From contig JAACJM010000223.1 of assembly GCA_013368315.1 (NCBI GenBank), positions 1 through 64,000 of the forward strand: DNA of 64,000 nucleotides, written 5' to 3'. The notes below the pieces were generated by a model. The model was not told the DNA's origin. It worked only from the letters and a program-made list of their open reading frames with translations, and searched no databases. Position numbers and translations under genes: made by a program. Numbering within the stretch: the stretch's first letter is position 1; every line of letters begins with the position of its first letter. Shown one piece after another: positions 1-64,000 of this stretch. This stretch comes from Tetrapyrgos nigripes. Taxonomy: Eukaryota; Basidiomycota; Agaricomycetes; Agaricales; Campanellaceae.

Positions 1-1137
1 CTGAGATAACCGTTGTCCATGCCAGACACCTCAGAGTCTAGGACCAACCATAATTATTTGCGGCATTGACGGATAACCAGGCTGGTGTAAGGTCTTGGTT
101 AGGTTGTCTGACCATGTCTACTGCTTGGAATTCTGCTGACGAAGTTGCCTCTCCAGGTATGTAGAGGCTCATCCTGTTGAGCGAGTCGACGAGTACATAT
201 ACTCGAGGTCGCTGGTGCTGGATAGACTCGGAGACATGCTCCGGAGTTCTGGCATTGAACTCGGAGTCGGGACCCTGGATGGTAATTCCTCCTCCATTTC
301 CATTCCTCCTAGTCCAACTGTTGCGTCTCTCTGCCAATCGAGCAGCTCGTCGTACCTTCCATCCTCGTTTTCGAGATGAGGAGTTACCATTCCCATCCCG
401 TTGAAGTCGTTCCAGGTGTTGGGCTTGCAACACGGCTGGGGTAAGGACTGAGTGGTCGTGCCACTGGGATGTGCAGGCAGTGAGCCACTTTGCATCTCGC
501 TGCGGCTGCAGCAAGGCGTTGGACCAGAGAAAGAGTGCCGTTGGATGCACAGGTGTTCATGCTGTTCGGAGTGTTCCCCATAGATGTGTAGGGAATCCTC
601 GGGATTCTGGAATCTCTCCCCAAGGTGAATTCCGCACTCCATTATCTCGGCAGCAGGATCCGAGGCAAGTCGGTCGATAAGTGGAACAGGGGTCCTGTGT
701 GTCCTGCGATTCCTTTACACCTGACTCCATCATTGTGGAGCCAAACACACTTCCGAGTTCCGAAGTGTTCACCAGAGTGTCCTCGTTCCAACTGGCATCT
801 TCTTCCTGAGCGCATCCCATATCGGCATCTGAACCGGTCTGAGTTCCGAGGAACGAGTGAAGGCATCATTCCAGTTGTCATTACATCCCCAACCATCAGA
901 AGATGATTGGAGATTATTCCAATAGATGCGTTCCGTGAGAGTGCGTTTGGGACGGAGGGGGGTAAGGGGAGTGAAAGAGGAAAGATCAGGGTGAGACATG
1001 ACGACATCCTCAAGAGTAGCAACAGTCTCACCAGATGGTCTAGCGCCAATATCGCGTGCAAGTTGATAGCTCTTTTGGTACCTGTGAAAAAGGCGTCAAA
1101 AGGCTTTTCCGTTTCCATGAAGAATGGCTTACGGGAA
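1..1137 (-). pseudogene. Degenerate coding remnant downstream of copia gag
   Basis: On the minus strand, directly downstream of the gag ORF, several overlapping open stretches continue to the window edge but no single frame stays open. They include a 182-residue stretch with several Cys/His pairs (around 690-830) and a 157-residue stretch over 169-642. I see no DSGA protease, integrase or reverse-transcriptase motif, so this is not normal copia pol. It may be a decayed or replaced internal region of the same element, which continues outside the window. Function unknown. Confidence 0.35.
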
Positions 1138-2127
1138 TCAACTGCAGCGGGCGTGTCGACGACGGTGACTGTGTGCATCATGGGAGACATATCCCCATGA
1201 GCGAGATGTGCTGGCCCTGTCTCTTGGCCTGTTCATTCTTCCAGCTCGACCTCCTCGACGGAAATGAGCTTTGCCTTTGCCCTTTCCCTTGCCCTTTCCC
1301 TTGTTATCTCCGTTAGAGCCACTGGCTCCGTTAGCGCCGCTGCTGCTGCCACTAGGGCGCTGCTGCTGCTGCTGTTGGAAACTAGGGTTACCGTCCTTTC
1401 GCTTGATAGCTGAAAGACGGTTGGCATGTGCTTTCCCCTTGAAAGCTCCTTGGCAAGATTCCCAGATGTTGACGATCTCGCTTTGTAGTTCATCGAGATT
1501 TTGAGCGTCGATCTGCGAGATAGAACATTGAGTATACTGATTGATGAGATACTCATATCTGGGAGGGAGTTTCGATATGATGAACATGACGATGAGGAAA
1601 TTGGCGACTTTCGTAATGGAGGTGTTTGAGGAGTCGTCAGTAGGAATACCGGCGGCACTAACCCTATCGAAGTGCATGCGGATAAGTTTGACTGCAGCAC
1701 TAGGATTGGCGTCGTTAGGGATGATGATGGAAGTAGCACGTTTAAAGTCGGTGTAGACTGCGGAAACTCCAGGTTTCCCGTAAGTCTTCTTGAGGGTAGT
1801 CCAAATTTCTTTGGCACTAGTCAAACTGAGTACCTTCTGACGAATGGGAGGAGAAAGACGAAGTTTGATAGACCCAATGGCCTTATCGTTCTTCTCGTCC
1901 CAGTCAGCCTGTTTCTTTAGAGCCGTCGTGATAGCCTCAGCTTGAGCCGCCGTGTCTTCAGCGGATAAAGGGGAGACGGTACTCACTTCGGCATCACTAG
2001 GGCGATCAGAGCTAAGGACTGAACTAAGTCCAGTAGCCTGGAGCCAGGAGAGAAGAATGTCAGCCCAGATGTTGAAATCAACACCAGCGAAGACGGGTAC
2101 AGTGGTCATCAAAACGTTGGAAGACAT
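1138..2127 (-). CDS. Ty1/copia-type Gag polyprotein (UBN2-like)
   Basis: A 329-residue ORF with the layout of fungal copia Gag: an N-terminal segment with 'FNIWADILLSWLQATG', a central helical UBN2-like region ('AKEIWTTLKKTYGK', 'LPPRYEYLINQ'), a poly-Gln run, then a Ser/Gly- and Lys/Gly-rich basic tail. Gag packages the element's RNA into virus-like particles. No CCHC zinc knuckle is visible before the stop, and what follows is degenerate, so the element is probably defective. The start at 2127 lies about 300 bp inside the primer-binding site, a normal spacing. The family call rests on motif pattern rather than alignment. Confidence 0.8.
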   Translation of the reverse strand: MSSNVLMTTVPVFAGVDFNIWADILLSWLQATGLSSVLSSDRPSDAEVSTVSPLSAEDTAAQAEAITTALKKQADWDEKNDKAIGSIKLRLSPPIRQKVLSLTSAKEIWTTLKKTYGKPGVSAVYTDFKRATSIIIPNDANPSAAVKLIRMHFDRVSAAGIPTDDSSNTSITKVANFLIVMFIISKLPPRYEYLINQYTQCSISQIDAQNLDELQSEIVNIWESCQGAFKGKAHANRLSAIKRKDGNPSFQQQQQQRPSGSSSGANGASGSNGDNKGKGKGKGKGKAHFRRGGRAGRMNRPRDRASTSRSWGYVSHDAHSHRRRHARCS

Positions 2128-2431
2128 CTTTGATAAGTTCTGGGGAGGTCAACTGTCAGCATTTATCCATATGCAGCATAAGAAGGCAGCAATAAATGCG
2201 CCATGCGAAAGTGAAAAGGGGCAGCGATGAATGCGCCATGACAGTGACTACTCCCCTAGATCGTCAACAACTGCAGCTGGACATAAGTCCTGCGCTGTTG
2301 GACATATCGTCAAGCCATTAAAGGTGACGCAGGCTGCCACAAAGGGTGCCACAGGCTGCCATGAAGGTGCCATCCAGGTAGTATGCGAAGTCTATGGTTT
2401 GCAGCCATTGAAGGTGCTCCCAAGGGCCTTT

Positions 2432-2444
2432 GGGGCCCATAACC
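2432..2444 (-). other. Primer-binding site of the copia element at 1-2.7 kb
   Basis: Read on the minus strand, GGTTATGGGCCCC directly follows the LTR. Its complement GGGGCCCATAACC matches the anticodon arm of initiator tRNA-Met (CAU anticodon included), not a tRNA 3' end. This is the half-tRNA priming mode known from Drosophila copia. The same 13 bases sit in the equivalent place in the young copia element, at 53537-53549. Confidence 0.75.
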
Positions 2445-2699
2445 TGTTAAGCAGGCATGGTACGGTCCTGTACACTACTAAACGCAGTGGCAACCACGCA
2501 ACTTACCTGTGGATAAAGAGTAGCTTGTAAGGCTTGTTAGAGGCTTGTAGAGCGATGTGGGTTAAGTATAAAACTTGTTATTTGGAGGACTATCTACGAG
2601 TCCTTATATACCTTTGAGGAGGTACAAATACATGTAAACTAATACTAGAGTAACAATAAGATTCTATTGTACTTGATAGCACAATGCTGGTTCCGTACA
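2445..2699 (-). repeat. Putative 5' LTR of the first copia element
   Basis: Minus-strand ends are TGTACGG at 2699 and TTAACA at 2445, the latter abutting the primer-binding site. The inner boundary is well supported. The outer boundary is chosen only from the TGT...ACA rule, because the partner LTR lies outside the window and no target duplication can be checked; it could instead extend to about 2770. Confidence 0.5.
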
Positions 2700-4027
2700 C
2701 TATTGTCGTACTACACTTATTGTCTATATAATCTTATTGTTCTATTTATAACTACTACTATTGTTCTACATAGATGACATTGATTGGCTGCAACTGAATG
2801 CGCCAATTCAACACCTTCAAGCTTGTCATGTAAAAGCTGCACCATATGAGTTTGCGCCATCGTATTCTGTCGTCATTGAGTAGGTTAGGTATCCCTGAGC
2901 TCTTGCGAATCAACCCAAAACACTCAGCACTCACGACTAAGCAATGTATCAAACAAACTACAACTAGCTGCATTCTCAGGCGATACCCATACAGCTGTAC
3001 CTTCATCGTGCGCCAGCCTCAGTGCTTCCGCTCTAAGCTGGTGACACAACTCCTTACTCTACGTTCTCTCTCTGTCTACTGATTTCCCTGAGATCGCTTT
3101 TGATTTTTTTTCACGGATAGATGGTGGTCAAGATGTCGATACAACCGATTATAAGGGGTCAGTAGATAACGCAGATGCGAGGGTGAAGATGCAGTGGACC
3201 AGGACACATTCCTGAGGTGGGAAGGTAGACAGTTGCCAACCGCATCCAGCCAGACGAGCACGTATTCTGTCGTAAGGGATGATAGGGTGAAGGTGATAGG
3301 GTGTATGAACGAAAGATATTGTGCCGATAAATGAAGTTTTGGTTTGAAAACGTCCTATGGTACTGGAACACGCACCATTGAATAAATCCTGCATTACTTA
3401 GACGCTTTGGGAGTTGTAGAAGCGGACGGGAAGAAACTGGAGCGTCTGCTATCGGCCTTGTATATACATCGTTGAGGCCTGCACTTGAAGTCGCCCGCAT
3501 GTGTTTCTGTGGTGTGTATGGTGCAGCCGAACTTGTCGCCAATTGCAAATCCCTTGACATCTGGAGTTGTTGACCATGAGAAGTCCGAGTATTACACCCA
3601 TCCCTGACGGTGTCCAGATCCATTGCACAACTCGGCATATTGTCTTCATTCCTGTTATCCTCGTCATTAGTCGTAACCGCTCTCTTCGCTGCTACATAAT
3701 GAAGCAGCAAATATTTAGCATAGGGTGACCGATCAATAGAGCTCACCAAATAGAGTGCTGAGTAGAAAGCTAGTAGAGCTTAGATGCGAGTTGCTTGTAG
3801 AGCAGATAGAACTGGATATTGTTCTGTAGTATCTACGACTTTACAGAGAGCTTTTATACTAGATAAAGAGCATGTAATTACTAATATCTACATTGTCCAT
3901 GGACATACCTAGAGACTAAGAGGATATTGCCATTGGCCATATTGCTATCTACAGAGATATCACTACATAGTAGAAGATAAGAGTAATGTCTGGAGAATGT
4001 CCTGGAGGACTAGCATACTTATAGCTA

Positions 4028-5666
4028 CAGTGGCCCAAAAAAATTGTCCACATGTTTGGCACTTTTGGAAAGATTGCTGATTTAAGAGCTATTGAGCAGA
4101 AATCTCAAAACATGGCTGGTGGTAGCAAGAAAGCCTTTGATTAGAGCTACAATAATCTGTCTGTTTTGTCTTATTTGGCCACATATCTGTGGAGTTATGA
4201 TTGATTTAAAATTGTATGTCATTTGGACAATTTTTTGAGTTGCCACTTCAAAATCATTATTGCAATAACCTGATGTGTTATACATGATGTCATGGGTGGA
4301 GCTGTACAGCAATGTGATGTATACACCACAATGATGTCATAGCTGCCAGCTGGAGCATATATAGCCACATACAGATGCTCTACAGCTTCTATGAAAATCA
4401 TGGGGTCCCTCATATCAGCCCAGAAAGACAATCTCTACTCTCTCCTCCAAACTGCCCCTCCCTCTATCAAAATTTCAGCTCAGACTGAAGTATGAAAGCA
4501 GAGTGTTGCTTTTATAGGTAGAGAGACATGTTCTGATAAAGGAAACCATTGGATATAGCACTTTAGAAAGTTAATACCCAGCTGAAAAATGGCCACCTCT
4601 GGATCAACTCCCATATTATTAATGCTTTCCAGGATTTTGTTACTTAAGATGGTCATATAGTGTTTGCAATCTATCTCCCCCTTCATCTGGACCATTTTTA
4701 CTGCTTACTGTTGCCCCATACCCTACCCCATCATGTCATTTTCTCTCTCAAATGTCATCATTTCTGTCACATCTTGCTGTACCATGAATTTATCTCTCTT
4801 TTCTCACACATGCTGGGGCATATTTGCCCCAAAAATAATTGGTTTTGGTCTTATCTGAGAAAATAACCCACTTCTAGCCTTCTACAGCCCGGTCTTTTTA
4901 CATCTGTGCAAACTTCAAGTGAGCCTTGCTGCAAGTCACTGTAAGTTTGCACTTGTTCTGTGTTTTGGAGATCGCCACAAGACGTTTTCAGGAATGTTTT
5001 GACTGTTATAGGTTGGGACAGGTTGTCCAAGAAGAGCCTTGATGTTTCAGGCCACTTGTGTAGCAATCTGGCTTTACCAGAATGGATTTTTTTCCAATCT
5101 AACCTCTTCACAAGTAGTAGAGAGCCTCCTAGGACACCCTGCTGTATTGTTCTCATTGTCTGTATTTGTCTTTTAAGCCACAAAAGCAACTCTTGGCTTC
5201 CATACTCCAGTATGAGCTGCAATTTTTGCAGATGGAGAGGCAATTAAGAGGAGAGAGTAGAGATTGTCTTTCTGGGCTGATATGAGGGACCCCATGATTT
5301 TCATAGAGGCTGTAGAGCATCTGTATGTGGCTATGTATGCTCCAGCTGGCAGCTATGACATCATTGTAGTGTATACATTACATTACTGTACAGCTCCACC
5401 CATGACATCATGTATAACACATCAGGTTATTGCAATAATGATTTTGAAGTGGCAACTCAAAAAATTGTCCAAATGACATACAGTTTTAAATCAATCATAA
5501 CTCCACAGATATTTGGCCAAATAAGACCAAACAGACAGATTATTGTAGCTCTAATCAAAAGCTTTCTTGCTACCACCAGCCATGTTTTGAGATTTCTGCT
5601 CAATAGCTCTTAAATCAGCAATCTTTCCAAAAGTGCCAAACATGTGGACAATTTTTTTGGCCACTG
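4028..5666. mobile_element. Tc1/mariner element with about 400-bp terminal inverted repeats
   Basis: The ends are CAGTGGCCC at 4028 and GGCCACTG at 5666, flanked by TA on both sides (4026-4027, 5667-5668). The first roughly 400 bp (4028-4440) are an almost exact inverted copy of 5250-5666. Between the arms lies a decayed transposase on the minus strand. It is inserted inside the solo LTR. The related, truncated element ending at 11700 hit the same LTR family at nearly the same place. Confidence 0.88.
4480..5290 (-). pseudogene. Tc1/mariner transposase remnant
   Basis: The minus strand keeps recognisable pieces out of frame with each other. There is an N-terminal helix-turn-helix part with 'AGCPRRLSTT' near 5100-5150 and 'QIATQVA' near 5065. 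The segment around the first catalytic Asp reads 'WVIFSDKTKTN' near 4830-4880, matching the family's usual VIFSDETKIN. A later segment, 'YMTILSNKILESI', lies at about 4620-4660. Several frameshifts and stops make it non-functional. The better-preserved relative at 10965-11330 supports the assignment. Confidence 0.7.
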
Positions 5667-5935
5667 TATGTAGAAGTTTCATAATAACTCCATATAGAAT
5701 TATAGTTACTATACATCGAAGGTATATATTTCAACACTACAAATTTGATTCCATACTGTCTTGTACGTTTTCTCCTGACGGATGGTGTAGCTGTACACCT
5801 GGAAATGTTGAAAGTTAGGAATACATGGTGAATTGCACAGACACTCACTTTACACCCCTCTCTAGACATCTAGGACAAGACCTGCCTTCTGGTTGAGGAT
5901 GACACAAAACTCGACACGCCTTGCAGTAGTTGCAT

Positions 5936-8599
5936 CATCAGACAAAATTACCCTCTGTTATAGTCTGATTATAATCCTCATAACCCCATAATAATTATAG
6001 TATATTATAACTAGATTACTTCACACCAGGTTTCTGGTAATAACACTAGAATGCTATTGTAATGTAGATAATAGTGGTGGACTTTGGGAATTATTGCATG
6101 GATTATAACTGAATTATGGGGTTTATAAAGCTCAAAATGATTGTGTGCTCTAAAAATATTTCAAGTATTATAATGATATTATAATCCTATTTTGAGGTTT
6201 GTAATGTAGGGCATAGTGGCAGGTACTGGAACTATGTTGATAGTTATAACCATATTATAATGGTATTATGGGGTTTATAAGGGCTGGAATGATGCAATAT
6301 ACCTAAAGGCCATTTACAGTGATGCAAGCCATCAGAAGGCCCAGAGGATTCAAGTGTTCATTGACTGTTATGGACATCATAAATCAAGGGCAATGAATTC
6401 ACAAACAATTGAATTTCAAGCAAGTATACTATTACAGGGGGGCATTATGAAATTGTACATAGTTCCAGCACCTCATACACAACAACGGACCAAACAGTGC
6501 CATGAAAGCCACTGTCCACGCATCCAGCGGTGGCTGTCAAGGAAAAACGTGTATGTGAGTGTGAGGTGTAGGTTATTGTGATGGAAACTTGGTACGTGTG
6601 CTCAGACTACCACTACCCCAGATCACTGGCTGGACTGCCACCAACTCGAACAATAAATAGAGAGCTTGCGCAGCGCCAACCGTTGTCATAGCCAGTCAAA
6701 TCAGCACAAGGGTTGACAGCGGTTGGCGCTGCGCAATGTACAGAGCTCCGCCTTGATGCGTAAGTAAGGAGCGAGTTGCGTGAGAGAGAAGGGAGAGGAG
6801 AGTGAAAGAGGGAAAGGAACAAAGGGATTAAGCAAAAAGGCTTGGGCCTTATATACTGTGAAGACGGGAATGGCTGACATTTCAGAGGGTGCAGATCGAG
6901 CACCCTCCTACCAAATAAAGGAAGATGACATGCATGTGTGACGTCGTCGCCGTCATCTATCCATAATGGGGAAGTGCACAGGAAATTACTCGATTTGGCA
7001 ATTATGCTTGGCTAGAACATGCCAGGGCAATGTCCTGCAACCGTTCTGCAGTTTGTAGTAGTGGTTAATAGTGCATGCAATCCAAGGTTCTCGCTGGCTA
7101 TTGAGCAGATGGTACATAAGCTTGATGGGTTTGATCGCTGTCTCTCAGTGCCTAAACCTTTGCTGGTTTTCTCAGGGTTGTTTCTTTCCACTTCCACCAT
7201 GGTGACAGCTATCCTTTCTTCACTCATCCACCCACTTGCTCTCTCCTCCTCATACTCTTCTTTTTATTGCCGTCTTACACCACCATGACCTTCACCTCCA
7301 TAGGGACTGCAGTGGGATGGCAGTGGAACTCGACAGGCAAGGTGCTTTTGTGGATACTGCCGAGTGCTAGAGTGTTGCCTTTTGTCTAGCATGGTGAGTC
7401 CTTTGTAGTCTCATTGTTTACCACTATACTAAATTACCCTGCTCGTCACGTCTTGTCCATCCTATGCATACATAGTCAGAGTCTTCAGACTTTCCTATGC
7501 TAAAGCTTTAGACGGAGCTCAGTTCAAACTCGCTCGGGACTCTTCACTTAATTTTTACGCATTGGCAGGCATATGCCTCTGGCAGCTACAGATTTTCATT
7601 TCATCAAAGATACCTGTGATAAGTCTAGCTATGAAGTAAGGGTCAGTTTGGGACGAGAAATGGGTGAGTCGTTCTCTGTATACATACATACTTACATATA
7701 GAGGGGCTACGATATCCAGTGCCAACGTGACTTGTCAGGATGCGTCGTGTCTATACATACACCTTCACATCAAAATTCATGATTTTGATTTGAAATCCAA
7801 AGAGCCTCCAACTTGAGCTGAGCTGACAGAGTCAGCGATGCAATCATCTCTGTTCATACTTATAAAGGAGTATGAATGTATAGAGATATTTATAACCTGG
7901 TAGAAAGAACTGACAGCAAGATGTTAGATAACTGTCATAACCCTCCACTTGACCGTGGCAGGATGGTAAGAAGCAGCCTTAGGCAAGCCAGATAGTGAGC
8001 CAGTATGCAGTGTGTTAGGCTTGAGAGAGAGGTGCATGATAAGGCCACCTATGAGCACAAGAAGTGAAGCAGTTGAGAGTACAACTTGTACTTTTATCTA
8101 CTGCATGAAGCTCTATTGGTAGTTCTGTAATATTATAAAGGCCTTGCAGTGTATAGAATCATTCCATTGATTGGCACACTTTTATAGTGCAATTTTAAAG
8201 TGCACAATAGTTTTACCTTGTTATAATGCCCTTACAACTATCAAAAAGATTATAGACATTATCACCATTGAAATTTTTTTGTAAGTGATAAGGGGGTTAC
8301 AACTCTGAGCACTATTGTCAATTGAAATAATTATGAGGTTTACAATGATATTATAGCCATATTATAATGGTATTATAATGTCCCAGATGTTGTAACAGGA
8401 CTACAATCTGTATTACAATCATGTTATAACATGCTGGGATATTATAATCATATTATATTGCCCCAAATGATTATGCTACATGGTAATGAGTCTATAATCT
8501 GGCCAGCCAGATTATAAGTACATGTTAAGGTATCAAAAGTATTTTATTACTTTATAATCACCATAATGGGATTATAACAGAGCGTAGTTTTGTGTGATG
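5936..8599. mobile_element. 2.66-kb non-autonomous terminal-inverted-repeat element
   Basis: The ends are inverted repeats of about 27 bp beginning CATCA[G/C]ACAAAA[T/C]TAC and continuing CTCTGTTATA, with three mismatches. AT flanks both sides (5934-5935, 8600-8601). It interrupts the zinc-cluster exon of TF copy C, and fragment D at 11743-12133 shows the uninterrupted sequence. Both subterminal regions are packed with ATTATAAT-type words (5955-6290, 8330-8580). No convincing transposase is visible, only short ORFs. Superfamily not assigned. Confidence 0.78.
6666..6736. repeat. Small inverted repeat related to the MITE at 15506-16049
   Basis: TTGCGCAGCGCCAACCG near 6666 and its inverse ending at 6736 enclose about 25 bp. 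The same terminal words begin the MITE at 15506, so this looks like a mini-derivative of that family nested in the 2.66-kb element. Confidence 0.55.
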
Positions 8600-8829
8600 A
8601 TGCTGGTGGTTTCTTCTTCCGTTTGGTACTCATCCTCAGGATCTTAGTGCTTGTATTCTCTGGGAACATTGTAGATACATACTTGCGAAAAGACAGGCGA
8701 GGTGGTTTAAAAAGCTGATAGAAATTGTAAAGCAGGTGTGTAACGTGTTAGGTCTAGTGCATGTCTGACAAAGCGAGCCGTGTTGCTGGATGGAAGCTTT
8801 ACAGCCAAACAAACATCAATATGAACATA

Positions 8830-9187
8830 CTGTACAATTTTGAAGTGAGGTTCGTGGGTTTACTGCATGACAGGCTCACGTCTGTAGTTCATTAGTTCAG
8901 AGGTCTGGGTGACGTGTGACATAATGAACTTAGTTCATTCATGACTCAAGCAGAGGTTGAAATACCATGAGCTCTGGCACTGTTCAGAGCTTCCCGATCA
9001 AAGCCTTTTCGGCACTCTATGTACGTGGCGCAGCTGCAAAAAATCGTTTTTGGGGGCTGTTTCAGCCAGAAATTTTCTTGGTCTGTCATGCAGTTCAAAG
9101 CTCAAGGTGACGTGTGACTGAACTTAAAAAACGCTAGTTCAGAGGGCCTGGTGACGTGTGACTGAACCTCACTTCGAAATTGTACAG
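8830..9187. mobile_element. 358-bp MITE with TA target duplication
   Basis: The termini are CTGTACAATT[T]TGAAGTGAGG at 8830 and its inverse ending at 9187, flanked by TA (8828-8829, 9188-9189). The subterminal motif GTGACGTGTGAC occurs repeatedly (about 8910, 9108, 9152). TIR plus TA suggest a Tc1/mariner-type non-autonomous element. Confidence 0.78.
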
Positions 9188-9189
9188 TA

Positions 9190-9990
9190 TTGAGGGTGGC
9201 TGTTTGGTGGCTGTGACAAATATGGGACAGGATTATGTAGCACCTTGGGCGGCATTGCATATTTCCAGAGATCTCCAAATATTCTTGTGCAACTCGCAAG
9301 GGGTATTAGGCCAAACCGGGGATTGCTCCCCCAAAGAGATGAGATTGAGAGGCGAAAAAGATGTGGGAACAGGGTTACATCATGTAGTAACTATCTAGTG
9401 ACCAATTTATGGTAACGCCAATGTTGTTGACATATAAGTATGATAGGTTGAAATGTGGTGATAATTTTAATACTAAGTGGGAATTGGACGTTTTGAAGTA
9501 GAAAGAGAGAAATATAACCAGTGGAAAAGAGAAAGGTGAGAGAGGTGAGTAGGTCAGCATGGTAAGGCACAGACTGAATACAAGACAAAATACGAATAGC
9601 GTGGGATGGGTGGGTGAAAGAACAGGCTGCTAAGAGAGAATGACTTAGAAATTTTTGTGAAGAGGCGGATAACGCTGGTACCTTGAGGTACTATAAGTAT
9701 CACGAAAAGTTCTAAGGAAAGGAAGTCAGAATGACATCAATGGCAGGCAGGTGAAGAGGACACACCTTGGAAAATTTCTTCAGGTGAGAGGCAGACAGGC
9801 AGGCAGGCGAGACAGATCTTCTGGATCTGTCAGAGACTTCTGGAGATACCTATGTTCTGTGAGCATCTGCTGAAACCTCCTGTACGTCTCTCGGCAGTCA
9901 TCAATGATTGAATTAGTAACTTGATCATTGATTGGGGGTCTGGCAGGTGGAGGTATCTTTGTGAGATCTTGTGCACTCTGAAATTGGAGG
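9190..9990. other. No gene recognised
   Basis: Short, unsupported ORFs only. Around 9700-9830 the sequence is purine-rich with a short GGCA/GACA run. I see no transposon termini or RNA gene. Confidence 0.5.
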
Positions 9991-10200
9991 TCTCCAAAGC
10001 CACAAGCGGCTGTGTCAATCTCTGTGCAAACTTAAATTTCGGATTTTTCACTGCCATTTTTGCTCCCCGGGTCTACTCCATATGGGACCGATTTGAGGCC
10101 AAACCGCCATATGGAGCAGCTCCAGCGCTGAGCATAAATTTGACATTTATGTTTGCCCAAAAAATCTTTCCAAATATGCATTGCCACCCAAGGTGTCTAA
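9990..10200. repeat. Dispersed hairpin repeat, copy 1
   Basis: Contains a core in which CTCCATATGG and CCATATGGAG flank a GACCGATTTGAGGCC segment (10076-10115), with similar flanks to the copies at 27850-28075 and 41684-41897. Outer ends are not clear in this copy. Confidence 0.5.
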
Positions 10201-10964
10201 GAGCAGATCCTCGCCTTCTTTGTGGTGGTGGGCAAAGACACAGCATGTTTGTCCTTGTTTAAATCTAAGGCTTATCTCTGAGCAATCGGTCAGTCAATGT
10301 GATCTGACACTCTCTATATCTGGTCATTGGCCCGGTGCAGAACTCCTTTTTGAGGCAAGACTGAGGCGCTCAAGAGCCGGATTGCACAAGACACGAGTAG
10401 AAGAGAACATATTACTAGTAGGAAAACAATGAGAGGACTACAAAATCTCTCTCTAAACGAAAGAACATACATAGTACAATAATGCCCTAAAATCTGGAGG
10501 GAATAGGAGCTGTATGCGAAGGGGAGTGTAAAAAAGCAGCAAGGTACTACTAGTAATGTACTAGATAGTAGTTGACCACTGGTCGTGCGAAGCCCCAAGG
10601 AAAGAGTCTGGTCCGGTGATGAAGAGGTGACACCGTCACAGGAATGGCAACGAGACGTGGTTGAACTTGAAGGAATGGCTCGAAGTCACGTAGACCCAAC
10701 GTAGACCAGCTGAGAAAAGGCTCTGGGCACGTGGCTCAGGCATAGGTTCAGTAGGACTCACATTGGGCAAAAAGTAGGAGATGCATCTCAAATACAGACG
10801 AGGGGCTATACTTATACTGTATGTACACCCGGGCTCTGGCGTCTGTTCAAACTGATGATGAAGAGACAATTGTAAATTGTACATGTATATTGTACAAAAT
10901 AATTGACAGAAGTAGACTAAAGTCATCACATCAAAATGGGTAAGAGCCTGAGCGTCAGGATAGG
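10200..10964. other. No gene recognised
   Basis: No ORF with protein-like composition on either strand and no clear repeat termini. This stretch replaces the expected left half of the truncated Tc1 element that ends at 11700. Confidence 0.45.
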
Positions 10965-11330
10965 TCAAGGATAAGTATCCCACCTATAGACTCCTGCCAG
11001 TACCTTGCACCAGACTAAACAAGCGGAGAAATTTCGCATGGTTTGGGTGGAGATAGCTTGGTCAAGAAGGGGATTGATGTTTCTGGCCACCTCTGCAGCG
11101 TTCCTGGCTTTCCCAGTGTTGATTTGTTTGATAGCAGCCCATTCATCAGTGGTAGAGAGCTTCTTAGGGCGCCCTGCTTTATGGTTCTCCTTGTCAGGAT
11201 ACATCTCTTTGGCCCGAGAGGCAACCGTTGACTTGGATACTCCAGTTTGAGCAGAGATTTCCCTAGATGAAGCACCAGTTTGGAGATGAGAGAGGACAGT
11301 GTCTTTCTGAGTGGAGGTGATGGGTCTCAT
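10965..11330 (-). pseudogene. Tc1/mariner transposase, N-terminal part
   Basis: A 121-residue ORF with the two helix-turn-helix blocks of Tc1-like transposases: 'SHLQTGASSREISAQTG' then 'KSTVASRAKE' (residues about 14-42), the linker 'AGRPKKLSTTDEWA' (about 52-65), and 'NAAEVARNIN' (about 76-85). Translation runs inward from the right inverted repeat, as expected. It stops after about 115 residues where homology ends, so the DDE catalytic domain is absent. It would at most make a DNA-binding fragment. Confidence 0.8.
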
Positions 11331-11700
11331 GATTTTATGGGGGCAATAGATGATCTGGATGTCCTTATATATGGTCTAGCTGACAGCTATGACATCATTA
11401 TGATGTATACATTGCATCACTGTACAGCTCCACTTATGATGTCATCTATGAGGCATCACATTGTGCCAATAGTATTGATAAAGTAGCAACTCAAAAAATT
11501 GTCCAAATGACTTACCATTTTAAATTGGGTATATCTCCATGGGTATTTGACCAAATAACACAAAACAAGAAGATTATCATAGCACTTATCAAGGGCTTTC
11601 AGGCCATCACTGACTATTTTGTCTCATCTCTATTCAGTAGCTCTATAATTGACAATCTTTGCAAAAGTGTGAAACATGCGGACAATTTTTTTGCCCACTG
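10985..11700. mobile_element. Left-truncated Tc1/mariner element
   Basis: The right terminus ...TTTTTTTGCCCACTG ends at 11700 and is followed by TA (11701-11702). About 400 bp inward matches the inverted repeat of the element at 4028-5666. No matching left terminus is present, so the element is truncated near 10985. Confidence 0.72.
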
Positions 11701-11702
11701 TA

Positions 11703-11742
11703 GAATCATAGTTACTATACATGGAAGGTATATATTTCAACA
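11703..11742 (-). repeat. End fragment of the solo-LTR family
   Basis: The 40 bp to TTCAACA match the end of the LTR at 3697-5736. It lies between a Tc1 end and an interrupted TF exon, just as at 5669-5736. Confidence 0.65.
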
Positions 11743-12133
11743 TCTTGACCATGAGACAGTGTTGGAGCATTACCCCTATCCCTGACGGTGTCCAGATTTA
11801 TTACATGACTGGGAGTATCGCCTGCATTGCTGTTATACCCGTCATTGGTAGTAACCGCTCTCTTCGCTGCTTCGAGTTTGATTCCATGCTGTTGTGTACA
11901 TTTTCTCCTGACAGACGGTGTAGTTGTACATCTGCAAAAATTGAAAATTAGGAATACACAGTGATTCGTACAGACACTCACTTTACACCCTTTTCTAGAC
12001 ATCTAGGACAAGACCTGCCCTCTGGTTGAGGATGACACAAAACTCGACGCACCTTACAGTAGTCGCATGCTGGTGGTTTCTTCCATTTGATAATAATCCC
12101 CGGGATCTCAGTGCTTGTATTCTCTGGGAACAT
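11743..12133 (-). pseudogene. Zn2Cys6 transcription factor fragment (copy D)
   Basis: The start codon lies at 12131-12133 and exon 1 carries a complete zinc cluster (CDYCKVRRVLCHPQ... then CPRCLEKGVK). A GTGAGT donor follows, then about 60 codons of exon 2 ('TTTPSVRRKCT', 'AAKRAVTTNDG', 'NLDTVRDRG'). The frame is cut at 11743 by the LTR remnant. The DNA-binding domain is intact but the rest of the protein is missing. Confidence 0.8.
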
Positions 12134-12765
12134 TGTAGATGCAAATCTTGAGGAAAGAGAGGTGAGGACGTTTGAAAAGAAGGTCTAATGCAAGTCTGAC
12201 AAAGGTGTTTCAAAACTTGGCAGAGGTCCTCAAAGGTTATCATCGTAAAAACGGGGGTAAGGAGTTGATCCATGCGCTGTAGTGCTACTAGATGCAGTGT
12301 TTAGGTGGTGTAATGGAAGCTTTATAAACATCAATATAATTAGTTTGTTACGACCACCCTCAAATTACAATCCTTGTTTTGCGGAAACACCTTGGTCTAA
12401 CCTTTTTGAGAATAGATGATCAATCTCAAATTTTAAATGCAAGGATCGATTAATACAAGAGATTCATAGAATAGCATACAAAGTCAAATACAAGGCAGGA
12501 TTGATCCTTGCCTTCTTTGCGTAAAGTGGTGGCAGTTGACTGGCAACCATTTGTAAACACGACATACTTTTCGAACGCTATGCATCAACTTTGTTGATGA
12601 AAAAGAGAGATGTCAGTCATTTAGACATCATAAGTAAAAGAAAAGGTCTAGTGCTTGAGGTCCCAGACCTGAAGTGGGGGAAGAGGGGAGATACATTGGG
12701 TTTGGGATTGGCAGAACATTCACATCACTGTACCTGAACGAGCAAGTGTATGGCACCATGACTGA
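12134..12765. other. No gene recognised
   Basis: 12134-12300 is partly similar to 8670-8830, which is the upstream flank of TF copy C, so the duplication that made copies C and D included promoter sequence. The remainder to 12765 shows nothing assignable. Confidence 0.5.
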
Positions 12766-13330
12766 CACTGGAAGCAAATCCCTGTAAATACACCACCATA
12801 CATGGGTATTACAGCAGCCTTACTACAAGTCATTCAATAAGTAATACACCTTACATTACAGGAGTATTACAAACACATATTTTTCAGAACAATCCTGTAA
12901 GACTGCTGTAAATCAGGGGGGATTACAGCAACATTTCAGTGTGACATAGTGTCACAGTAATACATTCTATAATACTGCCAAGAAATACAAAGGTATTTCA
13001 GAGTGACACTGGAAGAAATTCCTGGACTTGTCGTAAGGCTGCTGTAATACCCCTGTATGGCAGGGTAATTACAGGAATTTCTTCCAGTGTCACTCTGAAA
13101 TACCTCTGTATTTCTCAGCAGTATTACAGAATGTATTACTGTGACACTATGTCACACTGAAATGTTGCTGTAATCCACCCTGATTTACAGCAGTCTTAAA
13201 GGATTGTTCTGAAAAATATGTGTTTGTAATACTCCTGTAATGTAAGGTGTATTACTTATTGAATGACTTGTAGTAAGGCTGCTGTAATACCCCTGTATGG
13301 TGGTGTATTTACAGGGATTTGCTTCCAGTG
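12766..13330. mobile_element. 565-bp near-perfect palindrome, CACTG-ended MITE
   Basis: It starts CACTGGAAGC at 12766 and ends GCTTCCAGTG at 13330, with the 3-bp repeat TGA at 12763-12765 and 13331-13333. The two arms of about 260 bp are nearly exact inverses about a centre near 13048. A second CACTGG...CCAGTG pair (13007-13089) forms the core, whose loop copies part of the outer arm. CACT-type ends plus a 3-bp duplication fit the CACTA/EnSpm (CMC) superfamily. No coding capacity. Confidence 0.82.
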
Positions 13331-13861
13331 TGAGAGCTATGACCAGCTCCCAAACCCCTTGAACACTTCCAATTGGCGAGTAGATGAGGACTCAAGCACT
13401 ACGTGTTGAACGAAGGACTACTGGCAAGAGGCAGTGATAGAGACCTGGTTACAACTTGAGTCTGTTTTGAAATGTCTCTTTTATCCTTGTTCCTTTTCTG
13501 TCTTAATACGCCAGCCATTAGTTTCATTTTTCTATTATTTCACAGCTCCTTTGTTCCACTTATAAAGTTATATTCTGTAATATTCATAAGTAGAACTTAT
13601 ATACCATAGACTTGCGTAGAGGGCCCTCAGTTTCATTTGCCTCTAGACTGAGGGTAAGTATCTCCTAGACGTTGCATACTGATCCCAGACTAACATTATA
13701 TTATAGATTCTTACTTATATCAGTCTTGGATTTACACCATGAAGCAGAGAAGTAGGACTCCACGATAGCTGAGTCATGCATATGATGGAAGGTCCCTACC
13801 AGTGAAGCTTGAATATTATAATGATGAACTTGAAGGTGTGAGTGGTAGTGGGTTTGAAGCA
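13331..13861. other. No gene recognised
   Basis: No supported ORF or repeat boundary. Composition resembles the surrounding non-coding DNA. Confidence 0.45.
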
Positions 13862-14135
13862 GGCTGAAGTTGCTTCATCCCCATCCCTGATGGTGACCAG
13901 ATCTGTTGCATGAGTATCATTGTCTTCATTGTTTTTGTCCCTGTCACTGACAGTGCCAGCAACTGCCACTTTCTTCGCTGCTAAAATTTCATGCTCCCAT
14001 CTATGTTGTCAGTTTCTTCATTCCTCCTTCTGACAGATGGTGTAGTCAGACACCTGCAAATGAAAGTCAGTACCAAGTAATGCATGACATTACATGTGCA
14101 CTCACTTTACAATCCTTCTCTATACATCTGGTTGA
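13862..14135 (-). pseudogene. Zn2Cys6 transcription factor fragment (copy F)
   Basis: The minus strand holds the end of exon 1 ('RCIEKDCK' before a GTGAGT donor near 14100-14107) and the start of exon 2 (TTPSVRRR near 14040, then an out-of-frame 'QRRKW'). Most of the zinc cluster is deleted and stops occur within exon 2. This is the most diverged of the five copies. Confidence 0.65.
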
Positions 14136-14202
14136 GGAATAAAAGATGATATTTCTAGGTAATACGAGAGTGGCTTGTATACTTGGATATTGGGAATCTA
14201 TA

Positions 14203-14661
14203 TTAGTCTCGAGTATCCAGACTATATACACATCTTGACACACTGTGGTGTATATAGTCTGGTGCAAACCTATACAGGATTTGACCACTCACTGGTACAG
14301 TAAATTGAAAACCATAATTTTGAATATTTTTGGTGCTACATGGCGAGGTCATGCATGGTTCATATGATGGATCAACATCGAGACTACATACTATAAAAAT
14401 TTGAGGCACATACGACATTGCAGTCATGAGGAATTGGCCTGCCTTTTGGATCACTGCCAGGGGCACATTTCCTATTCACTGGTACACTATAACTACCTGC
14501 TTAATTTGGCAGGGAGCCACTTCTTCCCACAGCCTCGCCACATCCTGTGCCTTCTCATTTTTTGACTGTTCCATGTATATCACGTCCAAATGGAAGCTGT
14601 TCTTCTTCAAAATTTGCATAACAATCATCTGAGCTATCCTACATACAAAAAACCTATGCAT
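14203..14661 (-). pseudogene. Unidentified coding remnant
   Basis: Two consecutive minus-strand open stretches have protein-like composition: 'NEKAQDVARLWEEVAPCQI' in 14476-14661 and 'AVIQKAGQFLMTAMSYVPQIF' in 14203-14466. They are separated by a stop and a frame change. I do not recognise the family; it may be the remains of a host gene or a mobile-element ORF. Confidence 0.3.
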
Positions 14662-14734
14662 GGATGTTCAGCTAAACTCATTGGTGCTCTACATCGAAAA
14701 TTTGTTTTTTGCCGGGTTTGATATTTGCCATGAA

Positions 14735-14800
14735 ATTACAAGGCCGAATGAAATGAGGCTGAGTTCTTTACACTCCGTTTCTGCGTGTGGCAGTGCATAT
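14735..14800 (+). repeat. Dispersed 60-bp repeat, copy 1
   Basis: The stretch from AAGGCCGAATGAAATGAGG through TTTCTGCGTGTGGC recurs at about 19410-19470 and 47196-47255 with few changes, each time followed by pyrimidine-rich DNA. Confidence 0.6.
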
Positions 14801-14939
14801 TCATCCCATCTCCTCCCATGCTGTTGTTTCCGGTTTCCTCCAAGTCCTTGCCCATATCCACAGCCCCTGTATTTCTTAACATGACCAAACAACAACATTG
14901 TCTCAATATCTTTGCAACTGGTAACAAAAGTTTCCAATC

Positions 14940-15170
14940 TTAATCTTTCATTTTGTTGTCTTTTTTCTTCGTCTTGTTCTTTTTTTATTGCTTTCCTTTC
15001 TCTTTTGCTCTCTTTCATTTTTCGTTATCTTTCTCTCTCTCGATCTCTTGTCTTCTTCATCGCTTGCTTTCTTTTATTTTTTTCCTCTCTTCTCTCTCTC
15101 GATCTCTTGTCTTCTTCATCACTTGCTTTCTTTTCTTTTTTCCTCTCTTTTCCTCAACAGTTCACATGTT
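14940..15170. repeat. Pyrimidine-rich tract with a 59-bp tandem duplication
   Basis: C/T-rich on the plus strand. A unit starting CGATCTCTTG at 15041 is repeated from 15100, two copies with small differences. The Phe/Ser-rich ORFs here are compositional artefacts. Confidence 0.7.
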
Positions 15171-15505
15171 TGCTTATTGTCCAGTTTTGGGCCTCTGCAC
15201 CTCATCTGGCTTCTTCCCACTCCAGTAAAGAGAAAACCTGTGGCCTCATACTTGCCACACACAGCTAGCATAGCTATGAAAAACTAAATCCAAATTCCGC
15301 CATTGGTTGCAGCTTCATCGCCTGTATTTTGCTGGCACGAATAGAGGGGTAGCATCAAAGACATTGAGAACCTCATAGACATATTTCGCTGTTAGCGAAA
15401 AAGCTGGTCATTATGCCCTATGCTCTATACTCTATGTACTACATCGAGATATTCCTCTGGAGTGTCTTGAGATAATGAGATTCTTCTCAAGGGATTTCCA
15501 TTATT

Positions 15506-16049
15506 AGAGACCTTGCGCAGCGCCAACCGTCGGCTGACAGTGTGCAGCAAGGGGGTGGCGGAATAGAAATTCCATACATCCCCTCCAAAAAAAATTCAGC
15601 AAGACATTCCAACCCCCCTCCCCCTCCTCTCCTTCCATATATGGTAAATCCAAAGTCACATGTTACCTGATAAGATATAGATAAAATCACATGTATTGAT
15701 AATTACTATAGCGAGGAGAGAGGACCTCATATATCCTCAAACCAACTTCAAATGAGTTGATTAATACATTCCTCATTCTGAAATAGCAGGAAACACTTCA
15801 AAACCTCTGAAAAACTTGGTATCATGTCACCCTCAGCCTCGGGAACCTACTTAGGCACTCACCTGGAGAGGGTCCAAAAAAAATTTAGCAGGACCTTGGA
15901 CCCCCCCCCTCCCCCCAGGTGATGTGCCGGATATCCGTTCCGCCACCCCCTTGGTGCGCAGATTTATATTGATATGGCTGGCTATGACGTCATTTTTCCA
16001 GCCAAATCTGCGCACTGTCAGCCAACGGTTGGCGCTGCGTAAGGTCTCT
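15506..16049. mobile_element. 544-bp MITE with about 42-bp inverted repeats
   Basis: It begins AGAGACCTTGCGCAGCGCC and ends with the inverse at 16049, with ATTATT flanking both sides (15500-15505, 16050-16055). A second inner inverted pair (a GGGGGTGGCGGAA-type word near 15554 and its inverse near 15940) is present. Non-coding. Superfamily not assigned. Confidence 0.78.
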
Positions 16050-16340
16050 ATTATTAGATGAACGTATCAAGTTTGTAAGTTGCTAGAGTGTGTTAAAGGC
16101 AGATGAAACTCAAAAAACCGAGCAGCGGTAGACCGACAAAATCTTAATCTTATCTAGATGACTAATATTACCTTATTGGGAAGATATTTGTGACCTTAGA
16201 TATGCCTTATAGGGCAGGAGGTGAAGGGGGACCGGCCAAAAATTTTATTCACCCCTTTGGTTACAGGTGTCAACACTTTGAATGCAGGGATGCAGGGAGG
16301 GTATTGGCTAGCGCGTAATTGGCGAACGCCGCAGAGCTTT

Positions 16341-16348
16341 TATAAAAG
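16341..16348 (+). promoter_or_regulatory. TATA box of the DUF6533 gene
   Basis: TATAAAAG lies about 500 bp before the start codon, followed by the C/T-rich tract typical of fungal promoters and leaders (16375-16500, 16620-16780). This implies a leader of roughly 470 nt unless it is itself spliced. Confidence 0.5.
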
Positions 16349-16843
16349 GACGCACTAATTGAGATGGTCGAGTTCTTTCCCCGTCCTCTCTAGCGAGGAC
16401 TCCCTTTCCTCTTCCCTTTCCTTGTCACACTTGCTTCCTCCACCTTCCATCTTCCTCTTCCCAGTGATCTCCTTCTGCGCCTTTCTTGCCCGCCTTCCCC
16501 AGAACCAGGCCTTTTCGGTCTGATTCTGTAGAGAATATTGTTAGAATACTGTTATTTGCTTTGTTGTCGTCACTGTGTTTTCGTGTTTGCGTTCTTGTGT
16601 TCCTTTCGGCTTGTGTTATCGTATCCTTGCCCCTACTCCCTTCACCTGCCAAAATCCTGTTCCTCCTCTCATTTCCCTCTCTTTCCTTCCTTTGCACTTC
16701 TTTCAATCCATCTGTCAGTCTACGCTCTAAACTCTGCTTTATCCTTTCCTCTCTTCTCCTCTCCTCTCCTCACGAGTGCGAGTCAAAAACAAAACCAAAA
16801 CAATCTCGTACTAAAATCCTCAGGAAGATATTATCATATCATT

Positions 16844-18825
16844 ATGGATCAGGGCAGCAATCTCGGCGTTGGTATCTTCGGTATTGAAAGGCAGATGTGA
16901 GTATTTCTTCTACTAGTATGTCCTTACCCGTTCCCTGCCCGTTCCCTTTCCCGTTCACTTCACAATACACACTGATACTAATATTATGCGGGTCCGTAGA
17001 ATGGTTCATAGGTATATGTACCTCCTGGGTATCAGTACGTCATCTTTGCAAGCTTTTTGACGCGGATGCTTTTGTAACCCACAAACGCAAAATTTGTAGC
17101 CATTCTTTATTGGGATCATATCATCACTTTCGGTGAGTTCCGCCTAACTTCTTCCTAACTTCCTAGTACTCAGTGGTAGCCTGTGATGTTTTCGCATCTG
17201 ATTGATATCGTTTCAGGCGATGAAGTCAGCTACATCTGGACACGGCCTAAAATCCTATCCTCTTATTGCTTCCTTATCATCCGATATTTGGCGTTGGTCG
17301 GAACGATTCCTGTGACAGTGGTGAAGTTTTCGGTGATGAGTACTAGCGTGAGTGCACCCCTTCATTCATCACGGGCTTGTTCTTTAATTATACGTCGACG
17401 TCATGGTTCTGGCTCTGAACACCAATCTTTCTGCTTTTTATTTCCAGGCGTCAGTAATTTCCAATCTCGATAAAATCCCACACCTGCCCTTTGATTCTGA
17501 ACTCGCTTATTTGTATCTAGGTGCAGGCTATACCATTCCTACTGGATTGTTTGGATTACTTTGAGAACTGTGGTTATATACGGTAGGTAGGCTTTCAGCC
17601 CCCCAGCTCTTCTATGCTCCCCCCCCCTGGTATGCTGCCCTCATTCTCAATTCTCCTTATCCATACTTTGGCTCTGGCCCAGGCAGGCTCTATCTGCTTG
17701 CGTATATACGCGCTTTACGAACGGAGTCGTCGAATTTTGGTTATTATGGTCGTCACAAATTTGTTAATTACTGGGACTGCTTTGGTGAGTAGTACTTGAT
17801 GAATGGGGTCTTGCGTTCAACGCTGATTTCTGTACGGCAACAGTGTTTGAGCTTAGATCGAGGTGCCGCACCGATGGAATTGCATTCTGAAGGGTGTGTG
17901 GTCCGGATACGTGTTGGTCCGTGAGTCTTTTTGTTATGACTCAGGAAACAACAACCGTCATATTCAACTTGATTCAACCCCATTGTGTGCTTTGACCTTT
18001 GTCTTCTCAGTGTCTTCCGTGGGTCTCTCACTTGAACTTGTATCAAACTCATGCTGAATCTGATCCGTCTTTGCTCTTTCTTTCCTCTTTCCATAACCAG
18101 AACGCATCATCTCATGGATACTAGCTATAGTCATCGAATCTTTCACCTTTTCATTAACACTATGGAAAACCTTGTCAATGAGACAGTATCATGGCTTCAA
18201 TGCCCAGGTGCCGGATCCGTTGATTGCGTTGCTAATTAGAGATGGTGAGTATCTTGCCTATTTAGGTGGACAAATCGATAATCAATTTCTTACTCCTACT
18301 TGATTGTTCTATATCACAGGAGCTGTATACTACGTGTAAGTATCAATGCTAGTAAATTGTTGTCTTCAACTACTCAGATGTATGGATATACCAGATTCAT
18401 GTTGCTTGGGGCACTTGCGAATATAATAGCATACTATGTAAGTCGAGCTTTTTCCATACGCATGCGTGTCTACTTACTCAGTTTTGTGGCTTAGGCGTCC
18501 GGGGTAGGTATACAGAACATTCATTTTGGGTTCTGTTTGTTGAATTTCCTCCCCCTCTTCCCTACCACAGGCCTACACCACAGAACCCCTATTCACATTC
18601 ACCTTCAACCTCTCCGGGATAATGGTGTCGCGTATGGTTCTCAACCTTCATAAATCAGTCGATGAAGGAATTCTCTCCTCACAAAGGCTGACTGATCTTG
18701 ATTTTGTTCCCACTATGCCATGGTCGGAAAGTTGTGATTTAGAACTTGAAACGGTCTCGAGTCTGAGGAGGAGGAACGGTCGGGCTAGTCGTCGTGCAAT
18801 ATTGGATAGTATAGTGGATTTATGA
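16844..18825 (+). CDS. DUF6533 domain-containing multi-pass membrane protein
   Basis: Spliced gene assembled by frame and splice sites. Exons: 16844-16896, 17000-17034, 17100-17132, 17217-17347, one ending 17582, 17687-17784, 17844-17910, 18101-18244, 18320-18333, 18378-18437, 18495-18503 (9 nt) and 18571-18825. The N-terminal part reads '...RYMYLLGITILYWDHIITF' followed by 'GDEVSYIWTRPKILSSYCF', the DUF6533 signature (aromatic/Asp...T..[DG]EV..IW...K). Further signature pieces are 'GSICLRIYALYERSRR', 'RIISWILAIVIESFTF', 'LLIRDGAVYY' and C-terminal 'GIMVSRMVLNL'. About six to seven hydrophobic segments predict an integral membrane protein with a cytosolic tail. The family is large in Agaricomycetes and its role is unknown. 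The join between 17347 and the exon ending 17582 does not close in frame with obvious splice sites; it may use an unusual exon or hold a lesion. Confidence 0.82.
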
Positions 18826-19407
18826 TGAGATATTAGGAATAGAAAGAGATGATTGATTCTGAATGACATCCTTTGGTATGGTGAAGAAGGGGAATTCTTT
18901 GCTCTAGGCCTCATGAATCACTGCTATCAAAAGAAAATTCACTGGCCATTGTTGTAGTCTACCAATGAATATTCTTTCAAGACTGGTAGATAGTTGAATG
19001 AGGGTACACTGCCATTCTCAGCTTTGACGCGTATCGGTTGCGTTTGCCGAACAATATAGTAAAAAAGGTTTGGGCCACTCTGGAGAATATTTGTGGGCTG
19101 TGGATTCCCTTTTGGGATGAAATCATAGAACGCCTATAATTGAAATTGCATAAGAATCTTTTGACCAGAGACTATCATGACCCCCCTTTCTCATTCGTCT
19201 TCTCCAGATATTCGCCGTCGTTCCTCCTTGCATGAAACCGGATGATAATAAGCCTGCTCCCGGATCCAATGACTAAAGCTAGCACTTGTCCATCTGGAGC
19301 TCAGCCAACAAACAACCTGGACCCTTGCTCTGCGTGCGCCCTGAGCCTTTCCACCTTTTCAGGCGCATCTCAAATATGCCTATTCAAATTTTCGATCACG
19401 AATGGAT
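18826..19407. other. Downstream flank, no gene recognised
   Basis: Probable 3' untranslated and intergenic sequence of the DUF6533 gene. No supported ORF, inverted repeat or RNA gene. Confidence 0.45.
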
Positions 19408-19472
19408 CCTATTACGAGGCCGAATGAAATGAGGACGAGTTCTTTACACTCGGTTTCTGCGTGTGGCTATGT
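19408..19472 (+). repeat. Dispersed 60-bp repeat, copy 2
   Basis: ACGAGGCCGAATGAAATGAGG...GTGTGGCTATGTT, matching 14735-14800 and 47196-47255. A C/T-rich stretch follows to about 19600. Confidence 0.6.
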
Positions 19473-19876
19473 TCAAAGCCTCCCGATTTTTCCCGTCCGT
19501 CCTTTTCCGTCACTTGCCCCTATTATCAAGCTCCTTTTCACCTGTTACTGTACTTTTCACTCACTGACCTTTTTCTCTTCTTTCATCCTCTTCACAATTT
19601 AAAAAAGCTACATTTTATTTGTATTTTATTTCTTGTATTCTTAACATTTCCTTCCGGCCGCGTACTCGCCACGCCTGGGCGCTGGCCCACACCTCTTTCA
19701 TTACGTACTGTATCACAACCACCAGTATTACCTCCCCGTTTAACATTTGTACATCAACGACAAGCCTGTACCTACTCATAGGATTGCAGGTGGCTGTTCC
19801 AAAAACCTTCCAAAGGCTGAAAACTAGGACTGTACCGGTGAGTGATGGTGTACCATTGACCAGTCAAATCCTGTAG
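19473..19876. other. No gene recognised
   Basis: Pyrimidine-rich DNA following the dispersed repeat, then unassignable sequence. Possible leader-like composition, but no convincing ORF follows. Confidence 0.4.
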
Positions 19877-20293
19877 GCGCGGGCAGCGCTGAAAAGTTAT
19901 GACATAATCACCAGATATTCTCACGATCAATTTCCTTTCATTTTTGCGCCTAATTCCACTCAAAGAATATATATTATTTGATAAATGTTTAGTGTGAACA
20001 TTTCTGAGTCTACATGCCAAAAATTACGAGCAGAAACAAAGCAGAACTCGCAAAAATGCCCGAAGGCCATTTCTGTGTCAACACAACCACTTCCGCTTCA
20101 ATCTTTTGGCTGCGCTTTTGTCCCCTCCATAAGTAGTACTTCTAGTCTACATCTCAAGCCAAAAATTTTTACTCATTTTACTCTGCTGTAACTACGTATA
20201 TCTAAGAAAAGTTGGAGTAATTTGGGGCAGAAATGTGGATGCCTTTGCATTGCCGGCGTTGATTATGTAATAACTTCGCAGCGCTGCCCGCGC
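19877..20293. mobile_element. 417-bp inverted-repeat element
   Basis: The termini are GCGCGGGCAGCGCTG at 19877 and its inverse ending at 20293, with similarity continuing about 33 bp inward (AAGTTAT.ACATAATCA). No convincing target duplication. Terminal words resemble those of the MITE at 15506-16049. Non-coding. Confidence 0.65.
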
Positions 20294-20554
20294 TGCGAGA
20301 TTACCATAAGACTAAATCTATATAGTTGTCCGTATAAGGAAATACGGGTCACAATACCCAACATTGGTATCAAAATTGGAGCCAAGTGATGCATACGTGT
20401 AGTCTGAAAACGACGGATCATGCGGCGAGATACTACTCCCTATTCCGGGCCCGCTCCTCAAGAAACGCCAGCGGAACGAACAGCGGAATCGAGGTTGGAA
20501 TGATTAATGTTAGGGTGATAATCGAGATTGAGAGCAGAGTTTTCAGTTGCAGAG
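20294..20554 (-). other. Decayed C-terminal extension of TF-A
   Basis: Beyond the TF-A stop the same frame, after further stops, still reads 'HDPSFSDYTYA' at about 20386-20420. This matches the C-terminal end of the frame-shifted TF-B tail ('YDSLFSEYTYA' near 24665-24720). The ancestral protein was therefore longer. Confidence 0.55.
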
Positions 20555-23130
20555 TCAGACTGAGGGATAGGAATCGGAATTGGCGCTCGGATGATAACCA
20601 GGGTTGTAATTGCGAGTAAGGATATGACTTGGATTTTGAGCAGACGCGGAACTGTTCATGAGGGTAGATAAATGAGAATCGATACCCTCAAGGATATGTG
20701 TATTGTCTGTGCAGGAAAAACCAGCAATTTTCATCCCATCCCGTAGTCTGTTAGAGACGAGAAGGATTGATAGTCAGGGAAACCTTGCAGGACTGACAGA
20801 GGAAAAGTCACTGGACACCAGACTTTCCCTCACTCACCTCTCAAGTGTCTGGATCCCAACACTCGCCGACATAATCCCCGCATCCGTCACTTCTACTACA
20901 AGTTGCACCCATTTCTTCAGCTGCCCACCCATAATCCTTGTCTGTGCCAATGTTGAAATCAAGTAAACCTCCTCAATCTGTTTGGAGAATTCAACGGCAG
21001 CTCTACACGCTAGGTCTCTGGCAACAGAAAAGACTGGAGCTAATTCTGACGAGGACGTTGCCTGTTCAAGACCAATATCACTGTCAAAGTCACCACTCCA
21101 GTAGATATCGTCTATAATCCCATGCGGCCTTGCAGTGTACACGTTTGTGACCGAGCTTTGCTCCAACACTCCTCGGATCGTTCCGTAAAAATGCAATGCC
21201 AAATTTGTCCATCCAATCCAGAGCGTTCTGAGGACTCCGACAATGGTCATGCTTTGGCTTTGGTTTTGATTTGCTAGCGTAATACCATATTCGCCGAAAG
21301 CGCCGCATAGGTGATGCAGGAGATTAAGAGAGGCGACGTAACTTTTGATCACCTGAAGGTCGTAGGTGCGGCCTCGTGCGCAAGCTATCAAATTGGTGAG
21401 AACGGATGGATTGGGAGATTGGTTCGTCGAAATCAGATATAATTGACAAATTTTTAGGAAGAGATCACTCACGTCCACTAATCCTTTCGTATACCTCTCT
21501 TGCGTGGCAAGTGATCTGAAAGATGACTAAGAACATGCGGGCGCATTCAGCTCAATTGAACAAGAGGATGAACTCTGCAACTCACTAGACAGGAAATATC
21601 CATAGTATTGACCCAGCCCATTACAGCCTTGACCTAGTAATAACGTCAATTCTTCCAAGGATAGCTGGTCGTGGCCACATATGAGCTGTTCATCGTGAGC
21701 TGAACTAGAATAGCATGGCTATAGTAGGCCAACAAAGGAACAGAGGAAAATAGGGGACGCACAAATCTACAGATCTGTCTGGATGTAAAGCCGCGAGCAC
21801 GTCAACCATCTAAAGAGTTAACGGCCAAACTTGAAGGTCAGCGTATGAAAAGAAAGAAACCGAGTCACTCACCAAGAAACATGCCCACTTGACCGAACGG
21901 TCTACCGTTCCAAAGGTCCAGTTGTAAAGCTGAGGCTGTTTATACCAAGACTCGGCAAGCCTTCGAGCTTGCCACGCAAAAGCTGCACCATATGAGTTTG
22001 GGCTATCGTATTCTGTCGCCATTGAGTAGGTTAGGCATCTCTGAGCCGTTGGGAGTCACGTCAAAAACCTCAACACTCACGACTAAGCAATGTATCCAAC
22101 AAACAACAACTAGCTGCATTCTCAGGCGACACCCATACAGCTATACCTTCATTGTGCGCCAGCCTCAGTGCTTCCGCTCTGAGCTGATGACACATCCCTA
22201 CGCTCTCTCTCCGTCTACCGATTTCCCGTAGATCTCTTCTGATTTTTTTCATGGGGTAGCTGGTAGTCAAGATGTCGATACACTCTACCGGAAGAGTTTC
22301 TGGGCCGATTATAAGGGGATCAGTAGACACCGTAGATGTGAGGGCGAAGATGCAGTGGACCAGGACATATTCCTGAGGTGACAGGGCAGAGGGTTGCCAG
22401 CCGCATCCGGTGAGACGAGCATGTATTCTGTCGTAAGGGATGATAGGGTGAAGGCGATAAGGTGTATGGATGAAGGCTATGCGGCGATCAATGCATTTTT
22501 AGTTCGAGGACGCCTGTCTTACGGTAATGAAACACGAACACGCACCATTGAATAACTCCTGCATTAGACGCTTTGGGAGTTGTAGCTGCGGACGAGAAGA
22601 AACTGGGGCGTATGCGATGGGCTTTGTATATCCACCGTTCAAGCCTACACTTGAAGTAGCCAATATGTGGCTCTGTGATGTGCATGCGTATGGTACAACC
22701 GACGGTGTTGTCAAAGTCAAACCCGTTGACGTCTGAAGTGCTTGACCCTGGGACATCCGAACTTCGGTCCCATCCCTAATGGTGTCCAGATTCATTGCAT
22801 GACTCGGCGTATCGTCTTCATTGCTCTTATTCCCCCTGTTGATCGCAACCGCTTTCTTTGCTACTACAAACTTGATTTCATGCTGTCGCGTACGTCTTCT
22901 TCTGACGGAAGGTGTAGTTGTACACCTGCAAAAGTTGACAGTTAGGAATATACGGTGATTCGCACAGAGACTCACTTTACACCCTTCTCTAGACATCTAG
23001 GACAAGACCTGCCTTCTGGTTGAGGATGACACAAAACTCGACGGGCCTTGCAGTAGTCGCAAGCTGGGGGTTTCTTGAATCTGGGTTTGACCGGAATTTC
23101 CAGAGGGCCAGTACTACTCTCCGGTGACAT
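20555..23130 (-). CDS. Zn2Cys6 fungal transcription factor, paralogue A
   Basis: Probable nuclear DNA-binding regulator. Exons on the minus strand: 23130-22976, 22925-22546, 22476-22081, 22012-21873, 21809-about 21759, a 48-nt exon ('VKAVMGWVNTMDISCL'), a 43-nt exon ('ITCHAREVYERISG'), 21384-20838 and 20747-20555, totalling about 650 codons with phases that agree. Residues about 24-51 form the binuclear zinc cluster CDYC-x6-C...CPRC-x6-C; the last Cys lies across intron 1. The middle region ('RIHARLTGCGWQ', 'RRDLREIGRRRES', 'ENAASCCLLDTLL', 'YGAAFAWQARRLAE') is conserved with TF-B and resembles a regulatory middle-homology region. The donor of the fifth exon is uncertain. An in-frame stop at 20555 ends the protein earlier than the ancestral C terminus. 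Neighbour on the other strand: the amine oxidase 5' fragment. Confidence 0.85.
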
Positions 23131-23615
23131 TCTGAATCCAAAATCGCGCGAGAAGACGAGTTATGGAGCCAGGAAGGAGGATGCTAAATATCCACGTACT
23201 TATGTGATCTCGTACCCAGACCTTTCACACGGAGAAAATCTAGGACAAATAACCCGCCTATATTCTCTCTCGTCCGATTCCTCGGAATCGCGGCAGAAGA
23301 CACAGCAATTAGGACGTAACCTGTATGATACGGGAAGATACCAGAACACATTCCGATCGGGATTTCCGATTTAGCACACCGCATGTGTGAAGGTACAGTT
23401 GAATGTCTCACATTGCATACAATCCGTTTCGCCAAAATTTTATGCAAAGTGAGATTCATGCAGTGTCAGAACCGGACATTTTCGGTCAGCATGATCACGT
23501 GATATTGGTAATACATAATTTAGCTGCTTTTGGTAGTGATATTGTAAAAACTATAGTCTCTCCTAGACAGACAACATGACGATCTACTAACGTAGATGTA
23601 TGGTAACTGTCTGCT
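23131..23615. promoter_or_regulatory. Upstream region of TF-A
   Basis: Intergenic DNA between the divergent TF-A start and the duplicated amine oxidase promoter. The first part (23131-23170) resembles the upstream flank of TF-B (27482-27520). No other gene seen. Confidence 0.5.
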
Positions 23616-24309
23616 GTGGACGTGCATAAGAGCGCTTTTACTGCTTCTTGAACACGAACTTGCACCATCTCCTCTCCACCTTCTCCTCATATTTAAACAT
23701 TTCCTCTTTCTTCCCTCTTCCCTCTTTGCTGTGAGCTGAGCCTGCATCCGATTGCATCAGCACGACTACTTACATGTACTTACACCCTGATGCATATGTC
23801 GACTGCCACATTGAGAGCAATGCCGAGGGACATTGGTAGTGGTACAGTTAACCTCCTGTCGATACCTTCGTGGACCAGAGTAGCGAAGGACATCTGCGAC
23901 ATTGACATTGACATCGAAGGGCATGGTCGACCATTAAAGTGACCGATCTCACGAACTCCTGTGGTTAGGTCTTGGCTTCATCTATCCATCCATCTATCAT
24001 CACATTGTTCGCTTTTTCATTTTGTGTTGTCTGAATCACCAGACTGTACTAGCTACACATGTACGTAGAAGGGGTACAGACAGTAAGTATGGTATTTGAG
24101 AGCCTGAGAGTGGTATAGAGCCGCTAGCCTTGGCCATGGTCAAATGACTCACGCAGATTCTTCTCCTAATCAGAAGACCCGTGAACGAGCTTATCAGTCA
24201 ACAAAGATCATATAATTACTCCCGTCTTTTCTTTTCACATCGATAATGCCCGACGACATCCCCACCACCGCTCCCGCCTCAGGCATCCAACCGCCTCTCA
24301 CCAAACCCA
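23616..24309 (+). pseudogene. Truncated duplicate of amine oxidase promoter and first 21 codons
   Basis: This stretch is a rearranged copy of 41970-43085. It keeps the CTTTTAC/TGCTTCTTGAACACGAAC block, the CTGATGCATATGTCGACTGCC block, the CATATAATT motif (24209-24217), and a start codon at 24246 followed by 64 nt of coding sequence nearly identical to the gene at 43022. Homology stops at 24309 and stops follow, so no enzyme can be made. One block ('CCTCCTGTCGATACC') sits in a different order from the parent locus. Confidence 0.88.
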
Positions 24310-24664
24310 GACGCTTTCTTAATCTAGTCTGATATACCACCGATACACGGTGCTGAGAGGTGATTGGGTATACATAGGATACCCGGTATACTGAGAGGCT
24401 GACAATGTAGAGACCGATTGGCATATGTGTATAAGTGTATAACAAGGATTTTTGGTCTTTAGCGAGGTGTATACCTCTATGCATGTACCTTTTTGATATA
24501 CACTAAAAAATGTGTATATGGTGCATATCTCATGCTCCATATACAGGTGTGTAGTTACTGATGGCCTTTCCGCTCGATGGATAAATTGGCATATGGCTAC
24601 TAATAGATACATACTAATTAGGAGGTAAAAGCTCATCAGCACTCATGATTCCAAAAGGTCTGAG
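24310..24664. other. No gene recognised
   Basis: AT-rich sequence with several short TATAC/GTATA words. No supported ORF. This is the unrelated DNA joined to the truncated amine oxidase copy. Confidence 0.45.
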
Positions 24665-24890
24665 TTACATATGTGAAGCATACGTATACTCTGAAAACAA
24701 AGAATCATACAGCGAAATTCCTGCTCCTGAAGGAACATCAGCAGAAGGGACATGACTGGATTTGAAGTTGAGATTGCGATAATCAATATCTGAATTATAA
24801 TCTAGATCGAGATGAGAAGCAGTCATAGAACCAGGAGGGACATGATGGGAATCGGAATGAGGACCGGGATGCATATGATGATAATCAGGG
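24665..24890 (-). pseudogene. Frame-shifted C-terminal tail of TF-B
   Basis: The minus strand is open for about 75 codons beginning 'FTLDYNPDYHHMHP' and ending 'SEYTYASHM' at 24665. It is the continuation of TF-B but is out of frame because of one extra T in a T run just upstream (near 24908). Confidence 0.65.
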
Positions 24891-27481
24891 TTATAATCGA
24901 GAGTAAAAAATATGAGCAGGATCTTGAGCAGACGCCGAACTGTCCATGAAGGCACATAAATGAGAATCGATAACCTCGACAAGATCTGTATAATTTGTCC
25001 ACATAAAACCGGCAATTTTCAGCCCATCTCGTAGTCTGTTAGAAAAAAGGGAAGGAACGAGATGAATCATTAGTCAGAAAGACCTTGGATCAATGTGCCA
25101 TGTCAACGTAACGAGACTGGACAAACGATTTATGTAGCATATACCCTCACTCACCTCTCAAGCGTCTGAGTCGCCTCACTCGCCGACAGAACCCCTGCAT
25201 CCTTCACATCTATCACAAATTCCACCCATTTGTTCAAATTCCCACCCATAATTTTCGTCTGCGCCAATCTCGAAATCGAGTAAATATCCTCAATCATCTT
25301 GGAGAATTCAATGGCAGCTTTACATGTTAGACTTCGAACAGCGAGGAAGACTGGTACCAGGTCTAGCTCTGCCAGTGACGAGTAATTGTAGGTTCCCCGT
25401 TCGGACCCATTAACACCGTCAAGACCACCATCCTCGTAGCCATCCAAACCATCTATAATATCAATCCCATGGGGCCCAGTCGTTGCGGTGTACAAATCAG
25501 TGACCGAGCTCTCCTCCAACATTTCTTTTATTATTTTGTAAAAATGCAACGTCAAATTCGTCCATCCAGTCAAGGCCAGTCTGACGACAGCGAGAGTCGT
25601 GAATCTCTGGCTTTGGTTTTGACGAGCTAGCAGAACACCATGTTTCTCGAAAGCATTGAATACGTCGTGTAGGAGATGAAGAGAGGCAGCGTAGCGTTCG
25701 ATAAGTTGAAGGTCGTAGGGGCGCCGTCGTGCGCGCGCTATATCCGTAGTAGGAACAGATGCAAAACAGATGGGCCGGGGGTAGGTGCACCGAAATCAAC
25801 AGCTATTATTGACAAAAGAAAAGATTATCACTCACGTCCCCTGATGCACTCGTATACCTCTCTTGCGAGGCGTGTAATCTGGAAAGTGACTGAATGACAT
25901 GGATGGGTGCTCATTCAGCATAGTTGAACATGACATCAAACTCTGCAACCCACTAGAAAGATAATATCTATAAAATTGCCAGGTATTACAGCCTTGACCT
26001 AGTAATAACGTCAATTCTTCCAAGGAGAGCTGGTCGTGGCCACATATAAGTTCTTCATCGTGAGCTGAACTAGAATAGCATAAATATAGTAAGCCAACAA
26101 AGGAACACAGGAAAATAAGGGACACACAAATCTAAAGATCTCTCTGAATGTAAAGCCGCAAGCGCGTGAATCATCTAAAGAGTCGATGGCCAAAGGTCAG
26201 AGTAGGAAGGAGAAAGAAACCAACAAGTCACCCACCAAAAAAGCTGCCCACATGACCGAATGGCCTATCGTTCCAAAAAGCGAGTTATAAAGCTGTGGTT
26301 GTTGATACCAAGACTCGGCAAGCCTTCGAGCTTGCCACGTAAAAGCTGCACCGTATCCGTTTGGGCCATCGTATTCTGTCGTCATTGGGTAAGTTAGGTA
26401 TACCTGAGCCCATAACCTAGACCGTAAAAACTCAACACTCACGGCTAATCAACACATCCAACAAAAAACAACTAGCAGCATTCTCTAGTGACACCCATAC
26501 AGTTATACCTTCATTCTGCGCCTGCCTCACTGCTTCCGCTCTCAGCTGATGACACAACCCTACGCTCTCTCTCCGTCTACCGATTTCCCTTAGATCCCTT
26601 TTGATATTTTTCACCGGGCTGATGATAGTCAAAATGTTGATACACTCTGCTGGGAGAGGTTCTGGACCGACTATAAGGGGGTCAGTAGACACCATAGATG
26701 CGAGGGCGAAGATGCAGTGGACCAGAACACATTCCTGAGGTGAGAGGGAAGACGGCTGCCAATCGCATCCGGCGAGACGGGCACGTACTCTGTCATAAGG
26801 GATGATAGGTTGAAGGTGATAGGGTGTACGGACGAAGTCTATGCGTTGATAAATGAAATTTTTTTAGTTCGAGGACGTCTTACAAGTTACGTACAATGAA
26901 ACACACACGCACCGTTGAATAAATCCTGCATTAGACGTTTTGGAAGGTGTATTTGTGGACGAGAAGAAACTGGAGCGAAGACGATGGACCTTCTATACAC
27001 ATCGTTAAAGCCTGCGCAAGTCTCTAACATGTGTGATGTATATGGTGCGTATTGTGCAGGCGACGGTGTTAAAGTCAAACCCCTTGACGGCGTAAGCTCT
27101 CGACCCTGAGACGTCCAAGCATCCTCTCTGACGGCGGTGATCGGATCCATTGCATGAATCTCGTCTTCATTGGTGTTGTCATCGTCGCTAGTAGTAATTT
27201 CACGTTGTGTTCTACGTCTTTTTCGAACGAACGGTGTCGTTGTACACCTGCAAATCACGGTTTTGTCAGTCAATAATACTGATACACTCGCGGAAGACGC
27301 TGCTATCGATTCGCCCAGACACTCACCTGACACCAATCTCTAGACACCTAGGGCAAGACCTGCCCTCTGGTTGAGGATGACACAAAACTCGACGAGCCTT
27401 GCAGTAGTCGCATGCTGGAGGTTTCTTCAATCCCGGTTCGACCGTAATCCTCAGAGTTCCAGTGCTACGATCCGGTGACAT
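24891..27481 (-). CDS. Zn2Cys6 fungal transcription factor, paralogue B
   Basis: Same gene structure as TF-A, with exon 1 at 27481-27327 (155 nt in both), exon 2 at 27247-26913, exon 3 at 26838-26443 (396 nt in both) and exon 4 at 26375-26236 (140 nt in both), then the later exons to 24891. The zinc cluster CDYC-x6-C...CPRC-x6-C again straddles intron 1. Middle-region motifs 'RRDLREIGRRRES', 'ENAASC' and 'YGAAFTWQARRLAE' are kept, as is the C-terminal block 'LACKAA-like...MGGNLNKWVEFVIDV' near 25200-25330. Compared with TF-A, one extra T in a run of six shifts the frame near the C terminus, so translation stops at 24891 instead of about 24665. Likely still able to bind DNA. Divergent from the amine oxidase gene once the nested elements at 28291-41282 are removed. 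Confidence 0.83.
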
Positions 27482-27849
27482 TATAAATCCAAAATCGTGC
27501 AAGAAGATGAGAAGATGGTCGAGGCAAGAAAGCAGATGTGTTGGGTCTGACCAAGCGGAAAAAAACTTGGCGTACTTATTCGGTCCCGATCATATGTACA
27601 AAAAAGAGCGCTAGAATGGAGGCGGCGATGTTAGATAAGGGAAGACCGAATGGGGACATTGAGGAAGATCGGAATGAAGGCTGGTTTGAATATTGGTGAG
27701 CCAGAGGCATAGGGTACGTTGAGGGTACGTGAAGGACAGTAGAAAAGGTTTAAGCTTGTTTAGACGACGACAAAGAGATGAATACTACAGTATACTCTGT
27801 CCTAATGCATACTCCAAGGTTACAGGCCCAAGGTATGCGCTATGGGAGA
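27482..27849. promoter_or_regulatory. Upstream region of TF-B
   Basis: Intergenic; the first 40 bp resemble the TF-A upstream flank. No other gene seen. Confidence 0.45.
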
Positions 27850-28075
27850 GTATCACCGCGGGCGGCGAACCATATTTGGGGCATTGAAAAACATGAACTT
27901 AAATTACCGATTTTTCAAAGCAGCTTTTGCTCGCCGAGCCTACTCCATATGGGACCGATTTGAGGCCGATATTCCATATGGAGTGTGCCCGGGGCCGAGC
28001 AAAATCCGCCATTTAAGTTTAGATTTGGTTTAGATTTTTCCAAGCTCCAAATATGCATCGCCGTCCGCGGTGAGT
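27850..28075. repeat. Dispersed hairpin repeat, copy 2
   Basis: The ends TCACCGCGGGCGGCGA (27850s) and TCGCCGTCCGCGGTGA (to about 28070) are imperfect inverted repeats flanked by GTA. The core has CTCCATATGG...CCATATGGAG around GACCGATTTGAGGCC. Related to 9990-10200 and 41684-41897. A short MITE. Confidence 0.6.
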
Positions 28076-28290
28076 ATGTGCTAAGAGGGAGTCCGATAAA
28101 ATCGGACTCAAATCGGCTACTGCAGGCAAGACTATTTTATCGTAGTTTACATTGCTGTATGTAGTATCTACGCAGAAGAGAAGAAATTAGTAGACTCGTT
28201 CGCTTTCGTCAGTACACTAGGCTTGTTTATGCTGTACTAGTGCCACTAGTAGTCGGTGAATTATATGAGTCAATGCCAGTCTCAAACGCC
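28076..28290. other. Flank of the Penelope-like element, no gene recognised
   Basis: Non-coding DNA between the hairpin repeat and the PLE terminal repeat. No telomeric repeats seen. Confidence 0.45.
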
Positions 28291-28341
28291 TTCGCTTTCA
28301 TCAATATTCCACTCTTTTGATAACTCATGCGAGGTAAAACT
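28291..28341 (-). repeat. PLE terminal direct repeat, 3' copy
   Basis: Identical over 51 bp to 41232-41282. The ribozyme lies about 55 bp upstream in the PLE sense, so the complete pseudo-LTR is probably longer on this side and the 5' copy is truncated. Confidence 0.8.
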
Positions 28342-28932
28342 GCGACCGAGCGAACCTTGATTGAAGTCTGGGACTAGGGTAGTCTCAGAGCGAGGTGGGA
28401 CCGCGACGTGTGGGCCAACGTTTCGTCTGGGAGAGACTCATCAGGCGGCGTGATTCCCAATATCACGTCGGACTGTTTGGGTGTGAGGCTTTCGCCAAAC
28501 AACGCCAATGTGCCAAGGTGAGTCGCGGATCCTCTTTTCGAGTACTCGACGCGTTTTAATCACCTCGGTCTGACCTTTCCTCGAACCCAGGCACGTACTA
28601 GTTTGGTGCCGGTTTATTGGGCTTGGGGATTACTGGCCTCAGGGCCATCCGTTGCGTGAGTACCTTCAAAATCAGTGGTTTCCCGGTCAAGGGCTGATAA
28701 AATTTGATTTAAAAAGGCATCAACAACTTCCGTTTTCTCGGTGGCAGGTGGACTGCCAGCAACGAGGATAGGACGGGCTGGGCTAGTATTAGGTACAGAT
28801 GACAGACGAGTACTTAGTATGTACTATGATTTAATCCTACTGATTTTTTGACCCATCCGAAGCTGCCATTCGAGCGGAGCCCCGGAGGGGCGTAGTGTCA
28901 GAATGGTGGGCGAGGATGGGGAAAAAAGTGGA
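28342..28932 (-). other. PLE 3' untranslated region
   Basis: Between the RT stop and the terminal repeat, non-coding apart from the ribozyme. Candidate intron-like signals (a GGTGAGT word near 28538) are on the opposite strand and were not used. Confidence 0.5.
28396..28459 (-). ncRNA. Hammerhead ribozyme (type I) of the PLE
   Basis: Minus strand, 64 nt. Stem I outer strand TGGGA, a 6-nt bulge, CCGC; core CTGATGA; stem II GTCT-CTCCC-AGAC; core GAAA; stem III CGT, 8-nt loop, ACG; then TC, with predicted self-cleavage after position 28405; then GCGG and TCCCA closing stem I. Every conserved core base is present, including the G-C pair at the base of stem II and the A-U pair before C17. PLEs are known to carry hammerheads near their pseudo-LTRs. 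Confidence 0.88.
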
Positions 28933-29812
28933 CTAAACGTCTGACGCAGCCAGTTCTTCGTGAAAGACTCCCAGAGTGTCCCAGTTGTTTTTGTTCAACT
29001 GGTCACCCAGCGCGACTGGTTTCTTAAAAGATGATAGGAAACGGAGGTTGGGGTGGCAACTCCCATGCTCCTCCCATATCTCTTCTAGTGCACGCCACAA
29101 GGGTCCGAACTCTACATCGTCCCATAGTGGATTGTGGGTGAGTTTGAGGACATGTATCAGTTCATCCTCAAGTTGTTTAGGCTTGGGATCGAGTGCTGTT
29201 GGGCGCTCTACTGAATATGAAATCTCCTCAAAGATCTTTGAGAGCCATCTCCCCGGGTAGCCGCGAGCATGTAAGCGAATGCCAAATTCTTTATGAATTT
29301 TCGCGAAATCCTCTGGCCATGAAGAGATTTGTACATAGCGAATCAATTCTCCTTTGACCCATGCTCGTTTAGAGTCATTGGAGTGGCAAGAGTTCCAGGG
29401 AATGTATAGGTAGGCATTTAACACTTTTTGGTAGACCCTGGTAACAACCACTAGTTGTGGATTGTATAATGCTGGAGTTCCTGGTGCAACCTCCAGGGAG
29501 ACATCAACATCAAGGTAGGGTAACCTGAAGTGGGAATATGTCCATTCCATCCTCATTGAGGGGTGTAGAGCCCCGAACCGTTCCTGGAAGGTGAGTACAT
29601 CCTCCATGCTCCCGACTATGACAGCAAAGACATCGTCAATGAAGCGTCTGTAGAAGAGGATGATATTACTCAGTTCCTTCAGGGGTTCAACCTCGTATCC
29701 AGCAAGGAACAGGTTCGCATATGTTGGTGCACATGCAGTACCCATTGCAGTTCCTATGATCTGGCGCCAGGTTTTACTGGCAAAGCTGACATAGTTGAAT
29801 TGAAGGATCAGG
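28933..29812 (-). pseudogene. PLE reverse transcriptase, C-terminal part
   Basis: Open to the stop at 28933. It carries the PLE RT signatures 'GTAMGTACAPTYANLFLAGYE' spread over 29725-29760 and 'FYRRFIDDVFAVI' (catalytic Asp pair), then 'LPYLDVDVSLE', 'YLYIPWNSCHSNDSKRAWVK' and a C-terminal thumb-like part. No GIY-YIG domain follows. Joining this piece to the N-terminal piece across one TCAGG gives a continuous frame ('VVLLCLILQFNYVSFASKTW'), so the RT was intact here until the chromovirus inserted. Confidence 0.85.
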
Positions 29813-30326
29813 TGTCATGAATTGCTCCCCGTCTATTCATTTCCTTTCGATTCCTTCTCCTTTACTACCTATTTCCCACTCTATTTACTTTTAACCCCAT
29901 AAACATCAACCATTTCCCATCATCGTTTATAGTTACCATCTCCCTAGATCTATAACTCACACACTTATCTCCTCCGCTTTCTATCTCCATGGACATTCCC
30001 ACTGTCAATCATTCTTTATGATCCAGTACCTTCATCTATCCATATTCAACTTATTATTCTCTCGCCCTTGACGTTTCCACATGATACCGTCTATTATTAC
30101 TTACTCTTTCCCATCTGTTCGTATTTTACTTATATACCTGTGATCTTTGTAACCTATTCCTTAGTTTGTTCACTTCGTCTCCGCTCCGTACTATTACTAC
30201 ACAGTGTAGAGCCTAGTCTGCTTACTACACACACACACTCTCTCTCTCTCTCAATCTATCTTTTGTAACTGGTCTTCTCGTATTGTGTGACTTGGGTGGT
30301 TATTGAGTGTATCGACAACCTTGACA
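29813..30326 (+). repeat. 5' LTR of the chromovirus
   Basis: 514 bp, TG...CA, bounded by TCAGG outside. A CA/CT microsatellite lies near its 3' end (30229-30252). Confidence 0.92.
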
Positions 30327-30850
30327 CTTGAACGAACTTCCATACACCCACCTCACTAAATTGAGTCTTTTTCTTGACTACCTCGTCTATTACTCTTTCT
30401 CAAAAAACAACCATCTCCCACCCCTCCTAAACCAGTCACTCTGTCTATCCCGAATTCGTTTTGAACCCTCTGTAACCCCTTCCGACTACGAACGGGTTCC
30501 ATTCCCCCTTCCTCTCGACATCTTACACACTGAATACTGGGTCTCTCACGACGAAACATATGAGCGAATCCTTGGAGTTTCGACCGACACTTCATCTGCA
30601 CAAGACGTTGGGTGTGGAAACTTATCTCAGGTGACGTAGTCCTCTCGACATTTTCATACATAACAGTGAAAGAGGACTTTGATACAGGAGAAACCGTGGT
30701 TCAGATTAGAGGACCTCTATTCTTCAGAGAACATGTCGACTACTCTCTATTATCACCCTTCCCTGACTACGGACTACCATCCTCCTTCGTCCTAGGACCC
30801 AATTACCTGGCCTGAAAAGAACTAGTATATGACAAGTCGACGATCCGCAT
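30327..30850 (+). other. Chromovirus leader
   Basis: Sequence after the 5' LTR. An open stretch 30328-30639 has the composition of a leader or decayed N-terminal Gag. I could not match the bases after the LTR to a specific tRNA. Confidence 0.45.
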
Positions 30851-32338
30851 CTGCAGACCCGAACCTCCATTGCGCTGATTGACCACATGTATTCCACCCC
30901 TTATCATTCCGAGACGCCGCCTACTTCGCTGAAAACGGTGACGATCCTTGGATTCCGTGTACCGTACAACCGTGCCTAAACCAATATAACACTCAGCGAC
31001 TTACCGCCGAAGAGATCCCGAGTGGGCTACACATTGTAACCCAACTCCAAGAACTTGCAATACGAAAAGCACATCCAAAAACTAATCCTGAGACCGAATC
31101 GGAACAAGGAACCTCTACACCTGCCAATCAGCCTTCCGAATCTAACCCAGCACCAGAAACACCTTCCAATAACCCACCAGAACCAGATAACCCTATTTCC
31201 CCTCCTTCTTCTCCCACCATTCCGTCTGCCGAAGGACCATCCGTAGCCCCTCGTCGTCCTCCTACACCCCCCTCTCCAAATCTGTCAGATCCAAACGACT
31301 CAATCATGGCTGATACACCTCCCATCGGGTCGAATGGTACTTCCGAATGAGGAAGAAAACCTGACACCTTCAATGGGGAATGCAGCGAGGCAAAACGATG
31401 GCTGGCCTTGTTCAATAACTATCTGCGCATGAATAAAAGCAAGTACCCTACTGAGGAAAGTCAGGTCTCGTTATTCCTATCATTCTTCATGGAGAAAAAG
31501 GAGGAGATTGGGCAACGCAACAATTGACCGAACATGATGAAGATGAAGAGGACGAAGAGTTGGAAAAGACGCCAGAGAAGCATAGATGGATCACTCTGAC
31601 AAGTTCAAAAAGGACTTCAGAGCTCTTGCCTCAGACGATGTGGCAAGAACGAAGATCAAGTTTGCTAGGATGAAAGGGACGGATATCAGCAGCTACAACA
31701 GCATCTTCAATACATACGGAGAAGAATCCGACTTCGGAGAAACAGCATTGTTGGAATTCTATCAGGATGGGTTACCACCTAAGCTTCGAGAGGCAGTCGG
31801 AAGAACGTATCCAAAGTGGGATGACTTCAAGGAATATAAGGAAAGGGCAGTAGAACTTCACTTAGAATGGTTGAAGGAATGGGAAAGACAAGGACGCTGG
31901 AAAACTACTTCAACGTCGAAGAGTAATCCAGGCCCGTCTCAGGGAAGAACGGTAGCAAGCGTCAATGTGCTTATGAATATGGGACCAGGTGCTAACTCGT
32001 CCTTCACTCCGTTACCCAAACTGACACCTGATCAAAGAGACCGACTCCGAAAACTAGGAGCATGCTTCGCATGTAGACAAACTGGACATATGAGCAACAA
32101 GTGTCCAACATTTCCAAAACCGTCATCTCAAAACGCTTCTCGAACTTTCTCTCCTCGTGCTGTTCAAACAGCCGAAATCATATCTTCACCACCAGTAACA
32201 GTAGCTCAGACATCTTCATCTCGAGACGCGATCAAGGATATTTCCGACATGGTTAACAGGGTTAAAGGATTAGAAGGGGAAGAAAAGGAACAAGCAACCG
32301 TCTATTTAAAAGACATTATGTCTAAATTGGATTTTTAA
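30851..32338 (+). pseudogene. Chromovirus gag
   Basis: The N-terminal part is Pro/Ser-rich and reads through ATG at 31306 to a TGA at 31348. In the same frame after it comes 'KPDTFNGECSEAKRWLALFNNYL', the usual start of the Gag core. Further frame changes occur near 31510-31600. From 31586 an ORF of 250 residues stays open, with capsid-like helices and a CCHC zinc knuckle C160-x2-C163-x4-H168-x4-C173 ('CFACRQTGHMSNKC'). Gag binds and packages the element's RNA. It is defective because of the TGA and two frameshifts. Confidence 0.85.
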
Positions 32339-32507
32339 ATCACTCCTCTGCTACGTCGTCAGTAGGAGTTGAACAGTACACCGGACAACTAAAGAACAAT
32401 CGATATAGTGTGTTATACCCCTCTAGTGAGCGAATCTTTCCTTCAGAGCTAAGAATGTCGGCAATCACTTGTAACCGACAGATACCATCAATCACACTCA
32501 AAACTGA

Positions 32508-33065
32508 ATTAATCGGCAAAGTTACTGGCGAAAAATCGACGCAAACGCCCTAATAGACAGCGGTGCAGAAGGCATAATCATCAATAGCCGGTTCGCACAC
32601 GAAAATCAACTCACCCTTCTTCCTATCAAAAACCCGTTCCCAGTACGAAACGTTGACGGCTCCGAAAACACTATGGGATGGGTACGAGAATATACCATCC
32701 AGAATCTCCATATCTATTCCCAAGACAACAAGACGTACCACGAGGAAAAGGCCGAATTTTATGTAACAGACATCGGGGATCACGATATAATCCTCGGTAT
32801 CGACTGGTTGGAAGAACATAACCCAGAAATAGATTGGTCAGTCTCGCGAATAGGCATGATCAGATGCCCTGAAATGTGTATCATAGCGAATCCCCCCATT
32901 CTCCATTTAAAAACTAAAATGAAACCTTCCCACGGACCCACCATAAAGATTACCAAGTCAGATGGTTGGAACCAATTGGACGATTCAAACCAGTTGCTCA
33001 ATCAAAAATTGCAGGGCGACGCCGTCGAATTCCTGTTCGATCCTTCCAGCGAGGTTCAGAGGTAA
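32508..33065 (+). pseudogene. Chromovirus aspartic protease region
   Basis: Contains the active-site motif 'ALIDSGAEGIIIN' (about 32550-32590) and the second-half motif 'HDIILGIDWLEEHNPEIDW' (about 32780-32835), typical of Ty3/gypsy retropepsins that cut Gag-Pol. The frame ends at a TAA at 33063 and differs from that of the RT, so a frameshift separates protease from RT. Confidence 0.82.
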
Positions 33066-33129
33066 TGGTGATCTTTACTGAAGATGGCTGTGGGAGAGAT
33101 ACGATCCGGAACAATGGGAACAAAATGTA

Positions 33130-35328
33130 ATGGAAGAACTGTTGGGGAACGAGGAAAGAGTAACGATGCTGAACGAGGAAACGTCAGAAACACCGAACCT
33201 GAACATCCATGCGGGATTCACGAAGGCACAAGAACTTGCAGAGGCAGCCCAGAACATCCAAACCGATATACCTCTTAAAGATAAGATTCCTTCGCAATAT
33301 CACCAATTCTTACGAGTTTTTGACAAACAAACCTCAGAACGACTACTGAGACGTGGCGAGTGGGATCATGCCATCGAACTAAAACTGGACTTTGAACCAC
33401 GTCCCTGCAAAACGTACCCTTTATCCCTGAATGAACAGAAGGAACTCGACGAATTCATCAAAGAGAACCTAGAGAAGGGATACATAAGGCCGTCAAAATC
33501 TCCTATGGCAAGTCCCTTCTTTGTGAAAAAGAAAGACGGAAAACTACGTCCAGTACAGGACTATCGCGCCTTAAACAGAGGGACTATCAAAAACGAATAC
33601 CCCTTACCGCTCATATCAGAACTTGTAGACAAACTGAAGGGGGCACGGATATTTTCCAAAATCGACCTCAGATGGGGATATAACAACATACGCATAAAGG
33701 AAGGAGATGAATGGAAAGCGGCGTTTAAAACCAACCGCGGACTTTTCGAACCAACAGTGATGTTTTTCGGTCTTATGAATTCTCCAGCCACATTCCAAGC
33801 GATGATGAACACTCTTTTCAAGGACCTGATCGACTCTGGAAAAGTCGTGATTTATATGGACGACATTTTAATATTTACGGAATCACTGGAAGAGCACCGA
33901 AACATGGTAAAGCAAGTACTTGCACGACTCCAGGAGAACGACCTGTACGCTAAACCGGAAAAGTGCACCTTCGAAACCAATTCGGTAGAGTTCCTAGGTC
34001 TCATTGTTTCACACAATACATTAGCAATGGACCCAGTCAAAGTCGAAGGCGTAACCAAATGGCCGACCCCACGTAACGTTAAAGACGTACAGTCATTCCT
34101 TGGCTTCGGAAATTTCTATCGTCGTTTCATACGAGACTTCTCAAAAATTGCACGACCATTGTTCGATCTGACAAAGAAGGATCAACCATGGAAATGGTCA
34201 GATGAAACCGAAAGAGCCTTTCAGGCACTCAAAGATACGTTCACATCCTCCCCAGTCCTCCTCATGCCCAATCATTCTAAACCATACCAAGTAGAAGTTG
34301 ATGCGTCTGATTACGCTACAGGAGGTATCTTACAACAACAAGGATCGGACGATAAATGGCATCCTATAGCTTATCTATCGAAAGCTTTGTCCGAAACAGA
34401 ACGGAACTACGACATTCACGATAAAGAACTGTTGGCAATCATACGCGGGCTGGAAGCCTGGCGACATTACCTCGAAGGCAGACCACATACTATTGAAATC
34501 CTAACCGATCACGACAACCTCAGATACTTCACTACCGCTCAGAAACTCAGCCAGCGACAAGCAAGAATGGCCTTGTTTCTGACTAGATTCGACTTCACGC
34601 TCACTCACAAACCCGGAAGCCTTAATCGAAGTGACCCACTCTCTCGAAGGCCAGACCATAAAGAGGGGGTTGAGAACGACAACAAGGATAGGATCTTGCT
34701 TGACCCCAAGTTCTTCAGGATCCGAGCAACGAGGCCAGGAACTGTAACCACAATCGGAGATACGGAATTGAGAAAGCGGATTAAAGATTGCCCAGAGAAG
34801 GATGCCGAGGTCGTGGGTGCATTACAAACTATTTTTAACAACGGACCGTGCGTGCTGGCAAAAAACTTGCAGGAATGGAACTATGAAGATGGAATCATCC
34901 TGTTCCGAGGAAAGATCTACGTCCCAAACGACCAACAGCTCAGGCAAGATATTGTGAAAATGCATCATGACAGCCTTACCATGGGACATCCGGGACGATT
35001 CAAGACGTACAAACTCGTTAGCAGAGAATTCTGGTGGCCTGGTATGTCAGTATTCGTTCGTGACTACGTTGAAGGATGCGCTACCTGTCAGTTAACCAAG
35101 GCAAATAATCACCCAGCACATGTACCATTAATCCCGAATGAGATACCAGAACGAACCTTCGGCACGATTACAACCGACTTCATCACGGATCTGCCAGAAT
35201 GTGACAGCTTCAATGCAATTCACGTCACAGTCGATCGTTCAACAAAAACAGTTGTTATTTCTCCATGCAGAAAGGATATCGACAGCGACGGAACAATCGA
35301 CCTATTATTCGACAACACTTGGCGATGA
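33130..35328 (+). pseudogene. Chromovirus RT-RNase H-integrase N-terminal half
   Basis: A 732-residue open stretch. RT domain: 'YRALNRGTIKNEYPLP' about 145-160, 'KIDLRWGYNNIRI' about 177-189, catalytic 'YMDD' at 242-245. RNase H: 'VEVDASDYATGG' about 388-399 and 'IHDKELLAI'. Integrase zinc-binding H613, H620, C650 and C653, and first catalytic Asp ('TTDFITDLPE', about 683). It ends at a TGA at 35326 where the next codons continue the integrase in the same frame, so this is one nonsense change in an otherwise whole pol. Confidence 0.93.
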
Positions 35329-35533
35329 TACGGTCTGTGGGACAAAATGATATCTGACCGCGGACCTCAATTCGCAAGCCAAGTAATGAAAGGAATATAC
35401 GCTAAGTTAGGTATCACTTCAGCACTCAGTACAGCTTATCATCCACAAACAGATGGTGAGACAGAAAGGTTCAATCAAGAACTCGAACAGTACCTTCGGA
35501 CCTTCTGCAACTACCGCCAAGACGACTGGGTTA
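35329..35533 (+). pseudogene. Chromovirus integrase catalytic core, continued
   Basis: In frame with the upstream ORF after its TGA: 'DKMISDRGPQFASQ' (second catalytic Asp) and 'AYHPQTDGETERFNQELEQYL' at 35436-35490 (catalytic Glu). The frame runs to 'DDWV' and is cut by the Harbinger-like element. Confidence 0.9.
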
Positions 35534-35817
35534 GGGCCTATTCGGATGCCCACGTTTTCCGTTGTGTATCATGTAATATTCCCATTTTTAGTAATGAAAA
35601 CGTATTTTGTCAGTCGCGTTCGAAAAAAATACGCAGCTCCGTAACAAGTGAAAAACCATGGTCTGTTCAGCCGACCATCATGCGGAACAATATCCGGAAC
35701 AATACGCATGAGGTGCGTTCGGTTGCCAAGCTGCGTTTCTTGCGCTGCCGCTGCTCACTGCTGCTGATCTCGTTCTTTTTCTCTTTCTCTCTTTTCTCTT
35801 CTCGTTTTTCCTTCGCA

Positions 35818-36357
35818 ATGTCTGCAGAAGAGCCTACAGGGGGTCTTCCAAGTATCTCGACCCCTGGTTCACCTACCCAGCAAGCAGGAGACCCATGGAC
35901 AACGGAGATAGACTCGAAAATTCTCTCCCACCTAGGACAGGTCAAGAAAGACAAGAAGCTGCAGAGGTGGACCTTCACTGTCCCTGTCTGGACCAATCTG
36001 GGCAATGAGTTGGAGTCTCAGGGTTATCCGGGCTTCACTAACACACAACTGAAGGAAAGACTCGCATTTGTACGTCTATTAACATTTTTTATTTCTTTTT
36101 CGAGAACTGAAGTACTTTCAGCTATGAAAACAGCTGCCGAAATCATCAGTTTCCACCCTGCCAACACCTTGCACTCCTTCCATCACTTCAGCTCCCGCTC
36201 CTGCTCCCACTCCCACTCCTGCTCCTGCTACTACTCCTACCACTCCGCTTCCGGCTGCTACTGTGAACGACATCACTAATTGGACCAGTGAGGCAGATGC
36301 CCATGTGATTACTAGCTCATCCATCCACTCAGCGCCAGAAAGCTTGGAGGTATGATA
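35818..36357 (+). CDS. Myb/SANT-like protein of the Harbinger element
   Basis: Two exons. The first begins MSAEEPTGG and holds a Myb/SANT-like module 'WTTEIDSKILSHLGQVKKDK...WTNLGNELESQGYPGFTNTQLKERL' (about residues 26-85), ending at a GTACGT donor near 36070. An acceptor AACAG near 36132 gives a Pro/Ala/Thr-rich tail ending 'SSIHSAPESLEV' with a stop near 36357. PIF/Harbinger elements encode such a Myb-like partner that helps the transposase reach the nucleus and bind the ends. The tail may be truncated by the internal deletion. Confidence 0.6.
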
Positions 36358-36528
36358 TTCCTCTGGGAAGTAGCGCTTGTAGCTAGTGGTATGGACAGCG
36401 GCAGCAGCGGCAACAACAACAGTAGCAACTGTTGCAATTAGTGCACGACGACGATGTTCTAGAGATTGTGAAGGAAGGTGCTGGGATCCGAAGTTGCTAG
36501 TGGATTTAGAGGAGCGTGTGCGTACCAT
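36300..36528 (-). pseudogene. Harbinger transposase, N-terminal fragment
   Basis: The ORF begins MVRTRSSKSTSNFGSQ near the right inverted repeat. It includes an Ala/Val-rich stretch and 'YHTSKLSGAEWMDELV', which resembles the fungal Harbinger transposase motif before the DDE nuclease ('YHTS.L.G..W..EL'). The catalytic domain is missing; the frame then runs antisense into the Pro/Ala/Thr-rich tail of the Myb-like gene. Confidence 0.6.
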
Positions 36529-36681
36529 TGTGCCGCATCCGACGTGCTCTCAAACGTAACGGTACATCTGCAAACGTTGCTACGACGCAACATAAAAAGT
36601 GATATTCCCACACATCGGCTAAGTTACGGAAACGGAACGCTACGTGACGCTACGAATTACAAATGGCATCCGAATAGGCCC

Positions 36682-37586
36682 TTAAATACCTACCTTACGC
36701 TGAATTCTGCCACAATACACGAGTCCATTCAGCAACTGAGAAATCGCCGTTCGAATTACTTCATGGATATCTACCCCGACTCTTCCCTACAATCAATCCA
36801 ATTTCACACGTACCAAAAGTCGAAGAACGCCTTCAGAATTTGGACATACTCCGAGAAGAACTAAAAGCAAGTCTGTCGACAGTGGCGGAAATGATGAAGA
36901 AACAAAACAAGGACCATACGAACGAAGGAGTGAAATTTAAGGTTGGAGACAAGGTGTTACTAGACCGAAAAAATCTGAAGACAATGAGGCCAAAAGCTAA
37001 GTTGGCAAATTGTCGTCACGGCCCATTCAAAATCACTGACGTTATCAGTGAAGTCAACTATCGACTCAAATTACTGAATACCTGGCGCATTCATCCAGTC
37101 TTCCACGCTTCACTCCTGTCGCCATACAAAGAAACCGAAGCTCATGGGGTAAACTACCCAGGAGAACCAGCTGAATTACTTCCCGAAGACAACGAATATG
37201 ATGTAGAAGCAATTCTGGATTCAAAACCAACGAGGAACCGTCAGGGAGTACAATACCTTGTCAAATGGCTAGACTACGCTGACTCAGAGAATTCATGGGA
37301 ACCAGCATCAGGGCTAACGAAGGTAAACGATATGATCGAAACTTTCCATCAACAACACCCAAACGTGTATCGACCAAAAAACCTGATACGACCAGGAACA
37401 ACAGTGCGCTCATTGGGAGTCACCATAGGAGATATATGGCGGAGTACTCGTGTGCTTCAAGCGAAAGCACAACTCCAAAGAGGAACATTGTCATGGATCG
37501 CTGGTATTCTATGTCCTCCTTCCCATCCCACTCGGCAACCGAACTTGGAATTACGTCATCATTCATCTATCACATTCCCTCGTTAA
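36682..37586 (+). pseudogene. Chromovirus integrase C-terminus and chromodomain
   Basis: After one TTA the frame resumes as 'KYLPYAEFCHNTRVHSATEK' and continues through 'FKVGDKVLLDRKNLKT', the GPF/Y-like 'HGPFKITDVISEVNYRLKL' and 'IHPVFHASLLSPY' to a chromodomain, 'YDVEAILDSKPT...QYLVKWLDY...NSWEP' (about 37199-37330). Chromodomains steer integration toward heterochromatin. The fragment at 47770-48600 has the same 'DDWVKYLLYAEF' junction uninterrupted. Confidence 0.9.
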
Positions 37587-38268
37587 TAACATCCACCTTA
37601 ACGACATTAATAGACGGCGTTTACTGTCAAACTCATCTCCGAGCGATAACCTGACCGCTCACTTGACACTTACATCACACGAGGCAACAACTATAAAAGA
37701 TACACCCCACATCAGAGAACGACAGAACACCATCCATCGCTACCAGTCAAACAACAGTCACTCATACTCCCACTACCTAAATGTCAACCACTTCCTCCAC
37801 CATTTCCACCGCCGCACGGCCAACTAATGGGGGACGTTGCACATATGGACGACGCTCAGGACGTCAATGTTGACTCTCGAAACAACACCAAGGACCTCAC
37901 AATGGATGTAGACGGTGCACATGGGGAGGAGAGGATGGACCAGGACGATGTATATTGGGAAGAGGACACAGAGCTACGTGTGTAGTTCATCGAACATCCC
38001 TACGAGCAGAGCATAGAGGAAACCTTGGATGGGGAGACGGCAGCGTATGGGGTGCACACATCATCCTACAAAACGACGACAACGACGGATGGAGTGCACC
38101 AGGCTGGGGTTCTGAAACCAACGTCACAGGATGGGGCGAACCCGGCGACTTCACTGACTATTGGCCAGAAGCGTGGGAGCTGGACAAGTGACTACGTGAA
38201 CAATGGGCGAAACACTGGATGAACAGCTTAACGAGCTCCAGTGAAAGCTCGTCTTAAAGAGGGGGTAA
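37587..38268 (+). other. Chromovirus 3' internal region and polypurine tract
   Basis: Mostly non-coding. An acidic/Gly-rich open stretch (37955-38191) has no recognised domain. The purine run AAAGAGGGGG at about 38256-38265 precedes the 3' LTR. Confidence 0.65.
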
Positions 38269-38782
38269 TGTCATGAATCGCTCCCCGTCTATTCATTTCC
38301 TTTCGATTCCTTCTCCTTTACTACCTATTTCCCACTCTATTTACTTTTAACCCCATAAACATCAACCATTTCCCATCATCGTTTATAGTTACCATCTCCC
38401 TAGATCTATAACTCACACACTTATCTCCTCCGCTTTCTATCTCCACGGACATTCCCACTGTCAATCATTCTTTATGATCCAGTACCTTCATCTATCCATA
38501 TTCAACTTATTATTCTCTCGCCCTTGACGTTTCCACATGATACCGTCTGTTATTACTTACTCTTTCCCATCTGTTCGTATTTTACTTATATACCTGTGAT
38601 CTTTGTAACCTATTCCTTAGTTCGTTCACTTCGTCTCCGCTCCGTACCATTACTACGCAGTGTAGAGCCTAGTCTGCTTACTACTCTCTCTCTCTCTCTC
38701 TCTCTCTCAATCTATCTTTTGTAACTGGTCTTCTCGTATTGTGTGACTTGGGTGGTTATTGAGTGTATCGACAACCTTGACA
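38269..38782 (+). repeat. 3' LTR of the chromovirus
   Basis: 514 bp, near identical to 29813-30326, followed by TCAGG. The microsatellite here is a pure CT run (38681-38707) instead of CA+CT. Confidence 0.92.
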
Positions 38783-39995
38783 TCAGGCATAAAAGGACTA
38801 CAATGAGTTCTTTTTGCAAGCGGATCTTCAGGTTTGCAGCTTCTGTGAGTGAGGAGAAGTGCATATCAGGCACTTGGAGTAGGCATGCAATTTGTTGTAC
38901 TCCATCTTCCATTGGGATGTTGGGGTACATTGCAACAACATCTCTGGTGACCAGCCATATTTCTTTTCCGCGTGGAAGTTTAAGGTCCAGTAATTCCCGA
39001 CAAAATGTCTTCGAGTCTGGTAGGACCCAGGGGAATTTGCGGAGGAGAGGCTTGATCTGATAGTCAACCCAGCTCGACGTGTTTGCCAACAGAGTATCAA
39101 ATGTGGGGACAATCGGTCTCGCAGATAACGGCACTTTGTGTATCTTTGGGATGACTTTCAGTGTAGGTACTTTTTCAAGTCTTTCACTGTAGGGGTGGAT
39201 TAGCCATTGACACTGTTGTTTCGTCAGATATTTGTAACATTTAATTACAATATCTCTGTATGACAGGTGTAGCAGGTCATGGTCTGGATCCTCCTCCGTA
39301 TATGACACATTTTGCAGTAGCTTGAGTCCAGCTTTGTGGTACCATTGACTAGTGACCAGGCATAGGCTGAGGTTTTTGTCAGATGGGACAGCAAGGACAT
39401 TGTTGTCCTTGAGTAATCCTAATAGGTCTTTGAGATGTTTCTCATTGATATTAGGGTGGACGCGGATGGCTTGTCTGCTCAACACTTCGACCTCGAGTTG
39501 GTCATGGGTAACCCTCAGCGCTTTCTCAACTATGTCAGCGAGGAATGGGCCATGGGCCTCTGGTTTGGCAATGTGGAACTGTGGAACGTATTCACGTTGT
39601 CCACGGTTCATTTCCGGGAGGCCTAGCCACTTGCAGATAGTTTGCTGTGTGCCTGGTTCTTCATCTTCCCCATCTCGGCATAGACGAAGTCGTCGAACAA
39701 AGTCAACGAATGCGTCATCTACAGATTGCCAGGAGGTAGGTGGAGGGCGTGGAACAAACTTTGAGTTGAGCGCTAGCATTTTCTTCTGTTCATATGATAG
39801 AGCCAGGTCAGTCATATTATGGAATGCACAGTTTGTGATTCTGGTATCATAATACAATTCAGACATGTTAAGAAGAACAAAATTACTGCGTAACGACGGA
39901 GGTGCATCAAAGAAGACAGGTGGATACAAGCTGGGCTTGAAGTGATGGAGTCTGGTGTCAGGCGACAGCCAGGTTGTCACTCAATGAGGGTCAGG
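38783..39995 (-). pseudogene. PLE reverse transcriptase, N-terminal part
   Basis: About 420 residues in one open frame. They contain PLE N-terminal and finger motifs 'LGLLKDNNVLAVPSDKNLSL', 'KVIPKIHKVPLSARPIVPTF' with 'ANTSSWVDYQIKPLL', and RT motif A 'LVTRDVVAMYPNIPMEDGV'. The frame is interrupted by the chromovirus at TCAGG and continues at 29812. No ATG is obvious at the start (a GTG at 39980 is the first usable start-like codon), so translation may be coupled to ORF1 or use an intron. Confidence 0.85.
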
Positions 39996-40006
39996 TGGAG
40001 GGGGTT

Positions 40007-41221
40007 CTACTCGTCGTCGTTGGTGGACTCAGACGGTTTCTCCTTCGCCTTCCCTTTCTTCGCCTTCGCGTTTCCGCTTCCTTCGGCAGCGTTTCCATTT
40101 GCGCCTTTTCTCTCCTTCATCCCTTTCCTCTCATTCTCCGACGCTGTCTTCTTCTTCGCCTTGGGTTTCTTCTTGGAGGAAGAGTCCATGGTCGTAGATG
40201 TAGTGGGTTTGGCGTTCTGCTTCGACTTCAACGTATCTTTCTCTCCTTGTAGTTGTTGTAGAACTATGGGAAGAGTTAGATATGTCAGGTACAAAGGGTG
40301 AGAGAGGGTTTGGGATTGGGGATGGAATTGGAGGACACGATAACTCACCTAGTGCTTTAACCCTGGCATCAAAGTCACCGAGTTTTTCATCGATGAGTTT
40401 CCCAATGGGTTTAGTCGCGTCCTTCATCTCGACATCCTCGCGGGCAGTAGCAATAGCAGCCTGTTTGGCTTCATCTGCGGCTGTGGCGTTGTGGAGGGAG
40501 GCGGTGTACTCGTAACCAGCGGTTTTGAGTTCATTTGCGAAGGCGGTGACGATAGATCAGATGTATGTATCCCAGATCTTGGTGTTATCACGTCCAGAGC
40601 TGGTGACGATTTGACTTGCGTAGTCTTCAAGCTGTTTTTGCAGTTTGGAGGTGCATCCGTCGACGTTGACCCGCTTGCGGTGAAGGGAGATGGAGGTCTC
40701 GTGACAGGCAAGGATCCATACAGTCGCCTTCTCCACAGCAGCGGCAGCAGCTAGGTCAAGGGCTTCTCGGGCTTGAGTGACATTTCCGTCGTTCTTCGCA
40801 TCCTCCAGAACTCCTTTTGGGAATTGGAATTGCGGGCCTTTGAAGTGATTAGCGACGTACGTGGGGGTACCAGTAGACGCTGAGGAGGAAAACTTGCGCT
40901 GGGCAAGAATGGCTTTCTGCAGACCATCCTGGGAGTACTTGAAGTCATGAAGACCTGAAGTATACTTCTCCAGGAAGGCTTTGATAACAGCGGGTGGAGG
41001 TTCAACAGCGGTAGGAGGGAGCCGTTGAACCTCTTTAACCCATGCAGGCGGCAGTTTTTGGGTAGAGGGTGTGAGGGTATTATTGATGGTGGTGGGGGTG
41101 GGAGTGGGAGTGGACGAAGAGGGAGTGGGGTTGGGGGCATCTGCGCCAGAGGTATCAAGTCGTCATCGTTTGAGCGTGTGTTCCTTAGTTGAGGAAGGCG
41201 GATTCGCGTTCTGGTTGGACA
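40007..41221 (-). pseudogene. PLE ORF1, Lys/Ala-rich protein
   Basis: ATG at 41221, about 370 residues over two exons (donor AG-GTGAGT near 40347, second exon near 40265-40007). It starts MSNQNANPPSS, is Pro-rich, then has an Ala/Lys helical region ('DLAAAAAVEKATVW', 'KQLEDYASQIVTSSG') and a highly basic C-terminal tail with 'KKKPKAKKKTASENERK', ending 'STNDDE' 12-30 bp before the RT frame. Two TGA codons interrupt it (near 41162 and 40557), each following or replacing a probable CGA. The position suggests an ORF1-like nucleic-acid-binding partner of the RT; function is inferred. Confidence 0.65.
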
Positions 41222-41231
41222 TAGTGTAACA

Positions 41232-41282
41232 TTCGCTTTCATCAATATTCCACTCTTTTGATAACTCATGCGAGGTAAAACT
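41232..41282 (-). repeat. PLE terminal direct repeat, 5' copy
   Basis: 51 bp identical to 28291-28341. It ends abruptly at 41282, consistent with 5' truncation. It overlaps nothing else and lies 11 bp upstream of ORF1. Confidence 0.8.
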
Positions 41283-41683
41283 TGCTCTAGCTATGTTACC
41301 GTAAAACTTTTAGGGGATATTATGATGCAGCCTTCTTTTCTTGCGCACAGACACACAATTTTTCGGTCGGTCAGTACTTATAGTATTATATTTTTTTTGT
41401 ACCAAAGGTTAGCACAGTGCAACAAGAACTGATTTCGCAGCATGAAAAGAAGAAAAGCAATTCAGGAAGAATGCCCGAGGGCCGACAGCACTAACAAAAA
41501 CCTTGACCTGCTATGTACTACTACATACAGAATTTGTAAAGGTCAGAAAAAACATTAGCGTTTAATGAAGACTAAATGATTAGCATGTATACGCACCTGC
41601 TCCTAGAAATCCAGGGTCCCTGGTTCGCGGATAGGGGAACTTAGTCGTAGTGTCGTGGTAAAATATTACTTAAGCACGCAAGC
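41283..41683. other. No gene recognised
   Basis: Flanking DNA between the PLE and a short MITE. No telomere-like repeats, ORF or RNA gene seen. Confidence 0.45.
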
Positions 41684-41897
41684 TAGCACGGCGGGGATGA
41701 GTGAATTTTTGTCGGGCATTTTTGAGCTGGAGTAAATCTCGAATATTTCCACAATGGCCAGACTACTCCATGTGGGACCGTTTTTAGGCCGAACTTCTAT
41801 ATGGAGTAGCTTCGGCACCGCAGGCAAAAACCCGAGATTTATTCTCATCCAAAAATTTAGTCCAAACATGTACTCATCCCCGCCGTGTACCTTCAGA
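41684..41897. repeat. Dispersed hairpin repeat, copy 3
   Basis: The ends are CACGGCGGGGATGAGT and its inverse ACTCATCCCCGCCGTG. The core is CTACTCCATGTGGGACCG...CTATATGGAGTAG. Same family as 9990-10200 and 27850-28075. Confidence 0.68.
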
Positions 41898-41969
41898 GTG
41901 CTTGGCTCGTCCAAACATCACGCCGCAGAGTGCAAGGTGCGAGTCTACGCTCACGCATGTCGATGCGAC

Positions 41970-43021
41970 GTGGGTAAGAGCGCTTTTACCGCTTCTTGAA
42001 CACGAACTTGCACCATCTCCTCCTCTCCACCTTCTCCTCATATTTATACATTTCTTTCTTCCCTCTTCCCTCTTTGCTGTGAGCTGAGCCTGCATCCGAT
42101 TCTTTTCTCGCCCTCTAATCGTCTCCCTGCCCGGCGCTCTCCATCCGATTACATCAGCACAACTACTTACACCCTGATGCATATGTCGACTGCCACATTG
42201 AGAGCAATGCTGACGGACATTGGAATTCGTTTGATAGTGGTACAGTTAGCCACAGATTACATCCTTCCTCTTCCTTGGTCGTGTTAAATCTTTGTGGATG
42301 TCATGGCCGTGCATATGTATCAACCTCAACTCCACCTCCTTCTCTGCAGTCTTCGAAGCCAAAGCCAAAATCAATACGATGACATGTACAGTAATGCGAC
42401 ATTGACATTGACATCGAAGGGCATGGTCGACCATTAAAGTGACCGATCTCACGAATTCCTGTGGTTAGGTCTTGGCTTCATCTATCGATCCATCTATCAT
42501 CACATTGTTCGCTTTTTCATTTTGTGTTGTCTGAATCACCAGACTGTACTAGCTACATATTTACGTAGAAGGGGTTTCAGTTTAGACCCGATCGAAGGGA
42601 GTGTACAGACAGTAAGTATGTATTTGAGAGCCTGAGAGTGGTATAGAGTCGCTAGCCTTGGCCATGGTCAAATGACTCGGAACTTGAACGCAGGTTCTTC
42701 TCCTCCTTCCGAGGTCACGTTCTGCTGCCCGCGGCATGAAGTCAACGCTTTGACAATTGAGGGGATTTGAAAATAAGAAGAGATAATACGTTGAAATATG
42801 AGATAAGAGAGATAGAGGACATAGTGCAAGGCAAGTGCAAGGTATCGACGGAGAACCGAAGGCTTTCCTTCCTCCTGTCGATACCATCGTGGACCAGAGT
42901 AGCGAAGGACATATTACGAGTAATCAGAAGACCCGTGAACGAGCTTATCAGTCAAGTGTCCACCCAAAGATCATATAATTACTCCCGTCTTTTCTTTTCA
43001 CATCGATATTGACTCCACATT
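41970..43021 (+). promoter_or_regulatory. Amine oxidase promoter region
   Basis: Non-coding. Blocks of it are duplicated at 23616-24245 upstream of the truncated copy. A CATATAATT word (42972-42980) about 45 bp before the start is kept in both copies and may be the TATA-like element. The region originally separated this gene from TF-B. Confidence 0.6.
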
Positions 43022-46000
43022 ATGCCCAACGACGTCCCCACCACCGCTCCCGCCTCAGGCATCCAACCGCCTCTCACCAAACCCACCCTCCCATGTCCCT
43101 CCCACCCTCTCGACCCCCTCACGCCCGACGAAACGACCGCCGTCACACTCTCCATCCGGCATCACGTCGCTTCTAATCCCGATTTGGGCGTCAAAGCCCT
43201 GCGGTTCATCACGTGTTACCTCGTTCCTCCTCCGAAACGCGCCGTATTGGAGGTCCTCGGCATTGGAGAGGAGAAGAACGCCAAGGTCGAAATCGTCAGG
43301 AGAGCCGAAGCCGACTTTCTCGATATCGTCACGGGCAACAACTACAACGTCTACTGTTCCCTCTCGTCTTCTCCCAACGGCCCCACATGGACAGTCGACA
43401 CTCTGACCCTCCTCCCCTCCGGCGTCCAGCCCCAAATCTCCGTCGAAGAACTCATCGCTGCTGAACGTATCGTCAAGAACTCTCCCAAAGTCATCGAGCT
43501 CGCAGCCGAAGTGGGAGTAAAACCAGATCAAATCTTTTGTGACGGATGGAGTATCGGGTTCGACGAAAGGTTTCCACAGGCAAGGCGGATCCAACAAGCC
43601 CTGGTGTTTGCGAGATGGGGGGAGAATGAGAATTTGTATGCCCATCCGATGGATTTTATCCCCATCATTGACGCCAATGTCGAACAAGTTTTACATATTG
43701 ATTTTCCACCGAGGTGGTACCGCTCGTCCCAGCCTAAATCAGCCCATCCTTTGGATAACTTGACCCTCTCCACTTCTACCACCGGTCTTCTTCCGCCTCT
43801 CCCCGATTCCCTGGATGAAGTAACGTCGGAAAAGGCTTGCAAGGGTATAAGTGGCAGAGAACGGATCCCTCCTCCAATGAGGAGGTATGACTTTTTGGAT
43901 GACGAGTTGAAGGAACATGCGGATGAGGTACGTTCCATTCCTTTTCCTGTATATCCATGCTCACTTTTTACCTGTCTAAACAGAACGAAAAACCCTACAA
44001 ACCACGCACAGACCTCAAACCCATCCAAATCCTCCAACCTGATGGCGTTAGTTTCAAACTGGATGGACATGTCCTCGAGTGGCAGGGTTGGAAGATGCAT
44101 GTTGGTGAGTTGGCGATGTTGTTTTATCTCTGCTTTCGTTCTTGTCCCATCTTATGCTCGCTCTCTGGTCCTCTCTTACTCTCCACGTCGACGTTACTGA
44201 CCCCATCTCCGTTTTACTCAGCCTTCTCCCACCGCGAAGGAATCGTCCTATCCACAATCACCTATAAGGACTATATCACGGAGCAAGTCAGACCTCTATT
44301 CTATCGCCTCTCCCTAGTCGAAATGGTCGTCCCCTATGCCTCTCCCGAATTCCCGCACCCACGTAAATTCGCATTCGACTCTGGTGAATACGGAATGGGG
44401 ACTATGGCGAACGAGTTGAGTTTGGGATGTGATTGTGTGGGGAAGATTGCTTATTTGGTGAGTGAGTGTTTTTTTGTTTGGGTTTGGGGTGTCCTATGAC
44501 GATGACGTTGACGCCGGGGTTGGCATGGTCCCTACGACCTCATTCTCTTCTTCTCTTCTTCTTCTCCAACTCCAACTAACTTTTTTCCCTCTCCTCCAGC
44601 CAGGCACCTACACATCCCACTCCGGCGCCCCCGTCGTAATCAAAAACGCCATATGCATCCACGAAGAAGATTCCGGTGTCCTTTGGAAACATAGTGATTA
44701 TCGCTTTTTTGGACAAGGTGATAGAGAGACAGCAGGGGGTAAAACGGTTAGGAGGAGAAGGTTGGTGGTTAGTATGGTTTGTACGTTGGCTAATTATGGT
44801 GAGGTTTTTTTTTTTTGCTTTGGTTTTTTCACTTTGTGGACTAACGCCCTTATCACGTTAATCAGAATACATATGGAACTACCTCTTTTACCAAGACGGA
44901 ACTATCGAAATCGAGTGTCGGCTTACTGGGATTTTACAAGTATACGTTGCCGCTCCGGATGAACCGAATGTGTTTGGGACGACGGTAGCTCCTGGAGTGA
45001 ATGCGCAGAATCATCAGCATTTGTTTAGTTTTAGGTGAGTGTGAGGTTTTTTCTTCTTTTTTTCCTTCTTTTTCTTGAAGATTGACTGACCAACTCGACT
45101 CTTGACTCTTTTCAGGCTGGACCCAATGATTGACGGCCTCAACAACGCCCTCATCGAATCAGACGTCTGGCCCCTGGATGACTATCTTGAAGCCCATCCT
45201 CCTTCCAATTCCAATTCCACCAACTCCTCCCCAGGTCAACACTCTCTTACCCCCAATGAAATAAATCACTTCTCCAACGCCTTCCTCTCCATCGATACAC
45301 CCATCTCCGTACCCTCTCCCCGACCCTACTCCCTTCCCCACGACCGTCGTTGGCGTATAGTCAACCCGTCAAAGAAACACTATGCGTCGGGGAAGAGTGT
45401 AGGATATGGGCTTGGTGTGAAGGGGAGTGTGGGGCCTGTGTTTGTTAAACGGGGTAAAGAGGGTAAGGAAGGAAAGGGAGAAGGATGGGTAATGAAAAGA
45501 GCTGGGTTTATCGAGTATCCTTGTTGGGTTGTTAAGGAAAAGGAGGGGGAATCTGTTGTTAGTAGTGTTGATAATGAAGGAGAGGGAGAGAGAGAAGTCA
45601 AGAAAGTGAAAGGAGAAGGATCCCAGAGGATGTGGCCAGCGGGAAAGTATGTCCCACAGACGAGGGAGAATCCGGAGGATTCGATTGGGAGGTGGGTTGT
45701 TGATAAAGATGATGATAAGGATGGGGAGAAGGAAAAGTTGGATACAGAGAAAGGCGAGGATATATTGGTCTTTTTGACAATTGGAACGACGCATATTCCG
45801 AGACCTGAGGATTGGCCTGTGTGAGTTACTCTTACTCTCTTTCTACTTACTTCCTTTCTTTGTTCTGTCACGGTCCACCTACCCTGTTCCGCTTCTCTCC
45901 TCAATCCGTAATCCGTTACCCTAAACCGTTCGTTACTAAATATGAAGCTGACTTTGTATCTTTTGTCTTTTCCTTCCCCAGGATGCCCGCCGAAACCCTC

Positions 46001-46162
46001 CACATCCACCTCAAACCTCAACATTTCTTCGATATGAACCCTGCGATGGATGTTCCAGGGACGAGAGATTTGATGTCGAAGGACGCGTTTAGTACCCATG
46101 GGTCTGATGGTGTTAACGGGACAAATGGGACAAATGCCAATGGGGCTTGTGGATGTAATTGA
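43022..46162 (+). CDS. Copper amine oxidase (primary-amine oxidase)
   Basis: Oxidises primary amines to aldehydes with release of ammonia and hydrogen peroxide, letting fungi use amines as nitrogen sources. Exons: 43022-43927, 43984-44104, 44222-44457, 44600-44798, 44866-45034, 45116-45820, 45982-46162; 838 residues, all phases agree. Signature parts: 'ENLYAHPMDFIPIIDANVEQVLHID' region (exon 1), catalytic-base motif 'AFDSGEYGMG' (Asp about 395), cofactor motif 'TLANYEY' with Tyr about 487 as the topaquinone precursor, copper ligands 'HQH' (about 537/539) and His about 770 in 'THIPRPEDWPVM'. All catalytic residues are present. Longer than the usual 650-750 residues because of low-complexity Gly/Glu/Lys and Asp/Lys insertions in exon 6 (about 45440-45760). 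No signal peptide and no C-terminal SKL; the tail ends in a Gly/Asn/Cys-rich stretch. Probably functional. Confidence 0.95.
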
Positions 46163-46227
46163 GTTGCGCCCTAACTGATGTTTTTCGTGTACTATCTAGT
46201 ATCTTGGTTTGTGCTTGTATTTGTAAC

Positions 46228-46909
46228 TAGTGAACAAAAAGTCCGGTTCAGTCCGGTTCAGCACCAAATTTCTTGAACGCTGAACTGGACCTTGCGTCCG
46301 GTCCAGAAATTCTCTGAACTTTGGACCGGACTTCACGTCCGCTGAACTTCGGTCCGGTTCAAGTTCAAGTAAGGTCCGGACGCGTCTGAACGTTTTCTAT
46401 CTCCGAGATAGCCGAATGGATTTCTCTTACCAAGATAGCAATAGTCTGGTAAACCAGACTGACGATACACACTTTACGGTGTGTATGTAGCCTGGAACAA
46501 TAATATGAATAGCGTTGCACCAGTAAAAAGTTATGAGGTAATCAAAAACTATTCACATCTACCTTTTCCCAGTAATTTTGTCGCTACTTGTTACAACTCC
46601 GTAGATTTTGTTTGTCATATGGTATTCCTCAATGTATTTACGGCTGAATAACAAAAATCGTGACCGAAAAAACATCAAAAAAATCAAGCCCTGACAACCA
46701 AATTCTGGTCAGAAATGTATTACAAGTGCAGCACGTCCGGACGCGTTTGGACGCGCCCAAACGCGTCCAGTAATCTTCAGAATTTGCTGGACCGCGGACT
46801 GAACCTACGGTCCGGTTCACAAAATTCTTGAACTTTGAACCGGACTTTCCGTCCAGTCCAGTAAAGTTCGGTTCGGACCAAAGTCCGGGACCGGACTTTT
46901 TGTTCACTA
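46228..46909. mobile_element. hAT-type MITE downstream of the amine oxidase
   Basis: The ends TAGTGAACAAAAAGTCCGG and its inverse are flanked by the 8-bp duplication TTTGTAAC (46220-46227, 46910-46917), as for hAT elements. Subterminal regions are dense in CCGGAC/GTCCGG words. Non-coding, 682 bp, starting 66 bp after the amine oxidase stop, so it may lie in or next to the 3' untranslated region. Confidence 0.88.
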
Positions 46910-46917
46910 TTTGTAAC

Positions 46918-47195
46918 CGTATGTCGATAGTAACTACGTTAACCAATGAACGATAAGTAGCAAAAAAGCTGATGCTCTTCTCGACCTATCTCAACTGTAG
47001 CTTATTCTCGCTCTAAGACTACTTATGGGGAGGCTGGATACTAATAGCGGACAGCGAAATAGTAGTAATATAGACAGACCTGTGGCATCAGCACATCGGT
47101 CCGACTTCACCCTTCTAGAATTTGCTGCAGGCGCCGTTGTCGAGGAAGTTGGACCCGATAGGGTACATACACACCGTGGAGTGACTGTTACCTTT
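46918..47195. other. No gene recognised
   Basis: Short stretch between the hAT MITE and the dispersed repeat; nothing assignable. Confidence 0.4.
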
Positions 47196-47258
47196 ACGAG
47201 GCCGAATACAATGAGGCTGAGTTTCTTACACTCTATTTCCGCATGTGGCTATGTTTAA
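47196..47258 (+). repeat. Dispersed 60-bp repeat, copy 3
   Basis: ACGAGGCCGAATACAATGAGG...GCATGTGGCTATGTT, matching 14735-14800 and 19408-19472, again followed by C/T-rich DNA. Confidence 0.6.
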
Positions 47259-47769
47259 GTGTTCCCTATTTTACCCGTCCGTTTCATTCCGCGTAATCTT
47301 CCATGTGATTTTCATTTTGTTGTTGCCCACTTTCTGTCAGACCCAGTATTATTGCTTGCTTCCTTCATACCCTCGCCGTTGGACCCAACCCTATGGCCTG
47401 TCTTTTTTTCAATGATACCCTCCTCTCCGCTCCCTTTGGCATCTTATACCATTAAGTTACTGTTTGTCCTGGAGGTGTGTCTCAGATTTGTCTGCATGTA
47501 GACCCTGTGTTTTCCAGCTATATGTCTTGTTCTAACCCTTAATGGTCCTCATTTTCAGCCTTGCTGGTAGTTCCATCTCTTAGACCGTTGCCATTAATCC
47601 TTGATGGTTGGTGCAGTCTGTCCCACTCGCCAAACTAGACAGTATGAAGTCAATGTGTCTACTGGCTCTCCCTGAGCCCTCCTATCCTGCTCTTTCACTT
47701 TGGAACAGCACTCATGAACACCCAGTCAATGCCTTCCACCCCTATCAACCTGGTTCTCTTTGCTCAGTC
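47259..47769. other. No gene recognised
   Basis: C/T-rich after the repeat, then unassignable up to the chromovirus fragment. Confidence 0.4.
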
Positions 47770-48600
47770 ATCACCAGTGCAGTCTGTGTGCTTGGATGAC
47801 TGTGCAAATCTTAGTGCTGTACCACTCTCAGATGAGCTGCTTTGCTTGATCATTTCCTTTAGCTTTGTCAATCCAGAAGCTGGTTCCCATGAGTTTTTGG
47901 AGTCCAAATAGTCTAACCATTTGACCAGGTATTGGACACCTCAGTGATTTCTAGTCAGTTTTGAGTCTAGAATTGCTTCAATGTCATACTCGTTATCTTC
48001 TGGAGTAGCTCTGCGGGTTCACCTGGGTAGTTCACTCCATGTGCTTCAGTTTCTTTGTATGGTGATAGTAATGAAGCATGGAAGACTGGGTGAATTTGCC
48101 AGGTATTTGGCAACTTGAGACGATAGTTAACCTCGCTGATTACATCAGTGATTTCAAAAGGTCCATGATGCCAATTTGTCAACTTAGCTTTTGGCCTTGT
48201 TGTCTTCAAGTTCTTTCCATCTAATAACCTTGTCTCCAACTTTGAACTTCACACCTTCCTCTATATGATCTTTGTTTTGCCTTTTCATCAACTCTGCAGC
48301 AGCAGTCAAGCTCACTTTCAACTCTTCACATAGTTCTTCCAAGTTCTTGAGGTGTTCTTCAACCTTTGGTACATGCGAAGAGGGATTGATTGAAGAAAAG
48401 AGTTGAGGGAGGTTGCCCATAGCCATGAAGGAATTCGAAGGGTGATTTTCCAGTGTCAGAATGAACTTGAGTGTTATGACAAAACTCAGCATACAGCAAG
48501 TATTTGACCCAATCATCCTGGCAGTAGTTACAGAAATTTTGTAGGTATTGTTCAAGCTCTTGATTAAATCTTTCTGTTTCCCTGTGAATACTTCATGTAT
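47770..48600 (-). pseudogene. Chromovirus integrase/chromodomain fragment
   Basis: Minus strand: 'ETERFNQELEQYLQNFCNY' (about 48545-48600), uninterrupted 'DDWVKYLLYAEFCHNTQVHS', 'HVPKVEEHLKNLEELCEEL', 'HGPFEITDVISEVNYRLKL', 'FHASLLSPYKETEAHG', and a chromodomain with one stop ('QYLVKWLDYLDSKNSWEP' near 47890-47930). Closely related to the element at 29813-38782 but without LTRs or RT here. Several frame changes. Confidence 0.85.
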
Positions 48601-48746
48601 GCATACCAGGACTCTCAATAGGTCCAATGACCTCTTGAGTCTGGGAATAGGGCCTGACCCTATGACAGGGGTCAGGTAACCAGACACTACTGGTATCAGG
48701 GCAGTTGAATGGATGCCCAGCCGATACAATAGAGCAACAGGAGCAC
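48601..48746. other. Flank before the young copia element
   Basis: Short unassigned stretch ending in the target site AGCAC (48742-48746). Confidence 0.5.
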
Positions 48747-48982
48747 TAATAGACTTAGGTTATCTTAGCGAATAGTCTTAGTGAGAGTCACAAAGTGGGG
48801 GGTAAGAGCGTGCGAACGTATCTCGCTTGACTCTCAAGTATATATCATTAATCAGAGTAGTATAACAATATAAATAGTCTAAGTATATCCGTATGATCAT
48901 TTGACCGTATGTCCGCAGTACTTGATTGATTGCCGTATGCGTAGTAGCTTAGTAATATGATCGTTATCATTAAATTCCAACA
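48747..48982 (-). repeat. 3' LTR of the young copia element
   Basis: 236 bp. On the minus strand begins TGTTGGAATTTAATG and ends GTCTATTA (not the usual CA). Preceded by the purine tract GAAGGGGAG. Confidence 0.93.
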
Positions 48983-48989
48983 CTCCCCT

Positions 48990-51900
48990 TCAAGCGGATA
49001 TCCCTAGTAATCGGGAGAAACGCTTGATCTTATCAGCGGAGAGAGCTTTCGTAAGTATATCCGCAAGTTGATCATTAGTTGACACATGTTTAACTCGTAT
49101 GTATCGTTGATGTATCCGATCAGTAAGGAAGTTTTTACGGATATTGAAATGCTTAGTTCTCTGAGTATGTTGTTCTTCAGGAGCACGTATAATTGCCAAA
49201 GTAGATGCACTATCTGAATTGATAAGTACTGGCTCCTGTTCGGCATTTAGAATTTCTTCTATAAAACCTTTCAAATAAATAGCTTCTTGTGAGGCATATG
49301 CGAGTGCGCAAAGTTCAGCCTCAGTAACTGATAAAGTTACCAGTGTGCCTCGCTTACTTGACCAAGAAATAAGCGATTCAGCAAATTTGAATGCATAGCC
49401 CATGATTGGTTTATTGCCATACGTGGACATACCATCAGAGTCGGCAAATCCATAAGTAGAAGTGATAGTAGGGCTCCCTAGGTTGAGCCAGTAATCGCAA
49501 GTTCCTTTTAGATAAAGATAGCATTGTTTAGCTGCAGCGTAATGCTCTTCACCTGGATCATTAAGGTATCTTGCTAGTTGACCAGTACAATATGTAATGT
49601 CTGGCCTAGTGCAGTCAGCGACATATCGTAAACCACCGACTAGTGACATATAGTGTTTAATAGCAGCGGCGTCCCGTTGCAGTTCACTCCCAGGTCTAGG
49701 GCTAAGATTTTGCCCGGGTAGCATAGGTGTACGGCGTGCATGTAATTGGTCAAAATTGTATCGTTTGAGAATATTCTCAATGTAATGTTTCTGACGGAGT
49801 TTAATAGTATGATTATTCCTATCTCGTTGAATTTCCATACCGAGAATCCAGTGGATTTCTCCACTGTCAGTGACTTGGACGTGTCCACTAAGTGCAGTAA
49901 CAAAAGCTTGTGCAGTAGCTTTGTTGATAGTACATAAAGTAATGTCATCGACGTGACAAGATAGTATTAAAATGAGTTTATTCTCATGATATCGGTAGAA
50001 TACCGCATTATCGTAAGTAGACTTCTTAAGTCCTAGTAACTTTATGAGAATATTGCATAATTTTTCATACCATCGACGACCAGCTTGTTTCAACCCATAT
50101 AGAGTCTTTCTGAGTTTAAGTACGTAGCCTTCAGGTAAGTTAGGTAGTAAATTACCTGGAGGTGGACGAAGGTATAATGTTTCCTCGTCAGTAACGTTTC
50201 CGTAAAGATAGGCAGATTTAATATCAATCTGAGTAGTTTCATAGTCTAATGAAGCTGCAAGAGCAAGTATAAAACGTGTACTGCTCATGCGTGCTACAGG
50301 GGCAAAGATATCATTTGCGTAGTAATCAATGCCTTCTTGTTGACTAAAGCCTTGTGCTACTAGTCTAGATTTCAATTTGGTCTGTTTGCCAAGTTCGTAC
50401 TTAGTTTTGTAGACAAATCTGGAACCAATGATATTCGCATCAGCAGGAGGTTTGACGTATTCCCAGGTTCCTAGACTTTCTAGAGATTCTATCTCAGTTT
50501 TCATGGAATCAAACCATGCGTCACGTTGTGGATGATTGAGTACATCCTTGAATGAAATTGGATCGCCAACGTTATCAGCGTAGTAAACATTGAATTCTGT
50601 TAAGAAGAAAGCAATGTTTTGTTCAACTTCATCGTAGAGTAAACCTCTGGCTTCTTGGATCCTTTTTGATCGTCTTGGGCCATCAGGTTGTTTAGTTTCG
50701 TCTTCGTCGACATCCATTGGTTCAGGTTCGTGTTCCTGAGAAGTTGGAGTTTCAGTTGTATTTTCTTCTGTAGTTTCTAATGGTTCTTGATTTTTGTTTT
50801 GTAACTCCCCTTCAACTTGCGATTTGGACGTTAAGAATTGCAAGTTGCGTTCTACATTCACTTTAGTACCAAAGTAGACATAATGGCCTTTTGAATGATC
50901 GTCAAAGCCTAACCAAACTCCACGTTTTCCTTTAGGAGTTAGTTTACTAGTTCTTGCTTCGTCATATACAATGCAAGGTGTACCAAAGCTATGTAGATTG
51001 TCTAAGTTTGCGTTAACACCGTAACGTTTAAAATAGGGAGTTTGCATTTTTAATGCAGTTTTCGGAGATCTATTAAGTATGTACATAGTATAAAGTCCTG
51101 CATGCCACCATAAACGATTAGGTAGTTTTCCGGTATGCAGATTAACACGAATACCATTCATGATATGTTGATGTATGTTTTCAGCAACTCCGTTTTGCTG
51201 AGGCATGTCATGAACTGTATAACGTGCAATTGTACCTTGTGCTTTCAGGTAGTTTTTGAATGCACCCGAAGTAAATACGGCATCGTTGTCTGATTGTAGA
51301 ATTTTAACTTTGATACCATATTGCGTAAATAGTTCAGTAGTAAATGTAACCCATTGGGTATAGGCTTCGTCTTTTGTTTTAAGTGGAGATAATATTAACC
51401 AACGCGTACAGTCGTCAACGATGGTTAACCAGTATTTGTAGCCTTCAATAGAGGCAGTTCGTAATGGACCAAATATATCAATATGAAAATGGTCTCCGAA
51501 GTTTTCTGCTAATTCTGAAGTACGTTGTTTCGGAACAGAAAGTCTGTGTATATTATTGATGATGCAGTCTTCGCATTGAGTTTCTGTCCAATCATCAATA
51601 ATGATTGTAATAATAGATTTATCTGTTTTTAGTAATGTTTTTAGATTTGTATAACTCATATGACCAGTTTGTTTGTGAAGTTCATATAAACTTAAAGTAG
51701 CAACGTTATCACTCAATTTTTTAGTTGTGATGGAGTAAAGTTTGGCGCTCTCGTGTATAACGCCAATGAAATTGTCCTTATCATTCCGTATTATACATAA
51801 ATGATCATGAAAAGTAAAAGTATAGTCCGCTTTTTGTGAAATACTGATTAAAGTAAACGGAAGTTTTGAGTTATAGTATACATTTTTAAGAGTGATCGAT

Positions 51901-52364
51901 GAAGACTCACCATTGTCCTTCCTAATTTCTACCCGCATATCGCCTGCTAATTGAAGATCTAGATGCTCTGAATTGGCAACAGTTAAAGTTATGGCAGGCG
52001 TAGTATGAACGTTAAAAAGTAAGTTAAGATACGGTGTACAGTGTATAGTAGCACCAGAATCAATGATATGCGTATGATCTTGGTCAGAGATCGCGGTAAA
52101 AGCAGGTAGGGAAATATGATGACTCACTGGAGTCTCTGAGTCTTCCATCTCAACGTCGCTCGAAGAAATTGACTGTACCCAGTCCGATTGCGAAGTTGAC
52201 GTAGTCGCAATTTGAGAAGAAGAAGACGCAGGCATGGAGATGGCAACTGATGCATTCTCCTTGGTCTTGCCTTTGTTGGATTGTTTAGTAATCCCTTTCT
52301 TCTTCATAGCTTCTTTGGACTTTTCAGTCCACGGTTCTGGGCACGTCAGGGTCGTATGACCCAT
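48990..52364 (-). CDS. Copia Pol (protease, integrase, RT, RNase H)
   Basis: 1124 residues without interruption, and the frame extends upstream to the gag stop. It begins within a CCHC zinc knuckle 'CFNCNKMGHTTLTC'. Then come protease 'IIDSGATIHCT' (Asp about 102); integrase with 'LHKQTGHMS', a C-x2-C pair 'QCEDC', and catalytic 'HIDIFGPL', 'QSDNDAVF', 'QQNGVAENIH'; RT with 'KSRLVAQGFSQQEGIDY', 'IDIKSAYLYG', 'LKQAGRRWYEKL' and 'CHVDDI' (HVDD in place of the common YVDD); and RNase H with 'GFADSDGMSTYGNK', 'TEAELCALAYASQEAIYL' and 'VSTNDQLADILTKAL'. All catalytic residues are present. Confidence 0.96.
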   Translation of the reverse strand: MGHTTLTCPEPWTEKSKEAMKKKGITKQSNKGKTKENASVAISMPASSSSQIATTSTSQSDWVQSISSSDVEMEDSETPVSHHISLPAFTAISDQDHTHIIDSGATIHCTPYLNLLFNVHTTPAITLTVANSEHLDLQLAGDMRVEIRKDNGESSSITLKNVYYNSKLPFTLISISQKADYTFTFHDHLCIIRNDKDNFIGVIHESAKLYSITTKKLSDNVATLSLYELHKQTGHMSYTNLKTLLKTDKSIITIIIDDWTETQCEDCIINNIHRLSVPKQRTSELAENFGDHFHIDIFGPLRTASIEGYKYWLTIVDDCTRWLILSPLKTKDEAYTQWVTFTTELFTQYGIKVKILQSDNDAVFTSGAFKNYLKAQGTIARYTVHDMPQQNGVAENIHQHIMNGIRVNLHTGKLPNRLWWHAGLYTMYILNRSPKTALKMQTPYFKRYGVNANLDNLHSFGTPCIVYDEARTSKLTPKGKRGVWLGFDDHSKGHYVYFGTKVNVERNLQFLTSKSQVEGELQNKNQEPLETTEENTTETPTSQEHEPEPMDVDEDETKQPDGPRRSKRIQEARGLLYDEVEQNIAFFLTEFNVYYADNVGDPISFKDVLNHPQRDAWFDSMKTEIESLESLGTWEYVKPPADANIIGSRFVYKTKYELGKQTKLKSRLVAQGFSQQEGIDYYANDIFAPVARMSSTRFILALAASLDYETTQIDIKSAYLYGNVTDEETLYLRPPPGNLLPNLPEGYVLKLRKTLYGLKQAGRRWYEKLCNILIKLLGLKKSTYDNAVFYRYHENKLILILSCHVDDITLCTINKATAQAFVTALSGHVQVTDSGEIHWILGMEIQRDRNNHTIKLRQKHYIENILKRYNFDQLHARRTPMLPGQNLSPRPGSELQRDAAAIKHYMSLVGGLRYVADCTRPDITYCTGQLARYLNDPGEEHYAAAKQCYLYLKGTCDYWLNLGSPTITSTYGFADSDGMSTYGNKPIMGYAFKFAESLISWSSKRGTLVTLSVTEAELCALAYASQEAIYLKGFIEEILNAEQEPVLINSDSASTLAIIRAPEEQHTQRTKHFNIRKNFLTDRIHQRYIRVKHVSTNDQLADILTKALSADKIKRFSRLLGISA

Positions 52365-52448
52365 CTTGTTGCAGTTGAAGCACTTCCGATCCTTTTTGAC
52401 ATCAGAAGGCTTCTGGAACGGCGCTGCGGCGTTAGCGCGTTCCCCTTT

Positions 52449-53456
52449 TTACTTGTCCGATCGTTGAGCACCGCCTTGACTAGTGCTACCGGACTTCTTG
52501 TCGGACTTCTTCGAAGGATACGTTCGAGCATTGCTCAAACGATAGTTTGTGAATTCCTTCTTTAGCCGCGCAATGAGGTCAACGGCTCTGTATACGGGTT
52601 TCTCCCCTTCAGCTGCAGTAGTGGCATCCCATGTAGCTGCAGCTGCATCCACAGTTGCTTCGTAAGAACTGCGAACAAAGTGATAGTGAGGAGGAATAAT
52701 CCCCACTAGAGCTGAGTAAAAAACTTGGTCTGAGACATCTATGTCTCTCTTCTTGATAGAAGCCCACAGATCCTGAGCTTCGTCGAGGAGCTTATCAAAC
52801 TCCCAGACTGGTTTTCGTAAGTTGAAGAGTTTCCACAGCTCGTTAGACTCTTGAACTGTGGATGAAGGGTCGAAACGTTGCTTGAGCTTCTCGATAAGCT
52901 CTATTGCATCCGACTCTTCGGTGTAGTGGATCATGATTTTATCATCAATCTTGCCTGTAATAGCGTTAAAACAGGCTAGTTTGACAGTATTACCAGGATG
53001 TAACCCGGAACTTTTAAAGTGTTGGTGACGAATCACCCGTATAGCGTTATTAACGCGGAAGTACCACATCTTCCAATTCTCACTGCCAGTAAGAACTGTC
53101 AGGGAATCAAAAGCTTTGTTGATGTCGCTGAGCGGCATCACGTAGTTGGGGTTTGTGTTTTCGGGCACAGATAATGCGACCGACGAAGTAGAGGTAGATG
53201 GAGGAGATGATGGTGAAGTAGGGGCAGTATCCCGGACATCAGTCCTAGTATGTTCGCCAGCATCAGACATAATGGGATCAAGTGGGAATGGAAGAGGGTT
53301 TTGGAAGAGAGGATCAAGTGGTTGGGCTTGTGAAGTAGATGATACGGGCGGAGTAGGAGTTTGGGTACCAGAGGGGTGTGCACTAGAGTGGCGACTGGTA
53401 GTAGGAAGTGGGATATCTGGGGCTGATCCTTGAGATCGAGTTTGTCGACTAGTCAT
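52449..53456 (-). CDS. Copia Gag of the young element
   Basis: 335 residues: a Ser/Thr/Pro-rich N terminus (about 1-100), then 'LTVLTGSENWKMWYFRVNNAIR' and a UBN2-like helical core ('LIEKLKQRFDPSSTVQESNELWKLFNLRK'). It ends with basic 'KKSDKKSGSTSQ' and TAA at 52449-52451. After the TAA the same frame continues 'KGERANAAAPFQKPSDVKKDRK' into the zinc knuckle and Pol. Gag forms the virus-like particle; without readthrough it would lack the knuckle. Confidence 0.92.
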   Translation of the reverse strand: MTSRQTRSQGSAPDIPLPTTSRHSSAHPSGTQTPTPPVSSTSQAQPLDPLFQNPLPFPLDPIMSDAGEHTRTDVRDTAPTSPSSPPSTSTSSVALSVPENTNPNYVMPLSDINKAFDSLTVLTGSENWKMWYFRVNNAIRVIRHQHFKSSGLHPGNTVKLACFNAITGKIDDKIMIHYTEESDAIELIEKLKQRFDPSSTVQESNELWKLFNLRKPVWEFDKLLDEAQDLWASIKKRDIDVSDQVFYSALVGIIPPHYHFVRSSYEATVDAAAATWDATTAAEGEKPVYRAVDLIARLKKEFTNYRLSNARTYPSKKSDKKSGSTSQGGAQRSDK

Positions 53457-53536
53457 ATACTAGTCCAAGAACAGAGTACGAGTAGAGAGTAAAGCAGAGT
53501 AGAACAAGTGTTTATCGGAGTTATAGCAAGCTAGGC

Positions 53537-53549
53537 GGGGCCCATAACC
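53537..53549 (-). other. Primer-binding site of the young copia element
   Basis: Minus-strand GGTTATGGGCCCC directly after the 5' LTR, identical to 2444-2432 and complementary to the initiator tRNA-Met anticodon arm. Confidence 0.8.
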
Positions 53550-53785
53550 TAATAGACTTAGGTTATCTTAGCGAATAGTCTTAGTGAGAGTCACAAAGTG
53601 GGGGGTAAGAGCGTGCGAACGTATCTCGCTTGACTCTCAAGTATATATCATTAATCAGAGTAGTATAACAATATAAATAGTCTAAGTATATCCGTATGAT
53701 CATTTGACCGTATGTCCGCAGTACTTGATTGATTGCCGTATGCGTAGTAGCTTAGTAATATGATCGTTATCATTAAATTCCAACA
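53550..53785 (-). repeat. 5' LTR of the young copia element
   Basis: 236 bp, reads as identical to 48747-48982. Followed by AGCAC. Confidence 0.93.
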
Positions 53786-53790
53786 AGCAC

Positions 53791-56187
53791 CATGCAGTCT
53801 GCTAGGCTGCATGACAGGGACTCAGGACTTCAGGTGCATCATGGCACAAAGTCAGGTAAAGTCTTATTATGTAAGTATATACTACAGCTATCTACAGGCC
53901 CATTTGGGCAGTCCTCAAGTGGCTACAGGATACTAAGTACATACCCATCACAGATCCCCCACTGTCTGTATCGGTCTGTAGATGAAGGAACTAAAAAAGG
54001 AAATGGAAAAAGAAGATGAAAAAAGGTACAAAAGTCCAAATGCTTGTACTTGCTGCAACAAGTCTCCCTACCTACTGCCCACCTATTTGCCCCCCAGAAA
54101 GTTGCCCCCCAGACTATACAAGTCTGAACATGTTGGTTTTGACATGGAAAGGGAAGGAGAAGGACTTCAGGATAGGGTGGGTGGGTGGGAAGCTTAATCA
54201 ATTCTGTCATCCTAAGTTCCCATCTCACTGAGTCCTCTGGTTCTGCTTCATATGCTGTGAGACTTCTGTAGTTACAGTCTTGTCCTGATGTACAGCTTAG
54301 GTAGGAGACAGCTGATGGTGCTACCAAAGTCTCTGTGGTTCGATTACCATCTCACCATGGTACACCTACCCCTACCTACTGCTCCCCAATTCCATCTTTG
54401 ATGATTCAAGTTCATGAAGGGAACAATAAGAATTGGCAAATATTGAATTCCAAAGGATTGACAGGACATGAGTGAGTCAAATAAGGCAGTGTGGATATGG
54501 TGGAGCCAAAGAGAGCACACAAAACAGGGGGGGAATAGGCCAAGAAAACGAGGTATGAGGACAGAGGAAGTCCAACTCTGAAAGTCTGAAGGTGCATTTT
54601 ATTGCTCCTCCAAAGACAATGAAGCTGAACCAACCATTATGGACACCATCATACATGCTTCATGCCAAAAGTCTCAAGGTGCATTTATCACTCCTCAAAA
54701 GACATGGACCCAGAATTAGGCTGATGCTCTGCACACATAGCATTAACTGTCCCACAGACAAAACAGTGACCATGTCTTGATGATGAAGGTATGAGAAGCA
54801 TCAAGAATCAAGATTGAAACGGATCAGTTTCGAATGCATAGGATTGCTGTTACATGAAATTGGGAGAACTAGGGAAAGGTTGATGGACAAGAACAAATGA
54901 TGTATGATGTTGAGGTAGATGGTGTTGACAAGAGATGTGTAAGACCATTGGGTCAAGTCATGTGATGTGGGAGCCCAGTTCCTTGAGTAATTGGACGACT
55001 CCAATGTATTTTTTCACTTGTCCTCCCTAACAATTAGTCCTTTCCCAACCTATAGTCAGCATCTCTAATCCAATTCCACAGCCTTGAAAGAATGAAACAA
55101 GAGAAAGAACATTGCAAACTAGCACCAGTTCTCAGAGGATGATAGATGATGAAGAGAAGAATAGCATCCATCACATAAGCTAGTAGTCATCAATCCGTCA
55201 AGTCATTGCCATCTGTTGACGATGGCCTTGTAGTACTTGGGCCTAGCACTGTAGACAGAGTTCAGCATCTGTAAAGGGGAAAGTAAGGCTAATGGTTTTA
55301 TAATTTGATGAACCCAAGGGTTGAGGAAGAAGACTGAGAAAAGACTGAAGGACTTCGATGAATTGGCATAGAGAACGATACAGGACAGGCACTGTTCTCA
55401 TGGATTGGGAGAAGGAGGGGTATATCACCTGCTATGTGAACCAATGGACACACAACAGCCATGTTGACGGCAGTCTTGGAGTAAGCCATTCTAGCATTTA
55501 ATATTGTAAACATCCAGCAGGGAAGGGAAATGCCACAGGACTGCGATTAATGAAACTGAAGGGATTTGAGAAGGAAAGGAAAGGACATGATTATGGAATA
55601 GAACAGAAGATGGAGCCAGCGCTGATTCACTGACTACCACGTCTCAGTATATGAATAATACAAACAAGAGAGATGGAGTCAGTGACAAGCACAGGTGTAC
55701 AATGTCTATCCGCAAAACAATGAGTAGATGAAGGGGGAGAATGAAGAGAGTATGTGTCCCATAGAAGGGGAAGACAAGAGGCAACATTGGGCATGCAGGC
55801 CAACCACCACATCACTACAATGTTGCTAACAACCACAATCCAGGGTGAAGGTGAAGAAAGAGTTGGCACAGAAGTGGGTGTAAACTGATCCTGGAGATGG
55901 AGAGGACAAAACTAGCACCATGCAGCCAGAAGCAAGACAAGACCAGGTAGAAGCAAAGACATAGAGATGTTGGGACAGGAGAAAGCACACCAGATGCTGT
56001 AGTCCTTTTGTATAAATGACTGATATCTTATCCAGACAGCTTTTGCAAATGACCTGGATATTAGATGACAGGTCCCCAACCTTGCCAGGGCCCACTGCTT
56101 TTGGACAGATGGCTGAGCCTTGCTTATCAGCACCATGGCACCAGACAGCTTCTCAGCAGAGGGCCACCCACTGTTTTCAAAACCAGT
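53791..56187. other. 2.4 kb without a recognised gene
   Basis: Many short ORFs on both strands, none with a domain or consistent splice structure. No LTR, TIR or RNA gene identified. It may be old, decayed transposon DNA. Confidence 0.45.
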
Positions 56188-56233
56188 CAGCTTTTGTAAA
56201 TGCTGATGTTTTTGTCAGCATTTACAAAAGCTG
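56188..56233. repeat. Perfect 19-bp hairpin
   Basis: CAGCTTTTGTAAATGCTGA, an 8-nt loop, then its exact inverse. It lies 9 bp outside the LTR element at 56243. Related ACTTTTGTAAATA words recur at 63085-63125 on the far side of that element. Confidence 0.8.
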
Positions 56234-56242
56234 TGGGCAAGC

Positions 56243-56951
56243 TGTCAGAAATCCTCATCTCAGCCACCTTCAGCTACACCCTCGGCACATGCAATACCCA
56301 TGCACTCCTTCATATTTCCATATCTGTCACTCTTACATCATTCACTGTCTAAGCCCAGAAACCCTCAGAGGGTTTTTCAATGATACCTATGTGCACCCCA
56401 CCCTATTCTATTTCTGTTTCATTTAGTATGTCAATTATTCATTCCATTCATTGCTCCACATCTATATTTGTTGTTTAACATTTGATTTGTTTATTCTATT
56501 TACCATTTGGGACTCATGATTGTTTAGTATATTAGTTATAGGAGCATCATAGTTAGTTGCAGAGTCTTGATACAGGAGTTGGTTTCACTACTCCTGTATT
56601 CAAGCCTCAGAATTAATCTTGTTGTTGTTTCCTCTCATTCTTCTCTGCTTGTTCTGCATGGTGAATCTAGTCAGATGACTCTCTCATATCCTTTACAGGG
56701 ATTCTTGTTCTACATATTGTTGTTCTCCTTGGTCTAGTTCCTTGCTTTCATCTCAGTTGCTGTACAGGTGAGTAGATTAATCTGCCAGCAGCTCAGATCA
56801 TTGGTCTCATAGGCTTAGGGTCAGTGGGTGAGTAGTGTCACTCCCTCTCACTGAAGCCACCCTAGGTTCCAGACTCCTCCTGGGGCATTCTCCCCTCATT
56901 GACAAGCCCATTCAGCATTGAGAGGTTAGCCCAGCTCGAGGGTTTGTGACA
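56243..56951 (+). repeat. 5' LTR (709 bp)
   Basis: TGTCAG...GTTTGTGACA. Contains CCACCCTATTCTATTTC and a GGGTCAGTGGGTGAGTAGTG block that recur in the 3' LTR, with several small indels (about 65 bp longer in the 3' copy), indicating an old insertion. Confidence 0.85.
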
Positions 56952-58779
56952 GAAGATCAATTCTCCCATCATTGTTTGGGGGAATTCATTCAATTATCTT
57001 TATCAATCCTATCCTATCCTTTATTCTTTCTTTTCTGTATGAGGGGTTGACTCATTCGAGAACCTCTTTGAGCACCTCAGGTACTGCCATTGGACATCAA
57101 CATCTTCCTTAGGAACTCACTACTTCTTTGGATCATTGTTGGGGGTCATTGGTGCTGCTCATCAGTAAAGAGCATTGCCTGTAGTCACATATTGGCTGTT
57201 GACACCTTCCAGATGGGGGTATATTGGGTCACTGCCAGTTTTAGGGGTGCAGTGTCAGTGCTTGATTGGTTAATCAGAACTGCTGGGCAGGTTATCTGGT
57301 TGATCATCTCATATTTGGTTCGCAGGAATGTTACGTTTAACCATATTCAGACATTGTTCAACTTCAAGACTTATATCATCCAATTCTATCATATCCATAT
57401 TCTTTGACCAATCGTATCCTACACTTTATGCTCACAGGAAGGCTTCGCATTTGTTCAAAACCCTTCAGAAGGAGTAGGAGCTATACTCACTCTGGAAGAA
57501 TGTGTTGACCTATATTGAGATGCCTTGCAAGGGATTTTGACTGAATTTTGACCAATGCATATCCTTGATGAGGACACCATTAATTGTTCCACAATTCCCA
57601 CATGAGACTTATTATTCACCATGGAAGCTATCATTGCCACAGAGTACACGGAGGCATTAGTGTTAATCACCAGTAACCAGTTGGACACCGAGTTAACTCG
57701 CAACCTGGATAATCAAAGAGCCTTACAATGTCAGATCAGAGATGTAATTTGGTGAAATCCAAGGGCAGTCAAGAGACTTAAGAACAACGTGAACCCTGCT
57801 AGGTACATGAACAAATACACTAGGCAGCATCAAGCTCAATTCCCAGTTACTGGAAGAGATCTCCTATGACCACATATGCTCATAACTCACGATCTTATGG
57901 GAAACATTGAAAGGCAATTTTGGGAAGGAGGATACACCTGACCCACTATGTGAGAAGATATTATTCAGATGGATACTATGTCAACATGTTGCGCATTGGA
58001 GGATTCACAGATGAAGCTACTTGGGTAGTTCGACGGATCAACATGCTTCTGGAGTACACCATTCAGCCAGATGCTATGAACATGTTTATGAGGGAAACCA
58101 CAGAAGAGTCTCTGCCACAAGAATCTGGTACACCTGGAATATAGGGAAGATCAAGGCCTTTAGCAGGGTTCTCGATGACCAGAAACCTTTAGAGGGATTC
58201 TCAAATCCTTTTCAGACAACTATGGCTTGGATATTGCACAATAAACAGATGAATAACATTTGACACATGTGTGTTGCATACCCCTTTTCTCTGGTGGATC
58301 GACTAGAAATACAAGGCCACAATATTAAGGCTACATATGCTATCATATTTGGAAAAGGTGATTGGGAAGCTGGATTTGGAAATCCGCAGAAGGATTTTCA
58401 CTACCTTATACCTGTTGGGTCTTCAATCATATTTCTCTATCAACTATTAATGAATTTTGACACAGATAACCTTCAGAAGGTTTTATGTCTTGTACCTGGT
58501 CCAATAGAAGATCAAGATGGATGTACCAACTTGGTTTCAAGTTCTCTCATCATATTCCTATATTCTCAAACTCTTTCATTATTATTTGTCATTGACTTGT
58601 TTTCAGTTTTGCAAATTTTGACGTTCAACTTATTTTCACACAAAGATTCAAGAAGGATGGTATGCAGTGCACGCATTTATACATTTCATACACAAAAACA
58701 AGAAAATAGCAATACAGCAGAAAATATATAATCAACTAAAGTCCACAAAGAAGACAACAAAGAGGATGAGTGTTCAATA
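56952..58779 (+). pseudogene. Decayed gag-like internal region
   Basis: Around 57600-58250 the plus strand holds short consecutive frames such as 'ATEYTEALVLITSNQLDTEL' and 'QHQAQFPVTGRDLL', broken by many stops. The composition suggests an old Gag, but no zinc knuckle is visible. 56952-57600 shows nothing assignable. Confidence 0.4.
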
Positions 58780-58789
58780 CTACCAAAAA

Positions 58790-60973
58790 TGATTCACCCT
58801 CTGTGTGACCAAGACAAAATTGCACTCAGTGACAAGTTGACAACAACAAAGACATTCACATCAGGGTGTCGACAATGCCTAGATAAGAAAGTCCCAGTTG
58901 CTGGTAAACTTGGGAGCCACTGGAAAATCCAATCAGTATTTGAAAATCCTTTGAAAAGAAAGTGAAGGCACTTACACCAAGTATGCCCATGATGAAATGG
59001 CACGAACGTCATGCCCATAAACTCATAGGGACGAAAAGATGGGTCCCAGAGCTCTTTCAAGGAACACTTCATTCCTGCCTTCCATTGACACACTAGACAC
59101 AAAATTGGGGACTGCCATCAAGACTCACTCACAGTCTTTTCAAAGATGCAGGGGAGCCTGTGCTTTGCACACTGCTCACAAGGAAATCTTGGGATATCAT
59201 AGATGATCCTGGGAGCAGTGTTGATGCAGAAATTACTGATGTTCTTCACAGTGCTGGTAGGACTGATGAAAGGCATCAGGGTGGTCAACCGATAATCATT
59301 GCATGGCTGAACGACATACCCAGAATTCTGGATATGTCTTTTGCGAGCCAAGACACTAAGGAGAAGAATCATAAATAAAATGCCTGGAAAAAATATACTG
59401 GGTAAAAGAGGATCTCACCTTAGTGCCCTGTCTGTGTTCGAAGGGGACTCAATGTGCTGGTTGTTCTTGAAAGGGTTCTCATTGATGATGTCAGTGTCTT
59501 GAAAGATGAAAGCAGGGACATGGGAGCGAGGGTTGTTGTTGGAATGGACTGGATCATGACAAAGGAGGACTTGAGTCTGTTCAAAAGACAGATCTCGATT
59601 AGATGGAGGAACAAATCCCTCAGGCAACACTGGTCCAGGATCTTCTCGAGGGTTTTTCACCCTGAACTGTCTGGACTTGTGAGTTTTCATCACAGGGACC
59701 ATCTCGTCTTCCTCACCCTCTGTTTCAGCCCCACGGACCAATCTCACCTTTCCCTTTCCTTTATCTCTCTTGACTCTTTGTGTTCCTTCTCCTTATGAAT
59801 TTGACAATATTGTGCACTGGATGGACATTTTTGAGGAGTAGATGATGATTCCTGTGGTGAGATGTTGGGAGTGGCTTTAGGGACTTTGCAAGAGGAGGGG
59901 AGTATGAAGAACATCTTTTACAAAGACGTTTGGTGATTGGAGTCTCGTCTTCAGATTCAGACTCTTCTATGGGATCTTGAGGTACTGGAGAAGGATGAGT
60001 GGTCAGCAATCCCATCTAAATTCCTCTGGGGCTTGAAACAATGTTGAGATCATTGTCAAAGAGCTGAGAAGGGGACGTTGGATGGGTGGAGGTGAATAGA
60101 GGTGTTCAAGAGGAGTGTGATGGGCCAGGTTGTGAAGACAAAGGAACAGATTTCGATTGGAGAAGGGTGAGTTGATGATCCAATTGGAATGAAAAGGTGG
60201 GCAGAGCACATATGGGAGATAGTGAACAAGGAGGGGTGGCAGTGACCACAGGAATCTCAGGATCAGCATCTTCAACAACATCCTTGTTGATATCCATCAC
60301 ATTCATTCCAAAGTAATCTTCAAAGTGTCAAAATGACCCAATGGATGGGACCAGAGATTTGTCCACTTGTTACTCAAATCAGTGACCTGCACAATATGGT
60401 CAATGGTCCAATGTTCAACACTGCTGGCTTCCTTCCATTGATGAAAGAAGGCATCGTCCTCTCAAATAAACCAATAGTGATAATTGGTTTCCTGGATGAG
60501 GCAATAGAAGGCTGAAGATACAAGGAATTGGATATGACTGGAATGTTTTTCAGTCAAGAAAAGTAGGAATTCGAAAAGAAAATGCTATTGGGGAAGGATC
60601 ACGTTAGGTGTTCAACCAAAATTGAAAATCCTTTGAAGAGACTCACCATATGAAGAAGAAAGTCAAAGGCAGTGTCAATAATCTCAGTTCCAGATGGATA
60701 GTTGCTCTTCATAAAGACAAGAGCTTTCTTCCTTGCCTCTTCAGAAACTGAGAAGACCTCTTCATCAAGGAATTCTGCTGTCCACTTCTTAGTGCCATGA
60801 ACACAAAACGTGAATGAACACTTTGGGAGGCAATCCCATTCACATGTGGCTTGTTGGGTAACAGGTGTTGGAGCAGACACTGAGAGAATTGCTGAGTCAG
60901 GGGGAGCAAGATTGGTGGGGATGGTGGAAAATTCAAGATCTTTGATAAAGGATTTGAAGCAGGACATGAGCAT
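58790..60973 (-). CDS. Antisense multi-exon ORF with Zn2Cys6-like cysteine pattern
   Basis: On the strand opposite the LTR element. Exon-like blocks with good donors: 60973-about 60650 ('MLMSCFKSFIKDLEF...HGTKKWTAEFLDEEVF...AFDFLLHM', then GTGAGT); a block reading 'EDYFGMNVMDINKDVVEDADPEIPVV' near 60240-60310; an acidic/Pro-rich block 60015-59800; 59747-59418 ('RQFRVKNPREDPGPVL', then a GTGAGA donor); and 59361-about 59150 ('RFPCEQCAKHRLPCIFEK') joined over a short intron to 'SPILCLVCQWKAGMKCSLKEL'. The cysteines give C-x2-C-x6-C then C-x2-C-x6-C, the spacing of a binuclear zinc cluster. Stops and frame changes (for example near 60015) suggest it is partly decayed. Family not recognised; it could be a host gene captured by the element. 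Confidence 0.45.
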
Positions 60974-61481
60974 GGTTCAGTTGGTCATGATGGATGATGA
61001 GGATGGTTGGATAATTGGTTCAGTGAGGAGAGATGGTGGTGATTGTTGGGCAAGAATGGGTTGTCGTTTGAGGGCTCAAAAAATTCAACAAAACCCTGAA
61101 AGGATTTCAATCGAACAGAAATTCTTCCTTTTCCATTGTCACAATCACAGAAGTGACTATTCGGGGTATGCAGATACCCCTAAAGTTATTCTCTGGTGGA
61201 ATTTCATACAGATCCTGCCATTCATATCTGGACTGTACCTTTTCATATTTCCTATTCAAGGTATAATGCCTACTGCTGCCAACTCAAAAAACACTCACTT
61301 GTGGAAAAGTTTGCCTTAGAGGGGGGGTAATGTCAGAAATCCTTGTCTCAGCCACCTTTGGCTATACCCTCGGCACATGCTGTACCCATGCACTCCTTCA
61401 TATTTCCATATCTGTCACTCTTACATCATTCACCACATAAGCCCAGAAACCCTCAGAGGCTTTTTTGATTATACCTATGTG

Positions 61482-62403
61482 TGTTACAATTTCTCACCCC
61501 TATTCTATAGGACTCTTTGACTCGTTCTTTCTTTTCTTTACTTTGTCACATGTTTCCCTTTTGTTCACCATGCTTTATCCTTGCTTTCTCTCTCACATGC
61601 ATGGTACACATGTCTACTATTATTTACACATTGTTTACATGCATTGTATGCATGTTTCCTTTACTCTTATCTTATACATGCATTGTATGCATGTCTCTTA
61701 TTAGACAGTTTGCACTTTTCGGTCATGTGCAAATTCTGCATTGCACATTTCAGCTGTGACCGAAAAATGCATTGCATATGTCAACCTCATGTAGACTGTG
61801 CTACCACTACCATTTAGCATCTCAAACATTCTCAGACATTCTATCACACATGGAGTCATCACCCGAATCATCTATGTCCATGTCCTCTTCCATGTGCTCA
61901 TTGTGGTAAGCACTTTCTTGTTCATGGTCAGATGGTTCAGGTTTGGGGCTAGACAGCTCTTCAGAGCCTTCTTGGCTAGAACCTTGGTCAGCCTGCAGAT
62001 CCCTTGCTTTCTGTGTGCATGTTTGGGGAGATATAGCAATTACAAGTGATGGCTGAAGGAGAGAAATGACGTGACAGCACAACATAATTTTTGGTCACAG
62101 CTGAAATGCGCAACACAGAATTTGCATGTGACCAAAAGCGCAAACTGTCTATTACTTACATGCTGTTTGACATAGCTACTACAGATGATTTACATGCTTA
62201 GCACACATTGTACTATGACTCATAGTTACAAGACATTCTTGTATATAGGTAGAACATTCTTTGAGCTAGATTCCCCTTTCTACAAATCTTACTTCAAGTA
62301 ACACTCGTCTTCTGAAGTCTTGCTCAAACCTTTCTTTGATAGAAAGGCTCAATGAATGAATGAATTAAAGGTGAAACCTTGAAGTAAGACTTCTGTTGTA
62401 ACA
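61482..62403. mobile_element. Solo-LTR-like insertion (922 bp) in the 3' LTR
   Basis: It begins TGTTACAA and ends TTGTAACA, flanked by the 5-bp duplication ATGTG (61477-61481, 62404-62408). TG...CA ends and a 5-bp duplication fit a solo LTR. It carries a TIR element at 61704-62149; without that it is about 470 bp. Confidence 0.75.
61704..62149. mobile_element. 446-bp TIR element inside the solo LTR
   Basis: GACAGTTTGC[A/G]CTTTT... with about 65 bp of inverted repeat to GCAAACTGTC at 62149, flanked by TATTA (61699-61703, 62150-62154). Holds a short minus-strand ORF with an acidic C terminus ('HMEEDMDIDDSGDDSM'), not recognised. Confidence 0.72.
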
Positions 62404-63165
62404 ATGTGCACCCCACCCTATTCTATTTCCATTTCATTTATTATGTCAATTATTCATTCTGTTCATTGCTCCACATCTATATTCATTGTTTAACATTTGA
62501 TTCGTTTACTCTATTTACCATTTGGGACTTGTAATTGTTTAGTATATTAGTTATAGGAGCATCATAGTTAGTTGCAGAGTCTTGATACAGGAGTTGGTTT
62601 CACTACTCACATATAGGTAGTGTTCTCCTGTACTCAAGCCTCAGAATTGATCTTGTTGTTGTTTCCTCTCATTCTTCTCTGCCTGTTCTGCATTGTGAAT
62701 CAAGGGATATGTGTGAATCTAGTCAGACGACTCTCTCAGGAGTCATGGTTGTCTCGTATCCTTTACAGGGATTCTCATTCTACATTCACCATCTATTGTC
62801 GTTCTCCTTAGTCTAATTCCTTGCTGTCATCTCAGTTGCTGTACAGGTGAGTAGATTGATCTGCCAGCAGCTCAAATTGTTGGTCTCATAGGCTTAGGGT
62901 CAGTGGGTGAGTAGTGTCACTCCCTCTCACTGAAGCCATCCCTAGGTTCCAGACTCCTCCTGGGGCATTCTCCCCTCATTGATGAGCCTATTCAGCATCG
63001 AGAGGTTAGCCTGGCTCAAGGGTTCATGACACAAGCAACAAGCAACTTTTATTAGCTATTTACAGGACATAATTCTGTAAATAAGGGTACAACTTTTGTA
63101 AATAGGGTAGCACTTTTGTAAATAAAAAACCTAAATATTAGCAAAAGAATTCAGGAGACAGGGTA

Positions 63166-63645
63166 TTGGGTCTGCTGGAAGGGGGCTTGGCACAGGAGGA
63201 CAAGGATGAGGGTAAGGACAAGGACAAGGATGAGGGCGAGGGCAAGGATGAGGACAAGGAAGAGGATGAGGGCAAGGGCAAGGGTGAGGATGAGGATGAG
63301 GATGAGGATGAGGATGAGGACAAGGACAAGGACAAGGGTGAGGAGGTGAGGATGAGGACAAGGGTGAGGATGAGGACAAGGGTGAGGATGAGGACAAGGG
63401 TGAGGATGAGGACAAGGGTGAGGAAGGGTGAGGATGAGGACAAGGGTGAGGATGAGGACAAGGGTGAGGATGAGGACAAGGGTGAGGATGAGGATGACAG
63501 CAAGGATGAGGACAAGGATGAGCGTGAGGGTAAGGAGAGGGCAAGGATGAGGATGGGGGCAAGGACAAGAATGAGGACAAGGACAAGAATGAGGACAAGG
63601 ACAAGAATGAGGACAAGGACAAGAATGAGGGTGAGGATGAGGTAG
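63166..63645. repeat. Purine-rich coding-type minisatellite
   Basis: About 480 bp built from 6-bp words GAGGAY and AAGGRY, including an 18-bp unit (GATGAGGACAAGGGTGAG) repeated tandemly at 63350-63500. Period is a multiple of 3, so all frames stay open on both strands; the long ORFs here are compositional. The motif TATTGGGTCTGCTG precedes it (63163) and recurs after it (63703), suggesting it expanded within the coding sequence at 63650-64000. Confidence 0.8.
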
Positions 63646-63649
63646 CAGG

Positions 63650-64000
63650 TTAAGTATTTGACCGAGGCTTAGGATTGGGCAACTTCATATGCGTTGGAAC
63701 AGGTATTGGGTCTGCTGAAAGGTGATTTACAGTAGACAGGGTCTTGCTTCCTTGATCATAGCCAAATAGTGATTCCATTATGATCAGGGTGTCCACAGCC
63801 CCTGACCATACTGGTGCAGATACCCCAGGACAAAGATAGTTCTCCATTTTGGTTATCCAAGATGGTTGTTGCTCATCATCAGGAGCAGTCAGGGCAACCA
63901 TTTCCAAACTCTGTGTTTTGCCTTTGCCTGACTGTGACCAGTCTTGCTGCAGTCTGGGTAGGTCCAGTCTTTGACCAAATTTCCTGGCCCTCGACCCAGC
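63650..64000 (-). CDS. Hypothetical protein, partial at window edge
   Basis: The minus-strand frame enters from the window edge, stays open to 63650 and reads 'LDLPRLQQDWSQSGKGKTQS', 'PSWITKMENYLCPGVSAPVWSGAVDTLIIMESLFGYDQGS' (in two parts) and ends '...PNPKPRSNT'. The W...YL...W...L..ME.L.G pattern resembles a family of unknown-function fungal proteins often found near transposons. The start lies outside the window. 'SADPIP' is repeated near 63160, across the minisatellite. Confidence 0.45.
   Translation of the reverse strand, partial: AGSRARKFGQRLDLPRLQQDWSQSGKGKTQSLEMVALTAPDDEQQPSWITKMENYLCPGVSAPVWSGAVDTLIIMESLFGYDQGSKTLSTVNHLSADPIPVPTHMKLPNPKPRSNT

Follow-up and report, generated by a model that had tools for sequence, protein, structure and literature searches.

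A type I hammerhead ribozyme motif, complete in all its parts, lies at 28396-28459 on the minus strand of the window, the stretch of 64,000 nucleotides of Tetrapyrgos nigripes DNA analysed here. It is a new member of the already published hammerheads of Penelope-like elements (PLEs). According to the reading that we consider probable, this motif lies in the 3' terminal region of an endonuclease-deficient fungal PLE, where it would form a 3'-terminal fold before the tail of the element, with cleavage, if any, acting on read-through RNA or late in the cycle.

The hammerhead motif and its host element

All the parts named in the original prediction (the core, stems I to III, the bulge, the loops and the UC dinucleotide) were found in their places on the minus strand. 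The main features are the following, family 1 being the family of the window element.

28396..28459, minus strand: type I hammerhead ribozyme motif, from the sequence, a structural scan against shuffles, and relatives; cut predicted between 28405 and 28404
28438..28444, minus strand: catalytic core CTGATGA, from the sequence; unchanged at 8/8 family-1 places
28421..28424, minus strand: catalytic core GAAA, from the sequence; GAAA at 5/8 family-1 places, AAAA at 3/8

On this strand, distal stem I is formed by TGGGA (28459-28455) and TCCCA (28400-28396), and a one-sided bulge of 6 nt (ATCACG, 28454-28449) leads to proximal stem I, in which CCGC (28448-28445) pairs with GCGG (28404-28401). Stem II consists of 4 bp (GTCT 28437-28434 with AGAC 28428-28425) closed by a loop of 5 nt, and stem III of 3 pairs (CGT 28420-28418 with ACG 28409-28407) closed by a loop of 8 nt, while the cleavage-site dinucleotide TC occupies 28406-28405. 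The motif thus combines a CUGANGA...GAAA core, a UH cleavage site and three paired helices, and is open at stem I, as in type I hammerheads. Judging from these sequence features, the window copy is likely able to self-cleave.

A scan for the core together with its stems recognises a single place in the window (28444, minus strand), and the same scan of 300 dinucleotide shuffles (19.2 Mb) returned no strict match and one loose match. The case rests on the stems, because the bare core pattern, gaps included, is no rarity: its 34 matches in the window, against a shuffle mean of 19.8, are no enrichment, since at least 34 were counted in 11 of 100 shuffles. In the covariance search with Rfam models, which had been proposed as a check, nothing reached the gathering score. 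The best model, Hammerhead_3, stayed at 24.8 bits against a gathering score of 48.5 (E 0.0037 for 351 bp and 0.67 for 64 kb), and its alignment places the stems in a register different from that described above. This shortfall reflects the model library; the motif is classed by its core and helices. The best unconstrained fold of the window copy (-16.3 kcal/mol, z 0.44) is not the hammerhead, which comes out 2.1 kcal/mol weaker under energy rules that omit the non-canonical and tertiary contacts of the core. Elsewhere in the window, a long near-perfect hairpin at 12991-13105 resembles mir-263 on either strand, with scores under the gathering level, and is likely an inverted repeat.

The surroundings of the motif support the original prediction in its assignment of the ribozyme to the sense strand of a fungal PLE, in the 3' region of the element.

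28342..29812, minus strand: 3' part of the PLE, by alignment with the genomic copies L009, L010 and L011
38783..41231, minus strand: 5' part of the PLE, by alignment with L009, L010 and L011
28342..28395, minus strand: 3' tail that follows the ribozyme in the PLE, where the 3' ends of the copies differ by a few bases
28933..29814, minus strand: C-terminal portion of the reverse transcriptase frame of the PLE, sharing 96% identity with the L010 frame of 706 aa, its first residues lying at the gypsy junction
29813..38782, plus strand: Ty3/gypsy-type LTR retrotransposon within the PLE, with LTRs at 29813-30326 and 38269-38782
28291..28341, no strand: 51-bp target-site duplication, 3'-end copy; 2 end bases are assignable to either side; found once in L012
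41232..41282, no strand: 51-bp target-site duplication, 5'-end copy, from comparison with L012

The PLE spans 28342-41231 (minus strand) and is interrupted by the gypsy insert at 29813-38782, the LTRs of which are 514 bp long and 97.9% identical. The reverse transcriptase of family 1 is represented by L010, where a frame of 706 aa remains open. It aligns with P0032, a protein holding a reverse transcriptase and a GIY-YIG domain, at 29% identity over 363 residues, through GTAMGTACAPTYAN and RFIDD, an alignment which identifies it as a PLE-type reverse transcriptase; the pairing of both domains marks PLEs in the passages of PMC11167929 and PMC3846280. Relatives of the L010 protein include one from Armillaria ostoyae (55%), and the searches gave no match to Pfam at E up to 1, no NCBIfam match close to the cut-off, no relative among viral contigs, and no solved structure by sequence. 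Close to the element lies a copper amine oxidase frame, whose named relatives we take to be mostly Agaricomycetes.

No GIY-YIG domain was found in three L010 frames (E up to 1) or in the reverse transcriptase frame (E up to 5), searches which very diverged domains could escape; the domain of P0032 was matched in the same run in which the family-1 frame gave none. With no GIY-YIG detected, family 1 falls among the endonuclease-deficient PLEs, the only kind present in fungal genomes according to the passages of PMC3846280, which describe apparent priming from telomeres or double-strand breaks. Neither (TTAGGG)2 nor (CCCTAA)2 occurs in the window, and the family-1 ends displayed carry no telomere repeats, so the window element is not classed as telomere-associated. 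Partial tandem copies of the pseudo-LTR kind are present in family 1 at L010, and the window copy is without a tandem partner.

The two copies of the 51-bp repeat flanking the window element are identical. Both flanks are matched by L012 (contig C464), in which the repeat is single and which is an empty site, allelic or recently duplicated; the repeat is therefore a target-site duplication. It had originally been described as a terminal direct repeat 55 bp from the ribozyme. The distance holds (28396 to 28341), but the repeat lies outside the element, and the empty site led to its rejection as an element part. Longer duplications surround other copies. In L011 (about 932-1065 and 5094-5247) they measure 131 vs 151 bp, with 83% identity over 151 columns and a 20-bp gap, and in L010, taken with L004, the duplication covers about 821 columns (97.6% identity) and leaves short stretches next to the element unmatched; this last one could be an older duplication of other origin. 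No duplication was found in the flanks of L009. Rotifer Penelope elements have target-site duplications of 8 to 10 bp, or none, in the passages of PMC3846280. The PLE copy of L009 contains, around 3195-3345, some 150 bp of inserted sequence whose ends are inverted (CACTGCGGGCATAAT), resembling a small terminal-inverted-repeat element.

Copies in the genome and a second family

A search of the genome (98.46 Mb, 587 contigs) with 28200-28620 as query retrieved 10 places, two of them in flanks (41232-41282, the second copy of the 51-bp repeat, and L012 on C464) and eight in elements: the window, C46 (L009), C71 twice (L010), C2 (L011), and the diverged family-1 copies on C49 (L013), C36 (L014) and C380 (L015). 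CUGAUGA is unchanged in all eight, and GAAA in five, with G12 lost through a change to AAAA in the other three (L011, L013 and L015). Stem III is likewise whole in five, one pair being broken in the upstream copy of L010 (L010_up), L013 and L014, and the core and stem III are both whole in three (the window, L009 and L010_main).

The original prediction was to be refuted by copies with a broken core and broken pairings, and this is partly the case: in five of the eight, either the core is altered or a pair of stem III is disrupted. They may be regarded as decayed copies, since the core of the diverged relatives has been kept far better than its surroundings. The identity of core and stem II to L013, L014 and L015 amounts to 18/19, 19/19 and 18/19, compared to 43/78, 41/81 and 40/82 outside the ribozyme (pooled Fisher test, p = 5e-12, the sites and loci not being independent). 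This conservation is partly ascertainment in L013 and L014, because both were found through the ribozyme stretch; L015 was also found by its reverse transcriptase. The alignment speaks for conservation and not for covariation, as 93.1% of the cells are paired against 92.0% with shuffled columns (as high in 33/500), and no compensatory change is present in the 17 pairs across the relatives. Between the window and its four near copies, 14 of 17 differences are C/T or G/A in a CpG- or CpA-type context, a count that covers the first ~120 alignment bases and has no control.

A search with the family-1 reverse transcriptase protein gave 18 matches, including seven loci at 29-31% identity (L040-L046) that constitute a second PLE family. 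The scan for core and stems revealed a hammerhead in six of these seven; in L043, the remaining one, this motif is present with a single mismatch in stem III. This ribozyme, which Rfam did not list up to E 5, differs from that of the window: its core reads CUGAAGA, stem II pairs GUA with UAC, stem III is a long hairpin and the distal stem I measures 9 bp. Its position, at the 3' end of the PLE, matches that in the window family. The 3' end of family 2, used as query, retrieved 18 places, in 14 of which the motif was read (core complete in 14/14, stem III in 12/14), with three unread and one fragment (C442:24233) without the motif. Family 2 is the more numerous of the two families, and bears the telomere repeats of a telomere-associated PLE: CCCTAA repeats follow the hammerhead wherever the downstream stretch was displayed. 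Tandems occur in L045 and L043, with 578-bp repeats, and also in L046; both repeats of L045 carry the hammerhead, and telomere repeats lie between its tandem copies.

For the family-2 motif, the best predicted fold is again not the hammerhead: pairing of AUAACGG with CCGUUAU (e.g. L045 6895-6999) gains about 7 kcal/mol over it, and this competing fold could be a switch or a misfold. An ATCC junction was considered as the transcription start of family 2 and rejected, as L044 and L046 continue upstream with an apparent exon and intron start, and L045 is consequently 5'-truncated at ATCC. Genomic copies of this family seem to retain a spliceosomal intron (GTGAGC ... TTTTAG; L044 6750-6950, and L046 near the contig end). 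Adjoining the family-2 copy of L041, a minisatellite of roughly 149-bp period extends over about 6283-9500.

Insertion junctions and proposed role

Copying of cleaved RNA from its new 3' end would be expected to yield insertions that end at the cleavage site, and full copying of RNA with a ribozyme-made 5' end, insertions that begin there. Among 26 element places, which represent fewer independent events because query copies, allelic pairs and tandem neighbours are counted, the cleavage site is spanned by 25 (8/8 of family 1 and 17/18 of family 2), and no insertion 3' end falls at the site in any of them. None of the three family-1 5' regions begins at the site either: those of C2 and C218 start further in, and that of C71, the query, runs upstream into a partial copy with a hammerhead of its own. 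The remaining place, a family-2 fragment of 69 bp (C442:24233-24301, minus strand; L044 7734-7802), is wholly downstream of the site and preceded by a telomere-like repeat. It begins right at the base of stem I, 21 nt beyond the point of cleavage, either because the reverse transcriptase may have stopped at the fold or by chance.

As no ends lie at the site, this pattern suggests that the templates of the genomic copies were RNAs not cleaved at their 3' hammerhead, or else circles. It agrees with the in vitro result for the lizard element PAc, in which insertion took place without need for cleavage and, in the passages of PMC11167929, no reads start or end at the site.

The probable reading given at the outset can be developed as follows. 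In the element RNA, the motif would form a 3'-terminal fold that sets off the tail, and reverse transcription would start at the tail. Any cleavage would be directed at read-through transcripts of tandem copies, or come late in the cycle, given that the genomic copies have kept RNA on both sides of the site.

The short stem III had originally suggested that the ribozyme might work as a dimer across tandem copies. In a double hammerhead of this kind, two copies, belonging to one tandem transcript or to two RNAs, would pair through this stem and cut each other, as described in passages on newt satellites and small PLE hammerheads (PMC6155905, PMC6466107). This is a conceivable arrangement, since the isolated stem III is more stable as a homoduplex (-13.0 kcal/mol) than as a hairpin (-1.4 kcal/mol), and the C71 array does carry two hammerheads in tandem. 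However, 741 of 2000 shuffled loops pair as stably, which gives no hint of selection in favour of trans pairing, and this control led us to reject the dimer as demonstrated. Moreover, C71 is the only tandem array of family 1 among its eight places, and the family-2 motif comes with its own, long stem III. Cleavage between paired copies is accordingly a possibility to be kept in mind, but not the one that we expect.

Somewhat more tentatively, the hammerhead of fungal PLEs may be mainly a 3'-terminal fold which presents the tail to the reverse transcriptase, with RNA cut at the 3' hammerhead excluded from insertion; the endonuclease-deficient family 1 would have left the telomere and insert at internal breaks with long single-stranded ends, giving rise to duplications of 51 to about 821 bp.

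It seems rather unlikely that the motif is an inactive relic, inherited by the family but without cleavage or expression in the present window copy. The gypsy insert splitting this element, the loss of G12 and the broken stem III pair in three of the eight places each, and the advantage of 2.1 kcal/mol that the competing fold has over the hammerhead would all fit such a relic, but the window motif itself is complete, and so is that of L010, which has an open reverse transcriptase frame.

A retrozyme-like route is improbable. Cut monomers would be ligated and copied from the tail around the circle, restoring the ribozyme in the insertion, for which passages on retrozymes offer a precedent (PMC7761336). 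Such circles would likewise leave no insertion ends at the cleavage site and could produce tandems, but direct evidence for them is absent here, and the telomere repeats between the L045 copies fit two successive additions to a chromosome end instead. Finally, chance resemblance, in favour of which only the sub-threshold Rfam score and the lack of enrichment in the bare core pattern could be invoked, is hardly credible and was rejected, given that the full structure is missing from 19.2 Mb of shuffles at equal strictness (one looser match) and that it was already disfavoured by a second PLE family with a hammerhead at the equivalent position.

Comparison with known systems

Fungal PLEs were reportedly included among the PLE hammerheads of Cervera and de la Pena 2014 (Mol Biol Evol 31:2941). 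Other accounts of these ribozymes are available (PMC6155905, PMC7761336, PMC11167929), and in their passages the published PLE hammerheads are likewise of type I and located in the PLE repeat region. They are mostly minimal forms without helix III, whereas stem III comprises 3 pairs in family 1 and a long hairpin in family 2. In Pleurotus ostreatus, another agaricomycete, five Hammerhead_3 matches have been listed, with the link to PLEs absent from the passages of PMC5040776.

A parallel to the junctions comes from PAc, a lizard Penelope element which also carries a PLE hammerhead, and in which insertion is independent of cleavage and reverse transcription starts inside the RNA. PAc differs from the window family in having a GIY-YIG endonuclease and a hammerhead that overlaps the start of its ORF (passages of PMC11167929). 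The in vivo role of PLE hammerheads has been called a mystery in a review (passages of PMC7761336). The two PLE families of this genome differ in their hammerheads and in their setting, which is next to telomere repeats in one and internal in the other, and their readable junctions bear on when PLE RNA is cut, a question that becomes testable in fungi.

Telomere-associated endonuclease-deficient PLEs and Terminons resemble the elements described here, in which no GIY-YIG domain was found and a hammerhead stands at the 3' end (passages of PMC6431247 and PMC3846280). Family 2 is similar to them also in its reverse-complement telomere repeats just past the hammerhead (passages of PMC6431247). The window family, in contrast, has no telomere repeats at its ends and is surrounded by long target-site duplications, which bear on how a PLE inserts away from telomeres without a recognisable endonuclease.
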